A stretch of 64,000 bases of DNA from Isoetes taiwanensis (lineage: Eukaryota > Streptophyta > Lycopodiopsida > Isoetales > Isoetaceae): the NCBI GenBank assembly GCA_021234155.1, contig JAJEKV010000027.1, forward strand, positions 8,044,873 through 8,108,872, in the 5' to 3' direction. The position numbers and the translations under genes are program-made. Below the pieces are notes generated by a model. The model was not told the DNA's origin. It did no database searches and saw nothing but the letters and a program-made list of their open reading frames with translations. The number at the start of each line of letters is the position of its first letter. Within the stretch, counting starts at the first letter, position 1. Of this stretch, positions 1 through 64,000 are shown in pieces.

Positions 1-834
1 TTTTTAACATCCACGGGGAGCTTACGAAGACTACGGGAGAAAACACACCCAGATGTGGCTCATCCCCACTACAATACATGGCTGAAATGGGTCCTTCACT
101 ACGAACATTACAATGATCATGGTCACTTTCACAACGAAGCGTCGAACCCGTGACCCTGGGCATGGCAATTTAGAGGCATGGTGACATAGGCGATTACTCC
201 TAAGGTCATTCGTTTAGTGAAAGATAAAGAAGTAGAGAAAAAGGAGAAGCATTTATAATGTCCAACTGTTCTATGAGACGTGCACATCACACGAACATTG
301 CTCTATTACTACTCATTTAGATGCGACCATCCTCTTCATAATATAAGAGCACAAGTTAACTTTACCTTTAATTCGTGGATTCTGGTTATGGCAGGTGGTA
401 CCTCCCTCCCTTTCCCCCAACGACTGTTGTTTACTCGGCCCTTCGTTATCAATATTTAGTTTTGGTACAATGTTCTGGCTTCCACGTCGTATACTTGCGG
501 ACGAGATTGCGGCATGATGCATCTGATTTTTGGGATATCGTCCATTGCGTTCTGGAGCACGACTATTCCACCATGTTACAACACACTCTAGAACTCTAGT
601 ATGGGAAACAATGCTTTAGGATCACATAGGATCATCCCTGCCATGTTAGGCCTAGATGATAGTACCGAACGCACCATCGCCATCGTAAAAAACCACCATG
701 AATCCAAGCCATCGGGCCCAACACCGGAGTCTTGAGTGCAACATTGCGATCCGTTGCACTGGGAATTATACAGGCGAAACTAACCCCTGGTATCCCTCGG
801 ATGAGGCGCCAGAGCATAGAGAACCGTGTCCAAA
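1..834. repeat. Partial copy A of a dispersed non-coding repeat
   Basis: This stretch matches 2476-3329 almost base for base, apart from small indels such as the one near 385, where the later copy has an extra dozen bases. The left end runs off the window. No sustained coding frame is seen; the short frames differ between copies. It is the interior of the same family as the two elements with inverted ends at 1364-2284 and 2314-3519. Its left inverted end is not visible here. Confidence 0.75.
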
Positions 835-1363
835 TGGTGATGATCATTTGCATATTATACTCGTGTGTACAAAGATGGTTGTCACACGATGTAAAAGGCC
901 AAAGCCAACAAACATTTGGATATGAATCAACCCTGGTACGGATGCTGGAGCACAATAACTGTGCTCCATAAGCTACCCATGAAATTGATCTCGATGGCCC
1001 GCGTGCATGGTTGCAATATGGAGGCTGTCATGTTTCATCACGAGGCATCTCGACCGTCGGATGCCACGCCAAATCTAGGTCGTCCATCTCCTCCTTTGCT
1101 TTAGGATCCTCAAATGGCGATCCTAGAAGCATGGAGCTCTCATCTGTGAGCTTTGCTCCAGTATTGCTACCCATGCGATATGGAATGTGGTTGCACAATA
1201 TTTGTCGTGTGATGAGATCCAACATTTATTTTCGCAATAGTTCCAACTTTTGATGATCGAGACTGCAATGCAGCACCGATCGATAATGAACCAACCGAAG
1301 GTTGGGATTATGGTCAAATCGCCGCCATTTAAAGGCATACTTTCCACGTCTATGACTTGAGTC
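835..1363. other. Non-coding stretch between repeat copies
   Basis: Copies A and C part company near 834/3330. The bases from here to 1363 have no second copy that I can see in the window. No coding frame, RNA gene or clear motif is visible. It may be extra interior sequence of a longer family member. Confidence 0.4.
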
Positions 1364-2284
1364 TAACTTAAGATTTTGAACTCCGATTCAAGTGATTCTA
1401 GCTCTGATAGGAAGATATCGTTGTACCTACAATGGAGCTGAAGGATATATTCTCATTCTAATCATCATAAAAAAGTTACGGTCATTTCCATCAAAGATAT
1501 CCCAAAAACAGGGGCATTTTCACAATTTTGCATAAATATAGGGGTATTTTTATAATTTTTCCTTATTTTTAACATCCACGGGGAGCTCACGAAGATCATG
1601 GGAGAAAACACACCCAGATGTGGCTCGTCCCCACTACAGTACATGGCTGAAGTGGGTCCTTCACCACGAGCATTACAATGATCATGGTCACTTTCACAAC
1701 GAAGCATCGAACCCGTGACCCTGGGCATGGCAGTTTAGAGGCATGGTGACATAGGCGATTACTCCTAAGATCATTTGTTTAGTGAAAGATAAAGAAGTAG
1801 AGAAAAAGGCGAAGCATTTATAATGTCCAACTGTTTTATGAGACATGCACATCACACAAACATTGCTCTATTACTGCTCATTTAGATGAGACCATCCTTT
1901 TTCTTCTTCATCGTCCATTGTGTTCTGGAGCACCACTACTCCACCATGTTACAACATACTCTGGAACCTTAGTATGGGAAATGATGCTTTAGGATCACAT
2001 AGGATCACCCCTGCCATGTTAGGCCTAGAGGATAGTACCCAAGGTGCCATCGCCATCGTAAAAAACCACCATGAATTCAAGCCATCGGGGCCAAGACCAG
2101 AGTCTTCAGTGCAAAATTATGAAAATGCCCCTGTTTTTGGGATCGTTCTGATGGAAATGACCGCAACTCTTTAGTGATGATCCGAATAAGAATACATCCT
2201 TGAGATACATTGTAGATGACAACGATATCTTCCTAACAAAGCTAGAAGCACATGAATCAGAGTTGGGGATCACAAGTTATGTTA
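1364..2284. mobile_element. Non-autonomous foldback/MITE-like element with long inverted ends
   Basis: The left end (1364-1532) and right end (2110-2284) are imperfect inverted repeats of about 170 bp. They share blocks such as GGTCATTTCCATCA, ATCCCAAAAACAGGGGCATT and AGGAAGATATCGTTGT. The interior matches copies A and C but lacks the segment equivalent to about 340-538 of copy A. No transposase is encoded. Long inverted ends and an anonymous interior fit a non-autonomous DNA transposon, possibly of Mutator or foldback type. The target duplication is not clear, so the superfamily is left open. Confidence 0.7.
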
Positions 2285-2313
2285 AATCCTTACAAATTTT
2301 TGTGTATTAAAAG

Positions 2314-3519
2314 TAACATAACTTAAGATTTCAAACTCCGATTCAAGTGATTTCTAGTCTGATAGGAAGATATCGTTGTACCTAGTTACGGTCATTTCCA
2401 TCAAACCTATCCCAAAAACAGGGGCATTTTCATAATTTTGCATAAATATAGGGGTATTTTTATAATTTTTCCTTATTTTTAACATCCACGGGGAGCTCAC
2501 GAAGATTATGGGAGAAAACACACCCAGATGTGGCTCATCCCCACTACAGTACATGGCTGAAGTGGGTCCTTCACTACGAACATTACAATGATCATGGTCA
2601 CCTTCACAACGAAGCGTCGAACCCGTGACCCTGGGCATGGCAGTTTAGAGGCATGGTGACATAGGCGATTACTCCTAAGATCATTCGTTTAGTGAAAGAT
2701 AAAGAAGTAGAGAAAAAGGAGAAGCATTTATAATGTCCAACTGTTCTATGAGACGTGCACATCACACGAACATTGCTCTATTACTACGCATTTAGATGCG
2801 ACCATCCTTTTTCTTCTTCATAATATAAGGGCACAAGTTAACTTTACCCTTAATTCGTGGATTCTGGAGCAAAAGTCTTCTGGCAGGTGGTACCTCCCCC
2901 CCTTTCCCCCAACAACTGTTGTTTACTCAGTCCTTCGTTATCCATATTTCGTTTTGGTACAATGTTCTGGCTTCCACGTCGTATACTTGCGGACGAGATT
3001 GCGGCATGATGCATCTGATTTTTGGGATATCGTCCATTGCGTTCTGGAGCACGACTATTCCACCATGTTACAACACACTCTAGAACTCTAGTATGGGAAA
3101 CAATGCTTTAGGATCACATAGGATCATCCCTGCCATGTTAGGCCTAGATGATAGTACCCAACGCACCATCGCCATCGTCAAAAACCACCATGAATCCAAG
3201 CCATCGGGCCCAACACCGGAGTCTTGAGTGCAACACTGCGATCCGTTGCACTGGGAATTATACAGGCGAAACTAACCCCTGGTATCCCTCGGATGAGGCG
3301 CCAGAGCATAGAGAACCGTGTCCAAATGGCGAGGCAGTACAATATATGTCTTAGGACCGTATACTGTGCTGGAACGTCACAGATACATCTTATTAACTCC
3401 TAAGACCTTCAATTAGATAGCACTATTAGATGGATAGATAAATTATTTTTAGGCAAATTATAAAAATACCGCTGTATTTATGCAAAATTATGAAAATGCC
3501 CCTGTTTTTGGGATAGTTC
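2314..3519. mobile_element. Second non-autonomous element of the same family, truncated right end
   Basis: The left end repeats the terminus of the element at 1364 but lacks about 50 bp after the GGAAGATATCGTTGTACCT block. The right end (3452-3519) is the reverse complement of 2398-2467 and stops abruptly, so the outer half of its inverted repeat is missing. The interior (2476-3329) matches 1-834. The truncation point abuts the repeated segment that begins at about 3520. No coding capacity is seen. Confidence 0.65.
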
Positions 3520-3935
3520 TCTTCAGCAAAATCGTACTTTCTTCTGAAGAAGAAGACGGCAGTGCAAATAAAGCTGGACCTCTTTAACATGAAGAAGAAT
3601 TTTGGCCTGAGATTTCAATCTTGATGATTCATGGTCTTTGCAACATATATCAGGACTTGAGGCAACAGTTAAAGCGATTGTGCAAAAAATAGGCGGTAGA
3701 GCTTAACATTTGCAAAACTCGCTTTCTTTCAACAAATTTCAAATGATCTGCCGTCGACATTGATTTGTGCAGGTAAGAAACTCTGCTTGCGTGACTTTGG
3801 AACAGATGGCAGGATTTGCCCTAATTCAAGGACACCTAACAAGCTTCAACTCTTAGTATATTTTCAGAGCGCTTGAAGAAATAAAATTGATGAGGCTATA
3901 AGACTCAAACCCCTGCAAGACCAGAGATGCTTGAC
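3520..3935. repeat. Duplicated anonymous segment, copy 1 (empty site)
   Basis: This segment matches 4946-5340 with moderate divergence. Shared words include CAGCAAAATCGTACT, ATTCATGGTCTTTGCAACAT and GAGGCTATAAGACTCAAACC. In this copy the sequence reads straight on from CCTGCAAGACCAG into GATGCTTGACATAAATCC. In the other copy these two flanks are separated by the Copia element. I see no convincing protein homology in any frame. Confidence 0.7.
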
Positions 3936-4945
3936 ATAAATCCTTATGCATTTGCAAAAGCGCCTACAAATTTGCCTTGTATCCAGGGCATGCTATTAAT
4001 CTCAAGTTCTTGGCATCCAATTTGCAGCAGCAGCCCATGACTACTGGATGCTACAAGACTGCCAAGCTCAAGATCATAAAACAAGAAGAAAGAAACAAAT
4101 ATGCGTAAAGAATATGGGAAATGTGCTCCAAATGAAGCTCTCTAATTATGAGATAAAACCTGGTTACATCTGAGCCCTACATCTAATTAAATCTAAATCG
4201 TACACTTATGCTAATCTAAGCATGCCAAGTGTAGTCTACCACCACTAACACCTAGCATGTGCACAATGTTAACTACCAAGTGGTTAACACTATCATCATC
4301 CCCTCCCCTCCCCCGGGCGGGCCCCACTCCAAAGAAAGAAAAAAAAATTCCACTTAATTCAACGATGATAGGGGGCCTTTAAAACATAAGTACCAATTCA
4401 TGTACTCCAATATCAACCATAAAGATCATGGGCAAAGAAAGCGCGAGTATTTTGTGAGTGTGCAACTTTGGAAAATTCATATGCCAAGGAGCAAAGCGTG
4501 AGGCCTGCGAGCATGACTTCTTGTACAAAAGTGTGAGCACGACTATTCAATACCTAATCATGGCTTGTTGACCGTGATGAAAGCATGAGAGGGGCCATGA
4601 GGGTGACCCTAAAATTTTAGAACATCCATAACCTAAAAATGAGATCGCCATCTGAAACACAAGTTTAGATGGCTAATATTGAATCGTTCAAGAATTTTTT
4701 GAAGCCTTAAAACGGGTTGGTTGATGCAATGTGAAGAAGACAAGTGGATCCGAATGTGATCTGCTACAAATAGTAACTTGTGATTGTTGCGTGATTCTGC
4801 TAGAATGGCGACTGATGTGCTGCAACGTTACATATACTATCTAGTGCGATTGAGCTGGAACTAGAGAAATAGATCGATGGCCATAAATCTCAAAGCAATA
4901 GCTTCTTAAATTTGCTTTCCAAGGCCACTAACGGTGATTCTAAAT
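3936..4945. other. Non-coding spacer
   Basis: AT-rich sequence with a short C-rich run near 4300-4320. No long frame, RNA gene or repeat partner is seen in the window. Confidence 0.4.
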
Positions 4946-5340
4946 GAAAATTCAGCAAAATCGTACTCTCTTCTGAAGAAGATGTGTGGTGCAAATAAAG
5001 CTGCATCTCTTTAACACAAAGAAGAATTTTGGTCTGAGATTTCAATGACTGCATGATGCTTGATGATTCATGGTCTTTGCAACATGTATCAGGACTTGAG
5101 GCAACAACTAAAGCGAATTGTGCAAAAAATAGGCGGTGGAGCTTAATGCCCACAAAACTCGCTTTCTTTCAACAAATTTCAAATGATCTGCTGTCGGCAT
5201 TGATTTGTACAAATAAGAAACTCTGCGTACAGAACTTCCGACCATATGGCAGGAAGAAATAACTCTTAGTATATTTGCAGAGCACTTGAGGAAATAAAAT
5301 TTATGAGGCTATAAGACTCAAACCCCTGCAAGACAAGGCT
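4946..5340. repeat. Duplicated anonymous segment, copy 2 (holds the Copia insertion)
   Basis: Paralogue of 3520-3935. It is interrupted on its right side by the LTR retrotransposon at 5345-11028. The expected continuation (GATGCTTGACATAAATCC) reappears directly after the right LTR, at 11029. Confidence 0.7.
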
Positions 5341-5344
5341 AGCT

Positions 5345-5822
5345 TGACAAAATGCACTAAGAAGTTTTGAAGTCCAATTTTAATCTATTGCATAATTGTC
5401 AAAGCTCATACTTCATAATGCATATTTGCAATGTCCATATGCAAAAGTCTCAATTCAGTATTTCAACTTAAGGATTAAATACAAAACCCTTTTACCAGTT
5501 CGTCTTACAACTACTTGAGATAGATCGATTGAATAAACTTTAATGGCTCAAATCCGAGAGCTCAAGCCTGCCCTATCCGGCAGCTCTGCGTGTGACCTAT
5601 ATGGATTGATTGGCTACACATTAGCTTTATAGTTCCCACCGTTTTCACAGTAGGAAAATTTCTTTTCTAGCATTTCGTCCATTGAACCGAAGAATGAAAA
5701 GCGGTTCAAGATAAATATAACATATGTGCATATTTAGCATTAGGTTAACCCAATACTGAATAATTAGTTTTAACTGATGCACCACTAGTATTATGACATG
5801 ATAACCTATGTTGTTTCTTTCA
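5345..5822 (-). repeat. 3' LTR of the Copia element
   Basis: About 478 bp, matching 10540-11028. On the plus strand it starts TGACAAAATGC and ends TTTCTTTCA. On the element strand it begins TGAAAGAAACAACA, directly after a purine run. The outer boundary could lie up to about 10 bp further left, since GCTAGCT/GTTAGCT precedes both copies. Confidence 0.85.
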
Positions 5823-5835
5823 TCCCCCTTCATGT
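5823..5835 (-). other. Polypurine tract of the Copia element
   Basis: On the minus strand the sequence reads ATGAAGGGGGA immediately before the LTR start TGAAAG. This is the expected place for the plus-strand primer of reverse transcription, and it fixes the inner LTR boundary. Confidence 0.75.
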
Positions 5836-6240
5836 CAAAATTACTATCTGTTCAGCCAGGTTCAGTAAAAGGGATTCTGATAAAAATGAGCAATTGTTAT
5901 AGCTTGCACCTGACCTTCACATAAACTTGTGTATCAGCATTTCTGTTATGCAGCATAACTGTTTTAACTAATTATGAATCTTTTGTACTTCAGAGCTTTA
6001 AGCACCTTCATAAAAATATCAGCATAATTTCTGTCTGTTCAACCAGATCCAGCAACCTCTGATCAAATGTGAATATCTGTTATAACTTGCTGCACTTTTA
6101 CATAACCTTTAACTCAGCATCTCTGTTATGCAGCATCATTGTCTTACACAATCATAGAACTTCTGCACCTCATAACTGTATGCAATTTCACCTTTAACAA
6201 CAATAACTTCAGTTACATTATTATGCCTTAGCAACAAGTA
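5836..6240 (-). repeat. Copia 3' non-coding region with an imperfect direct repeat
   Basis: Two related units lie at about 5846-6010 and 6030-6190. Both carry CTGTTCAgCCAG-like and TCTGTTATGCAGCAT words. They sit between the RNase H frame and the polypurine tract and contain no coding frame. Confidence 0.55.
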
Positions 6241-6260
6241 TTGACGACTTCAACATTACC

Positions 6261-7781
6261 CTATATTGCTGTAACACCTATACATTTCAGCAAATTCTTT
6301 AATTTCGAGAACCTGTTAAAATGCAAAGCCTTTGTGAAGATGTCTGCAAGTTGGTCTTCTGTTTGCATATACTCCAGCTTAATTAACTGCTTATTTACAG
6401 TTTCCCAAATAAAATGCATTTCCAATTCAATGTGCAATCTTTGACACCGTACAATTTCCTTTGCTGCAAGAGTTGTGGAAGCATATTCGGCCTCAGCTGT
6501 TGACATGGCAGTGAAGGTCTGTTTTTTGCATCTCCATGAAATTGGAGCTCCTCCTAATAAGATGACATATCCAGAGGTGGATTTTGGAAGATCTAAATCT
6601 CCTGCCCAATCTACATCACAATATGCTTGCAGCTTCAAATCCTTTGAACAAAATACTAGTCCATGAGTCTTTGTTCCTTTAAGGTATCTAAGAATTCGTT
6701 TTGCAGCTAGCCAATGACCTTTCCCAGGATTATGACAATCTCTACTGAGCAAATTAACACTGTAAGCAATATCAAGTCTTGTGCTATTTGCTACAAAAAG
6801 TAGACATCCAATTAGTTCTCTATAGGGAATTTTCTCCATGTCACGAATTTGCTCATCTATTTTAGGACACATTTCATTTGAGATCTTGCTGCCAGGTACA
6901 CTCGGCGTATTAACTGGATTGCAATGTTGCATATTAAATCTTTCTAACATGCTATCAATGTTTAGAGCCTGAGAAAGTGCCAGAACTCTCAATTTTTTGT
7001 CACGTTTGACTTCCACATCCAAGAATTTATGGAGTTCACCCAAATCACTCATTTTAAATCTGTTTTTGAGAATATCTTTGCACTTATTCATTGTCTCCAT
7101 GTTACTTGCTGCCATGATGCAGTCGTCTACGTCATCTCCCTGTTTAAGCATGTATAGATTTCCATCATTTTGTAACTTTGTAAAGCCTTGTTCTTGTAAA
7201 TATGAATTCATACACCTGTACCACTCTCGTGGAGATTGTTTTAGCCCGTAAACTGCTCTCTTGAGTCTCCATACTTTGTTATCTCCTTTGGAAAATCCTG
7301 GGGGCTGTCTCATATAAATTTCTTCTTGTAACTTTGCATTTAGAAATGCTGTTTGTACATCCATATGGTGCAGATCTAAATCAAGTGCATTTGCTAAAGC
7401 AATTAGCATCCTAACACTTGTCACTTTTACAATTGGTGAGAAGGTTTCATCATAATCAAGACCCTTCTTTTGGGAGAAACCCTGTGCCACTAATCTCGCC
7501 TTATATTTTGGTGTTACGCCATCTGCTTCAAGTTTAATCTTATATATCCATTTGTTTCCAACTATATTTTTTTCTTGAGGACTGTCTACTACTTCGTATG
7601 TCTGAGTTCTATCAAATGCTTCCATTTTGCTTTCCATAGCGTTTCTCCAACTAGCTGCATCAGAGGAACTAATTGCCTCTTCATAATTTTTTGGCACACT
7701 AGGTTCTAGCACCGTCAATGCTTCTAAAATATCAATATCATTAATTTCAGTGTTCAAAGAATTACCTTGAATTTTGGCCAA
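6261..7781 (-). pseudogene. Copia reverse transcriptase and RNase H
   Basis: A 506-residue open stretch encoding the C-terminal half of the Copia polyprotein. The reverse transcriptase part carries KARLVAQGFSQKKGLDYDET, HMDVQTAFLNAKLQEEIYM and the catalytic box as DVDDCIMA; the family usually has YVDD, so the two aspartates are kept but the tyrosine is not. RNase H follows with AYCDVDWAGD, STSGYVILLGG and MSTAEAEY. A stretch normally found near the end, around the tether to the HIDV-type motif, is shortened. The frame is separated by a stop from the integrase block upstream. It would act in cytoplasmic virus-like particles, but this copy cannot be made as a full polyprotein. Confidence 0.92.
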
Positions 7782-7811
7782 TTGTTTACTTCTGCCTTGA
7801 TCTTCTCTTCC

Positions 7812-8975
7812 CTATTGTGTAGTATCAATAGCTGCTTCATCTCTCAACCTTTGGCCCTCACTTCTTCTTCTTCGATGTATTTCTGCATTCTTTTCTTGAA
7901 CAAGTGCAGCTTGAGATGCAGTACAGTCCTCATTTGATGTTGGGAGATCAATATGTGCTCCTTTATCCTCTCTTTGACCTGTCTTAACATTCTCATGATT
8001 AGCATTAAAGTTAGAAATAAGTAAATCGTTATCATCTTCAACAATTTGCTGCAACAATTTTTCTTTCTTAGCATGCATACTCATATGAGTATTAGCTCTC
8101 GTAATATTGCTTGCATCAACAACAGTAGATTCAGCTTTGTCAATTATTGATCTAGGTTTGTAAAGCTGCCCTTCATCAGATGTTACATCACGGCTTATGA
8201 TAATCTTCTTTCTTTGCGGATCATAGAGTCTGTAACCTTTGGAGTGTCGGCCATACCCTACCAAGTATGCAATCCAACATCTATCATCGAGTTTAACTCT
8301 TTGTTTCGCAGGAACATGCATAAAGGCCAAGCATCCATAAACTCTAAAATTTTCATAGCTTGGCGTAGATCCTGACCAAAGTTTCTGAGGTATGCCTCCG
8401 TTCAAGCTTGCAGATGGCAAGAGATTTTGTATGTAGACAGCAGTCATGACCGCCTCCTCCCATAAATAGTTTGGAAGGCCGCTATGTTTCAACTTTGCCC
8501 GAGCAGAATTTAGGATAGTTCTATTCTTCCTTTCAGCCACTCCATTTTGCTGTGGTGTATGACTGCAAGTGTATTGCCTTTTTATTCCTTTCTCGCTGCA
8601 ATAGGCGATAAATTTAACTGACATATAATCTCCGCCTCTGTTTGATCTTACACATTTTATCTTTCTTCCTGTTTCACACTCAACTTCACTAGCAAACAGT
8701 TTAAATGCATCAAATGCAAGATCCTTAGTCCGTAAGCAATAACATCTAGTTTTTCTACTAAAATCATCAGTAAATGTTATAAAGTACCGTTTACTTGTGA
8801 TGCCAACCACATTCAGAGGACCATACAAGTCTGTATGTATCAGATCGAGCAATCCCTTTGCTCTTTTGTTTGATTTTTGAAACGACAATCTGGTGTGCTT
8901 TCCCAATTTGCATCCAACACATATAAACGGATATGTGACAATTTCTGAAACTGTGATCAGACCTTGTTTGGCCAT
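7812..8975 (-). pseudogene. Copia integrase
   Basis: A 387-residue open stretch. The zinc-binding end CVGCKLGKHTR is followed by the core: HTDLYGPL (first Asp), VRSNRGGDY (usual second Asp position, RSDRGGEY in the family) and TPQQNGVAERKNRTIL (Glu). The second catalytic Asp is replaced by Asn, which should abolish strand transfer. The C-terminal part holds the family's GCLAFMHVPAKQR-type block and a low-complexity hinge. Stops at both ends cut it off from gag and reverse transcriptase. Confidence 0.9.
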
Positions 8976-9178
8976 ATATTTACATTTGTAATATTAGTAT
9001 GGCCTAATTTTTTGTGCCATGTCCTTGTTGAATAAACAGTGGTCAGATTTATACTTGACAAACATTTACTGCTCAACCCAAACAGATTGCCAACTCGTTT
9101 TCCAATGAACTTTAATTCATTTCCAAAAAATACTTTACAATCGAGTTTCTCAAAGACAACTCTAAATCCCAAATCCAC
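8957..9178 (-). pseudogene. Copia gag-pre-integrase segment
   Basis: A 73-residue stretch ending in TWHKKLGHTNITNV, the typical gag-pre-integrase histidine motif of Copia polyproteins. It overlaps the integrase block in a different frame and follows a stop after the protease block, which points to at least one frameshift and one nonsense change here. Confidence 0.8.
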
Positions 9179-9181
9179 AAG

Positions 9182-10468
9182 CTAAGATATTGAAAACAAA
9201 TTCCTTACTAACGAAGGAACACACAAAACATTTTTTAAGTTCACAGTTTTTCCATTTAGATCATACAATTCAAGTATGCCTACATCTTCAATTCTTTGCA
9301 TTTCTCCATTGCCAACTTGCACATATCCTGATTTTCTTCCATTGCAATCCTTCAGCATTTTAACTGAGCGTGTCACTGACCTCTCAGCTCCACTATATAA
9401 GATTACAAAATCATCATCAATTTCGTTATTTGTTTCAGAAATAGACAAAGCTTGAATTCTTACCTCAGCATCATGATCTGAACCTTCTTCTTCCTCTTTC
9501 GAATTTTCTTGTGTGAAGTGTACACTAGCACTCTTTCTTTTATCTGCGCCTCTTCCTCTTCCAGCAGATCCTCCACGATTTCCCCTTCCTCTTCCTCTAA
9601 AGTTAGAGCACTTAGGACTAGAACAATTGTTGGACATATGTCCTTTGCCTCCACAATTATAGCAGACTGGATCTGAGTCATTTAGCTTAGAACAATGGGC
9701 TTTAATATGACCATATGAATTGCAATTATAGCATGGACCAATCTTTCCTTTTTCTCGACCTCTAGTTGCCTTGTTGGTGTAGAGTATTTCTGCTGTTTTC
9801 TGCTCATTTTCCTGATGCAAGAGCTGATGCTCAATTTCTGCTCTTAAAATGTTCTCCGCCTCCTCTCTTGATTTTGCAACATTCCTGATAAATAAGGATA
9901 GTTGCCCAAATTCAACTAACGATCTTGAAATAGCATTAACTTCATGCTGGGGTGTCATTTTGATACCTGCTCCTTCTAGATCAGAAACAATAGTGTCAAA
10001 TTTTTCAAAAAATGCATCCACATCATCCTTCTCTCGAAACTTTAGTTTCCTTAACTCACTTTCCAGTACATCAATTTGAGAGGAAGTTTTCTTCTCAAAA
10101 TGCTCCAGCAAGTACTGCCACATTTCTCTTGGAGTTTTATTCTTAAGTTTAAGCAAAATAGTAGGGCCAACTTTACTAGTGATTATGCCTTCAGCTTCTC
10201 GAATTTTTTCAGCTTCTGATTTGCTTCCCCCTGCATTTATTACAGATCTACCACTGCTTAGTGTCCCTACTGTACCACTACTTGCAAAAGTAGCTCCTTC
10301 TTGCTCTGCACTGGCAGCTCCAGTATTCACAACAGTGAACGAGCTTGTTCCAATCTTTTCACCTGTGCTATCAACAATATCCCATAGTTCTTCTGCCACC
10401 AACACACGATAGCAACAATATCCCATAGTTCTTCTGCCAGCAACACACGTTTCATTTTCTCTTTTCAT
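9182..10468 (-). pseudogene. Copia gag and protease
   Basis: A 428-residue open stretch. The gag capsid part (UBN2-type, with WQYLLEHFEKKTSSQIDVL) is followed by two CCHC zinc knuckles, CYNCNSYGHIKAHC and CYNCGGKGHMSNNC, then an RGRGRGNRGG tail. Protease comes last: the active site reads VILYSGAERSVT where the family has a DSGA core, so the catalytic Asp is Tyr. The N-terminus contains a short internal duplication (CCYRVLVAEELWDIV, also present just upstream in another frame), seen as a repeated ATATCCCATAGTTCTTCTGCCA block at about 10376-10438. The true start codon is uncertain. Confidence 0.9.
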
Positions 10469-10509
10469 ATTTGAAATCCAGATCCTCCTCTGAATTCATC
10501 TATGGCACT

Positions 10510-10535
10510 CAATAATTGATACCAATTGAAAGGTT
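10510..10535 (-). other. Likely primer-binding site of the Copia element
   Basis: On the element strand the bases after the 5' LTR read TTGGTATCAATTATTG. This resembles the TGGTATCAGAGC-type initiator Met tRNA site of plant Copia elements over the first nine bases and then diverges. Confidence 0.6.
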
Positions 10536-10539
10536 AGCT

Positions 10540-11028
10540 TGACAAAATGCACTAAGAAGTTTTGAAGTCCAATTTTAATCTATTGCATAATTGTCAAATC
10601 TCATACTTCATAATGCATATTTGCAATGTTCATATGCAAAAGTCTCAACTTAGTATTTCAACTTAAGGATTAAATACAAAACACTTTTACCAATTCGTCT
10701 TACCACTACTTGAGATAGATCGATTGAATAAACTTTAACGGCTCAAATCCGAGAGCTCAAGCCTGCCCTATTCGGCAGCTCTGCTTGTGACCTATACGAA
10801 TTGATCGGCTACATATTATCTTTATAGTTCCCACCGTTTTCACAGTAGGAAAATTTCCTTTCTAGCATTTCGAAGCTGGCACTGTTCCATTGAACCGAAG
10901 AATGAAACGGTTCAAGATAAATATAACATATGTGCATATTTAGCATTAGGTTAACCCAATACTGAATAATTAGTTTTAACTGATGCACCACTAGTATTAT
11001 GACATGATAACCTATGTTGTTTCTTTCA
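10540..11028 (-). repeat. 5' LTR of the Copia element
   Basis: About 489 bp, matching 5345-5822. It carries an extra ~12 bp (AAGCTGGCACTG region near 10875) relative to the other LTR. Its distal part, from about 10908, is repeated again at 15711 as part of the downstream duplication. Confidence 0.85.
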
Positions 11029-11145
11029 GATGCTTGACATAAATCCTTGTGCACTTAAAAAACTGACAAAACTAAAATTTAATGCCAGTACTGATGTGGC
11101 TTGATAGAACATGTTAGCTTGATAGAACATGTTATTACTTGGGCA

Positions 11146-11803
11146 GTGACGATAGTACGACGAATGTTGTGAACAAGAAAGTCCTCCAGATGGACAGTGT
11201 AATGGTTGATTGGTTTATGCTTATTCGCACTCGTCGCGCCCAACACCCCATGTGGCCGTCAGATTCAGCCATCCTATGGCTCCCATATGGTCAGGGTGCA
11301 CCCGCTGCGAATATACTTAGAAATGATTGGTCACACTATATTTGTAATCAAATACCCTATGATTTATAATGGTTGCTTATTTCCTTTGTTGGAGTTGGGT
11401 TGTGGAAGGCTTAATGCCACACACTTCAGAGTTGTCCAGCATATGATGACATTCGGATATGCTATGCTGAGCTGGTCCATCCTGGCCAGCCCCTGCACGA
11501 GATGCTGAGCACGAGCTTGGTACGAAGGTTGGGATCATGCATTCAAGAGATCATGGATCACCGAGATCAGCTCGATCCTCGGGCACTTACCAGATACATG
11601 TACATATTTCTGTCCCTCATGATATATATTTATATTTGTGTTTGTATTTGTACCGGTTTTTCCACCAAATAACCCTTCGGGGCGGGGAGGGGGTTTTTTA
11701 ATTCGGACAGTGATACACTTGTTGCGCCTCCTGTTTGGGTCCCATAGGCCAATTAGTCTCCATGGACGACAAAAACTCTATTCTATTCCATTCCATTCCA
11801 TTC
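11146..11803 (+). mobile_element. 3' end of a LINE retrotransposon (fragment)
   Basis: The frames carry remnants of the extreme C-terminus of a LINE ORF2, followed by an untranslated tail with GGGGCGGGGAGGGGGTTTTT and a terminal run of ATTCC units (about 11781-11803). Simple-repeat tails are typical of non-LTR elements. The better-preserved twin at 15949 shows the cysteine/histidine motif more clearly. Here the coding part is rearranged around 11390-11510. Confidence 0.6.
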
Positions 11804-12686
11804 TAAGCACCAACACCCTAATACCTTTATATGCCTAAGAAGGGAGATACTCTCCTATTTTGTGCTTGAGAAGGGAGATATTTTTCTACCTCTTTTTTGA
11901 AATCCTATACACGTAGAAATGATTGGTCGCGCTATATCTGTAATCAAACACCCTATGATTTGCAGTGGTTGCTTATTCTATCAATACAAAGATTCGAACC
12001 TCCATAAAAGAAGAACAAAACCTTTTTGACAGTCCTCTAACCACCAACACCCTTAATACCTTTACATGCTTGAGAAGGAAGCTATTTTCCTTGGGCATAG
12101 GACCAATTGTCTATCCCACCATATTTATTTCCTTTTTTCCCCTTGAAACCCCCAATCATTTTTATGCTTATTCAAAATGAGGAATTTTGAGGGCAGCAAG
12201 ACAACAGTAAAACAACAATTCTAAGGAATACGATCTTGAGCGAACCTCGACATATAAATGTAAATGTAAATTTATTCACTCTCATAGAGACCCTACGGTC
12301 TAGGAGACGAAAAATCAGAAACAAACATAAAGGTGCTACAAAATGAGGGACAAGTCAGTCCATCGCTGCAAAGAAGCCTCACGCTCCTCAAGGAAAGATG
12401 CAAGTGATTGTGAGCATAACCGAAAAACTATATATACATTTCGAAGATCCGACTCGTTCAATCCATGACGATCTCTTGAGGCATTGGGCAAAACCAAGGC
12501 ATTAAATGATATTTATAGGATGGAAGCTGATGCTCATCTAAGAAATTTGGGGCTTTAAGAGGTCTGTTATTTCATTTAATTCTTTGATTGGAATCTGCAA
12601 ATGTGAAACAATGTACCTATTGTCAATTCAATTTAATTTATAATGTATTAATGTAATTGGTGCTTTAGCATATACAAGAAACTTAT

Positions 12687-12708
12687 CGCGGCGGCCAAGG
12701 CCGCCGCG
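12687..12708. repeat. 22 bp GC-rich palindrome
   Basis: CGCGGCGGCC and GGCCGCCGCG face each other across AA, in otherwise AT-rich DNA. It is conserved without change in the duplicate at 17527-17548. A strong hairpin is expected. A degenerate relative (GGCCAAGACCATCGCGAAC) lies at about 47264. Confidence 0.85.
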
Positions 12709-13010
12709 AACGTTTCTCTTCCCCTTGGCCGCTTCAAACGTTTCTCATGTGATGATTTTTTAAACACATGAACAGATTGGAAATAATATTTCAATATTTC
12801 ATGGTCTGATCTGGGCATTATAATAACCGAGGCATTATAGAGGCCTTAGGCTCATCTATTCAAAGTTCGAATTACAATATTATATCTGGCACATATAATC
12901 ACTTGTTCTTATGCCAGCAACACTTAATGTATTTTGCAAAATCAAATAGCATGATTTAAATGGTCTGTAAAACCTGGAGCTAAAAATGCTCAATCAAAAT
13001 GGTCTAACAT

Positions 13011-14884
13011 GCACAAGGCCCCCAAAATTGAATCAGTATGATTTTTTTTAAATGATTTATTAGTGAAAACCAAATCTTAAAATCATTACCGGTATGTGGG
13101 CCAAAAAGTTTACAAACCATATCTGGTTATACATTATAGTTCATCACTACAATTCCACGACGTGATAAAAGATCGTTGTTTTTTTATATAGTAGTAGAAC
13201 ATGATAGTTATAGTTAGTCTTCATAACAACTTAAAATATATGATGTGCATTATTGCTTAATATGTCTAGTTTGATAGAATGATTATTAATCCCATCTATC
13301 TTTCTTAACATATACACATGGTAATTTTAAGTGTTTATGTTACGATGATTTATAGTGATTAATCGTAACAACATACGATAAATGTAATTGGTTTAGGTTT
13401 GCTAGTATGAGTTTATAGTGATTAATTGTAACAACAATATATGATAATTATAGTTGGTTTAGATTTGCTAGTATGACTTTTTTTGCATGATACCAAATGG
13501 TTAACCACCTAATATTACCAAATAGTTCACCTTTGTAATTTTACAACCTAATTTTGAGCATATGATATTTAATATGATATTTAATAGTGTTGTATGGGAA
13601 GGTGAACATGTGGGAGTTGAACCCACAATTTTACCATATGTTTCACAATAAAATTAGATCAGATATAGTCATGTGATATGTTTCTAACGAGCCAGACACC
13701 TAAAAGGTCGGATGCTTCATAATGCAAATAGAGAGGATCTTCCAGGACTGGTGGCCGTGCCATTAGGCGGAATCTTTGAAATTCTCAAATTAGCCCCACA
13801 AAAGTTGTGATTCTAGAAGTGGGCGATTTCATGAATGCTTTCAATGCGAGCCTTTATTAACTTCATCTTTGTCTACCTTTGAGCTTGTTAAATGTTTAGA
13901 ACCATGGGTATGATGTTTCTTTGGCTTTTACTAGGGCCAGCTAACCAACATGCATTCCGGTAGATTGAAGCCAGTGATTGTCGTGATTTTCTTCGCGGAA
14001 GGCAATAAACGTGCCTCCCATCCACATAGGCCAATAACCTTTTGTGCACGCAAATCAATAGGAATAACTTAATGTCATTTATAAATACACCAAGACAATA
14101 GAGTTTTAAGATAATAGCTAGATTAAAAAGTATTTCATAAAACAAAGATCTACAAGGATAAAGATAGAGACCTTGTAAAATGCCGCGATATGATAGAGGC
14201 ATTAAACTTTCACAAGCAAATTCTTCTCCCGTTATCATGCGAGATGGATAAGAAAAAGAAGGCGTTCAATCTGTGGACCCCTTGACAGCTTCATCTGGTC
14301 AAACAACTGGCAAAAAAGCAATCAGCAGAAGGGCATCGCACCGATCATTATAAGCACCAATCAGAGCTGATGGTAGAGAGGATAGAAAGTATCCTATAGA
14401 TTCTGAACGTGTATTTCCTCTCCATGGACAAAGTCTTGATTCTACATGTCAAGCTTCTTCCGAATGCTTCAACAAATGGGCTATCAACTATACCGGCAAA
14501 GGGGTAAAGAAAATGAGTCCGGTTCGACCAGCCTAATTTTATTACACTTTTTCAGCCGAGATAATAGAATTAAGTGCCTTCTACAGCGAGACATATTATT
14601 CACAAAGCTCATATTACAGACATGGAGAATCAAGATGGAATTTATTATGAAAAAAACGAACCCTCATTTTGTGACCAAGATTTTGACGTAGAAAAGATAA
14701 GGTGTGCTCCACATCCTTCACAATTTTATTGTATCCGTACCAATATTTACCCATCCTCGTCTAGCACAAGCTAGTGGACCAATAATCTGCCACAGGAAGA
14801 GTTTTAGACGCCAGGTTTTTTTAGAAGTATAATCATTCCTAAAAGGAATGAGGAATTTAGAAGCCAGGTTGCTTAGAAGCATGA
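13011..14884. other. AT-rich spacer without a recognised gene
   Basis: No coding frame with recognisable homology. The frame at 13888-14238 on the minus strand and those at 14446-14774 show no family motif. Short echoes occur, such as a GATTTATAGTGATTAAT word twice near 13350-13430. I see no RNA gene. Confidence 0.4.
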
Positions 14885-15275
14885 AAACAAAGGAGCATTA
14901 CCTAGTGTAATATGATAACCCCAGCAATAACCCTGGAAAAAGACAGGTTAGGATCATACAGAAGATGAATAAACTGTTGAAGACAATAAAAATAGCTTGC
15001 AGAGTCAAAACCTGCCTGCTCTAACAAACTGAAATAGATAAGTAGTAAGGAATACCCATGCAATCATGGAAGCATTGAAGCAAAGAAGCATTACCTAGTG
15101 TAATATGCAAGAAAGCCACTTCGCCCTGAACTCCAGCAATAAGCCTGGAAAAAGACAGGTTAGGATCATACAGAAAATGAATAAACTGTTGAAGACAATA
15201 AAAATATCTTCCAGAGTCAAAACTGGCCTGCACTAACAAATCAAAATAGATAAGTAGTAAGGAATAGCCATGCAA
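14885..15275. repeat. Tandem duplication of a ~190 bp unit
   Basis: The unit at about 14885-15065 is repeated at about 15080-15275. Shared words are AAGCATTACCTAGTGTAATAT, AAAGACAGGTTAGGATCATA and TAAACTGTTGAAGACAATAA. The second unit carries a small insertion after TAATATG. No coding function is evident. Confidence 0.85.
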
Positions 15276-15710
15276 TCATGCCTAAGAACATCAACTAGGA
15301 TCTAACCTTGAAATCTAATGCAACCTAGCATGATGCCTCCAATGCTTCCAGCTACAAAATGGTACTATCTTCTTAAAGCTCTAGGCACAGAAAATCAAGA
15401 CTCCTTGGCATAAAATACATGATTCTGTAACTTTCTTGTTGTTTCTCCACTACACAAACTGAACACAATAAAGCAAAAGACAAAATGTTTCACAAGATTT
15501 TTCTTCCGGCTCTTTTTCTAGAAATATTAAACTGACAAAGAGAACATGGAGAACTTGCAGCAGTTCCAAAGGAACTAAAAAGAAATTCTAAAATATATGT
15601 ATTTACAATGCCCTTGCCGAGCAACAGAATGCTTGTGCACCATCTACCTTTCTCATAAAACCTTTCTTTGTCTATAAGTCTTTGTGCTTGCAACTTACAA
15701 AATGCATAAA
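15276..15710. other. Spacer before the second duplicated block
   Basis: No gene seen. The last bases (CATAAACGGTTC) lead into the duplicated Copia LTR fragment. Confidence 0.4.
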
Positions 15711-15948
15711 CGGTTCAAGATAAATATAACATATGTGCATATTTAGCATTAGGTTAACCCAATACTGAATAATTAGTTTTAACTGATGCACCACTAGTAT
15801 TATGACATGATAACCTATGTTGTTTCTTTCAGATGCTTGACATAAATCCTTGTGCACTTAAAAAACTGACAAAACTAAAATTTAATGCCAGTACTGATGT
15901 GGCTTGATAGAACATGTTAGCTTGATAGAACATGTTATTACTTGGGCA

Positions 15949-16641
15949 GTGACGATAGTACGACGAATGTTGTGAACAAGAAAGTCCTCCAGATGGACAG
16001 TGTAATGGTTGATTGGTTTATGCTTATTCGCACTCGTCGCGCCCAACACCCCATGTGGCCGTCAGATTCAGCCATCCTATGGCTCCCATATGGTCAGGGT
16101 GCACCCGCTGCGAATATACTTAGAAATGATTGGTCACACTATATTTGTAATCAAATACCCTATGATTTATAATGGTTGCTTATTTCACTGCCAGGTTGGA
16201 GCTGTGGAAGACGAATGCCACACACTTCAGAGTTGTCCAGCATATGATGACATTCGGATATCTTTATCCGAATGGTCCATCCCCGCCCCGCGACGAAAGA
16301 TGCCGAAGCACGAGCTTGGTACGAAGGTTGGGATCATGCATTCAAGAGATCATGGATCACCGAGATCAGCTCGATCCTCGGGCACTTACCAGATACATGT
16401 ACATATTTCTGTCCCTCATGATATATATTTATATTTGTGTTTGTATTTGTACCGGTTTTTCCACCAAATAACCCTTCGGGGCGGGGAGGGGGTTTTTTAA
16501 TTCGGACAGTGATACACTTGTTGCGCCTCCTGTTTGGGTCCCATAGGCCAATTAGTCTCCATGGACGACAAAAACTCTATTCTATTCCATTCCATTCCAT
16601 TCCATTCCATTCCATTCCATTCCATTCCATTCCATTCCATT
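15949..16641 (+). mobile_element. 3' end of a LINE retrotransposon with an expanded ATTCC tail
   Basis: A 163-residue frame at 16009-16500 contains GAVEDECHTLQSCPAYDDIR. This resembles the cysteine/histidine motif at the C-terminus of plant LINE ORF2 proteins (a C...H...CP-Y-DIR pattern). It is followed by an untranslated region and a pure ATTCC tail of about 57 bp. The reverse transcriptase part is absent, as expected for 5' truncation. Confidence 0.65.
16582..16641. repeat. ATTCC pentanucleotide microsatellite
   Basis: About eleven consecutive ATTCC units. The same position in the twin block (11781-11803) holds about four. This is the most variable part of the duplication. Confidence 0.9.
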
Positions 16642-17526
16642 CTAAGCACCAACACCCTAATACCTTTATATGCCTAAGAAGGGAGATACTCTCCTATTTT
16701 GTGCTTGAGAAGGGAGATATTTTTCTACCTCTTTTTTGAAATCCTATACACGTAGAAATGATTGGTCGCGCTATATCTGTAATCAAACACCCTATGATTT
16801 GCAGTGGTTGCTTATTCTATCAATACAAAGATTCGAACCTCCATAAAAGAAGAACAAAACCTTTTTGACAGTCCTCTAACCACCAACACCCTTAATACCT
16901 TTACATGCTTGAGAAGGAAGCTATTTTCCTTGGGCATAGGACCAATTGTCTATCCCACCATATTCATTTCCCCCCCCCCCTTGAAACCCCCAATCATTTT
17001 TATGCTTATTCAAAATGAGGAATTTTGAGGGCAGCAAGACAACAGTAAAACAACAATTCTAAGGAATACGATCTTGAGCGAACCTCGACATATAAATGTA
17101 AATGTAAATTTATTCACTCTCATAGAGACCCTACGGTCTAGGAGACGAAAAAATCGAGAAACAAACATAAAGGTGCTACAAAATGAGGGACAAGTCAGTC
17201 CATCGCTGAAAAGAAGCCTCACGCTCCTCAAGGAAAGATGCAAGTGATTGTGAGCATAACCGAAAAACTATATATACATTTCGAAGATCCGACTCGTTCA
17301 ATCCATGACGATCTCTTGAGGCATTGGGCAAAACCAAGGCATTAAATGATATTTATAGGATGGAAGCTGATGCTCATCTAAGAAATTTGGGGCTTTAAGA
17401 GGTCTGTTATTTCATTTAATTCTTTGATTGGAATCTGCAAATGTGAAACAATGTACCTATTGTCAATTCAATTTAATTTATAATGTATTAATGTAATTGG
17501 TGCTTTAGCATATACAAGAAACTTAT

Positions 17527-17548
17527 CGCGGCGGCCAAGGCCGCCGCG
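17527..17548. repeat. 22 bp GC-rich palindrome, second copy
   Basis: Identical to 12687-12708, with the same surrounding sequence (ACTTAT before, AACGTTTCTC after). Confidence 0.85.
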
Positions 17549-18012
17549 AACGTTTCTCTTCCCCTTGGCCGCTTCAAACGTTTCTCATGTGATGATTTTT
17601 TAAACACATGAACAGATTGGAAATAATATTTCAATATTTCATGGTCTGATCTGGGCATTATAATAACCGAGGCATTATAGAGGCCTTAGGCTCATCTATT
17701 CAAAGTTCGAATTACAATATTATATCTGGCACATATAATCACTTGTTCTTATGCCAGCAACACTTAATGTATTTTGCAAAATCAAATAGCATGATTTAAA
17801 TGGTCTGTAAAACCTGGAGCTAAAAATGCTCAATCAAAATGGTCTAACATTGGCTTTGCTTATTGTATATGCTAAGAGCAAATCTGCCACAATCTTAAGC
17901 ACTTGCATCACTGGGACTGTGTCACTGGGATAGAGTATTGAGGCCACCATAAAGAGATTTCACTTCTCCAGAAGTCTTCACTAGCCAATAGTGAATATTC
18001 TGCTCCTAGTAC

Positions 18013-18193
18013 CTTTACAACCAATGTATTTACTGCTAAGACTGCAGGAGCGTCCACACCATTCAGATAAGCCTTAACTTCAGGAATTCCAGATCCTGCT
18101 GCAGCAGCTGGAGCAACAAAAACACATAGAATAGCAGCTAGAAGAACTAGGACAACATTGATCGCAACAAACACCATGAAAGCCATGAAGTAC
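18013..18193 (-). pseudogene. Orphan exon of a CLC-type chloride channel/transporter
   Basis: On the minus strand an AG acceptor (TGATGCAG) is followed by 181 bp encoding YFMAFMVFVAINVVLVLL and then APAAAAGSGIPEVKAYLNGV, ending at a GT donor (GTAAAG/GTACTAG). This is the CLC segment spanning a membrane helix and the selectivity loop GSGIPE; the serine form is typical of chloride-conducting plant CLCs, whereas nitrate exchangers such as AtCLCa have proline. One extra Ala sits before GSGIPE. The next expected exon (with the GKEGP motif) is not found down to 17850, where the unrelated duplicated block begins. I see no convincing upstream exon either. It is probably a gene fragment, unless the neighbouring exons lie beyond very long introns. 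Confidence 0.75.
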
Positions 18194-20739
18194 CTGCATC
18201 ACAGCAACATATTGTAAGTGTTCTCTGCTTCTATGTTTAAATGGCTTGATATTCTATCTGGCACGCAATAAGGATCCTATATACTCCACAAGACATTGCA
18301 AACTCTTAAGATGTTTATCCTTTTTTAAATCCTTTTTTAAACCATGTGTTTACATCCTTGTAAGAAGCTTGATTGTGTGACACTGAAATGCATATCAAGA
18401 AACCATATTTCTTCCCATCGTTATACAACATAGATTTAACAGGCTATAGACAGCAGCAACAGACCCATGTCGTGAAAACCATGTAAATGATTCGTGGCAA
18501 CAGAGTCCGGACTGTCAAAGGAAAAGACTAGGTTTAAACACAAAGGATTACTTTAGAAGCACACAAAAATGCTATGTGGTCTTCCCCGAATTAAGGATCT
18601 ACACAAAGTCCATTGTACATAAAATCTGCACTGCCATCCTCACCTGATTGGTAAAAATCGTTCAATGCCAGCACCAAATCTAGCAACCAAGAAATGGCTA
18701 TTATAGCTAAGCAATCCTGAAGATAAAGCTGCAAAACTGGAAATCTTACTTCTGTGTTCTGCAAGTTAAAAAACAACAAATAAAAATTTCTCCACATATT
18801 GAAGAACGGGCTTCTCTTTGTTCTGTATGTTCATTTAGAGCATTCAGTGTCCTTCACGTTTTAGTAATGTCAATTATTCAATATTGGTATCAATTTGCCA
18901 TTACAAAATAATGCAATCACATAAAAAAAGGCTATAAAACCTAGTGATCATCTATGGCAATATATAACTTTCTATTCTATTCTACATTAGCAATTTTCAT
19001 TCTTAAGATCAACTTATGCAAAAGATTATCAACTTACCAAGCTTTTTGAAGAAAGGTTCGCTTCTACCATGGAACTGTAGAAAGCCCTCCCTAAATAGTA
19101 ACTCCCGTGATGCAAAATTAGTTAAACATTTTTCCCAAGTTGGCGGGCATCACCTCCATGGTGGACATCGTCTCCCTAATAAACTCAAAGAACAGTAAGG
19201 GCCAAGTTAGTTTATGCAAAAGGCCTTAAAATTATTAATGACAGAGTATGAACGTAAACAGATGCTTTTTGAACTGCATTTACATTATCATTGTTATCAT
19301 AAAGTTAAGATAACAAAGAACGATATTAATATGTCAGCATGTACCCCAGAGTGTTGAAACATAATTGGAGTCATTTTCTAAAAAAAATGAAATTCAGGGG
19401 ATCCAAAGCCTGATCATGGCTTGGGGGACTTGAACCTACTTTAACCGTTTGTACCATTAAAAATATTGTGTGTTTTAAAAGCTTATCTTCAGGCAAAGCA
19501 GCAAGCAAGAGTAGAAGCTGCTTCAAATCATCTGCTGTAATGAACCATAGAAGGGAGCTCATACCTGCTAGGGAGATTATGAGAACCTTGCAGATATGCC
19601 CTGTGGTGGCAACATCTGGTTCAGTATTAGGAATTTCAACCTATGGCGGAGGCTGCTTAGCTCAGTTTTATTTTACCTCGCTTTTTCTTTCCTTGTTCTT
19701 GAGAGGAAAGAATACACACCTTAAAAAGTATCAGACCTGTCCATCGAACTCATTTCCGCAAAATCTACGAGCGATATTGGAGTTCCGGAAGCAAACTGTT
19801 GTTTCTGGGGGAACTATTGCTCGTTCAATGCAATGAGTGTTTGAAAACTACTGCACGAAGATCACCCAAATATGAATTTTTTACATTTTAGATAGATGCC
19901 CAACAAATTGGTATCAGACCTGCGCCCAAGAATGAGATGCCATGTTAGAAATAGATAAAAACTGCTCACTTAACGCAGCACCACTTTCTGGGCCAAAATT
20001 TTGCCAGACAGTGTTTTCTTGTCAACTCAAAAAGCTGAAATTCTTCTTTCTACTCCCAAATCCGACCTTTTTGGTTTAGAAAAGGCCCATCCTAGGTCCG
20101 GATAACTGGGCTTGAAAGAACACAACCGAAGATAATCGAGCCTATTATACTCTTTGATTTACGCAAAAACCAGTAACATACCTGCATAGAAGGTCTGAAT
20201 CGATGAACTCTTCCTAGTGTCTTCATAGTCCATGAATTCTCTTTACCTGCTCCAGAGACACCATAGAAGTAGAAGCTGGAACCCTCAAAGAACCGCCACA
20301 GAAGCTGAAGATGCCCTTGAAGAAGCACCGAAGCTAAAGCCGGAGCCATGGACTCAATGCTGGATCAACTGGATTTTTGCCAAGGCGGCTTGCTTGATCT
20401 CGAAGAAACCTCGTTGCCTTGCTCTCGACGAAAGCCAAGCCCAGCAAATTTCAGAAGCCGTAACTCCTTTTTTTTTTCCTTCATTTTTTTTTTAAGGCAC
20501 GTGTCTCTCCCAGGTTTTTTTTTCATCAAAGAAAATAGAAAGAAGCAAAAAAGGAACATGCTTTATATAATGTTTTGATGATGGATGCAATGATTCATTT
20601 CAAATGCAAGGTTCTTCTTATGTCTTTAATTTCTTTCATGCATTTTATTATTTTCGTAGATGTAGAATGATGATGGCACCATTAGTGGCTGGACTATTGA
20701 TGCCATCGTCATCCTGCAGTTGTCATTTGATTTGTTTGC
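18194..20739. other. Spacer without a recognised gene
   Basis: Several frames of 60-120 residues exist (for example 18591-18797 minus, 19468-19836 plus, 20092-20349 minus) but none shows a family motif or a consistent exon structure. A YGVSGAGKENS string at about 20260 on the minus strand superficially recalls a P-loop but lacks a supporting domain. T-rich runs occur at 20465-20525. Confidence 0.4.
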
Positions 20740-21380
20740 TGTTGCCATCGATCCGAGCCATCGGATCGGTATTCTTGAATAGGGCGAGCATGCATCTCTC
20801 CTATGCATGCATGCATTGCATGCATTTTCTGGGGCTCTAGTTCGTTTAGGGATCGCTATTTCTTGCAGGTTCTTCATCGACTTCTCATCGGCATTTTCTC
20901 CTCTCTCTGCAGTTCCCTTGACTCCCACCCACCCTGCCTTAATATGTATATCATTGTAAATATTATTTTTTGTTGCGTGGCACACGTGACCAGCCCCTCG
21001 CTTTTTCGAGGTTTTTTTTTCTATTGGTTTTTTTTGTTAGTGATGTGCAGGTCTAGGGGTGATGCACGACTTCGTATTTTCTGTGGAGCATGGTTTTTTT
21101 TTTTTTGGGAACGTTTAGCAGCCTTGCATTGTCCAAGCCCCTTGCCGAGATGTTATCGCTAGGGTTTTTCCTCGAAAACCCGAAAGAGTGGGGTTTTTTA
21201 ATCCCGACAATAAGCTCTCAGTAGGTACACTAGCGAACATCTATAACAAACAATTTTATTTGGGGTCCACGTGTTATAATTAAATATTCCCGATGTTTCT
21301 CATTTTTTGGGTAACTTGTGATGTACAGCTACCCGCTCTATACCATTGTAGAAAAACTACTGAGATGAATGAAAAGCCTA
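20740..21380 (-). repeat. CATGCA-rich dispersed repeat, copy 1
   Basis: In inverted orientation this matches 58590-59270. Shared features are the CATGCATGCATGCATTGCAT tract (20795-20825), the AAGCCCCTTGCCGAGATGTT stretch, and the core CCTCGAAAACCCGAAAG with GTTTTTTAATCCCGA next to it (21165-21215). A partial copy of the core lies at 45090-45420. No transposase or reverse transcriptase is visible, so it is probably a non-autonomous element. Confidence 0.7.
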
Positions 21381-24180
21381 GCAGTTTTCTCCTCTTTCAA
21401 CAGTTCCCTTGACTCTCGTTCTTTGACAGCAGGCAGGGGAGGGGTTTCTTCCTGCTTGGTTTGACAGTTTTGGCGTCTTTTTCCATGATGTGGCATGTTC
21501 TTCCCCAAATTTAGCCACAAAGCCATATACAGATAGTACGTAGATAAATATTTTATTGTCCATGGAGACCAACCAAGGGCCATGAGACGTACAAAACATA
21601 GGCAAGTGTTCCAAAGAACAATACTGATGCTACTTAGATTATCTAGACATAGCCAATCCAAGGATTAGAAGATCAATGGTCTACAATAATGGTTGTGCCT
21701 CCCATATAGACTGCCAATTCTTTTGCAAACATGCTTCCCTCACTTTACAAACTTCTCCTGTAGTTACATAATTAAAGAGGGAAGTTCTTCTGCACAAAAT
21801 CTAGTCCCTTTAAGGTAGTTTCAATGCTGTAGTTTCGATGCTGAAGAACATGCAGCCTAGTGAAGTGCATCATGAAACTAAACCAGAAGATGGCGAGGAT
21901 GATCAGGTCCTCAACATGCACATGCTTGGATCAGTAAAGAAATGAAAAGCTACATCCAGATCTAAATGGTCCTCCGTCATTGTCTCTACAACATCTATAA
22001 TGTGTAGATTCAAGGTTCTAGCATTAGACACTAGGAAACCTAAACGCCGCTCACCAGGCTGATGCTGGAGTTCTAGCTCTACTGTGCATTATGGAGATGC
22101 CTAGACTCTCACCTCAATATAATGCTTTTCCTATAGCTGAATTCCAAACAATGAGTTTTTCATCAAGACATCAAATGTTCCCCCGATCTCTGGACTACAA
22201 GAGTAAAAAACCGTCACGAGGATTAATTGTAACATTCCTGAAAGTTCCTGAAAGTCATGGATGTGTCACTCATAGATCCCTCATAATGAATAGTTTGTAC
22301 CTGGTCACCAAATATAGATTGCAAATGCCGGACTTATATATCTAAAGCAGTTTATTGATCTTTCTAGATCTCTTTGTCACTGGGTATTTTCCGACGAGGC
22401 TGTTCATGGCAATAAAGCTAAGTTAGGGAAGGCTCTTCTAACAATGGTTCATAGAATTAAATCTCTCATGTATTGGTCCTCTGTATCAACCAATAAAGGT
22501 CATTGGAGACCAAAGAGAGGAGGTGGCAAAATTATTTGAATGCTACTAACAACTTGTTTCGGGCTTGGAAGCTAGACCTTGAAACCGACACTTACCAATA
22601 TGTTGAGACGACCTACACTGGTTACAAAAAAGAAGGTGAGAGAAGAAGAGCAACATGCTAACTCATGAAACGTAAAAAACATATAGGTGCAATTCGGTCC
22701 TCTTCGCCTATCATGTTGTGCCATGTGGCACTTTTCTTTTCCAGGAACACCGTCAAGACTTTTATTGCAGCAGTTTTCTTGCATTCTGTTGCGTTACTCA
22801 ACATTCTCCTATTTTACCCATAATTCTCGGATTTTACCCAACTTTATGTCCTACTAAATCACACCTCTTTGTCTTCCATGTTACACCAATGTCTATTTAC
22901 CAGACATTCCTGAGGTGTCAACACAGCTCCGCACTCCTCGTGTCGCTCAGTTTCCATCTCAGGAATGTCAGACATTCCTGTATACAACAATATTGCTTTA
23001 AGCATCCCATACCTGTCTTTGCAAGGGGCTAAAAAACACGATCGTAACTATAACTGATAGTTAAAATGCAACATGAAGTATTATTATAGATGTTATGCTA
23101 GTACCTAGCAGTATAACATGAAGTGTTATTATAGGTTTTATGCAAGTATCTAGCATTTATGGAACGCTGAATTGAAAATATGGACATCATTGTTGAAAAC
23201 AAAAATGGCAATAAACTGTGGCAAAGTAATCTCCCTTGAAAAATCCAATGGCTCAATACAATGAGATACTCATAGTGTCAAACAACGATTCCCATGTGAT
23301 AAGCCTTTACGTACCTTTGCGTAGCCTTACAATGTTTCAATGGGGTATACGTGGTCCCATTATGGAATCTTTGAGGTCCCAGAATGGGACGTGATACCCC
23401 ATGGTAATTCGTTGGACTTCAAAGATTGCATGGACATCACTACCATGACCACCGGTAGATTTTAATTTGATTGTCATATATATGCCACAAATTGGTACAC
23501 TATGCTTCGTATCGTTCTTAGCAAACAAGAATTGAACTTCATTATGTGCTTATAGGATGTTGTCCTGTTGTTGTATGACGTAAAAAATACTATCTATCTA
23601 TTAGTTTATAGTTAGGAACAAAGTAAAACACTAGGTATCAACACATTCTATTATAACTAGAAGTTGACTAGAGCCAGAAGTTTGATAGGTGGTTAGTAGG
23701 ACCTAAGCATCAAATATCTAGAACCCTAGAAGCCAATTAGGCTTGTGTTAGGTCGACAACACAGTAAACACGAGGTACCAACAGGTTCGACTAACTGAAA
23801 GTTCACAACAACCAGTGGTTTGATAGTTTAGTAGGACCACTCGAAGCGATAGATTGATAAGCTAGTAGGACCTGGGTAGCAAATATCTGAACTCTGGAAG
23901 ACGATTAGGTCTGAAGGTTAGGGCGAGCGAGAGGGTGAAAATATCTGGAGCAGAGCAATGAGGGTGCGCCACGAGAAAGAAGATGGACGATCCAGGTGCA
24001 CAAGGAAGAGAGAAGGCAACGTTGATGCTAAGTTTGGCAAAGAGACATGAGCTAGGGCCATGGGCCACGCCCAAGATATTACAACTTGAAGAGGTTGGTG
24101 TCTCCATTGGAAGAAATGTGACAAAAAAAACTTTTGTTTATAACAAAAGAAAAATAATCAACCCCATGCATGGGCCGTCC
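21381..24180. other. Spacer without a recognised gene
   Basis: No supported coding region. The minus-strand frame at 21338-21661 overlaps the repeat edge and has no known domain. A loose duplication of AACATGAAGTRTTATTATAG lies at about 23070-23150. A near-repeat of a 40-50 bp motif (TTGATAG..TAGTAGGACC) occurs around 23675-23870. Confidence 0.4.
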
Positions 24181-24377
24181 GTTTGCACCCCACCTATAAC
24201 CATGCGTCGCCGGCGGTTCCGATTTTCCGGCTAGATCTCGGCCGATCCAGGCCGCCCGCGCCCCGTGTCGAGCCTCCAAGCGCATAGCTATGGCTGTTTG
24301 GAGGCTAGCGATGGGCGGCATTGGCTGCTTCGGCAGCTTCCGGTGGCCCCGAATGGCTCCGGCGGCATGGCCGTCAG

Positions 24378-24645
24378 GTACTTTCTTATGATTTCGGGCT
24401 TTGCGGCGCCGCAAATATCAATCTCCAGGTCGGAACTGCAGTCTATGCCACCCAAAACCGCTGCATATTTCTTTTGATTTGTCTATACATTCCTTTCTTC
24501 TCTTACCCAATTTGTTTTCCTTCATTGTCATAGCTGTGCTTCTTTGGGTTGCCATTTTGCTCCTTTCTCTCAGAGTTGGATTTAGTCCGTATGGCTTTTC
24601 TTTTCTGATTTTGCCTCTTTCGGTGATTTGTTTGCTTGATTGAAG
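24378..24645 (+). other. Possible 5' UTR intron of the TPR gene
   Basis: The GC-rich stretch ending GGCCGTCAG is followed by GTACTTTC. The next T-rich AG before the start codon is TTGATTGAAG, directly abutting ATG at 24646. This is consistent with a leader intron, but transcript data would be needed to confirm it. Confidence 0.4.
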
Positions 24646-26218
24646 ATGAATATGGAGATTCATCTAAGCATGCGGCCTCTGGTTTCGGTTTCTGCACCCG
24701 ATCTTTTTCACAGGAGCAATTCTGGAGCAGATGCATGTGTTTCTTCTTTAGGGCATGTTTCTTACCCGGGCAAGAGGCTTCATTTTTCAGAAATTTGGGG
24801 AAACAGAAGAGCCCAATACAGGCAGAAATCAAGAAGGTTGTACAGATTCATGGCTTCATTCCAAGAAAATCATATGGGCGGAAGCTCTGATCCAAATCAT
24901 GAGCTTATGTCAGATCCTGTGGGTATTTCACTTTCTTTGAGAGATTTAAAGAGGCAGAAGCACAGAAAAAAGCTCATGAAAGATGACACAGTTACAGGGA
25001 TAGCGAGTTGCTCCATTAAAAAAGCTTTTTCTTCCATGGTATTTATGATCAGGACCCTTCAAAGCCATACCCTTCGCATGCGCCATGCCTTATGCAGGGG
25101 CACAGATTTTCACAGCTTATCAAACCTTGTGCAAAGAGAACTGCATTCGTCCTTTGTATGGCTTTTCCAGCAGGTTTTTGCATGCACACCTTCCTTGATG
25201 GTGTCTGTCATGATTCTTCTTGCAAATTTTACTGCCTATTCCATAGGAGAGCATGATGTAGTATATGCCCTCCAGCTTCAAAACCCAGTAATGGTGTCTA
25301 TTCTGCAAAATGCAGCATCCAATGAAGGGGTGACTTCTTTTCATGTTCCAGAAGGGATCCACGTTTCTGATTCTTCAGATATACAGGCATTTTCTGGTTG
25401 CGGATCTGGCAGAGGAAATTCTAAGAACATATTTATTGCAGGTGGTGCTGATGGAGAAAATTGGTTTAGCAGAAACTCTGATGCAAGAAGAATGGTGTCT
25501 AGAGAAGAGGTCAGTGCCTCAGACACCTTCATCTCAGGCAGATTTCTTTCAGATCTCAAAGATGAGCATGGAACCTTGACTGTGTTAAGTTCTAAGCCCG
25601 ATCAATCTCAATATAGAGTCTCTAAAGAGGATAGTCTTCTTGCGAGGTCTTTGATGCAAGAAGCCTCTTTAGATTTAGGTACTATACCACATATGGTACC
25701 TATTGATAGAGAAACTCTTAAGATTTTGGTGGCTCCTGTTATCAGCTACTTAGAACCAGATGATTATGAGTGTTATGACAAAACTGATCTCATCTATCAG
25801 CATGCGCTAAGCACAGACCCTGAAAATCCTTTGCTGCTTGCAAATTATGCTGAATTTCTTCATCTTGTTAGACATGATCACAACAGGTAAACTTTTGAAG
25901 CAATATGTTGGACATGGATGATGAGTTAGTGTTTATTGAATCTGATATCTTTTTTTTTTTAATTTGTGCAGAGCTCATGAGTTCTTCAAGAAGGCTATCA
26001 AGGCAAATCCAACAGATGGGCAGGTGATCAACAGATATGCAAGTTTTTTATGGCTAGGCAAGGGGGACAGGGAAGGGGCAGAGAAGGCATACAGGGCTGC
26101 CATGGCTGTAGAACCCACAAATCCGTTTCATGCTGGAAGCTATGCACAGTTTTTGTGGAATGCCCCAGATGGAGAAACGGCTCCATATCCATATCCCACG
26201 TTTCAAAGGGAAGCTTGA
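24646..26218 (+). CDS. Plant TPR-domain protein (two exons, intact)
   Basis: Exon 1 is 24646-25886 and exon 2 is 25972-26218, giving 495 residues. The 85 bp intron has donor ACAG/GTAA and acceptor TTTGTGCAG, and splicing keeps the frame (HNR-AHEFF). Residues ~130-147 (SSMVFMIRTLQSHTLRMR) and the following hydrophobic part (~182-200, SLMVSVMILLANFTAYSIG) match a plant family of uncharacterised TPR proteins (as I recall, the At1g07280/At2g29670 group). The C-terminus holds two to three TPR units: LLANYAEFLHLVRHDHNRAH, then VINRYASFLWLGKGDREGAE with AYRAAMAVEPTNP. TPRs usually bind partner proteins, and the single membrane segment suggests membrane attachment. Plastid targeting is possible but not proven. 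ATG 24646 is the first in frame; a second lies at 24652. No lesion is seen. Confidence 0.85.
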
Positions 26219-27100
26219 ACACATCCTTGGCTAGCTGCAGCACTGTACAAAGTATGTCAGAGATATTTTGGCGGTGATCTTGTTCAGTTGGACTCTACTG
26301 AACTTTAGTTTACAATTTTCAAAGTGTTCATATGTTAGCTGCTTAGCTGTAGTTTGGACTCAGTGGGCAAAATATCAAAGAAGCCATCAGAGTGTATTAG
26401 GGATTGCAGGTTTCTGTGCATATGTTAAAACAGAACTAGAACAGCATTAAATATTTATGGCACAGATGCTCGAGTTTTTCGATGAGTTCTGTGTAGGAAT
26501 TCAAGATCTGAAGGGGTTCCATTTAGACGTGTGGTCGTTGAGTAGTTCTTTTTAGTCATGTCTGGCTCCTGGAAGAGGCAAGCAAGTGGGTTAGATTTTT
26601 TGACTTTGTTTGTGCAGTTTGGAAGTAGTAAAAAGTTTTATTTTTTGCAGTTTTGATTCCCACATGGGACCACTTCCTTTTTCCACTTATCTTTTGTGGG
26701 CCTCTCAAGTGGCACTTGCTCCTACTAGCTTTTAGGGCCACCCCATGGGACTCCAAAGTCTTGTGGCATCAAGCAATGGATCAAATAAGTCAAATAAGTT
26801 TTGACCAATATATTAGTCCATATTGCTTGGAGCGATCGAAATGGCTATGGAAGGAATCTAGGTTGGAGCCCGCGAAAAAAAAAAGAAAGAAAGAAAGAAT
26901 GGAATTGGCAATTGGATTGAATTGAATTAAAATGAATTTAATCTCTTTAACTCACTCGAGCTTAAAGCATTTTCTTAGCTTAAAGCGTTTTCTTTTCGAG
27001 TAATTGCATACTTTTGAAGGTCTATTTAGAGAATTTCAAAAATAAGATAAGCATATTTTAACGTTCACGGGAACCCCATTGGGTTATGGGACCAGTACAT
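26219..27100. other. 3' flank of the TPR gene
   Basis: Probable 3' UTR followed by AT-rich spacer. No separate coding region is supported. A purine-rich AAGAAAGAAAG tract lies at 26877-26900. Confidence 0.4.
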
Positions 27101-27109
27101 GCAGGGGTA

Positions 27110-27340
27110 GAAGCCTGATTGAAACTTGGGGATTAGGCCCATCATCAACCAAAATAACAAAAGAAACTAAAAAGAAAACCCCGATTGAAACTTGGGGAAC
27201 TTGGGGATTAAGCCCATCATCAACCAAAATAACAAAAGAAACTAAAAAGAAAAGAGAGAAGAAAAATGGAAGGGATTAGGCCCCATCATCAACCAAAATA
27301 ACAAAAGAAACTAAAAAGAAAAGAGAGGAGAAAAATGGAA
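27110..27340. repeat. Tandem repeat, about three units of 64-76 bp
   Basis: The core CATCATCAACCAAAATAACA followed by AAAGAAACTAAAAAGAAAA appears at about 27140, 27215 and 27284. Between cores, GATTGAAACTTGGGGA and AGAGARGAGAAAAATGGA spacers vary. It ends near 27340. Confidence 0.85.
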
Positions 27341-27509
27341 CAAAATCGGAGAGCAGTTAAAAGTAACCCAGCCACGGGTTTTGAGGCCACTGGTTAAGGA
27401 TAATTGTTGTGCCTCCTCGATACACTGCCCATTTTTTCTAAAGCCTCTCCTCTTGAATCCTACGTAGCTCTTCGCGCCATTGAGTTAACTGCACTGGGGA
27501 AGAGTCTTC

Positions 27510-28098
27510 TACAGAAAAGTTCGCGCCTTTGAGGTGACTTCCATGTTGTAGCACATGCACCTATCCCATGATGTCGAGAAATGCACTAGAAGATGGCATG
27601 GTTCTACTCTCTGCGCTGTGAAGCCCCTCGGGCTCCAAATATACATTGTGTCTGTGAAAAAACATGTGGTTGTCTTCGTAACTGAGCTAGAACACGTTTT
27701 CGGAACCCCGATGAGGCGTAGGTTCAAGTGTCGTGGGTGATCGGATTGATCCAAACCTGCACTGTGTGTGTTGCCTGAAGTGCTAGCCTCTGGCTTCTGT
27801 GTGTTGTCTGGAGCACCGTCCTGCATATCTACATTTAAATCCACATATGATGGTGTCTCAACCTGCACCTCAGTTTGTACCATGGCATCTGCCCAGAGTG
27901 TGCCTGTAGATATCTCTGCTTCAGTCTGGATGACCGCATCTACTACCGATGGGACTGGTGGCTATGGAGCACTAGTAAAACACACTGCTTCTGTCAGAAG
28001 TGCCCAGAGCTCTAAAACCTCTCCCCGATTTTCCAGGGGCATATGCGTAGATGTCTCTGTCATTGTGACTGTAGATCGGATAGTTAAGTTGGATAACT
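27510..28098 (-). pseudogene. Coding-like reading frame with one stop, unknown product
   Basis: Reading the minus strand from about 28098 down to 27510 gives one frame of about 195 codons with a single TAG near 27960. Its composition is protein-like and acidic, with a loose internal echo (VIQTEAEISTGT and VQTEVQVETPSY). I do not recognise a family. It may be a fragment of a transposon or host gene, or the stop may sit in a short intron. No strong splice sites were found. Confidence 0.3.
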
Positions 28099-28099
28099 T

Positions 28100-29041
28100 T
28101 GTTGATAACCACCTTGCACTTCGTACGCACTAGTTATGCCATTTAGTGATGTTATATTATCTTTATAGGTACACATAAAGGTATACATTCATTTCATTCT
28201 CGTGTGAATGAAGGCATATTGTTTGAAACATCGAAGGCATATCATAATGTAGTGACTCATGTGCCCATACTAGTTAAACGGAGTATCTAATCAATCAACT
28301 CTGATAAGTTTGTTGTGAATTCTAGGCTACTTTTATGCTCTACACTTTGGAGGACCTCTTACAAAATTGACATGCCCACAACTCATGGAATTTCCTTTAG
28401 AAAAGTGGAGGTTACTCATTATGTTAGGGATGATGTGGCTGGTTCGGACGAGCCATAGACATGTTTGCAAGCAGTAATAAGGGTATGGAGGATGCATCAT
28501 CCAAGAGTGCCTCGTCATCAGAGACGTAGTATTCCTATGAAATCATGTGAAATTCCCTTTGCAGAAAAAGTTTGTTTGTTGCTAGATATTAATAATTTAG
28601 TAACCATACTCACCTCATCGTTGTAAATATCAACCAACCTATGTGACTTTCACATGTTAAATGCCTGTGTATACTGTATACCACGAATATGCCTGTGGTC
28701 TAAGCATGACCACGTCCAATATTTGAGGTGCTCGCACGCACTTAACAAAAGAAACAAGGTGCTGCGCACGAGGGGTTGCCCTTCGGTGGCTCGAAAGTGT
28801 GTTTTCATGTTTCGTTTTTTTGTGTTGGATTTTGTTTGTTTTGTGTGAATGATATGAACACGGGTTGTCATTTTTTTAGCTTAAGAAGGTGCTCATTGTC
28901 TATTTGGACTCGACACTTCTGTTCGTAATATGAATCCTATGGTCATTACATCATGTAATTGCGTTGAATCGGGCATTTTGCCAGTAAAGGCACCAGGCAA
29001 GTAGGCCCGTGCACCGCCAAGTCTAGAGCCACGAGTGTGCA
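28100..29041. other. Spacer without a recognised gene
   Basis: Only short random frames. No RNA gene or repeat partner is seen. Confidence 0.4.
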
Positions 29042-29540
29042 TATAGAATAACATAGTATATTGCGCGTACGCATCTTACAAGATGGCATATAGCGTAACA
29101 TTGCATTTGAAAATGTAGCTCATCTTGACAAACAACATTTAGTAAAACAAATTTCTATTAGTAACACAAACCCCAAATCATACGAAAAATATATTTCCCG
29201 ATTTTCGGATGATCGGGAATTTTTTCGGGCAACAAACACTCCTAAAACCTTAGCAAAACTACCTTAAGAAAAAATCCAAAAAGTTTTCGGAACCCGGAAA
29301 AACCGAATTTAAACAATAGGATGTTATGGTCTCCAAACATGTACATTTGTTGTGCTCAACGTGGATCATTACCTCTAATGTATTTTTATTCAATTAACCA
29401 CTTGGTTTCTACAATGCATCTAATAAGATGGCATATAGCATAACATAGTGTATTGCTTGTACGCATTCTTACAAGATGGCATATAGCGTAACATTGCATT
29501 TGAAAATGTGGCTCATCTTGACAAACAACATTCAGTAAAA
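29042..29540. repeat. Direct repeat of ~100 bp separated by ~280 bp
   Basis: The block at 29042-29143 (ATAACATAGTATATTGCGCG then TACAAGATGGCATATAGCGT) recurs at about 29432-29540. A partial third ATAAGATGGCATATAGCATA word lies just before the second copy. Non-coding. Confidence 0.75.
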
Positions 29541-32500
29541 CATTCACAATGTTCACAATGTGTTAAATAATCTCCCGTGAAAATACCAAATGTTACAATG
29601 TTTCTTGAATAATCTTCTAATATATGCAAAATAGTAGGTACTTACTCATAAGCGGACCACCGATTTTCCTAGATGTTAGATTGCACACTGATTGCTTAAT
29701 CTTTCTTCCCAGGGATCAAAAATCAAATAAAATTTGGAGCAGTGATTGACTTCACTGCATACGGAGTGGCAAAAGAAGAGAAATGTTTGCAGCCGCTGTG
29801 ATAAATTTCTTATAACCCTAAACATAGACCTTGGGATAGTTCGTCCATCTGACTTTCCAACATTCCTACCACAAAACTAATGCAAACTCCCATTGGAACA
29901 TGGATGAGAGAGAGCATAAAAGAAAGTCTTGACTAGGTCAAAGATAATTAGACCTAGCTCCGCTACAAAGTTGTTAAAACATATGCCTTTATTAAAAGTG
30001 TCAAATACACAACATATGCAAAGCTAGCATATGCAGAACATAGCAGCTTCAACCCATATTTTACATAGCTATTGGAGATCAAATATTTATTACAACTGCC
30101 TGAATTGCCACGGTAGCCTCCCACATTGAAATTAAAGAATGGTGATCTACAAGTAGATCAATTAGTCCTGTTTTATAAGATAATAACAGTTGTTGTGAAT
30201 ATACGTCCTAATAGTGAACCTGCTAAAGGGAATTACCGTTGAGAACAAAGGAAACAAAGCAATATTGGTGAATATGCACCAAGATTCAAATCATTTGCAA
30301 ATGCACCATCTGACAAGAAGTTTCAAAGATACCATACCAAAAAGAAAGAGGGAAAAAAATTTAAAAATAAATCCATTCCACCTTTGATCTCTTTTCTCGA
30401 GAGCCACCACTCTGAAAGAGAATCTAAACATTTTTCTAGAAAAGGCATTAAAAGACGTAGCATTTGGATCAGAATGGACAGAAATAGAGCGAAGCGGAAT
30501 TTGGTGCAATTTATAGCATAGTGAATTGGAGAAGCCATAGCACATCATGACACCTTATCATTAACATTAGCTATGTGAGAAAATGCCAACTAAGTCAAAC
30601 ATCACGAAATGACACTTATTTATGTCAATATCTAAATAGAATTGGACCATGGATCAGATAGGAGCAATACCAAACGGAAACATGTAGCTAAAAGACTCCA
30701 TGAGATACATCCATGTACAAGAGTGCACAATGACGATCCAAACTTATATGTTAATATTACAGTCTCCTAAGGGAGTCAAGAGTGCACAATGATGATCCAA
30801 ACTTATATGTTAATATTACAGTCTCCTAAGGGAGTTTGGATATTGAGCCAGGCCTTTTGAAGTAGAGATCTACTAAGCTAATAATGCTAGCGAGTTAGAG
30901 AACAAAGGTTCAAGGTTCCATTTTCATCATCCCTCTCCAAAGTCTTTTGCAAACATATCTCATAGGAGGCGGAACTTTGAGTTGAGAGATTTTTAAGTCT
31001 GGCAACAAAGCCTGTAATCTGCCCCACTAGTCCAAGATATTCACCCATGCCCCCCTCAGGACTACAAGCGATAATCACTCTCGCCGGGGATCTACAAAAC
31101 TCCATACAACAGGTATGAGGAGGGCTGGATGTTAAACCAAGTCTTTCCAAATCGCACCCACCGATCAATGTCATTCTATACTTAGTTGGGATACTTTCCC
31201 CTAGGTTCCGAGCATGCCCGAGGTTCACCTTAATAATGCAAGTTTGAGATTCCTCTTAACTAACAATAATAATCTAGCCACGCCTAAAGTGGAGGCAGTT
31301 ACATAAAGTTAAAACTTGGCTCATAAGCTAGTGAGACCAAACTCCATATGGCAAACCTTTCTGGGTGCCATGTAAATTCCTCTGTTACTTGAACCGTAAG
31401 CATAGATTAGCGGCCGGATCGGTATCAACATTCATATTGCTTGGTTCTTCTCCATCTAGTTAGAATAGAATCAATTACACTAACTCAAGCTAGGTACACG
31501 GTATTACGTGAAACAGACACCAAAGTTAAAAGCGCATATTATATATCCTATCTAGTTGAAATCGGAAAATCCATCCCTTGCCCAAGCCGGACTTATATGA
31601 TATGGGAGTAGCAAAGTGCGGAATATCGCCTATGCCATTCTCATTCCCAAACTACTTGAATGGCCCTTCTTTATAAAAAGGCAACCGCATAATGGACCTG
31701 AAAAATGTATTGATTGGTCGGATAAGCATGAGAAGCGGGAACACTTGTGTATCGAGGAACATGTGTGAGAGTAGCACATGTAATGGCTAGGAAGTACACA
31801 CGTGATATAAGCTTCTTTCAACTTTTGGGAGATCCATATTGTAAGCAAAACCTTGTAAGTTTGTATAATTATTCAATTCCATCGAATTTGGCCACCTCTG
31901 GCTGTGTGCTAGCAGATTTCCAAGTTCTTTATCTACATAGAAATCATTGTTCTCTCGAAAATAATTTTGAGTTTCCTATGCCAACATAGATTTCTTTGAA
32001 CCGAAATTAGTGCATTCTTGTCGACTGGCTAGATTATTCCTTTTTGCCTGCCATTACTGTGACAAGGTACTCTCTGCAATCTTCATCCAGCCACAGCTAT
32101 GAAGAACCTATGAATTTATTGTGCTGGCTGGTTATGATATACCATGCTTTGAGGAAAATATCATCTAGGCGAGAGCACAAAGCACACATGTAGAAAAATG
32201 TATCAGAAAGCTAAGCAATGCCAGGAAAACTTACTGCCATCCCAGAAGCATGTAAACACAGAGATCAACCAATTGCTATCATTCAAAACCCTAAGAGCCC
32301 AAGTAGAAAAGAGATTACTTTTCTTAATAGAAAGCAACTCAGGTATTACTTGTCCGGAATCGAACACATCTGTCCATCTATAGCTAACTAAGCCAAAGCA
32401 ACAACTTAGCCAAAAATACTATCTCTTCCATCACAGATCAGAGGTCCTCTTCAGTGCATAAATTGGTATGCTGCTTCATGTTCCTCCTTCACCAGGTCAT

Positions 32501-33329
32501 AGTGATGCGTGCAGCAATGCATGTGCATGCGTGCACTTGCATGCATGCGGAGAAAAAACTACATACATTCTCGAGACCGGACATTCTCGAAGCATATCTC
32601 CTGCATCAAGCATTTCTTGAACCATTCAGTAGAAGGCGGAGAACTTAAAAATACCTGTTGGGTTATGCACGAGAATCCCCGCCGCCGCGGTGGTACCACG
32701 GACCCAAGATCTCAAACTATATACGTAGCATGAGCTCAAGCTTCAAGATCGCATACCATAACGCAATCCGGATTCCAAAATTTCAATGCCCGAGAAGCCG
32801 CCATAACCAGAATGCCAGAATGCATCGCTGAATCCAGGGCTTTGCCATGGTGCCGGCCTGCATCATGCCGGTTAGGCGGTTCGAAGAGCATCGACCTACA
32901 AATATTGAGCCGGTTCTTGGCGGGCGAAACCGGTTTTAGGATCATCAGCATATCCTAAGCATATGCTGGCATATACCTGGATATACCCACAAACCCACAT
33001 AAACAAGGGTTTGCCCCCCTAGGGGCAACCCAAAAATCTTCTATACGTGGTATTAATTTTAACAACTACTTCATCAGTAGTCCAACAAAAGACATCTTTA
33101 GGACCATCTAGACATGAAAGGAAAGTGACGACAATTATGTTTTCTCTTTAAAGTGGGACTAATTGGATGTTGTCTCGTGGCTTGATCACGAACATTGGCT
33201 TATTGAAGAGAGAAAGCCTCAACGGCCATGTCTTGGCCACGACACAACATCCAATACAAATGTATGCATCTGAAGGACTGTATGAATTGACCCTTCAAAA
33301 CACACCCAACATGAAAGATTCCCCTAGAT
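29541..33329. other. Long spacer without a recognised gene
   Basis: No frame shows a known domain. It contains a short exact tandem duplication (listed separately) and a CATGTGCATGCGTGCACTTG-like RY-rich stretch at about 32518-32550. At 32,640-32,960 it is richer in G+C, with no gene recognised. Confidence 0.4.
30719..30835. repeat. Tandem duplication of a 59 bp unit
   Basis: Two adjacent units beginning AAGAGTGCACAATGA and ending CTCCTAAGGGAGT. They differ by a single base (GACGATCC versus GATGATCC). The near-identity points to a recent event. Confidence 0.9.
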
Positions 33330-35040
33330 CCCCTTGGATTTCTCTCATATTCCCTAAGATTCTATAAAGATTCCCCGAGGTTCATAAGGTTCTGTAGAGA
33401 TTCCCCTAGATTTTCAAAGATTGCCCTAAGATTTCTCTAGATTCTATATCTATATAGATTCTCCTAGATTCCCTTAAATTCTATGAAGATTTGGTAATTG
33501 CACAGAAGGGTGTCTCATATTTCTTGTATAATGTAATAAACCTGTACAAAGGGTTAGTGTAGTTAGGGAGGGGAAATAGATTTGCATGACCTCCCTATAC
33601 CATGATGTTCTACATGACATTAGGGTTCTACATATTGGTTACAATAAATGTAAAAGATGGGCCCTGCATCTGCTTTACATCTGCCTACATATTGCCTATG
33701 TAAATGTAAAATATGGGCCCTTTTTTTATCCACCCTTTCGTGCAATTACCAAGAGATTTTTCAAGATTCTATCAAGATTCCCCTAGATTCTCAAAGATCT
33801 TACAAAAACCCCCTTAAATTCTTTTATATTAACGAAGATTCTTTTGAGATCCTCTTACATTCCTAAAGATCATCTCAAGATTCCTATTCATTCTCCAAGA
33901 TTCTATGTATATTTTCCTAGATTCTCTAAGATTCTATGAAGATTCCCTTAGGTTTCCCTAGATTCCTAGATATTCTCTTGATATTCCCATAGATTCCCTA
34001 AGATTCTCATGAGATTCCTCTCGATCCTTAAAATTCTATAAGCATTCCCCTAGATTCTCCAAAATTCCACAGCGATTCCCCTAGATCCTATGAAGATTTC
34101 CCTGCATTCTCCAAGCTTCCATTCGGATTCCCCTACATTCTTAAAGATCTTATGAACATTCATTTAGATTCCTCTAGATTTCTAAAGATTCTCTTGGATT
34201 ACCCTAGATTCCCCTACATTCCCAAAGATTATCCCAAGATTCCTCTAGATTCCTCAAGATTCTATGTAGATTCTCCAAGATTCTTCTAGATTCCCTTAGA
34301 TTATATGAATATTCTCTTAGATTCTCCAAGATTCTTCTAGATTACACTAGATTCTTAAAGATTTTAGAAAGGTTCTCTTAGATTCTGTTAGATTCTCAAA
34401 GATTCTCTTAAGATTCCTCTAGATTCTCTAAGATCTTAAAAGATTATGCTAGATTCTCCAAGCTTGCATGAAGGGCCCCCCAGATTCTCAAAGCTTTATG
34501 AAGATTCCCTTAGATTCCCATAGATTTTGAAGGATTCTCTTGAGATTCCTATAGATTCCCTTAGATTTTGATGAGATTCCCCTAGGTTCTCAAAGATTAT
34601 TCCAAGATTCCTCTAGATTTTCCAAGATGCTATGTAGATCTTCTAGATCCCTATAGATTCTATGAAGATTCTTCTAGATCCCCTTGGCCTTCCCTTAGAT
34701 TCCTTAAGACTCTAGAAAGATTCCCCTACATTCTTATGATTTTACAAAGATTCTCCAAAATTCCGTCAAGATTACCCTAAATACTCAAAGATTTTAGCAA
34801 GATTCCCCTTGATTCTACTAAATTCTGAAAGATTCTCTTAAGATACCCATAGATTCCCTAAGATTCTCTTGAGATTCCTTTAGAGTCCCTAAGATCCTAT
34901 AAAGATTCCTCTAGATTCTCTAAGATTGCATTAGGATTCCTCTAGATTTTCTAAGTTTTTATGAAGATTCCTTTAAATTCCCATGAATTCCCTTTAGATT
35001 TCCTAAGATTCTCTAAGATCCTCTAAAGATTCCCTCGATT
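33330..35040. repeat. Degenerate array built on GATTC/AGATT words
   Basis: About 1.7 kb dominated by variants of AGATTCCCCTAGATTCT, CTCAAAGATT and CTATGAAGATTCC. Units are roughly 15-35 bp and imperfect, so it is an old satellite-like or minisatellite tract. A spacer at about 33500-33760 contains ordinary sequence. The array ends abruptly at TCTTATATCAG near 35047, where LINE sequence starts. Confidence 0.85.
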
Positions 35041-37190
35041 CTTATATCAGACGACTCTATACTCTCGCAGCCAACAGAGCTCAAGCAACATTTGCATGAC
35101 CACTTTCAAGAATTTTTCGCCGCGAAATATCTGCCCTTTCAGTCAGAAATGTGAGAAGCAATCCTATCTACGATAACTCCCATCATTTCTGAAGGACAAC
35201 ACCTATCAATAGAGGCTGCTATAACTGCTGCTGATTTGAGTGCGATAGTATTTGAACTTAAAAAAGGCAAGTGCCCAGGATTGGATGGTATACGAATTAA
35301 GTTCTTTCAAGAATATTGGGAGTGGTTGGAGTCAGAACATTGTCGGTCCACTACCCTGGAGCCATCCCATTGATCCCCAAGAACAAGGATCCCCAGCATC
35401 ACTTTATTATGATCAAGTATATAAAATATCTGCCAAGTCATTTGCAAGGAGTGTGAACGGTATTCTGGCTGAGTCCATTTCTAAAACCCAGTCAGGATTT
35501 CTTCCAAGAAGATGCATTCTTAATAATGTGCTACTGCATATGAAGGGATCTACTGGGCACGTCGGCGAAATCATCCTATTGTGTATCTTAAACTCGATTA
35601 TGCAAAAGCTACGACCGTGTCAGTTGGGAGTTATATGCTTGTGTATGCTCAGATTGGGACTTGGACAGCAATTCGCATCAGAGGTCATGAAGTTACATCT
35701 CTCTGCCCGAGCTATTGTTCTCTTTTATGGTGAGCCATCATCGTCTTCCCACTTGGTCGAGGTATTCGTCAGGGATGCCCTCTAGCACCACTCCTTTTCA
35801 CAATTGTCACCGAGACGCTATCGCAGTCAGCGGACGGGATCCTTCAGGGTCTTGCTATGGAGGATGATACACAGGAAGTTTGCAGTCAATAGACTGATGA
35901 CACGTTTCTTTTTCTTGTCGTTGACTTCGAGAACCTTGAAGCTGCAAAACTGCTCTTAGACATATTCTCTTTTGCTTTTGGTGTGTTGGTGGGTTGGCAA
36001 AAGTGCACGGCCTTGTGGGCATTGGACACTCCAATTCCGGCATGTTTCCATGATTATCCATAGAAGATTCTTGCTCATGGACATGCCATGAAGCTACTTG
36101 GAATTCGTGTTGGAATTCATGTTGGTGCAGGAGCAGCATAGTAAAAAATTATTAAGGGTTTGGAGAAACACCTACTGGTTGTCAACTGCAAAGTTATCCC
36201 TATTACAGTTGCTAAATCAGTGCTCAGCAGTACCCATGTGTATATGGCTTCCTTGTTGCTAGCCCCATAAATTAAAGTACGAGAGCTTATTACAATAGTC
36301 CAAAATTTCATATGGGTTAGCACAGAGGAGAGTGCGGTGGTTAAGATTGGCTGATCTAAATGCATCCTCCCTAAATGGGCGGGTGGTGTGGGTATGATGA
36401 ATTTCTTATTCAGAGTAAGGTCCTCATCTCAAAATTCATTTGGAAGCTCCTGAACGGTGAAGATGACTCTCCTAAGCTTCACCTTCTCAAACAATCTCTC
36501 GATCATTGTACTCCTCTAGGCAAGAAGACAGTCAAACCAGTTCTTCCCTGGGCTCTATTTCACCCTCTTGAGCTTTTTTCAAATGCATTTCCTTTTCTTC
36601 GAGGATTGTTGGCAGCATGGGATGTGGTCAGACATCTATTTTGGTTGTGTCCATCCACCCATACTCTCCTAGATATTCCGTGGTGGTGGGCGCCATTGCC
36701 ATCGGACCCCGTAGTATCTCCACTTGTTGCATCTGTTCATTCCCTTCTGCAGAGACAGTGGGCCCTAGTAGGTATCATCTCAATTGAGGCATGGTATGAA
36801 GGTGGTCATCTCTTGTCATGGCCGACACTTCGAGCAAAATTTTTACTCTCATGTTGGGATGTAAATGTATGGGAGAAAGTGGCAGAGAACTTGCCTCTCA
36901 TAGTAGAAGTCGGTGCCATGGAAAGGGTGCCATGGGGTTGTCACTGAGTACCTTGTCCGTCGTCTGCTCTTAGCTCAACGTCCCCTCCCATTGCCAAATG
37001 GATGGCAAACACAGATCCTAGAACCCATGCAGGCTCGTACATGGCGTTGGCTTTGAGGAAGCATGCGACCTAATCCTCTTCTTTTCCCCCCCCCTATCTA
37101 TGAGGTTTAGTGTCTAAGGTACAAATGGACACAAAACATTTTGAATTCATTTCAGAACGGAAATGTGCTATATGTCCCTCTCTTCATATC
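35041..37190 (+). mobile_element. Degenerate LINE (non-LTR) retrotransposon, 5' truncated
   Basis: Reverse transcriptase blocks appear in order but in different frames: KKGKCPGLDGIRIKFFQEYW (about 35262-35320), IPKNKDPQHHFIMIKY (35370-35420), SGFLPRRCILNNVLLHM (35490-35545), YDRVSWELYACVCS (35610-35650), GIRQGCPLAPLLFTIVTETL (35761-35820) and IDDTFLFLVVDFENLEAAK (35890-35950), the last being the catalytic Asp-Asp box with Ser-Ile before it. Stops and frameshifts are frequent. Downstream, 36375-36947 is an open stretch of the ORF2 C-terminal region without a clear domain. The tail after a C run at 37086 resembles 46527-46590. Confidence 0.85.
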
Positions 37191-37357
37191 TAGACATATA
37201 TAATCCAGAGTCCAATTTTTTATTTCTGTTCAACCTTAAGGGATTTTTCTGGGCCGCAATCCAAAACTCTGTTTTTGTACCATGTTGCACCACCATACCC
37301 AATCTAGCGGAGGACGGCGATTTCTTGCTGGTTAAGGCATTGAGTTTCAAGCTCCAA

Positions 37358-37503
37358 CTGTTTCTAGCTGTCTCGAAATCCAGGATTTGTCTGGCAGCAG
37401 TTAGACCACAGATTCTTACCATTCAGGCTCATTGTTTCTAGCTGTCTCGAAATCCAGGATCTATCTGGCAACAGCTAGACCACAGATTCTTACTATTCAG
37501 GCA
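37358..37503. repeat. Tandem duplication of a ~72 bp unit
   Basis: GTTTCTAGCTGTCTCGAAAT then ACCACAGATTCTTAC is present twice in succession, with a few substitutions (TTTGTCTGGCAGCAG versus CTATCTGGCAACAG). Confidence 0.88.
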
Positions 37504-39688
37504 TATATATGAGCCGGAGAGCTCTTGCAGCCACTTCTAAATCGCGCAAGTCTGATGTTCTTCTAAATCGCCATATTCAGGTAACCTCTCTCCTTGCTCT
37601 CTCATTTCAAACTTCGTTGAAGCTTTTCATTCGCAGCTTTTCATTTGCAGCTTTTTATTTGCAAAATTTGGTCTTTGATAAATATAACCAGACTCGTTTC
37701 ACGAAATTGAGTTTTCTTGACGACTGTAGAGCATAGTTGTGGAGATTTGGCCCGTCGAAGTGTCCTGTAAAACTGTTGATGAAAGCTATAGACTATTTTA
37801 ACTGTACAGGTCTTAGTTTTAGGATGTGAGCCCAGCCTTAGCCATGAATGGCAAGGCCGGATGTGAGAAAGATTTGTGGGCTTGAGCTTGATAACTGAAT
37901 TTAATATTCGTGAAATCCTTCACTAGGTTATCATTCTTGTTGTTTTGTTCTGTATAGTTCTTTGAAGCAATCTGTTCCATCTATTTCGTAGCCAGCTTGC
38001 AAGCAGTGTTTGTGCGCCAAAATCCATTCTATCTCTAGTATAGATAGATAGTGTTTGTGTATGACATCTGTAAAAATTTCTTTGTTTACATGACAACTGA
38101 TCCGGCATTGCTAAGGCATAGCCAGCTAGCACGCCACAATCGGTTCTAATGCTTGGACGACATCTGTTAACAAAAGCCATTAAAAAGAGAAAAAGGACGA
38201 GGAATTAGCAAACAGAAAAGGGTCTGGCTAAGCCAAAAAACCCAGCCAAGGGCAGATTAAAAAAAAAAAACCCAACTGCGACTTCCTCCACCATTCCAAC
38301 TTCCTCCTTGCAATTCTTTCTTATGCACATTAAATTCTTTGTGGAACTTTCGGGCTGGCAGCAAATAATGAGGGCCTGAGTGAGGGCAATAAGGGGGGGA
38401 GGCCATCTATGACGCACATAACGGGAAAATGGATCGCAGAAGACCTTCTGGTGCTTAGATCAAACACCTAAATGGTGGAATGGATGCCCCAGATATGGAG
38501 CTATCGTATGCCCTAAAAATTGCCCCATGCTGAGGCTTTATTGGCGAGATACAGGGCTCCAAAGAAGCCCCTGTTTTGACCTCTAATGGTGCACAAGGGG
38601 CCTGCTCCGTTGAAAATCATTTAAAACCCTAAAAGAATGGGCAACATTATATAGGTCATGATTAGATCTCTCAAACGCATCTAGTGCGTTCAATTTTCGC
38701 CTGCCCTAAAAAAGGATCTTTTAGTTAATAAAATATGCAAAAAAGGGGGGGAATTTAAACCGGGCAATCCTGGCCATTGGATGGCCATCTGGGGGTGCTC
38801 CATAAGGGTCCCCGCATAATTGATGGCCTCCCCCCCTTATCACACTCAGCATGGATGGAAAAAAAAAGGGAGCCCCAGTGCCTCCTTTCGTCCGACGTCA
38901 TAATGACATTCTGTTTTATCGCTCTTTTTTAAACACAACATTGACGGTTGTTCCCTCCTTATCTATTGGTATTCTGACCATTGAATAACGTTATTCAAAA
39001 ATGAAAATTGGGAGTTGAAGTTCTGGATTTGGGCTAAAATTTTAAGGCTAAGTGGTGACGGTCCTCATTAGAATAAACTGATAAGAATCTATTGCTACAA
39101 AGTATCCGAGTGCCACCAATAATGAGCGGCCAAAACAATAGCCCAAACCACCCTGCTAAAAAACCACTGCCCTTTCGTTTGTAGATTATGTTATTTTTAA
39201 CTTCTTAGTTATTTATTGTGGTTTTTTAAACATGCCGATGAGATTGAATGGTTATGCCCCCATTATATAATGGTATTTTCCGAACCTATGATCTGCCGAT
39301 AATTTTGAATCGTTGTGCTCTCGATATGTAATGTATTATCACCATTGGATGACCTTATTTAGAAATGAAGATTAGAAGTCAACGTTCTAGATTTGAGCTT
39401 AAACTTTGAGACTAACGACGATTCTCCCCGTCACTCTAAACTGATTGAAATACATTGTTAAGCAAGTATTGCACCATGGTTGGCATTTGATTAGTGTTAT
39501 ATATTCCTCATCATACGGAGTGTATTGAGATTATAATCATTTGTGCTATTGGATGACGTGTAATTGGAAAAAGGAACGTAAACAAAGCATTATCAAGTAC
39601 GTTACTATCCTACACTTTTTGTTTTGGTTGGGAGTTAGGACGTGAAAATTCTCGTCTATTAGATAGGACTGACCTAAAGTAAACGGAC
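37504..39688. other. Spacer between LINE and Helitron remains
   Basis: No supported gene. Short frames near 37509 and 38205 have no recognisable domain. The Helitron 5' end must lie in its right part, but I could not place a TC terminus with confidence. Confidence 0.4.
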
Positions 39689-40351
39689 ATGGATAATAGC
39701 AATACGATTGCACAAAGGGATGTAGCTGAGAGCTATAGGGAGAGAGCATGACATAGAGAGAGAGAACGCTATGCAAATATGACTGAGGACGATAGAGAGA
39801 AGATACGAGAAAGAGCTAGAGAGCGTGCAAGACAACGTCATGCTAGAATAATAGAAGAGAGAAATGCAGAACATAGAGATGCAGTTGTGAGTCAGCAAAA
39901 TGGTACTACAAATTTGAATAGTTCGGTTGAAGGGAGTATGGAAGGGAAGATTGTGCGTGAAAGAAAAAGAGGACGGTATGCGAACTTACCCGAGGAGGAC
40001 AGGGACATGATACGTCGTAAAAGAGTAGAACGCTACATTAACTTATCCATGGAGCATAGGGAGAATATACGACAGAGAGATAGGGAACGCCATGCAGAGC
40101 TCTCTGAGGATGATAGAGTGAGATTGCAGCAAAGACAGGTAGAGCGCTATGCACAGCTATCTGAGGATGATAGAGAGAGCATAAGGCAAAAAGAGGTAGA
40201 ACGTTACGCAAGCTTAATTGAACATGATAGATTTAGAATGAGGCAAAGGGCTAGAGAGCGTTTAGGACGACCCCTCTCTATACCCCCACAGAGAGATGTA
40301 GCCTTTCGAACCATTGATATCATACCAACATCCTCAACCCAAACATATTGA
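39689..40351 (+). pseudogene. Helitron N-terminal charged repeat region
   Basis: From ATG 39689 the frame runs through one stop (39748-39750) to 40351. It encodes 5-6 copies of a ~24-residue Arg/Glu/Asp-rich unit, for example ERHAELSEDDRVRLQQRQVE and ERYAQLSEDDRESIRQKEVE. Helix-forming repeats of this sort occur ahead of some Helitron and Helitron-like proteins; their role is unknown, with nucleic-acid binding or oligomerisation as guesses. The next block continues in another frame from about 40314. Confidence 0.7.
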
Positions 40352-42035
40352 AGCAAATGGTACATATGGGGAGGTAACATCAGGAGCTTCCACACATTGG
40401 CAAGCCCGTGCACATGACATAAATTTGGCTATACGCCGAAATTATGTGATGTGCTCCTGGAATAAGAGATGCACACATTGCCAAATTCCACTTCTCAACG
40501 TTGAGCGCGATGGGTTCTGTTGTAATAAGGGAAGGTGGTTATTACCACCACTACCCCCTTTGCCCTTGGCACTAAACAACCTGTATAACATGAAAGAGTT
40601 TGCGGAGGTAGCAAGAAAAATAAATAAACTATTCTGTTCCAGTGTATTAGGAGTTAGCGGTGGATTTGTGAATTTAGACTTCCCATCTTCGGTAACTATT
40701 ACAGGACGAACATATCACCGATTACGACCCACATCGGAATCAGGGCATCTAATACATTGGTATATATATGATGAATCTGAACAATATGTACAAGCAGAAG
40801 CCCAAAGAGTACCATTTCAATGGGCTGCTACTGTCGGGTCAATTCTTGAACAAGTAAATCCATTTATCCAAAACCTTCGAACCATGGGAAGTATGCATAT
40901 GCCATCAGCATATATTACAATTCAAGGAGTGGTTGCTGGCAATGAGATTGCCGCCATTGCAGATGCCAGTAACACAGCCGATCTCGCTCCTCGGATAGCT
41001 GGCTTTTGGGTTTGTAACGAAGGGGAGCCAACCTTCATGAACATCCTTGACCCTATGTATGAACCATTGCAATATCCACTTTTTTTCCCACATGGAACTA
41101 TTGGTTGGGGACTTGGGAATGAACATGGTCTTACACAATTGCAATGGTATAGGTCTAGATTGCTACATGAGGAACGGATTCTTCAATTAGGGCGTTTGTG
41201 TGGAGAATATTTAGTTGACATGTATTCTAGAGTTGAGGATGCTCGTTTAAACTACTTCAGAACGCCAACATTTCGAAATAGAAGAGTACAATATGATGAG
41301 GACTATGCCGAACAAGAAAACGATGCTCAAAATGACGTCATTTTACCATCATCCTTCTTAGGATGTCAGAGATGGTGTTCTGTGCAAGTCGCTGATGCGT
41401 TGGCACTATCTAGGTCAAAAGGTCGCCCGACGTTATTCATCACTATGACTACAAATACGGATTGGCCAGAAATACGAGTCAGACTCAGACCTGGACAAAA
41501 TGCATCTGATGTTCCAATGATTGTTATCCGATGCTTTCATGGAAGATTGCAACGATTAAAGGAGCTTCTTCATAAATGTTTCCAGCATATATCATATATG
41601 ATAACTGTTATCGAATTTCAAAAACGAGGATTGCCACATGCTCACCTCGTCTTGCGTACTGAACCTGACATACCAATTGAATGCATAGACAAAATTATCT
41701 CTGCTGAATTGCCTGTAGATCCAGTCCTTCGAGGACAAGTTCAAAAGTTCATGATGCACAGAGACACAGAAAGGTGCTCTGCAAATGGTAGCCCATGCTG
41801 TTACAAATACCCGAGGGATGTCAACCCAACAACATATCTTGATTCGAAGGGTTATGTACAATATAGAAGGAGGAGTATAGATGATGTATGGGTGGTTCTG
41901 TGTAATGCTTTCCTTCTGCATGAGTTGGATTGTCATATTATGGTAGACGTAGCTTCTACGGTCCATGTATTCTCTTATCTTTATGGTTATACTTATAAAG
42001 GATTCAGCTTCTGTACCATCATCATTAGGCAATGA
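40314..42035 (+). pseudogene. Helitron Rep (HUH nuclease) region
   Basis: A 573-residue open stretch. It starts with a zinc segment (CTHCQIPLLNVERDGFCCNK followed by PPLPPLP), then the Helitron-like N domain (YEPLQYPLFFPHGTIGW). The Rep core has TNTDWPEI and the metal-binding HUH motif as KRGLPHAHLVLR, followed by ERCSANGSPCCYKYPR and the DCHIMVDVASTVHVFSYLYG block that comes before the catalytic tyrosines in the family. The frame is lost at the YTYKG stretch near 42000. This region would nick and join the element's ends. Confidence 0.9.
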
Positions 42036-42960
42036 GCATGAAACAATCGCGGAATCCTCATTGAGGAACAATGATCAAAGAGAATATACCACGAGCCAAT
42101 CATCAACACATGGACCATCTGAACAAGCCATTAGGCGGCCTATTAGGAATGAAATACAGGATTATTTGAGAGCACCTTATCTATCAGCAACAGAAGCGGC
42201 ATGGAGAACAATGTCATATGAAATAACAAATAAGTGTCCTGCTGTCAAATGCCTACCTTTACATCTTCCACATCCTAACACGAGGTCATTGCTAGATCGA
42301 TATTTCTTACGTCCTCTAGACCTCGAGTTTGATACCTTCACATATATTCAATACTATGAACAATACACCTTGACCGTATACAATTTAGCATTGGCAAGTG
42401 AATCTGGAAGCCATGTGGAACAAGAGCGGGAGGGGTTCACGAGGAATATAGTGAAGAGAAGGGTCAGGCAACCAATTGTATGTAGGATACGATTGCTATT
42501 GCCTCGTGTGGGAGAAGCATTCTACTTGAGACAATTTCTTTTACATCGCCCTGTGAGGACATGGGATCAGTTGAAAATTATCAATGAACAACAATATGAA
42601 ACGTACCAGCAAGCTGCAGAGGTAGAAGGATTACTCGCAGCACATAATAAAGCAGTGTTAGTCATGGAAGAAGCCATATCCTTATCATTGAGTCCCACGC
42701 AACTACGGTTTCTTTTTGCCATGCTACTGCTTGATCAAGATCCAGCAATTGAGCTATGGACTAGATTCAAAATACAGATGAGTGTGGATTTACTAGATGA
42801 ATATCCAAATGATGATATGACCGCGTTCAATGAATCAATTCATTTAATCAACAATATTCTGACACAACACAATACTAGCATCACGGCATTTGGTCTCCAA
42901 TTACATCCTCGTCTTGGAAGAAATGTCATCCACGAATTACAAAAATTTTCCGACCATTGA
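42002..42960 (+). pseudogene. Helitron linker after Rep
   Basis: Starts in a new frame after a shift near 42000. RNEIQDYLRAPYLSATEAAW corresponds to the conserved DEI-xYLxxRYLSxxEAxWR segment between Rep and helicase, and AVKCLPLHLP follows as in intact Helitrons. The rest (RRVRQPIVCRIRLLLPRVGE with FYLRQFLLHRP) is the usual pre-helicase region. It ends at TGA 42958. Confidence 0.88.
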
Positions 42961-44360
42961 AGATATTTAGATACCGTGATGCAGATGATGAGCCTAATGA
43001 ATAATGACCAACAAAAGATATACGACTTCATTCGTGAATGGTTAGAATCATGAGAAAGCACCCAACCGTTATTCATCGATGGAAAAGCCGGTAGGGAAAA
43101 GACATTCCTACTGAATTGCGTATGCCTGTCTGTACGAGGCAACCAAGGTATAGTCCTCCCATGTGGTACAACAGCATTAGCAGCTCTCCAATATCTAGGA
43201 CGAACGACCCACTCATTGTTCCAAATCTCTGTGGAAGAAAACAATTCGGGGTTACACTCAATGATAGAACATGATTCTGGTATAGCAGAATTGCTCATTG
43301 CAGCTAAGGTCATTATTTGGGATGAATTCCCAATGGCCAATAAAGCTGTCATGGAAAGTGCCCATCATCTGTTGCAATGATTGTGCGGGAACAGTCATCC
43401 GTTCGGTGGCAAACACTTCATCGCCTCTGGAGATTTTAGACAGGTAGCCCCTGTTGTCAAGGGAGGAGGGAGAAATGCAACATATAATGCATCTATAAAA
43501 TCCTCGACACTTTGGCAAAGTTTTCGTGTGTTTAGATTAGAATAACCAATATGCAATGCGCGAGATCCTGAATTAATGCTATTTGTTGATCGTATAGGAG
43601 AGAATTGGGAAGAATCCACAATCTTACTGGATATCTTCAACACAACTACGAGCGTAGAAAATAGTGTTGAGTTTCTCTATCCTTCTAGCATCCTTCAAGA
43701 CTCAGCACTATGCAAAAAACGTAACTTTCTATCTCCAATCAACAAGAGCATTGATAATATAAATGGCCACGTTCTTAATAGACTTTGTACTTATGACAAA
43801 TCATATTATAGCCATGATCACATCACCGAACAAGATGAGATTATACATGACCATCCTTATGCGACATCAGATTTCTTAAATAACTTCACTCATTCTGGAA
43901 TACCTAATCACGAACTAAAGCTTAAAGTAGGCGCTATATGTCACATTATGAAATGATTAGACATGGAAAAAGGTCTAGTAAAAAATGCAAGAGTTATGGT
44001 CGTTTCGATGCACGCAAAATTCGTGATGGTAAAAGTATTAGATGATACAACTCAAGAGGATGCATGCACATACCCAATCTCTAGAACCGACTTCTTTTAT
44101 TAACTAGAGAACCGGCCCTGGACCATACATAGACGACAGTTACCCCTACGATTATCCTACTCAATTACCTTCAACAGCTGTCAAGGATTAACATTGGATC
44201 GTGTAGTTATCGACTTACGTACCGATGTATTTGCACACGGCCAATTATACACTGTGCTTAGTCGCATGCGGACAAAAGAAGATGCACTCATCTTACTTTC
44301 ACCAGAAAACACTATGAAGCATACTAAGAACATGGTTTATAAAGAGTTGCTATGTTGATA
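42960..44360 (+). pseudogene. Helitron Pif1-like helicase
   Basis: Helicase motifs are present but broken across stops. Walker A reads FIDGKAGREKTFLL, with Glu where the family has Gly before Lys-Thr. Walker B is intact as VIIWDEFPMANK. Motif III is ASGDFRQVAPVVKGGGR. Later motifs are CKKRNFLSPINKSIDNIN, LPLRLSYSITFNSCQGLTLD and HGQLYTVLSRMRTKEDALIL, ending LLC-stop at about 44358. There are at least five in-frame stops. The Walker A change would independently prevent ATP binding. Confidence 0.9.
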
Positions 44361-44647
44361 ATGTATGCTTTCCCTCAATCTTTTTTTTTGTACAGGTCTC
44401 GTAAGAAAATGATAAGAATTAAACTTGGAATAAGGTACACACTCTCCAACTTTTACAATTATCGCATCCACGTTTCTTTGACCATTCCTTGCAGGTGCAC
44501 ATGACTTCTCCAGCATTCATCTGCAAATGACATTATCACATACAAAAATTTGGAGTTGTTCATATAAGGTACGTTAAAAAAAAAAAGAAGGGTCGTACGA
44601 TAGATGACGTGCTATTCAATTACCATGGGATTCCCCTTACGCATCTT
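44361..44647. other. Presumed Helitron 3' flank
   Basis: AT-rich, with runs of T (44380) and A (44577-44587). A CTRR terminus with a hairpin was looked for but none was convincing. Confidence 0.3.
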
Positions 44648-44697
44648 TGAGAGAGAAAGAGATAGAGTGAGAGTGAGAGGGAGAGAGAGAAAGAGAA
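44648..44697. repeat. GA-rich microsatellite
   Basis: Imperfect GAGAGA/GAGTGAGA run; a second AG-rich tract (GGAGAGAGAGAGGAAAGGG) lies at about 44822. Confidence 0.8.
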
Positions 44698-44717
44698 TCA
44701 ACACCCGAAACAATAAT

Positions 44718-44806
44718 CATCGCGGTGGCAGCCTAGTGTTCAAGCTATTGGTAATGGGCGACCCCCATCCAGGCCTAAAACCCATTGACTATCATCAGGA
44801 TGCACA
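44718..44806. repeat. Short dispersed repeat, copy 1 (SINE-like)
   Basis: Begins CATCGCGGTGGCAGCCTAGT and continues TTGGTAATGGGCGACCCCCA to CATCAGGATGCA. The same ~90 bp unit occurs at 44868 and 45660. The AGCCTAGTGGTGAAGCC part loosely recalls a tRNA A box, but no good B box is seen, so SINE origin is only a guess. Confidence 0.6.
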
Positions 44807-44867
44807 AAAAGGGGGGATGGAGGGAGAGAGAGAGGAAAGGGTAATGGAGAATAATGAAAGGAATGTT

Positions 44868-44957
44868 CATCGCGGTGACAGCCTAGTGGTGAAGCCATTG
44901 GTAATGGGCGATCCCCACCCAGGCCCAAAACCCACTGACTCTCATCGGATGCATATA
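44868..44957. repeat. Short dispersed repeat, copy 2
   Basis: Same unit as 44718-44806, with CCTAGTGGTGAAGCCATTGG and ATGGGCGATCCCCACCCAGG. It is preceded by its own AG-rich tract. Confidence 0.65.
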
Positions 44958-45089
44958 AAAGAAAAGGAAAAATATGTGGGAGGGGGGGGTTATTAAGAAG
45001 AACATTCATTTTGGGAAGGGACTCGCAAAGGACACAAAACCGGCCGTTCATCACAACAACAGTATACAATGTTTGAAGAATAGAGAGGG

Positions 45090-45420
45090 GTAGCCGACCA
45101 TAGGAACAATATCGGGCTACCCCGGCAACAAAAGAAATGTGCGCAGGCAGTATAGAAGGGTAATGGCGACAACTTCTTATCGGGATAAAAAACCTCGCCC
45201 TTTCGGGTTTTCGAGGAAAACCCTAATGAGAAATGGTCGCCAGCAACCTTGAATGTGTTGCCTGGAGAACCGAAGGAGATGGGTCGATGGCGAAACCAAA
45301 AAAAGCAGGACCTCTGAAGATGGCATAAAACCTGCAAGCAACACAAAGAACTCTAAAAAACACCCGTGACTGGTTAGAGAAAAATCAAAGAGCAGCACCC
45401 AATAGGGTGGAGAACAACAT
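45090..45420 (+). repeat. CATGCA-family core, partial copy
   Basis: Contains CTTATCGGGATAAAAAACC and CCCTTTCGGGTTTTCGAGG with AAAACCCTAATGAG, the same core as 58780-58835 and, inverted, 21165-21215. It is preceded by a GGGTAGCCGACC stretch like the one at 58668. The CATGCA tract is absent. Confidence 0.6.
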
Positions 45421-45659
45421 CACACAACGGGTGGAGAACAATTATGTAAAAAGAAATATGCTACACATGGATGGTCAAAACTGAACAAAAACAATAGACG
45501 AACTCGAAATAACATATAAGGGCGGGTAGGGTGGGAAGCAACGGACAAGGAAAGAGATGCTGCTGTGAGAAGACGCCGATAACGAGCCACAAGAAGGACG
45601 AGCACATATATAGCTGCTCGTCCCTTCCCAGAATAACGATCCGAGGGTTCAGATCGATG

Positions 45660-45750
45660 CTATCGCGGTGACATTCTAGTGGCAAAGCCATTGGTAATGG
45701 GCGATCCCCACCCAGGCCCAAAACCCACTGACTGTCATCGGATGCTGGAA
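45660..45750. repeat. Short dispersed repeat, copy 3
   Basis: Third copy of the unit at 44718 and 44868 (TATCGCGGTGACATTCTAGT, then ATGGGCGATCCCCACCCAGG, ending CATCGGATGCTGG). Confidence 0.65.
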
Positions 45751-48518
45751 ACAAAAAAAGATGGGACATACTATAGTGGGAATCCCATGGTGTTCAACTC
45801 CTGCATGTTTTCAAACTATCTATCTAAATAGATACATCGAGTAGTCTTGGTAATTCTATAAAATTTGGCAAACATTCTACTACCAATTATGTAGATGAGG
45901 GTTCTTATTGTTGAATAAGATGACAAAGAATGTAATTGTAGTATAAATAAGGTAGAATATGAAGTAGGTTTGGCATGAAAAATGTCACATGGCCATTCAC
46001 TTTCGTTCAGAAACCACGTTCGTTATAGTCAAAGAATCCTAGAATATGATGGAATTCTGGTGTGCTTTTTTAGACTTCTTACATCATTTTCGAATTAACA
46101 CAGAAATTACATAAAGATTCTAACATTTATTTTGAAAAGTAGATGGTTCATATTTGTGCTCTACATATGACCCCACACTCCCGCACCATGTAAGAGAACA
46201 TGCACAACCAACACTCGAAACAAATGTGCTTAGTGAGAAGGCAAGATTTCTAACACATCTTTGTCTCTTTCAACTGCTAGAGCTGAAACATTTGGGTTAA
46301 AAGGGACATGGTGCCACTACTTCGCCAAGCAGATGATAAAATTGTGGCTTGTAATAGGGACTAAAAATTAACGTGTATAAGTCTTTAATTTCATCAGTAG
46401 TATTTGCCAACTTTATATGTTGTCTTTTATATTTTGATCAAGAGAAGCATGCTTCCTATCTTTTTGTTTTTCTTTCTTCTTCTTCTTTTTTTTTTCCCCT
46501 TTTTTTGTCTTTCTTTGTCTTCTATTAGGTATGAATGGACATAAAACATTTTGCATTAATTTCAAAAAGCAAATAGGCTATATGTCGCTCCATTCGCGCC
46601 TCTGCAAATAGTACAAAGATTCTAGCATTTATTTTAAAAAGTAAATGTTTCATATCTGTGTCTTGGTAATACGACACTTGCTTTTTTTGGATAGTATGTG
46701 TATCCTCTTGGATTGAAAGGTGTGGCTACATCTCTTTTGCGCATAGATAAGACCCTTGATGTCGCACTTATGAGAGGACGAAAAATATTGGCAAAGGTGT
46801 TGAATATTGCAGTAAATTGTTATTGCGCCTAACTTTTCTTTTAGCTGCATATCAATCTAAGAAAGTGGGGTCTATGTAAGATAGAAAAATAGAAATTTTA
46901 ACATCCAAGAAAGGGAGTCTATTCAACTAAAGTGCGAATTGACGTTATGCATTCTCGCTGTTCAATTAGATATTTTTTGCTCTACTAGCATGTTAATATA
47001 AAGAGCAACAAATGACATTATGCCATTTTGTAACTATGCCCTTTTTTATTTCGTCATGGACATGTGGTCCATGGTAGACAAGGACCAATCATAGAACGAT
47101 GGATGCCACTTAATCTTTGACTTTGACACTTGGGCAATTTCCACAACGCAATAAAAAAAACAATGTCCATAATGCAATAAACATTATTTATTTTATTGTA
47201 ATAGAAAGTAAATTAAAGTAATACAAAATAAACATTTACTTTATAATAAAAATTTATCAAAGTGGCCAAGACCATCGCGAACATTTCTCTTTATCAAACA
47301 TTGTGTTCAATCAACATTGTATTTAAAGAAATGTAAGTTTTGAGAGGATGCTTAATTGAAGGGATGGAGTAATATAAATTAGTATATGGACTAGACTCAT
47401 GAACAAATAAAAAAGTGGGTTACCATTGACTTGCTTGTCTACCTACATGGTTGTCCAGAAAGAGAAATACAACGGCCGCAAATATTTTCCTATGCCAATT
47501 TGCTTATTGGTTACAACCAGTAGAATTGAACTCACTAAACATTTTTTTTTTCCAAGAAAGATTCGAATGGCATCTTTCGAATAAGATCACAAATTCCATG
47601 AACAACCACAACTAAAAAAATTCACTTTTTTTTTATTGTCTGTGGGTGCTCTCGCGCAAGCTTATGGATCCTCTAAGGTTTTTCACCAACAGGGCTCTCA
47701 TTTGGTTCATTTCCATCCTAAACACACGTTGCTTCGACACTCTCCTTCTCACTCATTCAACTTCAATCGCCAGTCAAACATTCCTCTAGGATGTTTTTAA
47801 TAGTATTGGACAATGAAACTTGAAGATCATAGACATTTCTTCTACGTGCTTTTCCATTTCAGCTGCACAAAAGAATGCACCATTCTCTATTCTGAGAACA
47901 TTCTCTAATGTATTATCAATCAATGCTCTCGCAGCCACAGCGGAGCTACTTTCTAGCAATTTCCTTTCTTCATCCAAGCAACTCCTTCCACGAGCTTCCC
48001 TATAAAAATTCATGGCAATGATAATGGCAATGGCAAAAAGATTCACGACTTGTTACCTGATCTCCTCCATCGGTCATGACTTTGGAGCTTAACAATCGAG
48101 TTTAATTCTGCTATTAATCGACATTTGAAGGTGGTCAATGTTTGATGCTATATTAGTGCATCTTTTTAAAATATTATCACATCCTTTTTTAAAAGTTGTG
48201 TTGGCCATTCAAAAAGTAGAAGGTTTGGCTATTTTTTATTGCACAATATCTAGCATAATAACTAGGGGTTATTTTTATAGTTGTATATGTTTTTTGGCAT
48301 GGTTTTCCTATTATTTTAGTGTTGTATTTATTGGGGCATATTAAATAGTATTTCTAGAGTGTGTCACCTTTGGAGCATTGATTTAAATTAGCTTAAACAA
48401 TCTAACCCCACATTCTTAATGGTTTTTGCCCTATTTTTTGCATGGACTCTTTTCCCTTATCCATCTCAATGGCCAGATTGACTCTGACTTCTTAATCCAA
48501 TGATTCATCATAGCTTTT
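45751..48518. other. Spacer without a recognised gene
   Basis: No supported coding region. Two related short segments occur (46105-46160 and 46605-46665, ARAGATTCTARCATTTATTTT). The stretch 46527-46590 resembles the LINE tail at 37119-37190. A relative of the GC palindrome context lies at 47264. 47786-48046 on the minus strand has a short frame with no known domain. Confidence 0.4.
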
Positions 48519-48725
48519 TTTTTTTTTAATATTCTAATTTTCAATATATCTCTAGTATAAGTGGACCTGCAAATATCGACCTTTTCCTTCCTAGGGTTAG
48601 ATGATAAGAAATTGTAAATAAACTCTCAAACCGGCTGGAAGGCAACAACCGTGTTGCTTTGCGTGACAAATGGCTTCTGTTTTTCTTTTGTGTTTCTATT
48701 TTGCAGATTTGTATTTGAATAGGAC
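48519..48725. repeat. ~205 bp direct repeat, copy 1
   Basis: Closely matches 61078-61280 with about eight differences. It runs from TTTTTTTTAATATTCTAATT through CTCAAACCGGCTGGAAGGCA to TTTTGCAGATTTGTATTTGA. The bases before it (AATGATTCATCATAGC plus a T run) also occur at 56985-57011, where a different sequence follows the T run. Confidence 0.88.
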
Positions 48726-49573
48726 ACATTCCTCTAGATGGCGATTGCAGACAACTTGAGTCCTATTACTTGCTTGAAGTCGGATGCGTATGTGTATATT
48801 TTAAAGACAATCCTTTCTCTGAATTTCAGGGTTTCTAAAACCCTAAGTTGTGCAGTTTCATGCCATTCTTTCTGCCCATTCATGAGACTTAGGTTTATGA
48901 TGCAATATTCTTGAGGATCTATTGGCAGGTGTATGCGTTAGATAATTTCATATTTATTTTGAAATATTTGGAAAGGCTTGGAGAAACCTCGAAGAAGTCG
49001 ATCCCAGAATAGCAAGAACATATTTATCTGGAAAGCCCCGCAAGGCTTTGAGTCACTCTGATTTGCAGCAGAATTGATCTGGGCAAGAGGAGTGTAACCT
49101 CTTGACCTCTTGAGAAGGTGACAGCTATCAGAGCCTATTGAAAACAGCTTTTTTCTATAAGACTACCGCAACTTCAGAGGAAGAAGTTGCACTTTTGGCA
49201 TTATGGTGAGTTCATGAGTGCCTTAGCTGATAAAAAGACCTCAATGTCTCTTCTATTTGATCCTTTAGGCCTTTGCTAGTTGCACGTACTGTCCTAAATC
49301 TTCTTCTTGTAGTGCTATGAATTCTTTTCTGTCCTGTGTTGGACATTCTGTTCTGTGAACATCCTCTGTTTGCAATGCCAGTTATGACCTGTATGTGAAA
49401 ATCTTCCTCTCTTTGAGTTGCTATAGATGGTCAGAGGAATATAAAAGCAACTGCACGCAACCTTGCCTTTGAGTTGCCACAGATGGTCAGGGGACGCAAA
49501 AGCAATTGCAGGCAACCTTGCCGTAAGAGATAAAGTGTCTACAATTTCTACTGGATGCGCCCAATTTGCTTTT
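48726..49573. other. Spacer left of the TIR element
   Basis: No gene recognised. An ATG at 48738 opens a frame of under 60 codons. A short coding-like string (ATSEEEVALLALW) precedes a GTGAGTT donor-like site at about 49205, too little to call an exon. Two related ~45 bp segments (GAGTTGCYAYAGATGGTCAG then GCAACCTTGCC) lie at 49415-49470 and 49471-49525. Confidence 0.35.
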
Positions 49574-49598
49574 AACAAGATTGCGTATTAAACGGGAG
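49574..49598 (+). repeat. Left terminal inverted repeat
   Basis: Reads AACAAGATTGCGT followed by ATTAAACGGGAG. It pairs with 56746-56770. The 12 inner bases match exactly. Confidence 0.75.
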
Positions 49599-49960
49599 CA
49601 AATCATCGAAACGAGAGCAAAAGGAATATTCCTTTAAGATTCCCTTTTTTTTTTTTACAAAAAAGGGGTAAAACGAGGAAAAAAAAGGGTTGCATGAAAT
49701 TCTATTTTGATCCCCCTCCCCCCCTCCCCCAAATGACTAGTTTTTTTGTGCAACAAAAGAATTGACTTTTTTAAAGTGACACTTTTCTTAGCAAATAGAA
49801 TGTTCTTGAAGTATGTTTTTAGAGAGAAACTCTAATTTCAGAGGATAAAATATTTAACAAAAAATTGAAGTAAAGTCTGTAACTGAAACTGTAGTATTCT
49901 TAAAATTTGAAGATAAAATCTTCATATTCACATGCAAAATTTACAGTCTTTTTCTAAGAC

Positions 49961-52186
49961 TCAGTTATGTACAAAAGTGTGAGGAGTGATGAAGGAGGGA
50001 TCCAGGACGTCATCATATTCATTTATGCCATCCTCATCACCTTCACTTTTTTCACTGTCACTCGAGGAAGTGCTTGAGTTGTCTTTCTCATCACTATCAA
50101 CAGATGGTGAAGCATTGCCACCACCACTCCCTTCTTCATCCTCTTCCTCATAACTACAAGCCTTTTTAAGCAAATTGATAGTTCTCTGGCACAGACGATT
50201 GTCAGGTTTCAATTTGAAATCATAGCACAATATAGTCACATCACTTTAAGTTCAGCTCATCCCTACAACCCACTTTCTTGGACTTCCTCCCTTTTCTTTG
50301 ACTTCTCATTTCTAACTCTACCTACCTTCAAAAGCATTTTCTGAACGTGTCGCAAGCCAGTGAATCGTGAGTTTAGTTACTAAGCCTTCCTCCTTGACTG
50401 TATCAAGAACTTTTGCTACCGAAAAAGGTTGACCTTTGTCATCTTCCTCAGTTGGAAGAGCAATCAACATACCTTTGACAATTTTTGTGATATTGCCTTG
50501 AGGCTCATTCCTACGTCTTGGTCCGAGGTACATGCTCGGTCCTCGTCTTCCTCTGGTGCTAATGTAGCATTGCTTGGACCTGCCTGGTTCTGGGGTTGAT
50601 GGAAGGTATCAGGCCATTGAAACGGTTCTTGCAACTGTCTTAGAGCTAGGTTGTCCAAGACATCTTTCTGTTCAAGAAAGAAATTTCTCCACCACATCTG
50701 ATCTTCTTCTGAGAAGTACTTAAAGCCTGAGGTAATGCCATTTCCAATGGCTTTTAAGGATGTCAATAAGGTACTTTTCTTCTGCACGTTAGGAGAAATA
50801 TGCTTTTCTTCTGTCAATGACTCCTTAGGATTTTTGAGAGGAAGTTGCTCAGCACGTTCTATGAAGCAATGGTCTGGAACAAATTTAAGGAAGTGCAATC
50901 CCTCTGGTGGACTCCAATCCTTAATTGTGGTGTACTTCTTCCCCGGTAAGAAGCTTTGTCCATCCTTCAAGTAGAACTTGATGTGATGTTGAAAGGTAAG
51001 ATCATTCAACTTGTTCACAACTAGTTCTCTATCTGAACGTTGAGGAAAAACAAACTCTCTAAAGTCAGCAGTCTCTTTAAGAAGCTCGACCACTGGAATA
51101 GGAGTGTAAGAATCTTCAATGATTCGAACTAAAGTAGGAAGACAAAAAGCTTCTTCCTTCTAAGGCGCACAGAAAATCTGCTGAACATCTGGTCAATCTG
51201 ATCATGTGTGTGCCCTACAAGTAAAAATCCGAGCTTTACTTTTCTGAAGATCCTTAGCCCCACTAGCATAGCACAATAAGCAAAGAGTGTTTGATTCTTG
51301 TTCTCTCTTGTAGTGTTGTCAAGTTGCAGGTAGAGCACTGGTGGTAGTTGCTCTTGCTCGGACAGGACCTTGTTAAGAATTGTAATTGTCAGGTTCGGGT
51401 CACCATGAAGTTTGGATACGTCAAAAATACTTTGCACTTTAGACTTCCTTTGAAGACCATGGCTCCTACAAGGTGGACTTTAACAAAACATTCCTCTGGC
51501 ACATCTTTGGAATATTTAGGAAATGGGGTAGAGTTGTCTTTTTTCTATCCATTCCATCAATTACAATAGACATATATTGCAGTGGACATTCGAGAGCTTT
51601 TTTTCTGTGTTTTGGCGAGCTTTCTTCTCTTTGCTGCTTGTTGTTCATGATGTCTGGCAAGATTCTGTTGCACGATATCTGTAAAAGAAATCAGGTTAAA
51701 ATATTTTCTTTAAAACAAGTGAGAGATTGGAGGACTTGAGCTTACTTCTTTCGACCTCTGTCTTTGCAGTTTCTCGTTGACTTTTTAATTCTGCACACCT
51801 TGAGCAAACAAACACTCTATGTCTCCTTGGAATTTTCACAAGGCCAAATTCACTTTTTCATAGTCTAGTGAAGTGTGAGTAAGGGATGTGCTGAAACTGA
51901 ATGCAAGTCTCTTTGTATTCTTTGAAGACCTCTTTTTTGTAATATTGTCTGTCAAATGATACATGTTGCTATTAGGCAACTTCTCACATGTCTCTCTAAA
52001 ATATTTCCCCATCCATGTCACAGCAGCCAGGGCATGCATGGTTACAACTCTTCTTGGACCACAGTGATTATCAATTGCTGGGTTTTTATCCAGTCTTTTG
52101 TGTATTCGAGACATTCTTGTGGACCCTAAATGGTGGACAACCATAAAGCTATTTTTGACAGACTTGTTCATGAAGCGGTTCGTCAT
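49961..52186 (-). pseudogene. DUF7869-type RNase H-like protein, candidate transposase
   Basis: Read on the minus strand from 52186. An N-terminal region (HALAAVTWMGKYFRETCEKL) is followed, one frame off, by LVKIPRRHRVFVCSRCAELK (CxxC). The core follows: MSIVIDGMDRKKTTLPHF (51530-51580), PPVLYLQLDNTTRENKNQ (about 51290-51345) and KLGFLLVGHTHDQIDQMF (about 51185-51235). The spaced aspartates in IDGMD, LQLDN and HDQID fit an RNase H-fold catalytic set as in the DUF7869 family. A C-terminal part (DWSPPEGLHFLKFVPD; GQPFSVAKVLDTVKEEGLVT) and an acidic Ser-rich tail end at 49961. The pieces lie in different frames; some gaps are probably introns (50464-50533, 51093-51129, 51660-51750), but stops and a shift near 51845 suggest decay. 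Transposase function is inferred. Confidence 0.75.
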
Positions 52187-52189
52187 CGT

Positions 52190-52705
52190 AACAACTGCAA
52201 ATTAGTGTAGAGATTTGAGAAACTTTCTCTAATGCAGAACTTTTCTTATTCCCAAATACGGTACAAGTAGAAGTTCCTGTAATGATTAAGTGAAAGGAAA
52301 ACTAAAAGCTATTCTGGAATACACTGGAGTAGGACACTAAGGCTAAACGTATTCCATTTCACATAGAATACGAGCAAGACGAAAGGGTTACCTGTAAAAG
52401 GAAATTTTGGCGCCCTCACTTCCGTATTCCAGTCTCTGAGTTCTAGTCGCCAACGCCAGCGCCTTCAATATTAAATTCAGAGACTGTATTCTGATTTGCA
52501 TAGAGAAGACATGGACAAATGAGTGTAAAAAGTACAATGTACTTTCATTTTCAAATCTGTTGCTTATTCCAGAATAGAATTTGGTTGATCAAAGGAGCCA
52601 AAGTGTATTCCGGAATACACTTTGGCTCCTGTGGGTAAGCCAAAGTGTATTCCGGAATACACATTCGGTGTTGTTTTGTAGGCAAGTTGTAATTTTGAGA
52701 AAAAT
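52190..52705. promoter_or_regulatory. Palindrome-rich spacer between the divergent genes
   Basis: This stretch separates the starts of the two divergent genes and should hold both promoters. It contains two exact GTGTATTCCGGAATACAC palindromes (52603-52620, 52645-52662) and several imperfect ones (near 52313, 52423, 52566). The first is the centre of a perfect 36 bp palindrome at 52594-52629. Transposase binding, autoregulation or a methylation target are all possible; none is shown. Confidence 0.6.
52594..52629. repeat. Perfect 36 bp palindrome
   Basis: GGAGCCAAA and TTTGGCTCC flank the 18 bp core GTGTATTCCGGAATACAC, and the whole is its own reverse complement. A half-repeat (GCCAAAGTGTATTCCGGAAT) follows at 52639. 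A near-perfect relative, with AGCTAAAG arms and one central mismatch, lies at 54736-54767. Confidence 0.95.
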
Positions 52706-55700
52706 TTGCCTGCTTTTTGCTCTAAGGAGCATGTTTTTCAACACATTTTAGACGACAAAAAACCCCTAAATGCATTGAAATTGTTGTGGAAAAGTCTTAA
52801 ATTTGTTCTATTTAAGAACCAAAATTCTGTTTTTTTATTCCAGAATAAGTTTTTATCTTCGTTTCGTCTTCTAATTTTGGTTTTAACAAAAACATTTTAC
52901 AGGCAAGAAGGTAGCAATAAAACTTCACGCAAGACGATAAAGCTGAAATCAAAACCACACCCACAGGCTAGGGTTCAGGACACAGATGAACCTGCTGTGT
53001 ACGAAAATTTTCAGACACAGTGGTTCATAACAAGGGGAACTGGAAGAAAGTACAGCACACTCACTTTCCTCCATGTCTGCGGAAGTCCGGGAGGCAAGCG
53101 CTACGATGACTCGGAGTTTAAGTGCATGGGAGTCATCGAAGAAATTTCAGAAATCGCGGGTCAGTCTGGACAACAGGGAAGGCTATCTTTTAAGACCTCC
53201 CAAGGATTTATAGTTGTGGACCAGACCTATTTCAGACTTGGTAGAGTGGCACCTCCAGCTTTGCACAAGTACATGACACATTACATAAATAAGCTGAGGT
53301 TGTCGGAAATTATAAAAAGAGTTCAATCCACTCAAAGCGAGGATTTTGCTTGCAGTGAATCTGAAGATGAAATAGTGGAGGAGGAGAGGTAAGAAGATGC
53401 CTCCAGTCAGGAAGAACGGGACGAAAGTCCCAGTACATCAGAAGAACATCAGAGGATGAGCCAGTTACAAGGCACTGTTGCAGCTAAGGAACCTAAAAAA
53501 CGCAAAGTGCAAGAGATTATGGTGCAGGAAATTCCAGAAGAACATCCAAAGAAAAAGAAGGGAAAGGGTAAGGCACCAGGGGTGGCCATCAAGGAAAAGA
53601 AGGTGGACAAGACCTCAGAGCGGATGGAAGAAATAAATTTGCACAAATATGTGCAAGGAGTAATTTATTTGCCAGTAACTTCCATGAGGTTGCCACCAAA
53701 AAATGAAGCTGGTGACCGCCCTCTTTAGGTTCGGAAGATTTACGCTGACCACTTAAGGAACCTAAAGACAGAATCAGGAGCAACTCCAATGCCCACGTTG
53801 CACCGACTGTCGTTATCGTGGACAGATCCCAGTGCATGGACCCCAAGGACTACGACAGAGAAAATGCAGACACTTACATACATTATGTTCTAGGTGGAAC
53901 CACAGTTTTAAAGCAAGGAGGCAGTTGTACAAGGAGAAACATAACCCGAGATATCTCTCTGTCCTCTGTGCTATTTACTGTGGCCTGACAGACGAAGAAG
54001 CGAAGATCGTTGCCAACACACACAATGCTGACAACGAGTATAAACTTAAAATGAGCTTCGTCGACAAGATCAGGTTTATGCATAGGGAGTTTGTAATATT
54101 TAAAGAAAAATATGGAGAAGATCTAAAAAAACCAGCAAACTCTTTAGAGCTGAAGGAAGCGTGTGCTGTCGAGTGTTGTCTCAAGTACGACGAGGCTAAC
54201 AAACGACAGTCTCTGATAGCACACGACAACTGGTTTCAACTAGCCTTCAGAGACGGCAGAGTAAGTATTTTTTGTATTCCAGAATAACCGTACAGTCCTC
54301 CCACTAACCACGTTTATATCTGTGCAGATTTGGGACCTATAAAATGAAATTTTTACCATGTTCGAGCGTGGAGAATTGAAAAGCAACGGAAAGGTCTCCG
54401 AAAAGAAAAAGGCTCCGACGTTCCGAAGAAAGAGATGACAATAACCGTCTGGAGAGAAATGCAGGGCTTCACAGACATGGACTTACTCGAAAGGCTACTG
54501 CAGAAGGTTGTGGACAAAGAATTTACTCTAGAAGAAATGTCCAAGTTGCTGCACAAGTAAGACAGAACGCCATTTGCTTTTCTTCTCTGCAATTATAACA
54601 GGACGTCATATTTATAAAATTAAGAAAATGCTTCGTGGCACGTTTTATTACCAATCCACAAACGTATTTCGGAATATGCCTCTTCCTCTGTTTGCGGCTA
54701 GTTTGTTTTCCGAAGTATACATTTCTCTAAGCTGAAGCTAAAGTGTATTCTGGAATACACTTTAGCTGCTAAAAAAGCAAAACGTATTCCGGAATACACT
54801 AGTGCCTAGTCTAAAAATGATCCCGTATTCCGGAATAGGATTGTGCTTTGACGTGTAGGCAACAGTTGCCTCTGTTTACCACTTGTAGTGTTCTAAAGTG
54901 TTTCCTTCTTATTGATGCCTTCTAGTTAGTTGTCTTTCTTCTGATGTTGTAGTTATTTTTCAGCCAAAAAAACGTCATCACATGTCAAACATGTTTGATG
55001 GAACAATTGAATGTTGACAGCTGGGAAAGATGTAAAGAACTCTATCCTATCGCAACCTCGGATGAAAGGATCATCCAATATGCACCAAAATTTGAAGGCT
55101 GGGTATGTTGAATTATTTTCTACGTTTTCATTTTTCTTGTTACAGAGACGTTCTTTCTTGCAGAGCAAAAAGAAAAACAAGGACCTGCCGGAGGGCTTCA
55201 TGCACTTGGTCAGGACAATACGGGAGGAGAGAACATTAGCGAACAGGCGTGTTTTGGATAATGAGCCCTCCGATTACGAACGTTTTACCATGTTCGATCA
55301 AAACAACCTGTTTTGTATAGTACACGGTGACTGCACGAAATTGTTCGATCAAGCCCCAAGATTTCACCTTAGCAATAGCTGACCTGCCATATGGCTTCAA
55401 GCTTAAGGACAACCGCTACGATGACCAGCATTTAAAAACTCTGAGTTTAATGCTTTCGTCGACGGCATTAAGAAAATTACCACGACGAAACATTGGAGGC
55501 TAGTTGTTTTTCACTCAAGCATGCAATCCGGACTTGTGGAAGCCACCTTCAAGAATCACTTTGGTTACCAGTGCAAGCTGGATATGAAAACCTGGTCTGG
55601 TAAGTACTTATTCGGGAATACAAATGTCTCTTTGTTTTCTTTATGTACTTTTTCTTTTAGTTAAATATGCTAGCATTTTCACATTCTTGTTAGGAGTTTC

Positions 55701-56418
55701 TATTCCGAAATACGTTTCTTTCGGTACAAGTTAACTCGTATGTTATTTTTCTTGTTCCTTAGGTACAAAACAAATATTAATTACCATGGTGGACGACCGA
55801 GACTGCTAAGTAAGGTGAATATCTCCATGTCGCTTACTGGAGTTTCGACAGAAAGCGTATAATGGAACATTTTAACACAGCAGCGTGCCAGAATTTCTCG
55901 AACGTATTGGAGTTCCCAGTGGTATTGCAGAAGCTGCAGGACCCTAGTGCACAAGGGAGAATAGTGAATCATTACCAGAAGCCACAAAAGTTGATTAACC
56001 ATCTTCTAGACATGTTCTCACGACCATGAGATTGGGTGCTCGATGCATTTTCTGGCTTGCTTGTGCAATTAGGAAGGGCCGTAATTGTGTAGCCATTGAC
56101 ATTGATAAGGAGGCTGTGAACTTCATCAAGATGAGACTGTCTGCCTTACCAACTCTACCAGACGAGAATCAAGAGTTGGGCGCCAAGTCTTCATCTGATT
56201 TTGCCAAGATGACATCTTCGGAGATACAACCTCCATTTACAAGCTCCTTGGATGACGAAGCTACTTTTGTAGAGTTGAAAGAAGTAGCTCTAGCTACAAT
56301 ACCGGAAGCAACTAGCAACACAGAGAAGCCTAAGTCACCGGAAAAAGATGAAACGACAGAATCTGACAAAGCTGAGACGAGCATGAAAAATGAAGAAGAC
56401 TATGCTTTAAATCTGTGA
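52706..56418 (+). pseudogene. ParB-like plus beta-class DNA amino-methyltransferase protein, broken
   Basis: Pieces on the plus strand, in order. (1) 52900-53392: QWFITRGTGRKYSTLTFLHV and ending FACSESEDEIVEEE; unknown domain. (2) 53455-54110: a Lys-rich linker, then VIYLPVTSMRLPP, RKIYADHLRNLK, NADTYIHYVLGGT and YCGLTDEEAKIVANTHNADN, resembling ParB-like domains. (3) 54345-54560: EMTITVWREMQGFTDMDLLE. (4) about 54968-55110: NVITCQTCLMEQLNVDSWER. (5) 55170-56120: VHGDCTKLFD, motif IV DLPYGF (55381-55398), NHYQKPQKLINHLLDMFSRP, motif I DWVLDAFSG (56030-56056), then GRNCVAIDIDKEAVNF. An acidic tail ends at 56418. Motif IV before motif I defines the beta class (N6-adenine or N4-cytosine). Lesions: a shift before motif IV, TGA at 56027, a shift within motif I, and stops near 53726 and 54343. 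Exons are inferred. Confidence 0.72.
54736..54837. repeat. Cluster of TATTCCGGAATA palindromes
   Basis: Three successive sites: GTGTATTCTGGAATACAC (54743-54760) inside a ~32 bp near-palindrome, CGTATTCCGGAATACAC (54783-54799), and GTATTCCGGAATA (about 54825-54837). They lie in non-coding sequence between coding pieces 3 and 4. Imperfect versions occur at 54276, 54666, 55608 and 55700. Confidence 0.88.
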
Positions 56419-56727
56419 CTTGTCTTATGCTATAGTTATTGATTGACATTGATTATTGCCATTATTGATGTAACACAAAAACTGTAAAGAAATTATTATT
56501 ATTATTTCTACTAAATTTGTGTTATTTCTACATCCACCTTCATAAAATTGCGTACTCATGTCTGAATTTTGCCATTTTTATGTGATTCACTCTACAAAAC
56601 CAAGGTCGTGTCCAAAAGGGACCCCAAAAATAGGCAAAAAAAAAAAATTGATACTCCTGAAATTTTAAACTTCTATTAAAAAAGTCCAATTTTGAAAGAG
56701 ACGTGCTTTTTTTAAAGGAATCTTTGA

Positions 56728-56754
56728 AACGGGAGTGCTGCAACACTCCCGTTT
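56728..56754. repeat. Subterminal hairpin at the right end
   Basis: AAACGGGAGTG and CACTCCCGTTT face each other across a few bases, so the right inverted-repeat core is present in both orientations. The left end does not have this second copy. Confidence 0.75.
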
Positions 56755-56770
56755 AATTTGCAACCTTGTT
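56746..56770 (-). repeat. Right terminal inverted repeat
   Basis: CTCCCGTTTAAT then TTGCAACCTTGTT. Its reverse complement matches 49574-49598 at 22 of 25 positions. Confidence 0.75.
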
Positions 56771-57169
56771 TTTTGCCAAGGAGTCATCGTTGCATAATGA
56801 TCCTTCTTATTGCAGGTACATATCTCGCAACACAAACTATATGCCATACTACATAGGCCACATTGCAGGTAGGCATGTATCCGAGGTACAATATCAGTAA
56901 AAGGACTTTGATTCCAATATGCATCCCATGGACTTTAATTCCAGTATGTACCAATATGATGTGAAATGGACAGAGAAAGCAACTAATGATTCATCATAGC
57001 TTTTTTTTTTTAGCACGTTTGCACAAACGAGGGTGGAGACTTTGGAGCGATTTGAAGGCATCCACGTTGCAGCCAGCTGGGATTATTGTGCACGTGGAAA
57101 GCCTTATAGTCGTTAGATTTGATCTAAGGTGGAGAAAAATGATGGAAATTCCAGCATGTCCACCATTGG

Positions 57170-58455
57170 GAAGTTATTCCGGCGTGGGGAAGCTATGGCG
57201 GGGCAGAGTTTTTGCAGAAACAAGAAGAAGAGTTTTTGCAGAGTTATGGCGGGGCTTACAAGAAGCATTGGCAGGGGGACGTGCTATTGGCGAAATTGAT
57301 TTTGACATAATTTTTACAAGCCGGCTGGTTCGGTCGAAGCAAACTGCTCTCATCGCAATGACTCAGGTTTGCCTTTCATATTTAAGTACTTGAAAGTCTT
57401 CAAAGTGGACTTTTCGTCTAGGGCATACTAGTTACATTTATCCTCGAGGTGATAATGAGCTAGGAAGGGACATTGTTGTAGTGGTGCTCCAAAGCCTCTA
57501 TTTCTTTGTTTACATTACTGGGATCTTTGGTTATAGTGCTCTTGTATTCTTCTCTTTGGAAAGCAGAGTAAATTCAAGCGAGTTCCAGTTCTTATCCGAG
57601 GTGGTTTTTATGGGAAAGGAAAAGCTGGTGACGACAATCGGTTGAAGCTACGAGAAGCTACAGCTCGAGCCTTGGAACATGCTTCATGCCAAATGGTTCC
57701 TGTATATGCAGATCCTGCTCTTAATGAGCGCAGTTACGGTGATTTGCAGGTCTGTTATTGAAGTGGTTTGACAATTTCTTTTCTAAGGGAGTAGTTCAAA
57801 TATCCTCTAGAAAATTTTCTTCTTACCGAATGTGAATTGCATCTGGAGAGAGCTATCTATGGCAACATAACATAGAAGTCGATTACATATAATATTGGGT
57901 GGTTAACAGTAGAGCCTCTGTCCATTTATAAAGATTACTATTTTTAAGAACCTGTCTTTTATAAACATCATACACTTGAAAGCATGGACTATCATGTTTT
58001 CGCCAACTGAACTGACTCTAATAATAATCATTTTGGAACTTAAAGATGCGCTTTAATATTTACCCTGAAGTTGGCTATATGTAGTACTGAAGATAGTAAA
58101 ATAGCAGCATAGTCCACAAATTACATGACATGGTTTGAAGGTCTAGCGCGTGGTTTAGTAATGTAGTAGTGTAATGCCGCCTTTGCATGGGTGATTGAAG
58201 GTTGAACATGAGTTTTGAGTAGAGCATTTTATCAAAATGAAGCTGATGGAAGTTTTATTCATACATTATCCCATTTAGCAATCTTTGTTATTATGGCTAG
58301 TTTCATCGTATTTTGGCATTGGATTATTTAATCGAGTAAAACAATACATGCAGGGATTGAGCAAGGAGGTGGCAATACAGGAATTTGGAGCTGCCACAGT
58401 GACGAAATGGCGCAGGAGCTTTGATACAAGGCCGCCAAATGGAGAGAGCTTGCAG
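57170..58455 (+). pseudogene. Cofactor-dependent phosphoglycerate mutase, three exons, 5' part missing
   Basis: Exon a ends at 57366 with ALAGGRAIGEIDFDIIFTSR and SKQTALIAMTQ, then GT. Exon b (57567-57749) has an AG/AGT acceptor and encodes KRVPVLIRGGFYGKG to ALNERSYGDLQ. Exon c (58354-58455) encodes GLSKEVAIQEFGAATVTKWR to RPPNGESLQ. All joins are phase 0 and the order is that of plant dPGM (3-phosphoglycerate to 2-phosphoglycerate in glycolysis). The upstream exon with the phosphohistidine RHG motif is not found between the TIR element and exon a; exon a instead reads back into unrelated codons (RRVFAELWRGLQ). It may be a truncated copy, or the first exon may lie left of the element at 49574. 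Exon a's start is uncertain. Confidence 0.72.
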
Positions 58456-58589
58456 GTATTGAGGCTTTCATGAACTGCAATTTTAATGAAAATCAAGGAC
58501 TATTGCCCTTTCAAGTTCAAACAAAAATATATTTTGATAATTTTTCCCTTTTAACTGATACCCCAGTTCTACATTCTTGCACTGGGACT
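58456..58589. other. Sequence between PGM exon c and the repeat
   Basis: Intron-like AT-rich sequence directly after the GTATTG donor. No further coding piece is seen before the repeat starts. Confidence 0.35.
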
Positions 58590-59270
58590 CGCATGAAACG
58601 AACAAAGCGCCCGATAGATAGGCTTCTCATTCATCTCAGCAGATTTTCTACAATGGTGGATAGTGGGTAGCCGCGAACTACCCACAAAAAATAAAGGGAA
58701 AATCCAATTATATCGCTTGGACCCCAAAAATACAATGCTAACAGATGTTTGGTTGGTGTACCTGCCGAAAGCTTATCACCGGGATTAAAAAACCCCGCCC
58801 TTTCGGGTTTTCGAGGAAAAACCTAGTGATAAAAACCGGCAAGGGGCTTAGACAAGCGCTAAGGCAGAGAAATCGCTCCCAAAACCCACGAATGGAGAAG
58901 TCGAAACGGATGCCGCCGCCAACCCTGTACTGCACATCACCAACACCAAAAACAAAACAAAACAAACCTCCCGAGTGGGGGCTGATTCTGCTTGGCGTGC
59001 CGCGACAAATATAATAAAACAAAGAAGGGGGAGGGTGGGTTCAAAGAGAAATAGGCCGGCTTTGAGAGAAGAGGAAAGCGCCGATGATGAAACGTCGATG
59101 AAGAATTTCGCAATAAGTAGCAAACGCCCAACCTGATGAAGCGGCCCAAAATGCATGCGATGCATGCATGCGGCCTTATGCAATGCATGCATGCTCGTCT
59201 TGAAGCAAGAATGGCGATTCGCTCACGCGAATCGGCGACATTCTTGCACCGCATTCGACTCGCATGAAAC
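58590..59270 (+). repeat. CATGCA-rich dispersed repeat, copy 2
   Basis: Matches 20740-21380 in inverted orientation. In order it has CTCGCATGAAACGAACAAAG, a GGATAGTGGGTAGCC stretch, the CCCTTTCGGGTTTTCGAGG core (58798-58816), GGCAAGGGGCTTAGACAA, AATAAGTAGCAAACGCCCAA and the GCATGCGATGCATGCATGC tract (59153-59195). Short frames across it carry no known domain. Confidence 0.72.
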
Positions 59271-59650
59271 CAACAAAGCGCCGAATACCAAAGGACTTCC
59301 TTAACAAACTAGGATCGAGGGACGAAGGTCGCGGGATGAAGGCTAAAGGCGGGAAAAGAGCAGCAAGAAAGCAACGCCAAATTGGCCAAACCGCGGGAAG
59401 AAGCCCCTCCCCACGCCGGAAACAATTCAAAAGAGAAATAGGTACTGCTGAGAGAAGAGGAAGCGCCGATGAAACGTCGATGAAGAATTCCGCAATAAGT
59501 AGCAAACGCCCAACCTGATGAACGGCCCAAAATGCATGCGATGCATGCATGCGACGCATGCAATGCATGCATGCTCGTCTTGAGCAAGAATGGCGATTCG
59601 CTACGCGAATCGACGACATTGTATTGCAACCATTTGCAACAATGCAATGT
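59260..59650 (+). repeat. CATGCA-rich repeat, partial copy 3
   Basis: Its right part (59425-59620) repeats 59050-59250: GAAGAATTCCGCAATAAGTA, CAACCTGATGAACGGCCC and the CATGCA tract (59532-59575). Its start again carries CTCGCATGAAACCAACAAAG. So the element ends are stacked in direct orientation. Confidence 0.72.
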
Positions 59651-59990
59651 TCCCTTTCATACTCAAATTAAGCGCCAATCATGTTAGCGTGGTTCCTGTA
59701 TGGACAGAAGAAGTGGGATGATCACTTGTAAATAGTCAAGTGTTATGTTAAGAATGAAAGGAACAGACTCGTGCATGGACGACGTTTATATGAATGAGTG
59801 TAGAGGAGAGAACATAGAATTTTTCTTGTCTCATGCAGTAAGATGGAGCTTCAGATGGAACCCGTTGACTTCTTTGGAGTGTGGCATACAAATTAAGTAG
59901 GGCTTGATTGTTAAGCGATTGCTACCATTACTCATTACTGTCTTTGTACAATTAGGACACAAAGAAGGCGTGCTATTTGCTTCTTCCAAA
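59651..59990. other. Spacer
   Basis: No gene seen; intron-like if the PGM gene continues. Confidence 0.35.
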
Positions 59991-59994
59991 TCGA

Positions 59995-60060
59995 CAATAG
60001 TGCCCATCCTCAAGGAAAAGCGAAGGGTCCTAATAGTAGCTCATGGAAATGTTTTTCTGT
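59995..60060 (+). pseudogene. Possible further PGM exon
   Basis: PILKEKRRVLIVAHGNVFLL resembles the dPGM block around the second catalytic histidine (K-x-V-hydrophobic-V-A-A-H-G-N-S). The Ser-Leu-Arg normally following is not kept. It lies 1.5 kb downstream of exon c, on the same strand and beyond the repeats. Its splice borders are unclear. Confidence 0.5.
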
Positions 60061-60334
60061 TGTCTCATTTCTCACATTCTTTGGCCCGACAGAGGAAGAA
60101 ATGTTTAGCCTCTTGGTGATAACCCAAACCTACCCATTTTTACCATTTCAAATTGATTATTTGTAACTTGAAGTTCCAACCACAAGGGGTCAGGTTCAAA
60201 TCTACTCTAGGACTTAACAGCTATAAGCTAACATGGGATGCTTAATGTTGTATGCAATAGCAATTGATGGAAGTAGGTTGGGCTGACATTTCTTCCTTTT
60301 TAGTATCTGACTCGTGTATCCGCTTTTTCAGATA

Positions 60335-60477
60335 GTGACTGCATTACCATATGCTTATGCTTCTGATGGGGCAGTATTTGCTGAGTGTTGTGTCCTACCT
60401 CCTCTTGATGGCTCTGATGATAATCCTCTTGTCATACCATCAGGTTTAACAAAGGGTGAAATAGACTCTCTAATTTG
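60335..60477 (+). pseudogene. Possible terminal exon, unassigned
   Basis: After the T-rich acceptor-like CGCTTTTTCAG (60321-60331) the frame reads IVTALPYAYASDGAVFAECC and runs to a stop (KGEIDSLI-stop, TGA at about 60475). It looks like an exon, but I cannot match it to the PGM C-terminus or another family. Confidence 0.35.
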
Positions 60478-61077
60478 ATTTGTAGAGATTCTTCTTTGCA
60501 AAGAATCAAATCAAGAGTGAACGCATGCACTTTTTATGTTGTTGACATTCTATTTCTTGGTGTTAAGTAGGTAGCAAATTCACTTTGGGCTTTGTTTTTG
60601 TCACTTGGGAAAAAAAATGAAATGTGCTTTTCGTGCAAGCACACTTTTATTCGCATAGATGAGCTAGCACTGTGTTGCCATGAACATTATTATGCTTATT
60701 GGCCTTTTGCTTGTAAAACATAGATTACGTGATGGACCTAGAAAGCCTTTTTCTTGTAAAACTTAGATTATACGATGAATCTAGAAACTTAAAACAGAAT
60801 AAACATCATTATTAGGGCACAATATAACATTTATATACATAGTTCTTCTACTTGATTAGGGTCATTCTCTATCAATTTGTGTCGCCTACCCTTTGCCCCA
60901 AGCCTCATCCACAAGTATCACGGAATTTGATCATTTATTTAAGATCTTATTAATTGGTGACTCTGGTGTTAACAAAAGTAGTCGTCTCTTACGATTTACA
61001 ACAGATACTTTTGATGATAGGACCCACACAGATCCTACAATTTGCTATGCAAAGTAATCAAACGTGCTTTTGACTAG
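60478..61077. other. Spacer
   Basis: AT-rich; a small internal echo (TTTTTCTTGTAAAACTTAGA versus TTTTGCTTGTAAAACATAGA) lies at 60706-60775. No gene seen. Confidence 0.4.
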
Positions 61078-61280
61078 TTTTTTTTAATATTCTAATTTTC
61101 AATATTTCTCTAGTATAAGTGGACCTGCGAATATCGACCTTTTCCTTTCTAGGGTTAGATGACAAGAAATTGTAAATAAACTCTCAAACCGGCTGGAAGG
61201 CAACAAACGTGTTGCTTTGCGTGACGAATGGCTTCTGTTTTTCTTTTGTGTTTCTATTTTGCAGATTTGTATTTGATATA
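61078..61280. repeat. ~205 bp direct repeat, copy 2
   Basis: Partner of 48519-48725. Same orientation, 12.5 kb away, and the pair brackets the TIR element and the PGM fragments. Confidence 0.88.
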
Positions 61281-61520
61281 GTGTGCTAATTTCGTTTTGG
61301 GTTGGGAAGGGTATTCTGGCAGTGGTTAGGACTATGATTTCAGTATCATATTGTATGAAAAATGGTATAATTTGCCATGTGGGAGCAGCTTAAATGGTTT
61401 TTGCTATTTTGGGTGATTTGCAACTCCCTTCTTTCATGGATGTTTTTGCATTTTTTGTAATGGTTGAAAGGAAGCGCTCACACTATCTCCCCCCGATTGG
61501 GGTTATTAAAAAAAAAAAAA
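61281..61520. other. Spacer
   Basis: No supported gene. Confidence 0.4.
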
Positions 61521-61563
61521 TGGAAACCCTTCCAAATTTCCCTAAAATCCGGAAGGGTTTCCA
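61520..61563. repeat. GGAAACCCTTCC inverted pair
   Basis: GGAAACCCTTCC and GGAAGGGTTTCC face each other across about 20 bp. It is a single-unit outlier of the array at 63140-63440. Confidence 0.8.
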
Positions 61564-61952
61564 CAATAATATTTTTTTTTTTTGGGGTTTCAAGATAGCC
61601 ATCGGTAATTAATGCTTCGAATTAATCACGAAAATTCTGCCCTGATCATGCCCGCGCTTTGATCATGCCCGCGCTTTGTCTTGTTCTGCTGCGAAGCTTC
61701 AGCTATGGCGGATTTGGTGCTTCAGCTATGGCCGGATTTGCGCGGATTTGGGCAGTAAAAGGAAAGCGAAAATGATGGATTCTTGTGCGTAATGGGCGTT
61801 TCTTACGTATTTCAAAGCGGCCTCGTTCTTGGGTTCTTCAAATCGAAACGACCTCTCTTCTTCTCCTTCTTCCCAAGCCAAAACCTTAGATTCTACTTTG
61901 CATCTCTTAAGCGCACATTCTTTCGGCAGATCTTTCTTCTTTATCAAGAAAA

Positions 61953-62055
61953 ATGGCTTCCACGGGAGGTTTTTTTTTTCGTCTGCTTTGTTTCGGTTTT
62001 TAGCAGGCGGCGGCGGAGTTGTGGATTTGGGGAACTCGCCATTTTGGAACAACGG
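61953..62055 (+). CDS. Possible first exon of an unknown gene
   Basis: ATG 61953 lies in a favourable context (GAAAAATGGC) after a pyrimidine-rich leader (CTCTTCTTCTCCTTCTTCCC). It opens MASTGG; ten codons further on, the frame meets TAG. If the ~36 bp T-rich insert GTTTTT...TTTTTAG (61969-62004) is skipped, the frame continues GGGGVVDLGNSPFWNN to a GTATGA donor at about 62056. A 36 bp intron is shorter than plant introns usually are, so either it is an insertion or the reading is wrong. No downstream exon is recognised. Confidence 0.3.
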
Positions 62056-63139
62056 TATGAATCATGCCATAGTTACATTTCGCGGATATATGGCATCAAA
62101 AGAATCCGCCTAAAGAATCCATCGGAAATGCTTCAACAAATGAGTTGAATCGCATGAAATGATTTCTGAGCTGGATTTGACATAGGGACACACAATCTTC
62201 ATGAGATCACCCTGTTTTGGGTTTCAATTGTTCAATCACGGTTCAATCACGGTTCTTCCCCTAATTCTGAGACCCGATGGACATTTTCTTCTAATTCCAG
62301 CTGATTATGAGGCAAGAAACTAATTCCTTCACCCCACTAGCACGAAATTGTCCCCCGAATCTAGAGGATCAAAAAGCCCTATGCAATTTGGCCAATTAAT
62401 GCTGCAATTAGATCAGCCCGGATTTCTGCCCCAAATAAGGAGCCCGATCTTCTTTTGACCCCAAATCCAATCGATTCCAAGTCCGAATTCTAATTAACTT
62501 TCACCATTGGCTCAAGAGGCCATTCCGAACCTGAATCTGCAAAAAGCCCCATCCGACGATTTGCTCATTTTGGTTTCCATTTTTTTTAAAAAAAAGCAGT
62601 CCCGCCATAGTCAAGAACCGTAACAGACTTGTCCCTTCAAATTGGACATCCAAATGCTCTCTATTTTTCAATTAACTTTGCTAGAATGATCTTATGGCTG
62701 ATCCCAACATTTTGATCCGAGGAAAGCCCCATGGATTGCCCACGATTTCTCCAGTAATCATAGGCTTTCCACTGCTGCAAAGACCGCGAGGCACCCGAAC
62801 TAATGTACCCTCTAAAGGCCCAAGATTAGACATCAAAATCGCTGAATCATGGTCGGATCTATGCTCCTCCCATCTTACTCCAAAGCCCCATAGATTAACA
62901 GCAATATTGGGCTTATTTGGCAAGAAATCGGGTGGGATTTGTTAAGGGGGCAATTTTGTTAAAGGTTTACTTATTTTGTAACCTTGGAAAACAATTCAAT
63001 GTGCAATCCTAGCTTGATATGTGCACAATGAAATAACTCACCTTCACTTTCGATGGACGTGCACCTTAATGTCGGCGTCCGGGAAATCGAAAAGTGTGAG
63101 CCATAAAGGCTCGCGTGTGTGTTTAAAAAAAAAAAATTC
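62056..63139. other. Spacer, possibly intronic
   Basis: No recognised coding piece; frames at 62681-62945 have no family match. Confidence 0.35.
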
Positions 63140-63440
63140 CGTGGAAACCCTTCTTGTTTTCCACGGAAACCCCCTCGATTTTCAAATTGGAAACCCTTCC
63201 AATTTTCCATTAAAACCAGGAAGGGTTTCCATGGAAACCCTTCCTATTTTCCATGGAAACCCTTCCTATTTTCCGGGTTTTGGAAAATAGGAAGGGTTTC
63301 CATGGAAACCCTTCCCCGGTTTTAATGAAAGCCGGAAGGGTTTCCATGGAAACCCTTCCTATTTTCCATGGAAACCCTTCCTATTTTCCATGGAAAATAG
63401 GAAGGGTTTCCATGGAAAATAGGAGGAAGGGTTTCCATGG
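63140..63440. repeat. Array of GGAAACCCTTCC inverted units
   Basis: About twelve units of GGAAACCCTTCC or its complement GGAAGGGTTTCC alternate with TATTTTCCATGG-type spacers over 300 bp. Many adjacent units form perfect palindromes (for example around 63270-63300 and 63385-63415). Frames through it simply repeat GFHGNPS-like strings and are not genes. Confidence 0.9.
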
Positions 63441-64000
63441 GAGCCCAACCCAAATAGGGAGTACTTAGAACCATCGGAAAGGAAGGGTATTTTTAATTTT
63501 AGGGCCACGGATAAGATTGCACGCTAGTTTCTTTTTTTGGGCGAGGTGCAGAGGGATCCGGTTGCAAGAATCGGGGGTTGGGGGTTTTGTGCGGATTTGA
63601 GGTTAAGAATGCTAGAACGGACGAAGAAATCTAACATGCGGAGTTCTTGCTTTGCTAAATTAAAGCTCGATTGGATTCAGCGTGGGTCGTGAAGCAAATC
63701 GACAATTTTTTGGCGGGGCGAGCGGCAAAGCCCCCTTTTCCTTCTATTCTTTCCAAATCCAACCCCTCGGCTTCCTTACAGATGCAATGTGAAGAGGCGC
63801 TTTCTTGCTTTCTCAAGATCCACGATCGCGGCTTCTACACGTGGAGCGCCAGGCTATGGCATGTCCAAGCGGCCCTTTCTGGATAAAGTCACGGTGATTG
63901 CATAATATTTCTGCTAAAAGCTAACGCGGAAAGAGGAGCTTTGAAGTTATTAGAAGAGGATCCGCCTTCCATAGCCGCAGCTATGGCAGATTCTTTGAGC
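63441..64000. other. Right edge of the window
   Basis: Somewhat richer in G+C, with an open stretch at 63671-63886 (VKQIDNFLAGRAAKPPFPSI and HDRGFYTWSARLWHV) that could be part of an exon, but no family is recognised and the window ends soon after. Confidence 0.3.

Follow-up and report, generated by a model that had tools for sequence, protein, structure and literature searches.

The segment at 49574-56770 of the window (the whole stretch of 64,000 nucleotides of Isoetes taiwanensis DNA that was analysed) is a decayed, dead copy of a TIR DNA transposon that is present in high copy number. Its ends enclose two broken, divergent genes, one for a DUF7869 protein and one for a ParB-like protein joined to a predicted amino-methyltransferase. 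The related families of this element each have their own palindrome, which suggests, from sequence comparison, that the element may mark its own DNA. The features of the window copy are listed below.

49574-49598, plus strand: left terminal inverted repeat AACAAGATTGCGTATTAAACGGGAG; outside flank TTTT
50247-52156, minus strand: broken DUF7869 gene (probable transposase); tblastn, residues 358-987 of the L029 frame, in several frames
52310-52847, no strand: palindromes TATTCNNGAATA in the intergenic region of the gene pair, at 52310, 52565, 52606, 52648 and 52836
52901-56415, plus strand: broken ParB-like/amino-methyltransferase gene; tblastn, residues 3-902 of the L018 protein, in several frames
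53749-54284, plus strand: ParB-like part (HYVLGG.HSFKAR... GLTDEEAKIVANTHN), frameshifted
54275-54286, no strand: palindrome at the start of intron 1, the intron being placed by comparison with a better preserved copy
54746-54837, no strand: palindromes of intron 2, at 54746, 54785 and 54826, spaced by about 40 bp
55381-55398, plus strand: catalytic motif IV, DLPYGF, of the methyltransferase; tblastn
55609-55620, no strand: palindrome of intron 3
56036-56056, plus strand: motif I, VLDAFSG (SAM binding); tblastn; 3' of motif IV, as in beta-class enzymes
56746-56770, minus strand: right terminal inverted repeat; outside flank TTTT

Ends, copies and pairing of the two genes

The terminal inverted repeats of the window element are 25 nt long, are 88% complementary (22/25) and have 7147 nt between them; the preliminary description had given the same length and match, and our recomputation reproduces both. 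TTTT flanks both ends, which fits the 4-bp target duplications seen in other copies (11 of the 12 copies having both ends). Inverted ends and target duplications thus recur in several copies, as expected for a TIR DNA transposon, and the ends of better preserved copies read AACAA... The preliminary description had also proposed searching the source genome with the ends. Used as queries, the left end (127 bases) and the right end (131 bases) each returned at least 40 scored matches, with 1371 and 1341 first-look candidates, respectively.

Tblastn recovers the two divergent broken genes that had been described between these ends, and Pfam also recovers the DUF7869 one. The question of whether they co-occur elsewhere has a clear answer: in many copies, the DUF7869 and ParB-methyltransferase genes lie head to head within the same ends. 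They are linked at 20 of 20 loci and at five of six diverged loci. Among the diverged families, the ParB part is kept at five of the six loci and the catalytic part at four; no part of the methyltransferase gene was seen in the 4.5 kb of L036, and the catalytic part was not found within the next 2.5 kb at L033. A genome search for the ParB/methyltransferase gene gave 1443 first-look candidates and at least 150 scored matches, among which at least 32 have a DUF7869 match 1.5-6.5 kb away on the expected side. Thirty-one of these 32 neighbours are on opposite strands, and the other side holds 0 neighbours among the matches listed; 150 listed matches of each gene were compared, and 32 is a lower bound. 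Internal deletions are expected of a DNA transposon, and the internally deleted copies (L006 with L040, and L026) are therefore not counted against the pairing. In no single copy were both genes found open.

The encoded proteins

DUF7869 (PF25273) matches the window at 51129-51437 on the minus strand (9.4e-39, 133.4 bits), and the L029 frame scores 173.7 bits, both above the Pfam gathering cut-off of 26 bits. This supports the original identification of the minus-strand gene, which had been made from its spaced acidic motifs; all three (IDGMD, LQLDN and HDQID) are present, and in the DUF7869 protein they are conserved as IDGMD, LQLDN and HTHDQID. Tblastn found no match in the window copy to the first third of the L029 frame. 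The structure model has a mean pLDDT of 44 and therefore shows no RNase H fold, and no PDB relative was found by sequence. The DUF7869 protein is most likely the transposase of the element.

The second gene has four exons with GT-AG introns in better preserved copies. The four-exon protein combines three parts: a beta domain at the N-terminus, a ParB-like domain, and an amino-methyltransferase of the permuted, beta-class type. In the last of these, exon C holds DLPYGF or DIPYGF and exon D holds LDAFSGSGTT, so that motif IV precedes motif I. The same order, which the preliminary description had recognized, is found in the window copy (near 55381 and 56036), with the two motifs in different frames because this copy is broken. 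The L018 methyltransferase matches PF01555 (N6_N4_Mtase) at 1.1e-16 and 61.8 bits, above the gathering cut-off of 26.7 bits, and its best PDB match is CcrM (6pbd, 7.1e-9). The encoded enzyme is a predicted beta-class amino-methyltransferase, with adenine-N6 as the most likely target and cytosine-N4 as a possible one. In fold, the ParB-like part matches the ParB-CTPase group. ParB profiles match it weakly (TIGR03764 at 0.036, far below its cut-off; DUF6551 at 0.067 and 0.12), and a profile search found no ParBc match.

The Isoetes taiwanensis genome contains several diverged methyltransferase families. In viral, phage and prokaryote collections, no close relative of the methyltransferase was found; the 12 phage matches share 22-38% identity with all or part of the enzyme. 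The preliminary description had supposed that a eukaryotic transposon family acquired a DNA-modification module and keeps it next to its transposase. That interpretation is supported by the pairing retained across diverged families; the module may have come from a phage or bacterium, and the DUF7869 protein is the putative transposase.

The ParB exon is estimated to be under purifying selection, an estimate biased by the selection of loci with open ParB frames. For exon D, dN/dS was computable for two of six pairs, at 0.47 and 0.16. The CpG observed/expected ratio is 0.50-0.71 in the elements and 0.59 in the rest of the window; these are similar values and therefore give no sign of escape from CpG methylation. 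The idea that the element protects its CpG sites was dropped on this basis.

Palindromes and proposed self-marking

Four families each have their own 14-bp palindrome (GTATTCCGGAATAC, GTATGAATTCATAC, GTATAAATTTATAC and CTATGCGCGCATAG), repeated in the introns and in the intergenic region. One of them, GTATAAATTTATAC, also has a single occurrence in each of two loci of another family, L032 and L035. In the window family, 12 full copies were compared: in none does a palindrome lie less than 3.5 kb from the left end, and L026, a deleted copy, is the only one with a palindrome less than 1 kb from the right end (330 bp). In L034, a palindrome lies about 380 bp from the presumed left end. A Stress-antifung domain adjoins L034 and, together with the RuBisCO large subunit, points to Isoetes taiwanensis and not to an animal host.

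Our best overall explanation, to which we give an even chance, is that the ParB-like part would load at the element's own palindromes and so bring the methyltransferase to the element. The enzyme would then methylate element DNA, most likely at adenine-N6 and possibly at cytosine-N4. The amino-methyl mark would keep the element readable against host CpG methylation, or would signal new DNA to the transposase. Methylation of the element's own DNA by its enzyme is somewhat probable, and binding of the palindromes by the ParB-like part is evenly balanced; anti-silencing as the purpose of the mark is a tentative suggestion. A fuller version, a parS-like system in a eukaryotic transposon superfamily, is more doubtful. 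It would combine an NTP-dependent clamp, family-specific loading, spreading and an amino-methyl self-mark, with protein-palindrome co-evolution insulating coexisting families.

The palindromes could instead be bound by the DUF7869 protein or a host transcription factor that regulates the divergent promoters, leaving the methyltransferase with a short target of its own and no need of the palindromes. Introns and the intergenic region of divergent genes are a usual place for regulatory sites, and the only tie between palindrome and ParB is the set of differences among four families; these families differ in their DUF7869 protein as well. However, a host factor would hardly account for corresponding positions carrying four distinct palindrome cores, and the distance of the palindromes from the ends in the 12 full copies, apart from the right end of the deleted L026, argues against a role in end cleavage, although L034 has one near its presumed left end. 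We consider this regulatory role unlikely. Somewhat less probable is that the methyltransferase times transposition, with methylated ends inactive and freshly replicated, hemimethylated ends active. An amino-methyltransferase with motif IV D-[LI]-P-Y is kept beside the DUF7869 gene, and purifying selection on the ParB exon would suit such a role; however, where Dam methylation times Tn10 transposition, Dam is supplied by the host and not by the element. Action on the host (altering chromatin or gene expression elsewhere in the genome, or competing with other mobile elements) would accord with the coexistence of diverged methyltransferase families, but palindromes specific to each family and inside the element point to self-recognition, making it highly improbable. 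Chance capture of a methyltransferase gene between two ends is rejected, given the linkage across loci (20/20 and 5/6) and the one-sided neighbour counts (at least 32 against 0 among the matches listed).

Known systems and implications

Several known systems share features with the Isoetes element. DIRS retrotransposons carry Dam-like adenine methyltransferases and dinoflagellate and charophyte retrotransposons carry DNMTs, with self-methylation proposed (PMC5890265). These too are eukaryotic mobile elements encoding a DNA methyltransferase; unlike them, the Isoetes element is bounded by TIRs and 4-bp duplications, encodes a DUF7869 protein and a permuted beta-class enzyme joined to a ParB-like domain, and contains arrays of palindromes. 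Fungal TET+ DNA transposons, in 11 lineages, likewise carry a DNA-modification gene, probably against silencing, but their cargo is a dioxygenase acting on 5mC, whereas the Isoetes cargo is a predicted amino-methylation writer in a land plant (PMC12730594). Giant-virus Mariner elements carry endonuclease and methyltransferase genes and so also pair transposase with DNA methyltransferase, but they are single-copy and viral, with another transposase and no ParB part in the available description (PMC3627910). Phage proteins fuse a ParB-CTPase fold to an N6_N4 methyltransferase, a joining that the preliminary description had stated, and are linked to mobile elements; the same two domains are joined, but in phage or prophage proteins, and the main text has no words beginning 'transpos' (PMC12704722). 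The bdelloid rotifer N4CMT, which deposits 4mC at transposons, is also a eukaryotic, intron-containing, permuted PF01555 enzyme, but it is a host gene with a chromodomain and serves silencing, whereas the Isoetes enzyme is transposon-encoded (PMC8885841). Sola2 transposons resemble the element in their 4-bp duplications and in a transposase (888 aa) similar in length to the DUF7869 protein; their duplications are AT-rich, whereas the Isoetes element also has CTCG, TAGC and CCTA, and their cargo is Fanzor (PMC3627910).

Transposons with modification enzymes are already known, and the combination of DUF7869, ParB-methyltransferase and palindromes was not found in the literature searched, a scope that includes only a minority of subscription papers. 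Within that scope, we found no mention of DUF7869 and no DNA transposon with ParB and an adenine methyltransferase, nor, among the matches listed, a eukaryotic transposon-encoded N6_N4_Mtase/ParB fusion.

If our reading is correct, a plant genome with DNMT1-type genes would also contain a bacterial-type amino-methyltransferase gene in very many copies, part of this gene being under purifying selection by our estimate. Through these copies, a land plant would have its own natural source of 6mA or 4mC, land plants being a group in which 6mA has been questioned (PMC12695648). The element would then be a transposon that marks itself rather than erasing the mark of its host.

Structure and copy number of the window family

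The inverted ends proposed for the window element (49574-56770) in the preliminary description are borne out: they are 25 nt long with 22 complementary positions, are spaced 7147 nt apart, and are flanked by TTTT on both the left and the right. The element does encode a DUF7869-type protein (DUF7869 match 9.4e-39), and all motifs cited earlier were found, including both methyltransferase motifs, although these lie in different frames. As had been described, both genes are broken. The window copy is decayed, with residues 358-987 of the DUF7869 reference frame (L029) and residues 3-902 of the methyltransferase reference protein (L018) matched across several frames. Other features, in the window or in and beside family copies, are as follows.

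Window 6261-10468: open reading frames resembling, by eye, a copia-type retrotransposon
Window 40314-42960: long open reading frames resembling, by eye, Helitron-type helicase remnants
L018:8981-9878 (flank): tandem-repeat-like open reading frames with units such as SNMPRWLQHA
L011:9259-9790: diverged methyltransferase piece, 28-59% identical, adjoining a family copy
L040:168-1031: diverged methyltransferase piece, 28% identical, adjoining a family copy

The genome (1,658,258,908 bases in 1110 sequences) gave more than 1300 first-look candidates for each element end (40 of them scored), 7752 for the DUF7869 piece, and 2796 for the ParB piece (150 scored for each piece). Matches to the RuBisCO large subunit and to the Stress-antifung domain, a plant domain, also occur and point to a green plant. 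Twenty loci of 9.9 kb were fetched, picked among the ParB-piece matches for long open ParB frames. The co-occurrence of the two genes was confirmed in this set: DUF7869-half sequence is at the expected position in all 20 loci, partially in L025 and L011, and the start of exon D, the last methyltransferase exon, was located in 16. It was not found in L012, which is cut off by the end of the stretch, or in L019, L022 and L026. Twelve copies of 6.6-8.8 kb have both ends within the stretch, and all except L020 have identical 4-bp flanks. Seven further left-end loci (L002-L008) cover just ~1.5 kb of the element. Two of them, L006 and L007, depart early from the family sequence; L006 and L040 together make up a copy shortened to ~2.3 kb by internal deletion, which retains both ends and four palindromes.

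L009-L012 are ~84-88% identical to the window copy in both halves. Others, such as L020, L021 and L023, are 87-91% identical in the DUF7869 half and ~76% in the ParB exon; judged by these unequal identities among L009-L028, element halves may have been swapped between subfamilies.

Linkage of the two genes in diverged families

The DUF7869 family search also recovered other subfamilies. Six diverged DUF7869 loci were fetched without regard to the methyltransferase, and three were lengthened afterwards. The two-gene linkage still holds, with a ParB part upstream of and divergent from the DUF7869 gene in five of the six, and a methyltransferase catalytic part in four: L032 (in its extension L041), L034 (in its extension L042, 28% identical), L035 (partial) and L037. 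No catalytic part turned up in the 2.5 kb following L033, nor any ParB or methyltransferase gene part within the 4.5 kb of L036. Matched ParB and methyltransferase pieces are 28-61% identical to L018. Identity across four families is 44-60% for the DUF7869 proteins and 39-52% for the ParB parts; L032 and L033/L037 come out closest to each other in the DUF7869 comparison and, narrowly, in that of ParB as well. In L032, L033 and L034 the presumed left end, chosen by eye, starts with AACAA, as in the window family.

Ratios indicating purifying selection were obtained for the ParB exon (pN/pS 0.081; 190 pairs, 20 copies) and the DUF7869 core (pN/pS 0.043; 10 pairs, 5 copies). Exon D gave dN/dS 0.47 for L016/L018 and 0.16 for L025/L028, the two computable among six pairs of four equal-length copies. 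These estimates are biased because copies were picked for open frames.

Palindromes within the elements

The palindrome TATTCNNGAATA occurs 169 times in the 98,634 bases of 12 full copies, compared with none in the 20,286 bases examined on their flanks. Within the window, 10 lie in the element and one elsewhere; 200 single-base shuffles of the window element gave none. A broader consensus, AAGTGTATTCCGGAATACACTT, is arranged in arrays with a period of 42-43 bp. In L018, none of the 15 palindromes falls in an exon or a DUF7869 frame; they are located between the two genes and in all three introns. Among the 12 full copies, none is less than 3.5 kb from the left end, and the closest to the right end is at 1.08 kb, except in the deleted L026 (330 bp). 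In palindromes of the window family, TG or CA often replaces the CG at the centre (68 CCGG, 44 CTGG, 38 CCAG), changes that are expected from host 5mC. DNMT1-RFD matches exist in the genome, and CpG depletion in the element is about the same as in the remainder of the window.

Other families have different palindromes in similar placement: GTATGAATTCATAC and variants in L032, L035 and L041; GTATAAATTTATAC in L033 (9), L036 (5), L037 (24), L032 (1) and L035 (1); and CTATGCGCGCATAG in L034 and L042. Perfect 14-bp palindromes of any sequence have a chance expectation of 0.27 in L037 (maximum 2 in 200 first-order shuffles). One L034 palindrome lies ~380 bp from the presumed left end; separately, a single CTATGCGCGCATAG palindrome is found at L040 position 2958. 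All four palindromes share the pattern S-TAT-N6-ATA-S, present 137 times inside the 12 copies versus once outside them, and seven times in the remainder of the window.

Known parallels and a predicted mechanism

DNA-modification genes in eukaryotic transposons are already known: DIRS elements with Dam-like enzymes and other retrotransposons with DNMTs (PMC5890265), fungal transposons with TET/JBP genes (PMC12730594), and viral Mariner elements with a DNA-modification gene (PMC3627910). Our literature search found none in which a ParB-like domain and an amino-methyltransferase are combined with a DUF7869 element. Fusions of ParB folds to N6_N4 methyltransferases are frequent in phages (PMC12704722), and in bdelloids a host gene from the Pfam family of this methyltransferase deposits 4mC (PMC8885841).

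The methyltransferase protein also has an N-terminal beta domain (L010:4144-4504, minus strand), at best PH- or RFTS-like, in which W13, R17 and L29 are invariant among eight sequences. ParB proteins load at palindromes close to their own genes. The simplest joint reading is a predicted division of labor in which the ParB part would locate the element through its palindromes, as putative binding sites, and the methyltransferase would then mark the element DNA by methylation. Such a mark might act against host silencing, or in timing.
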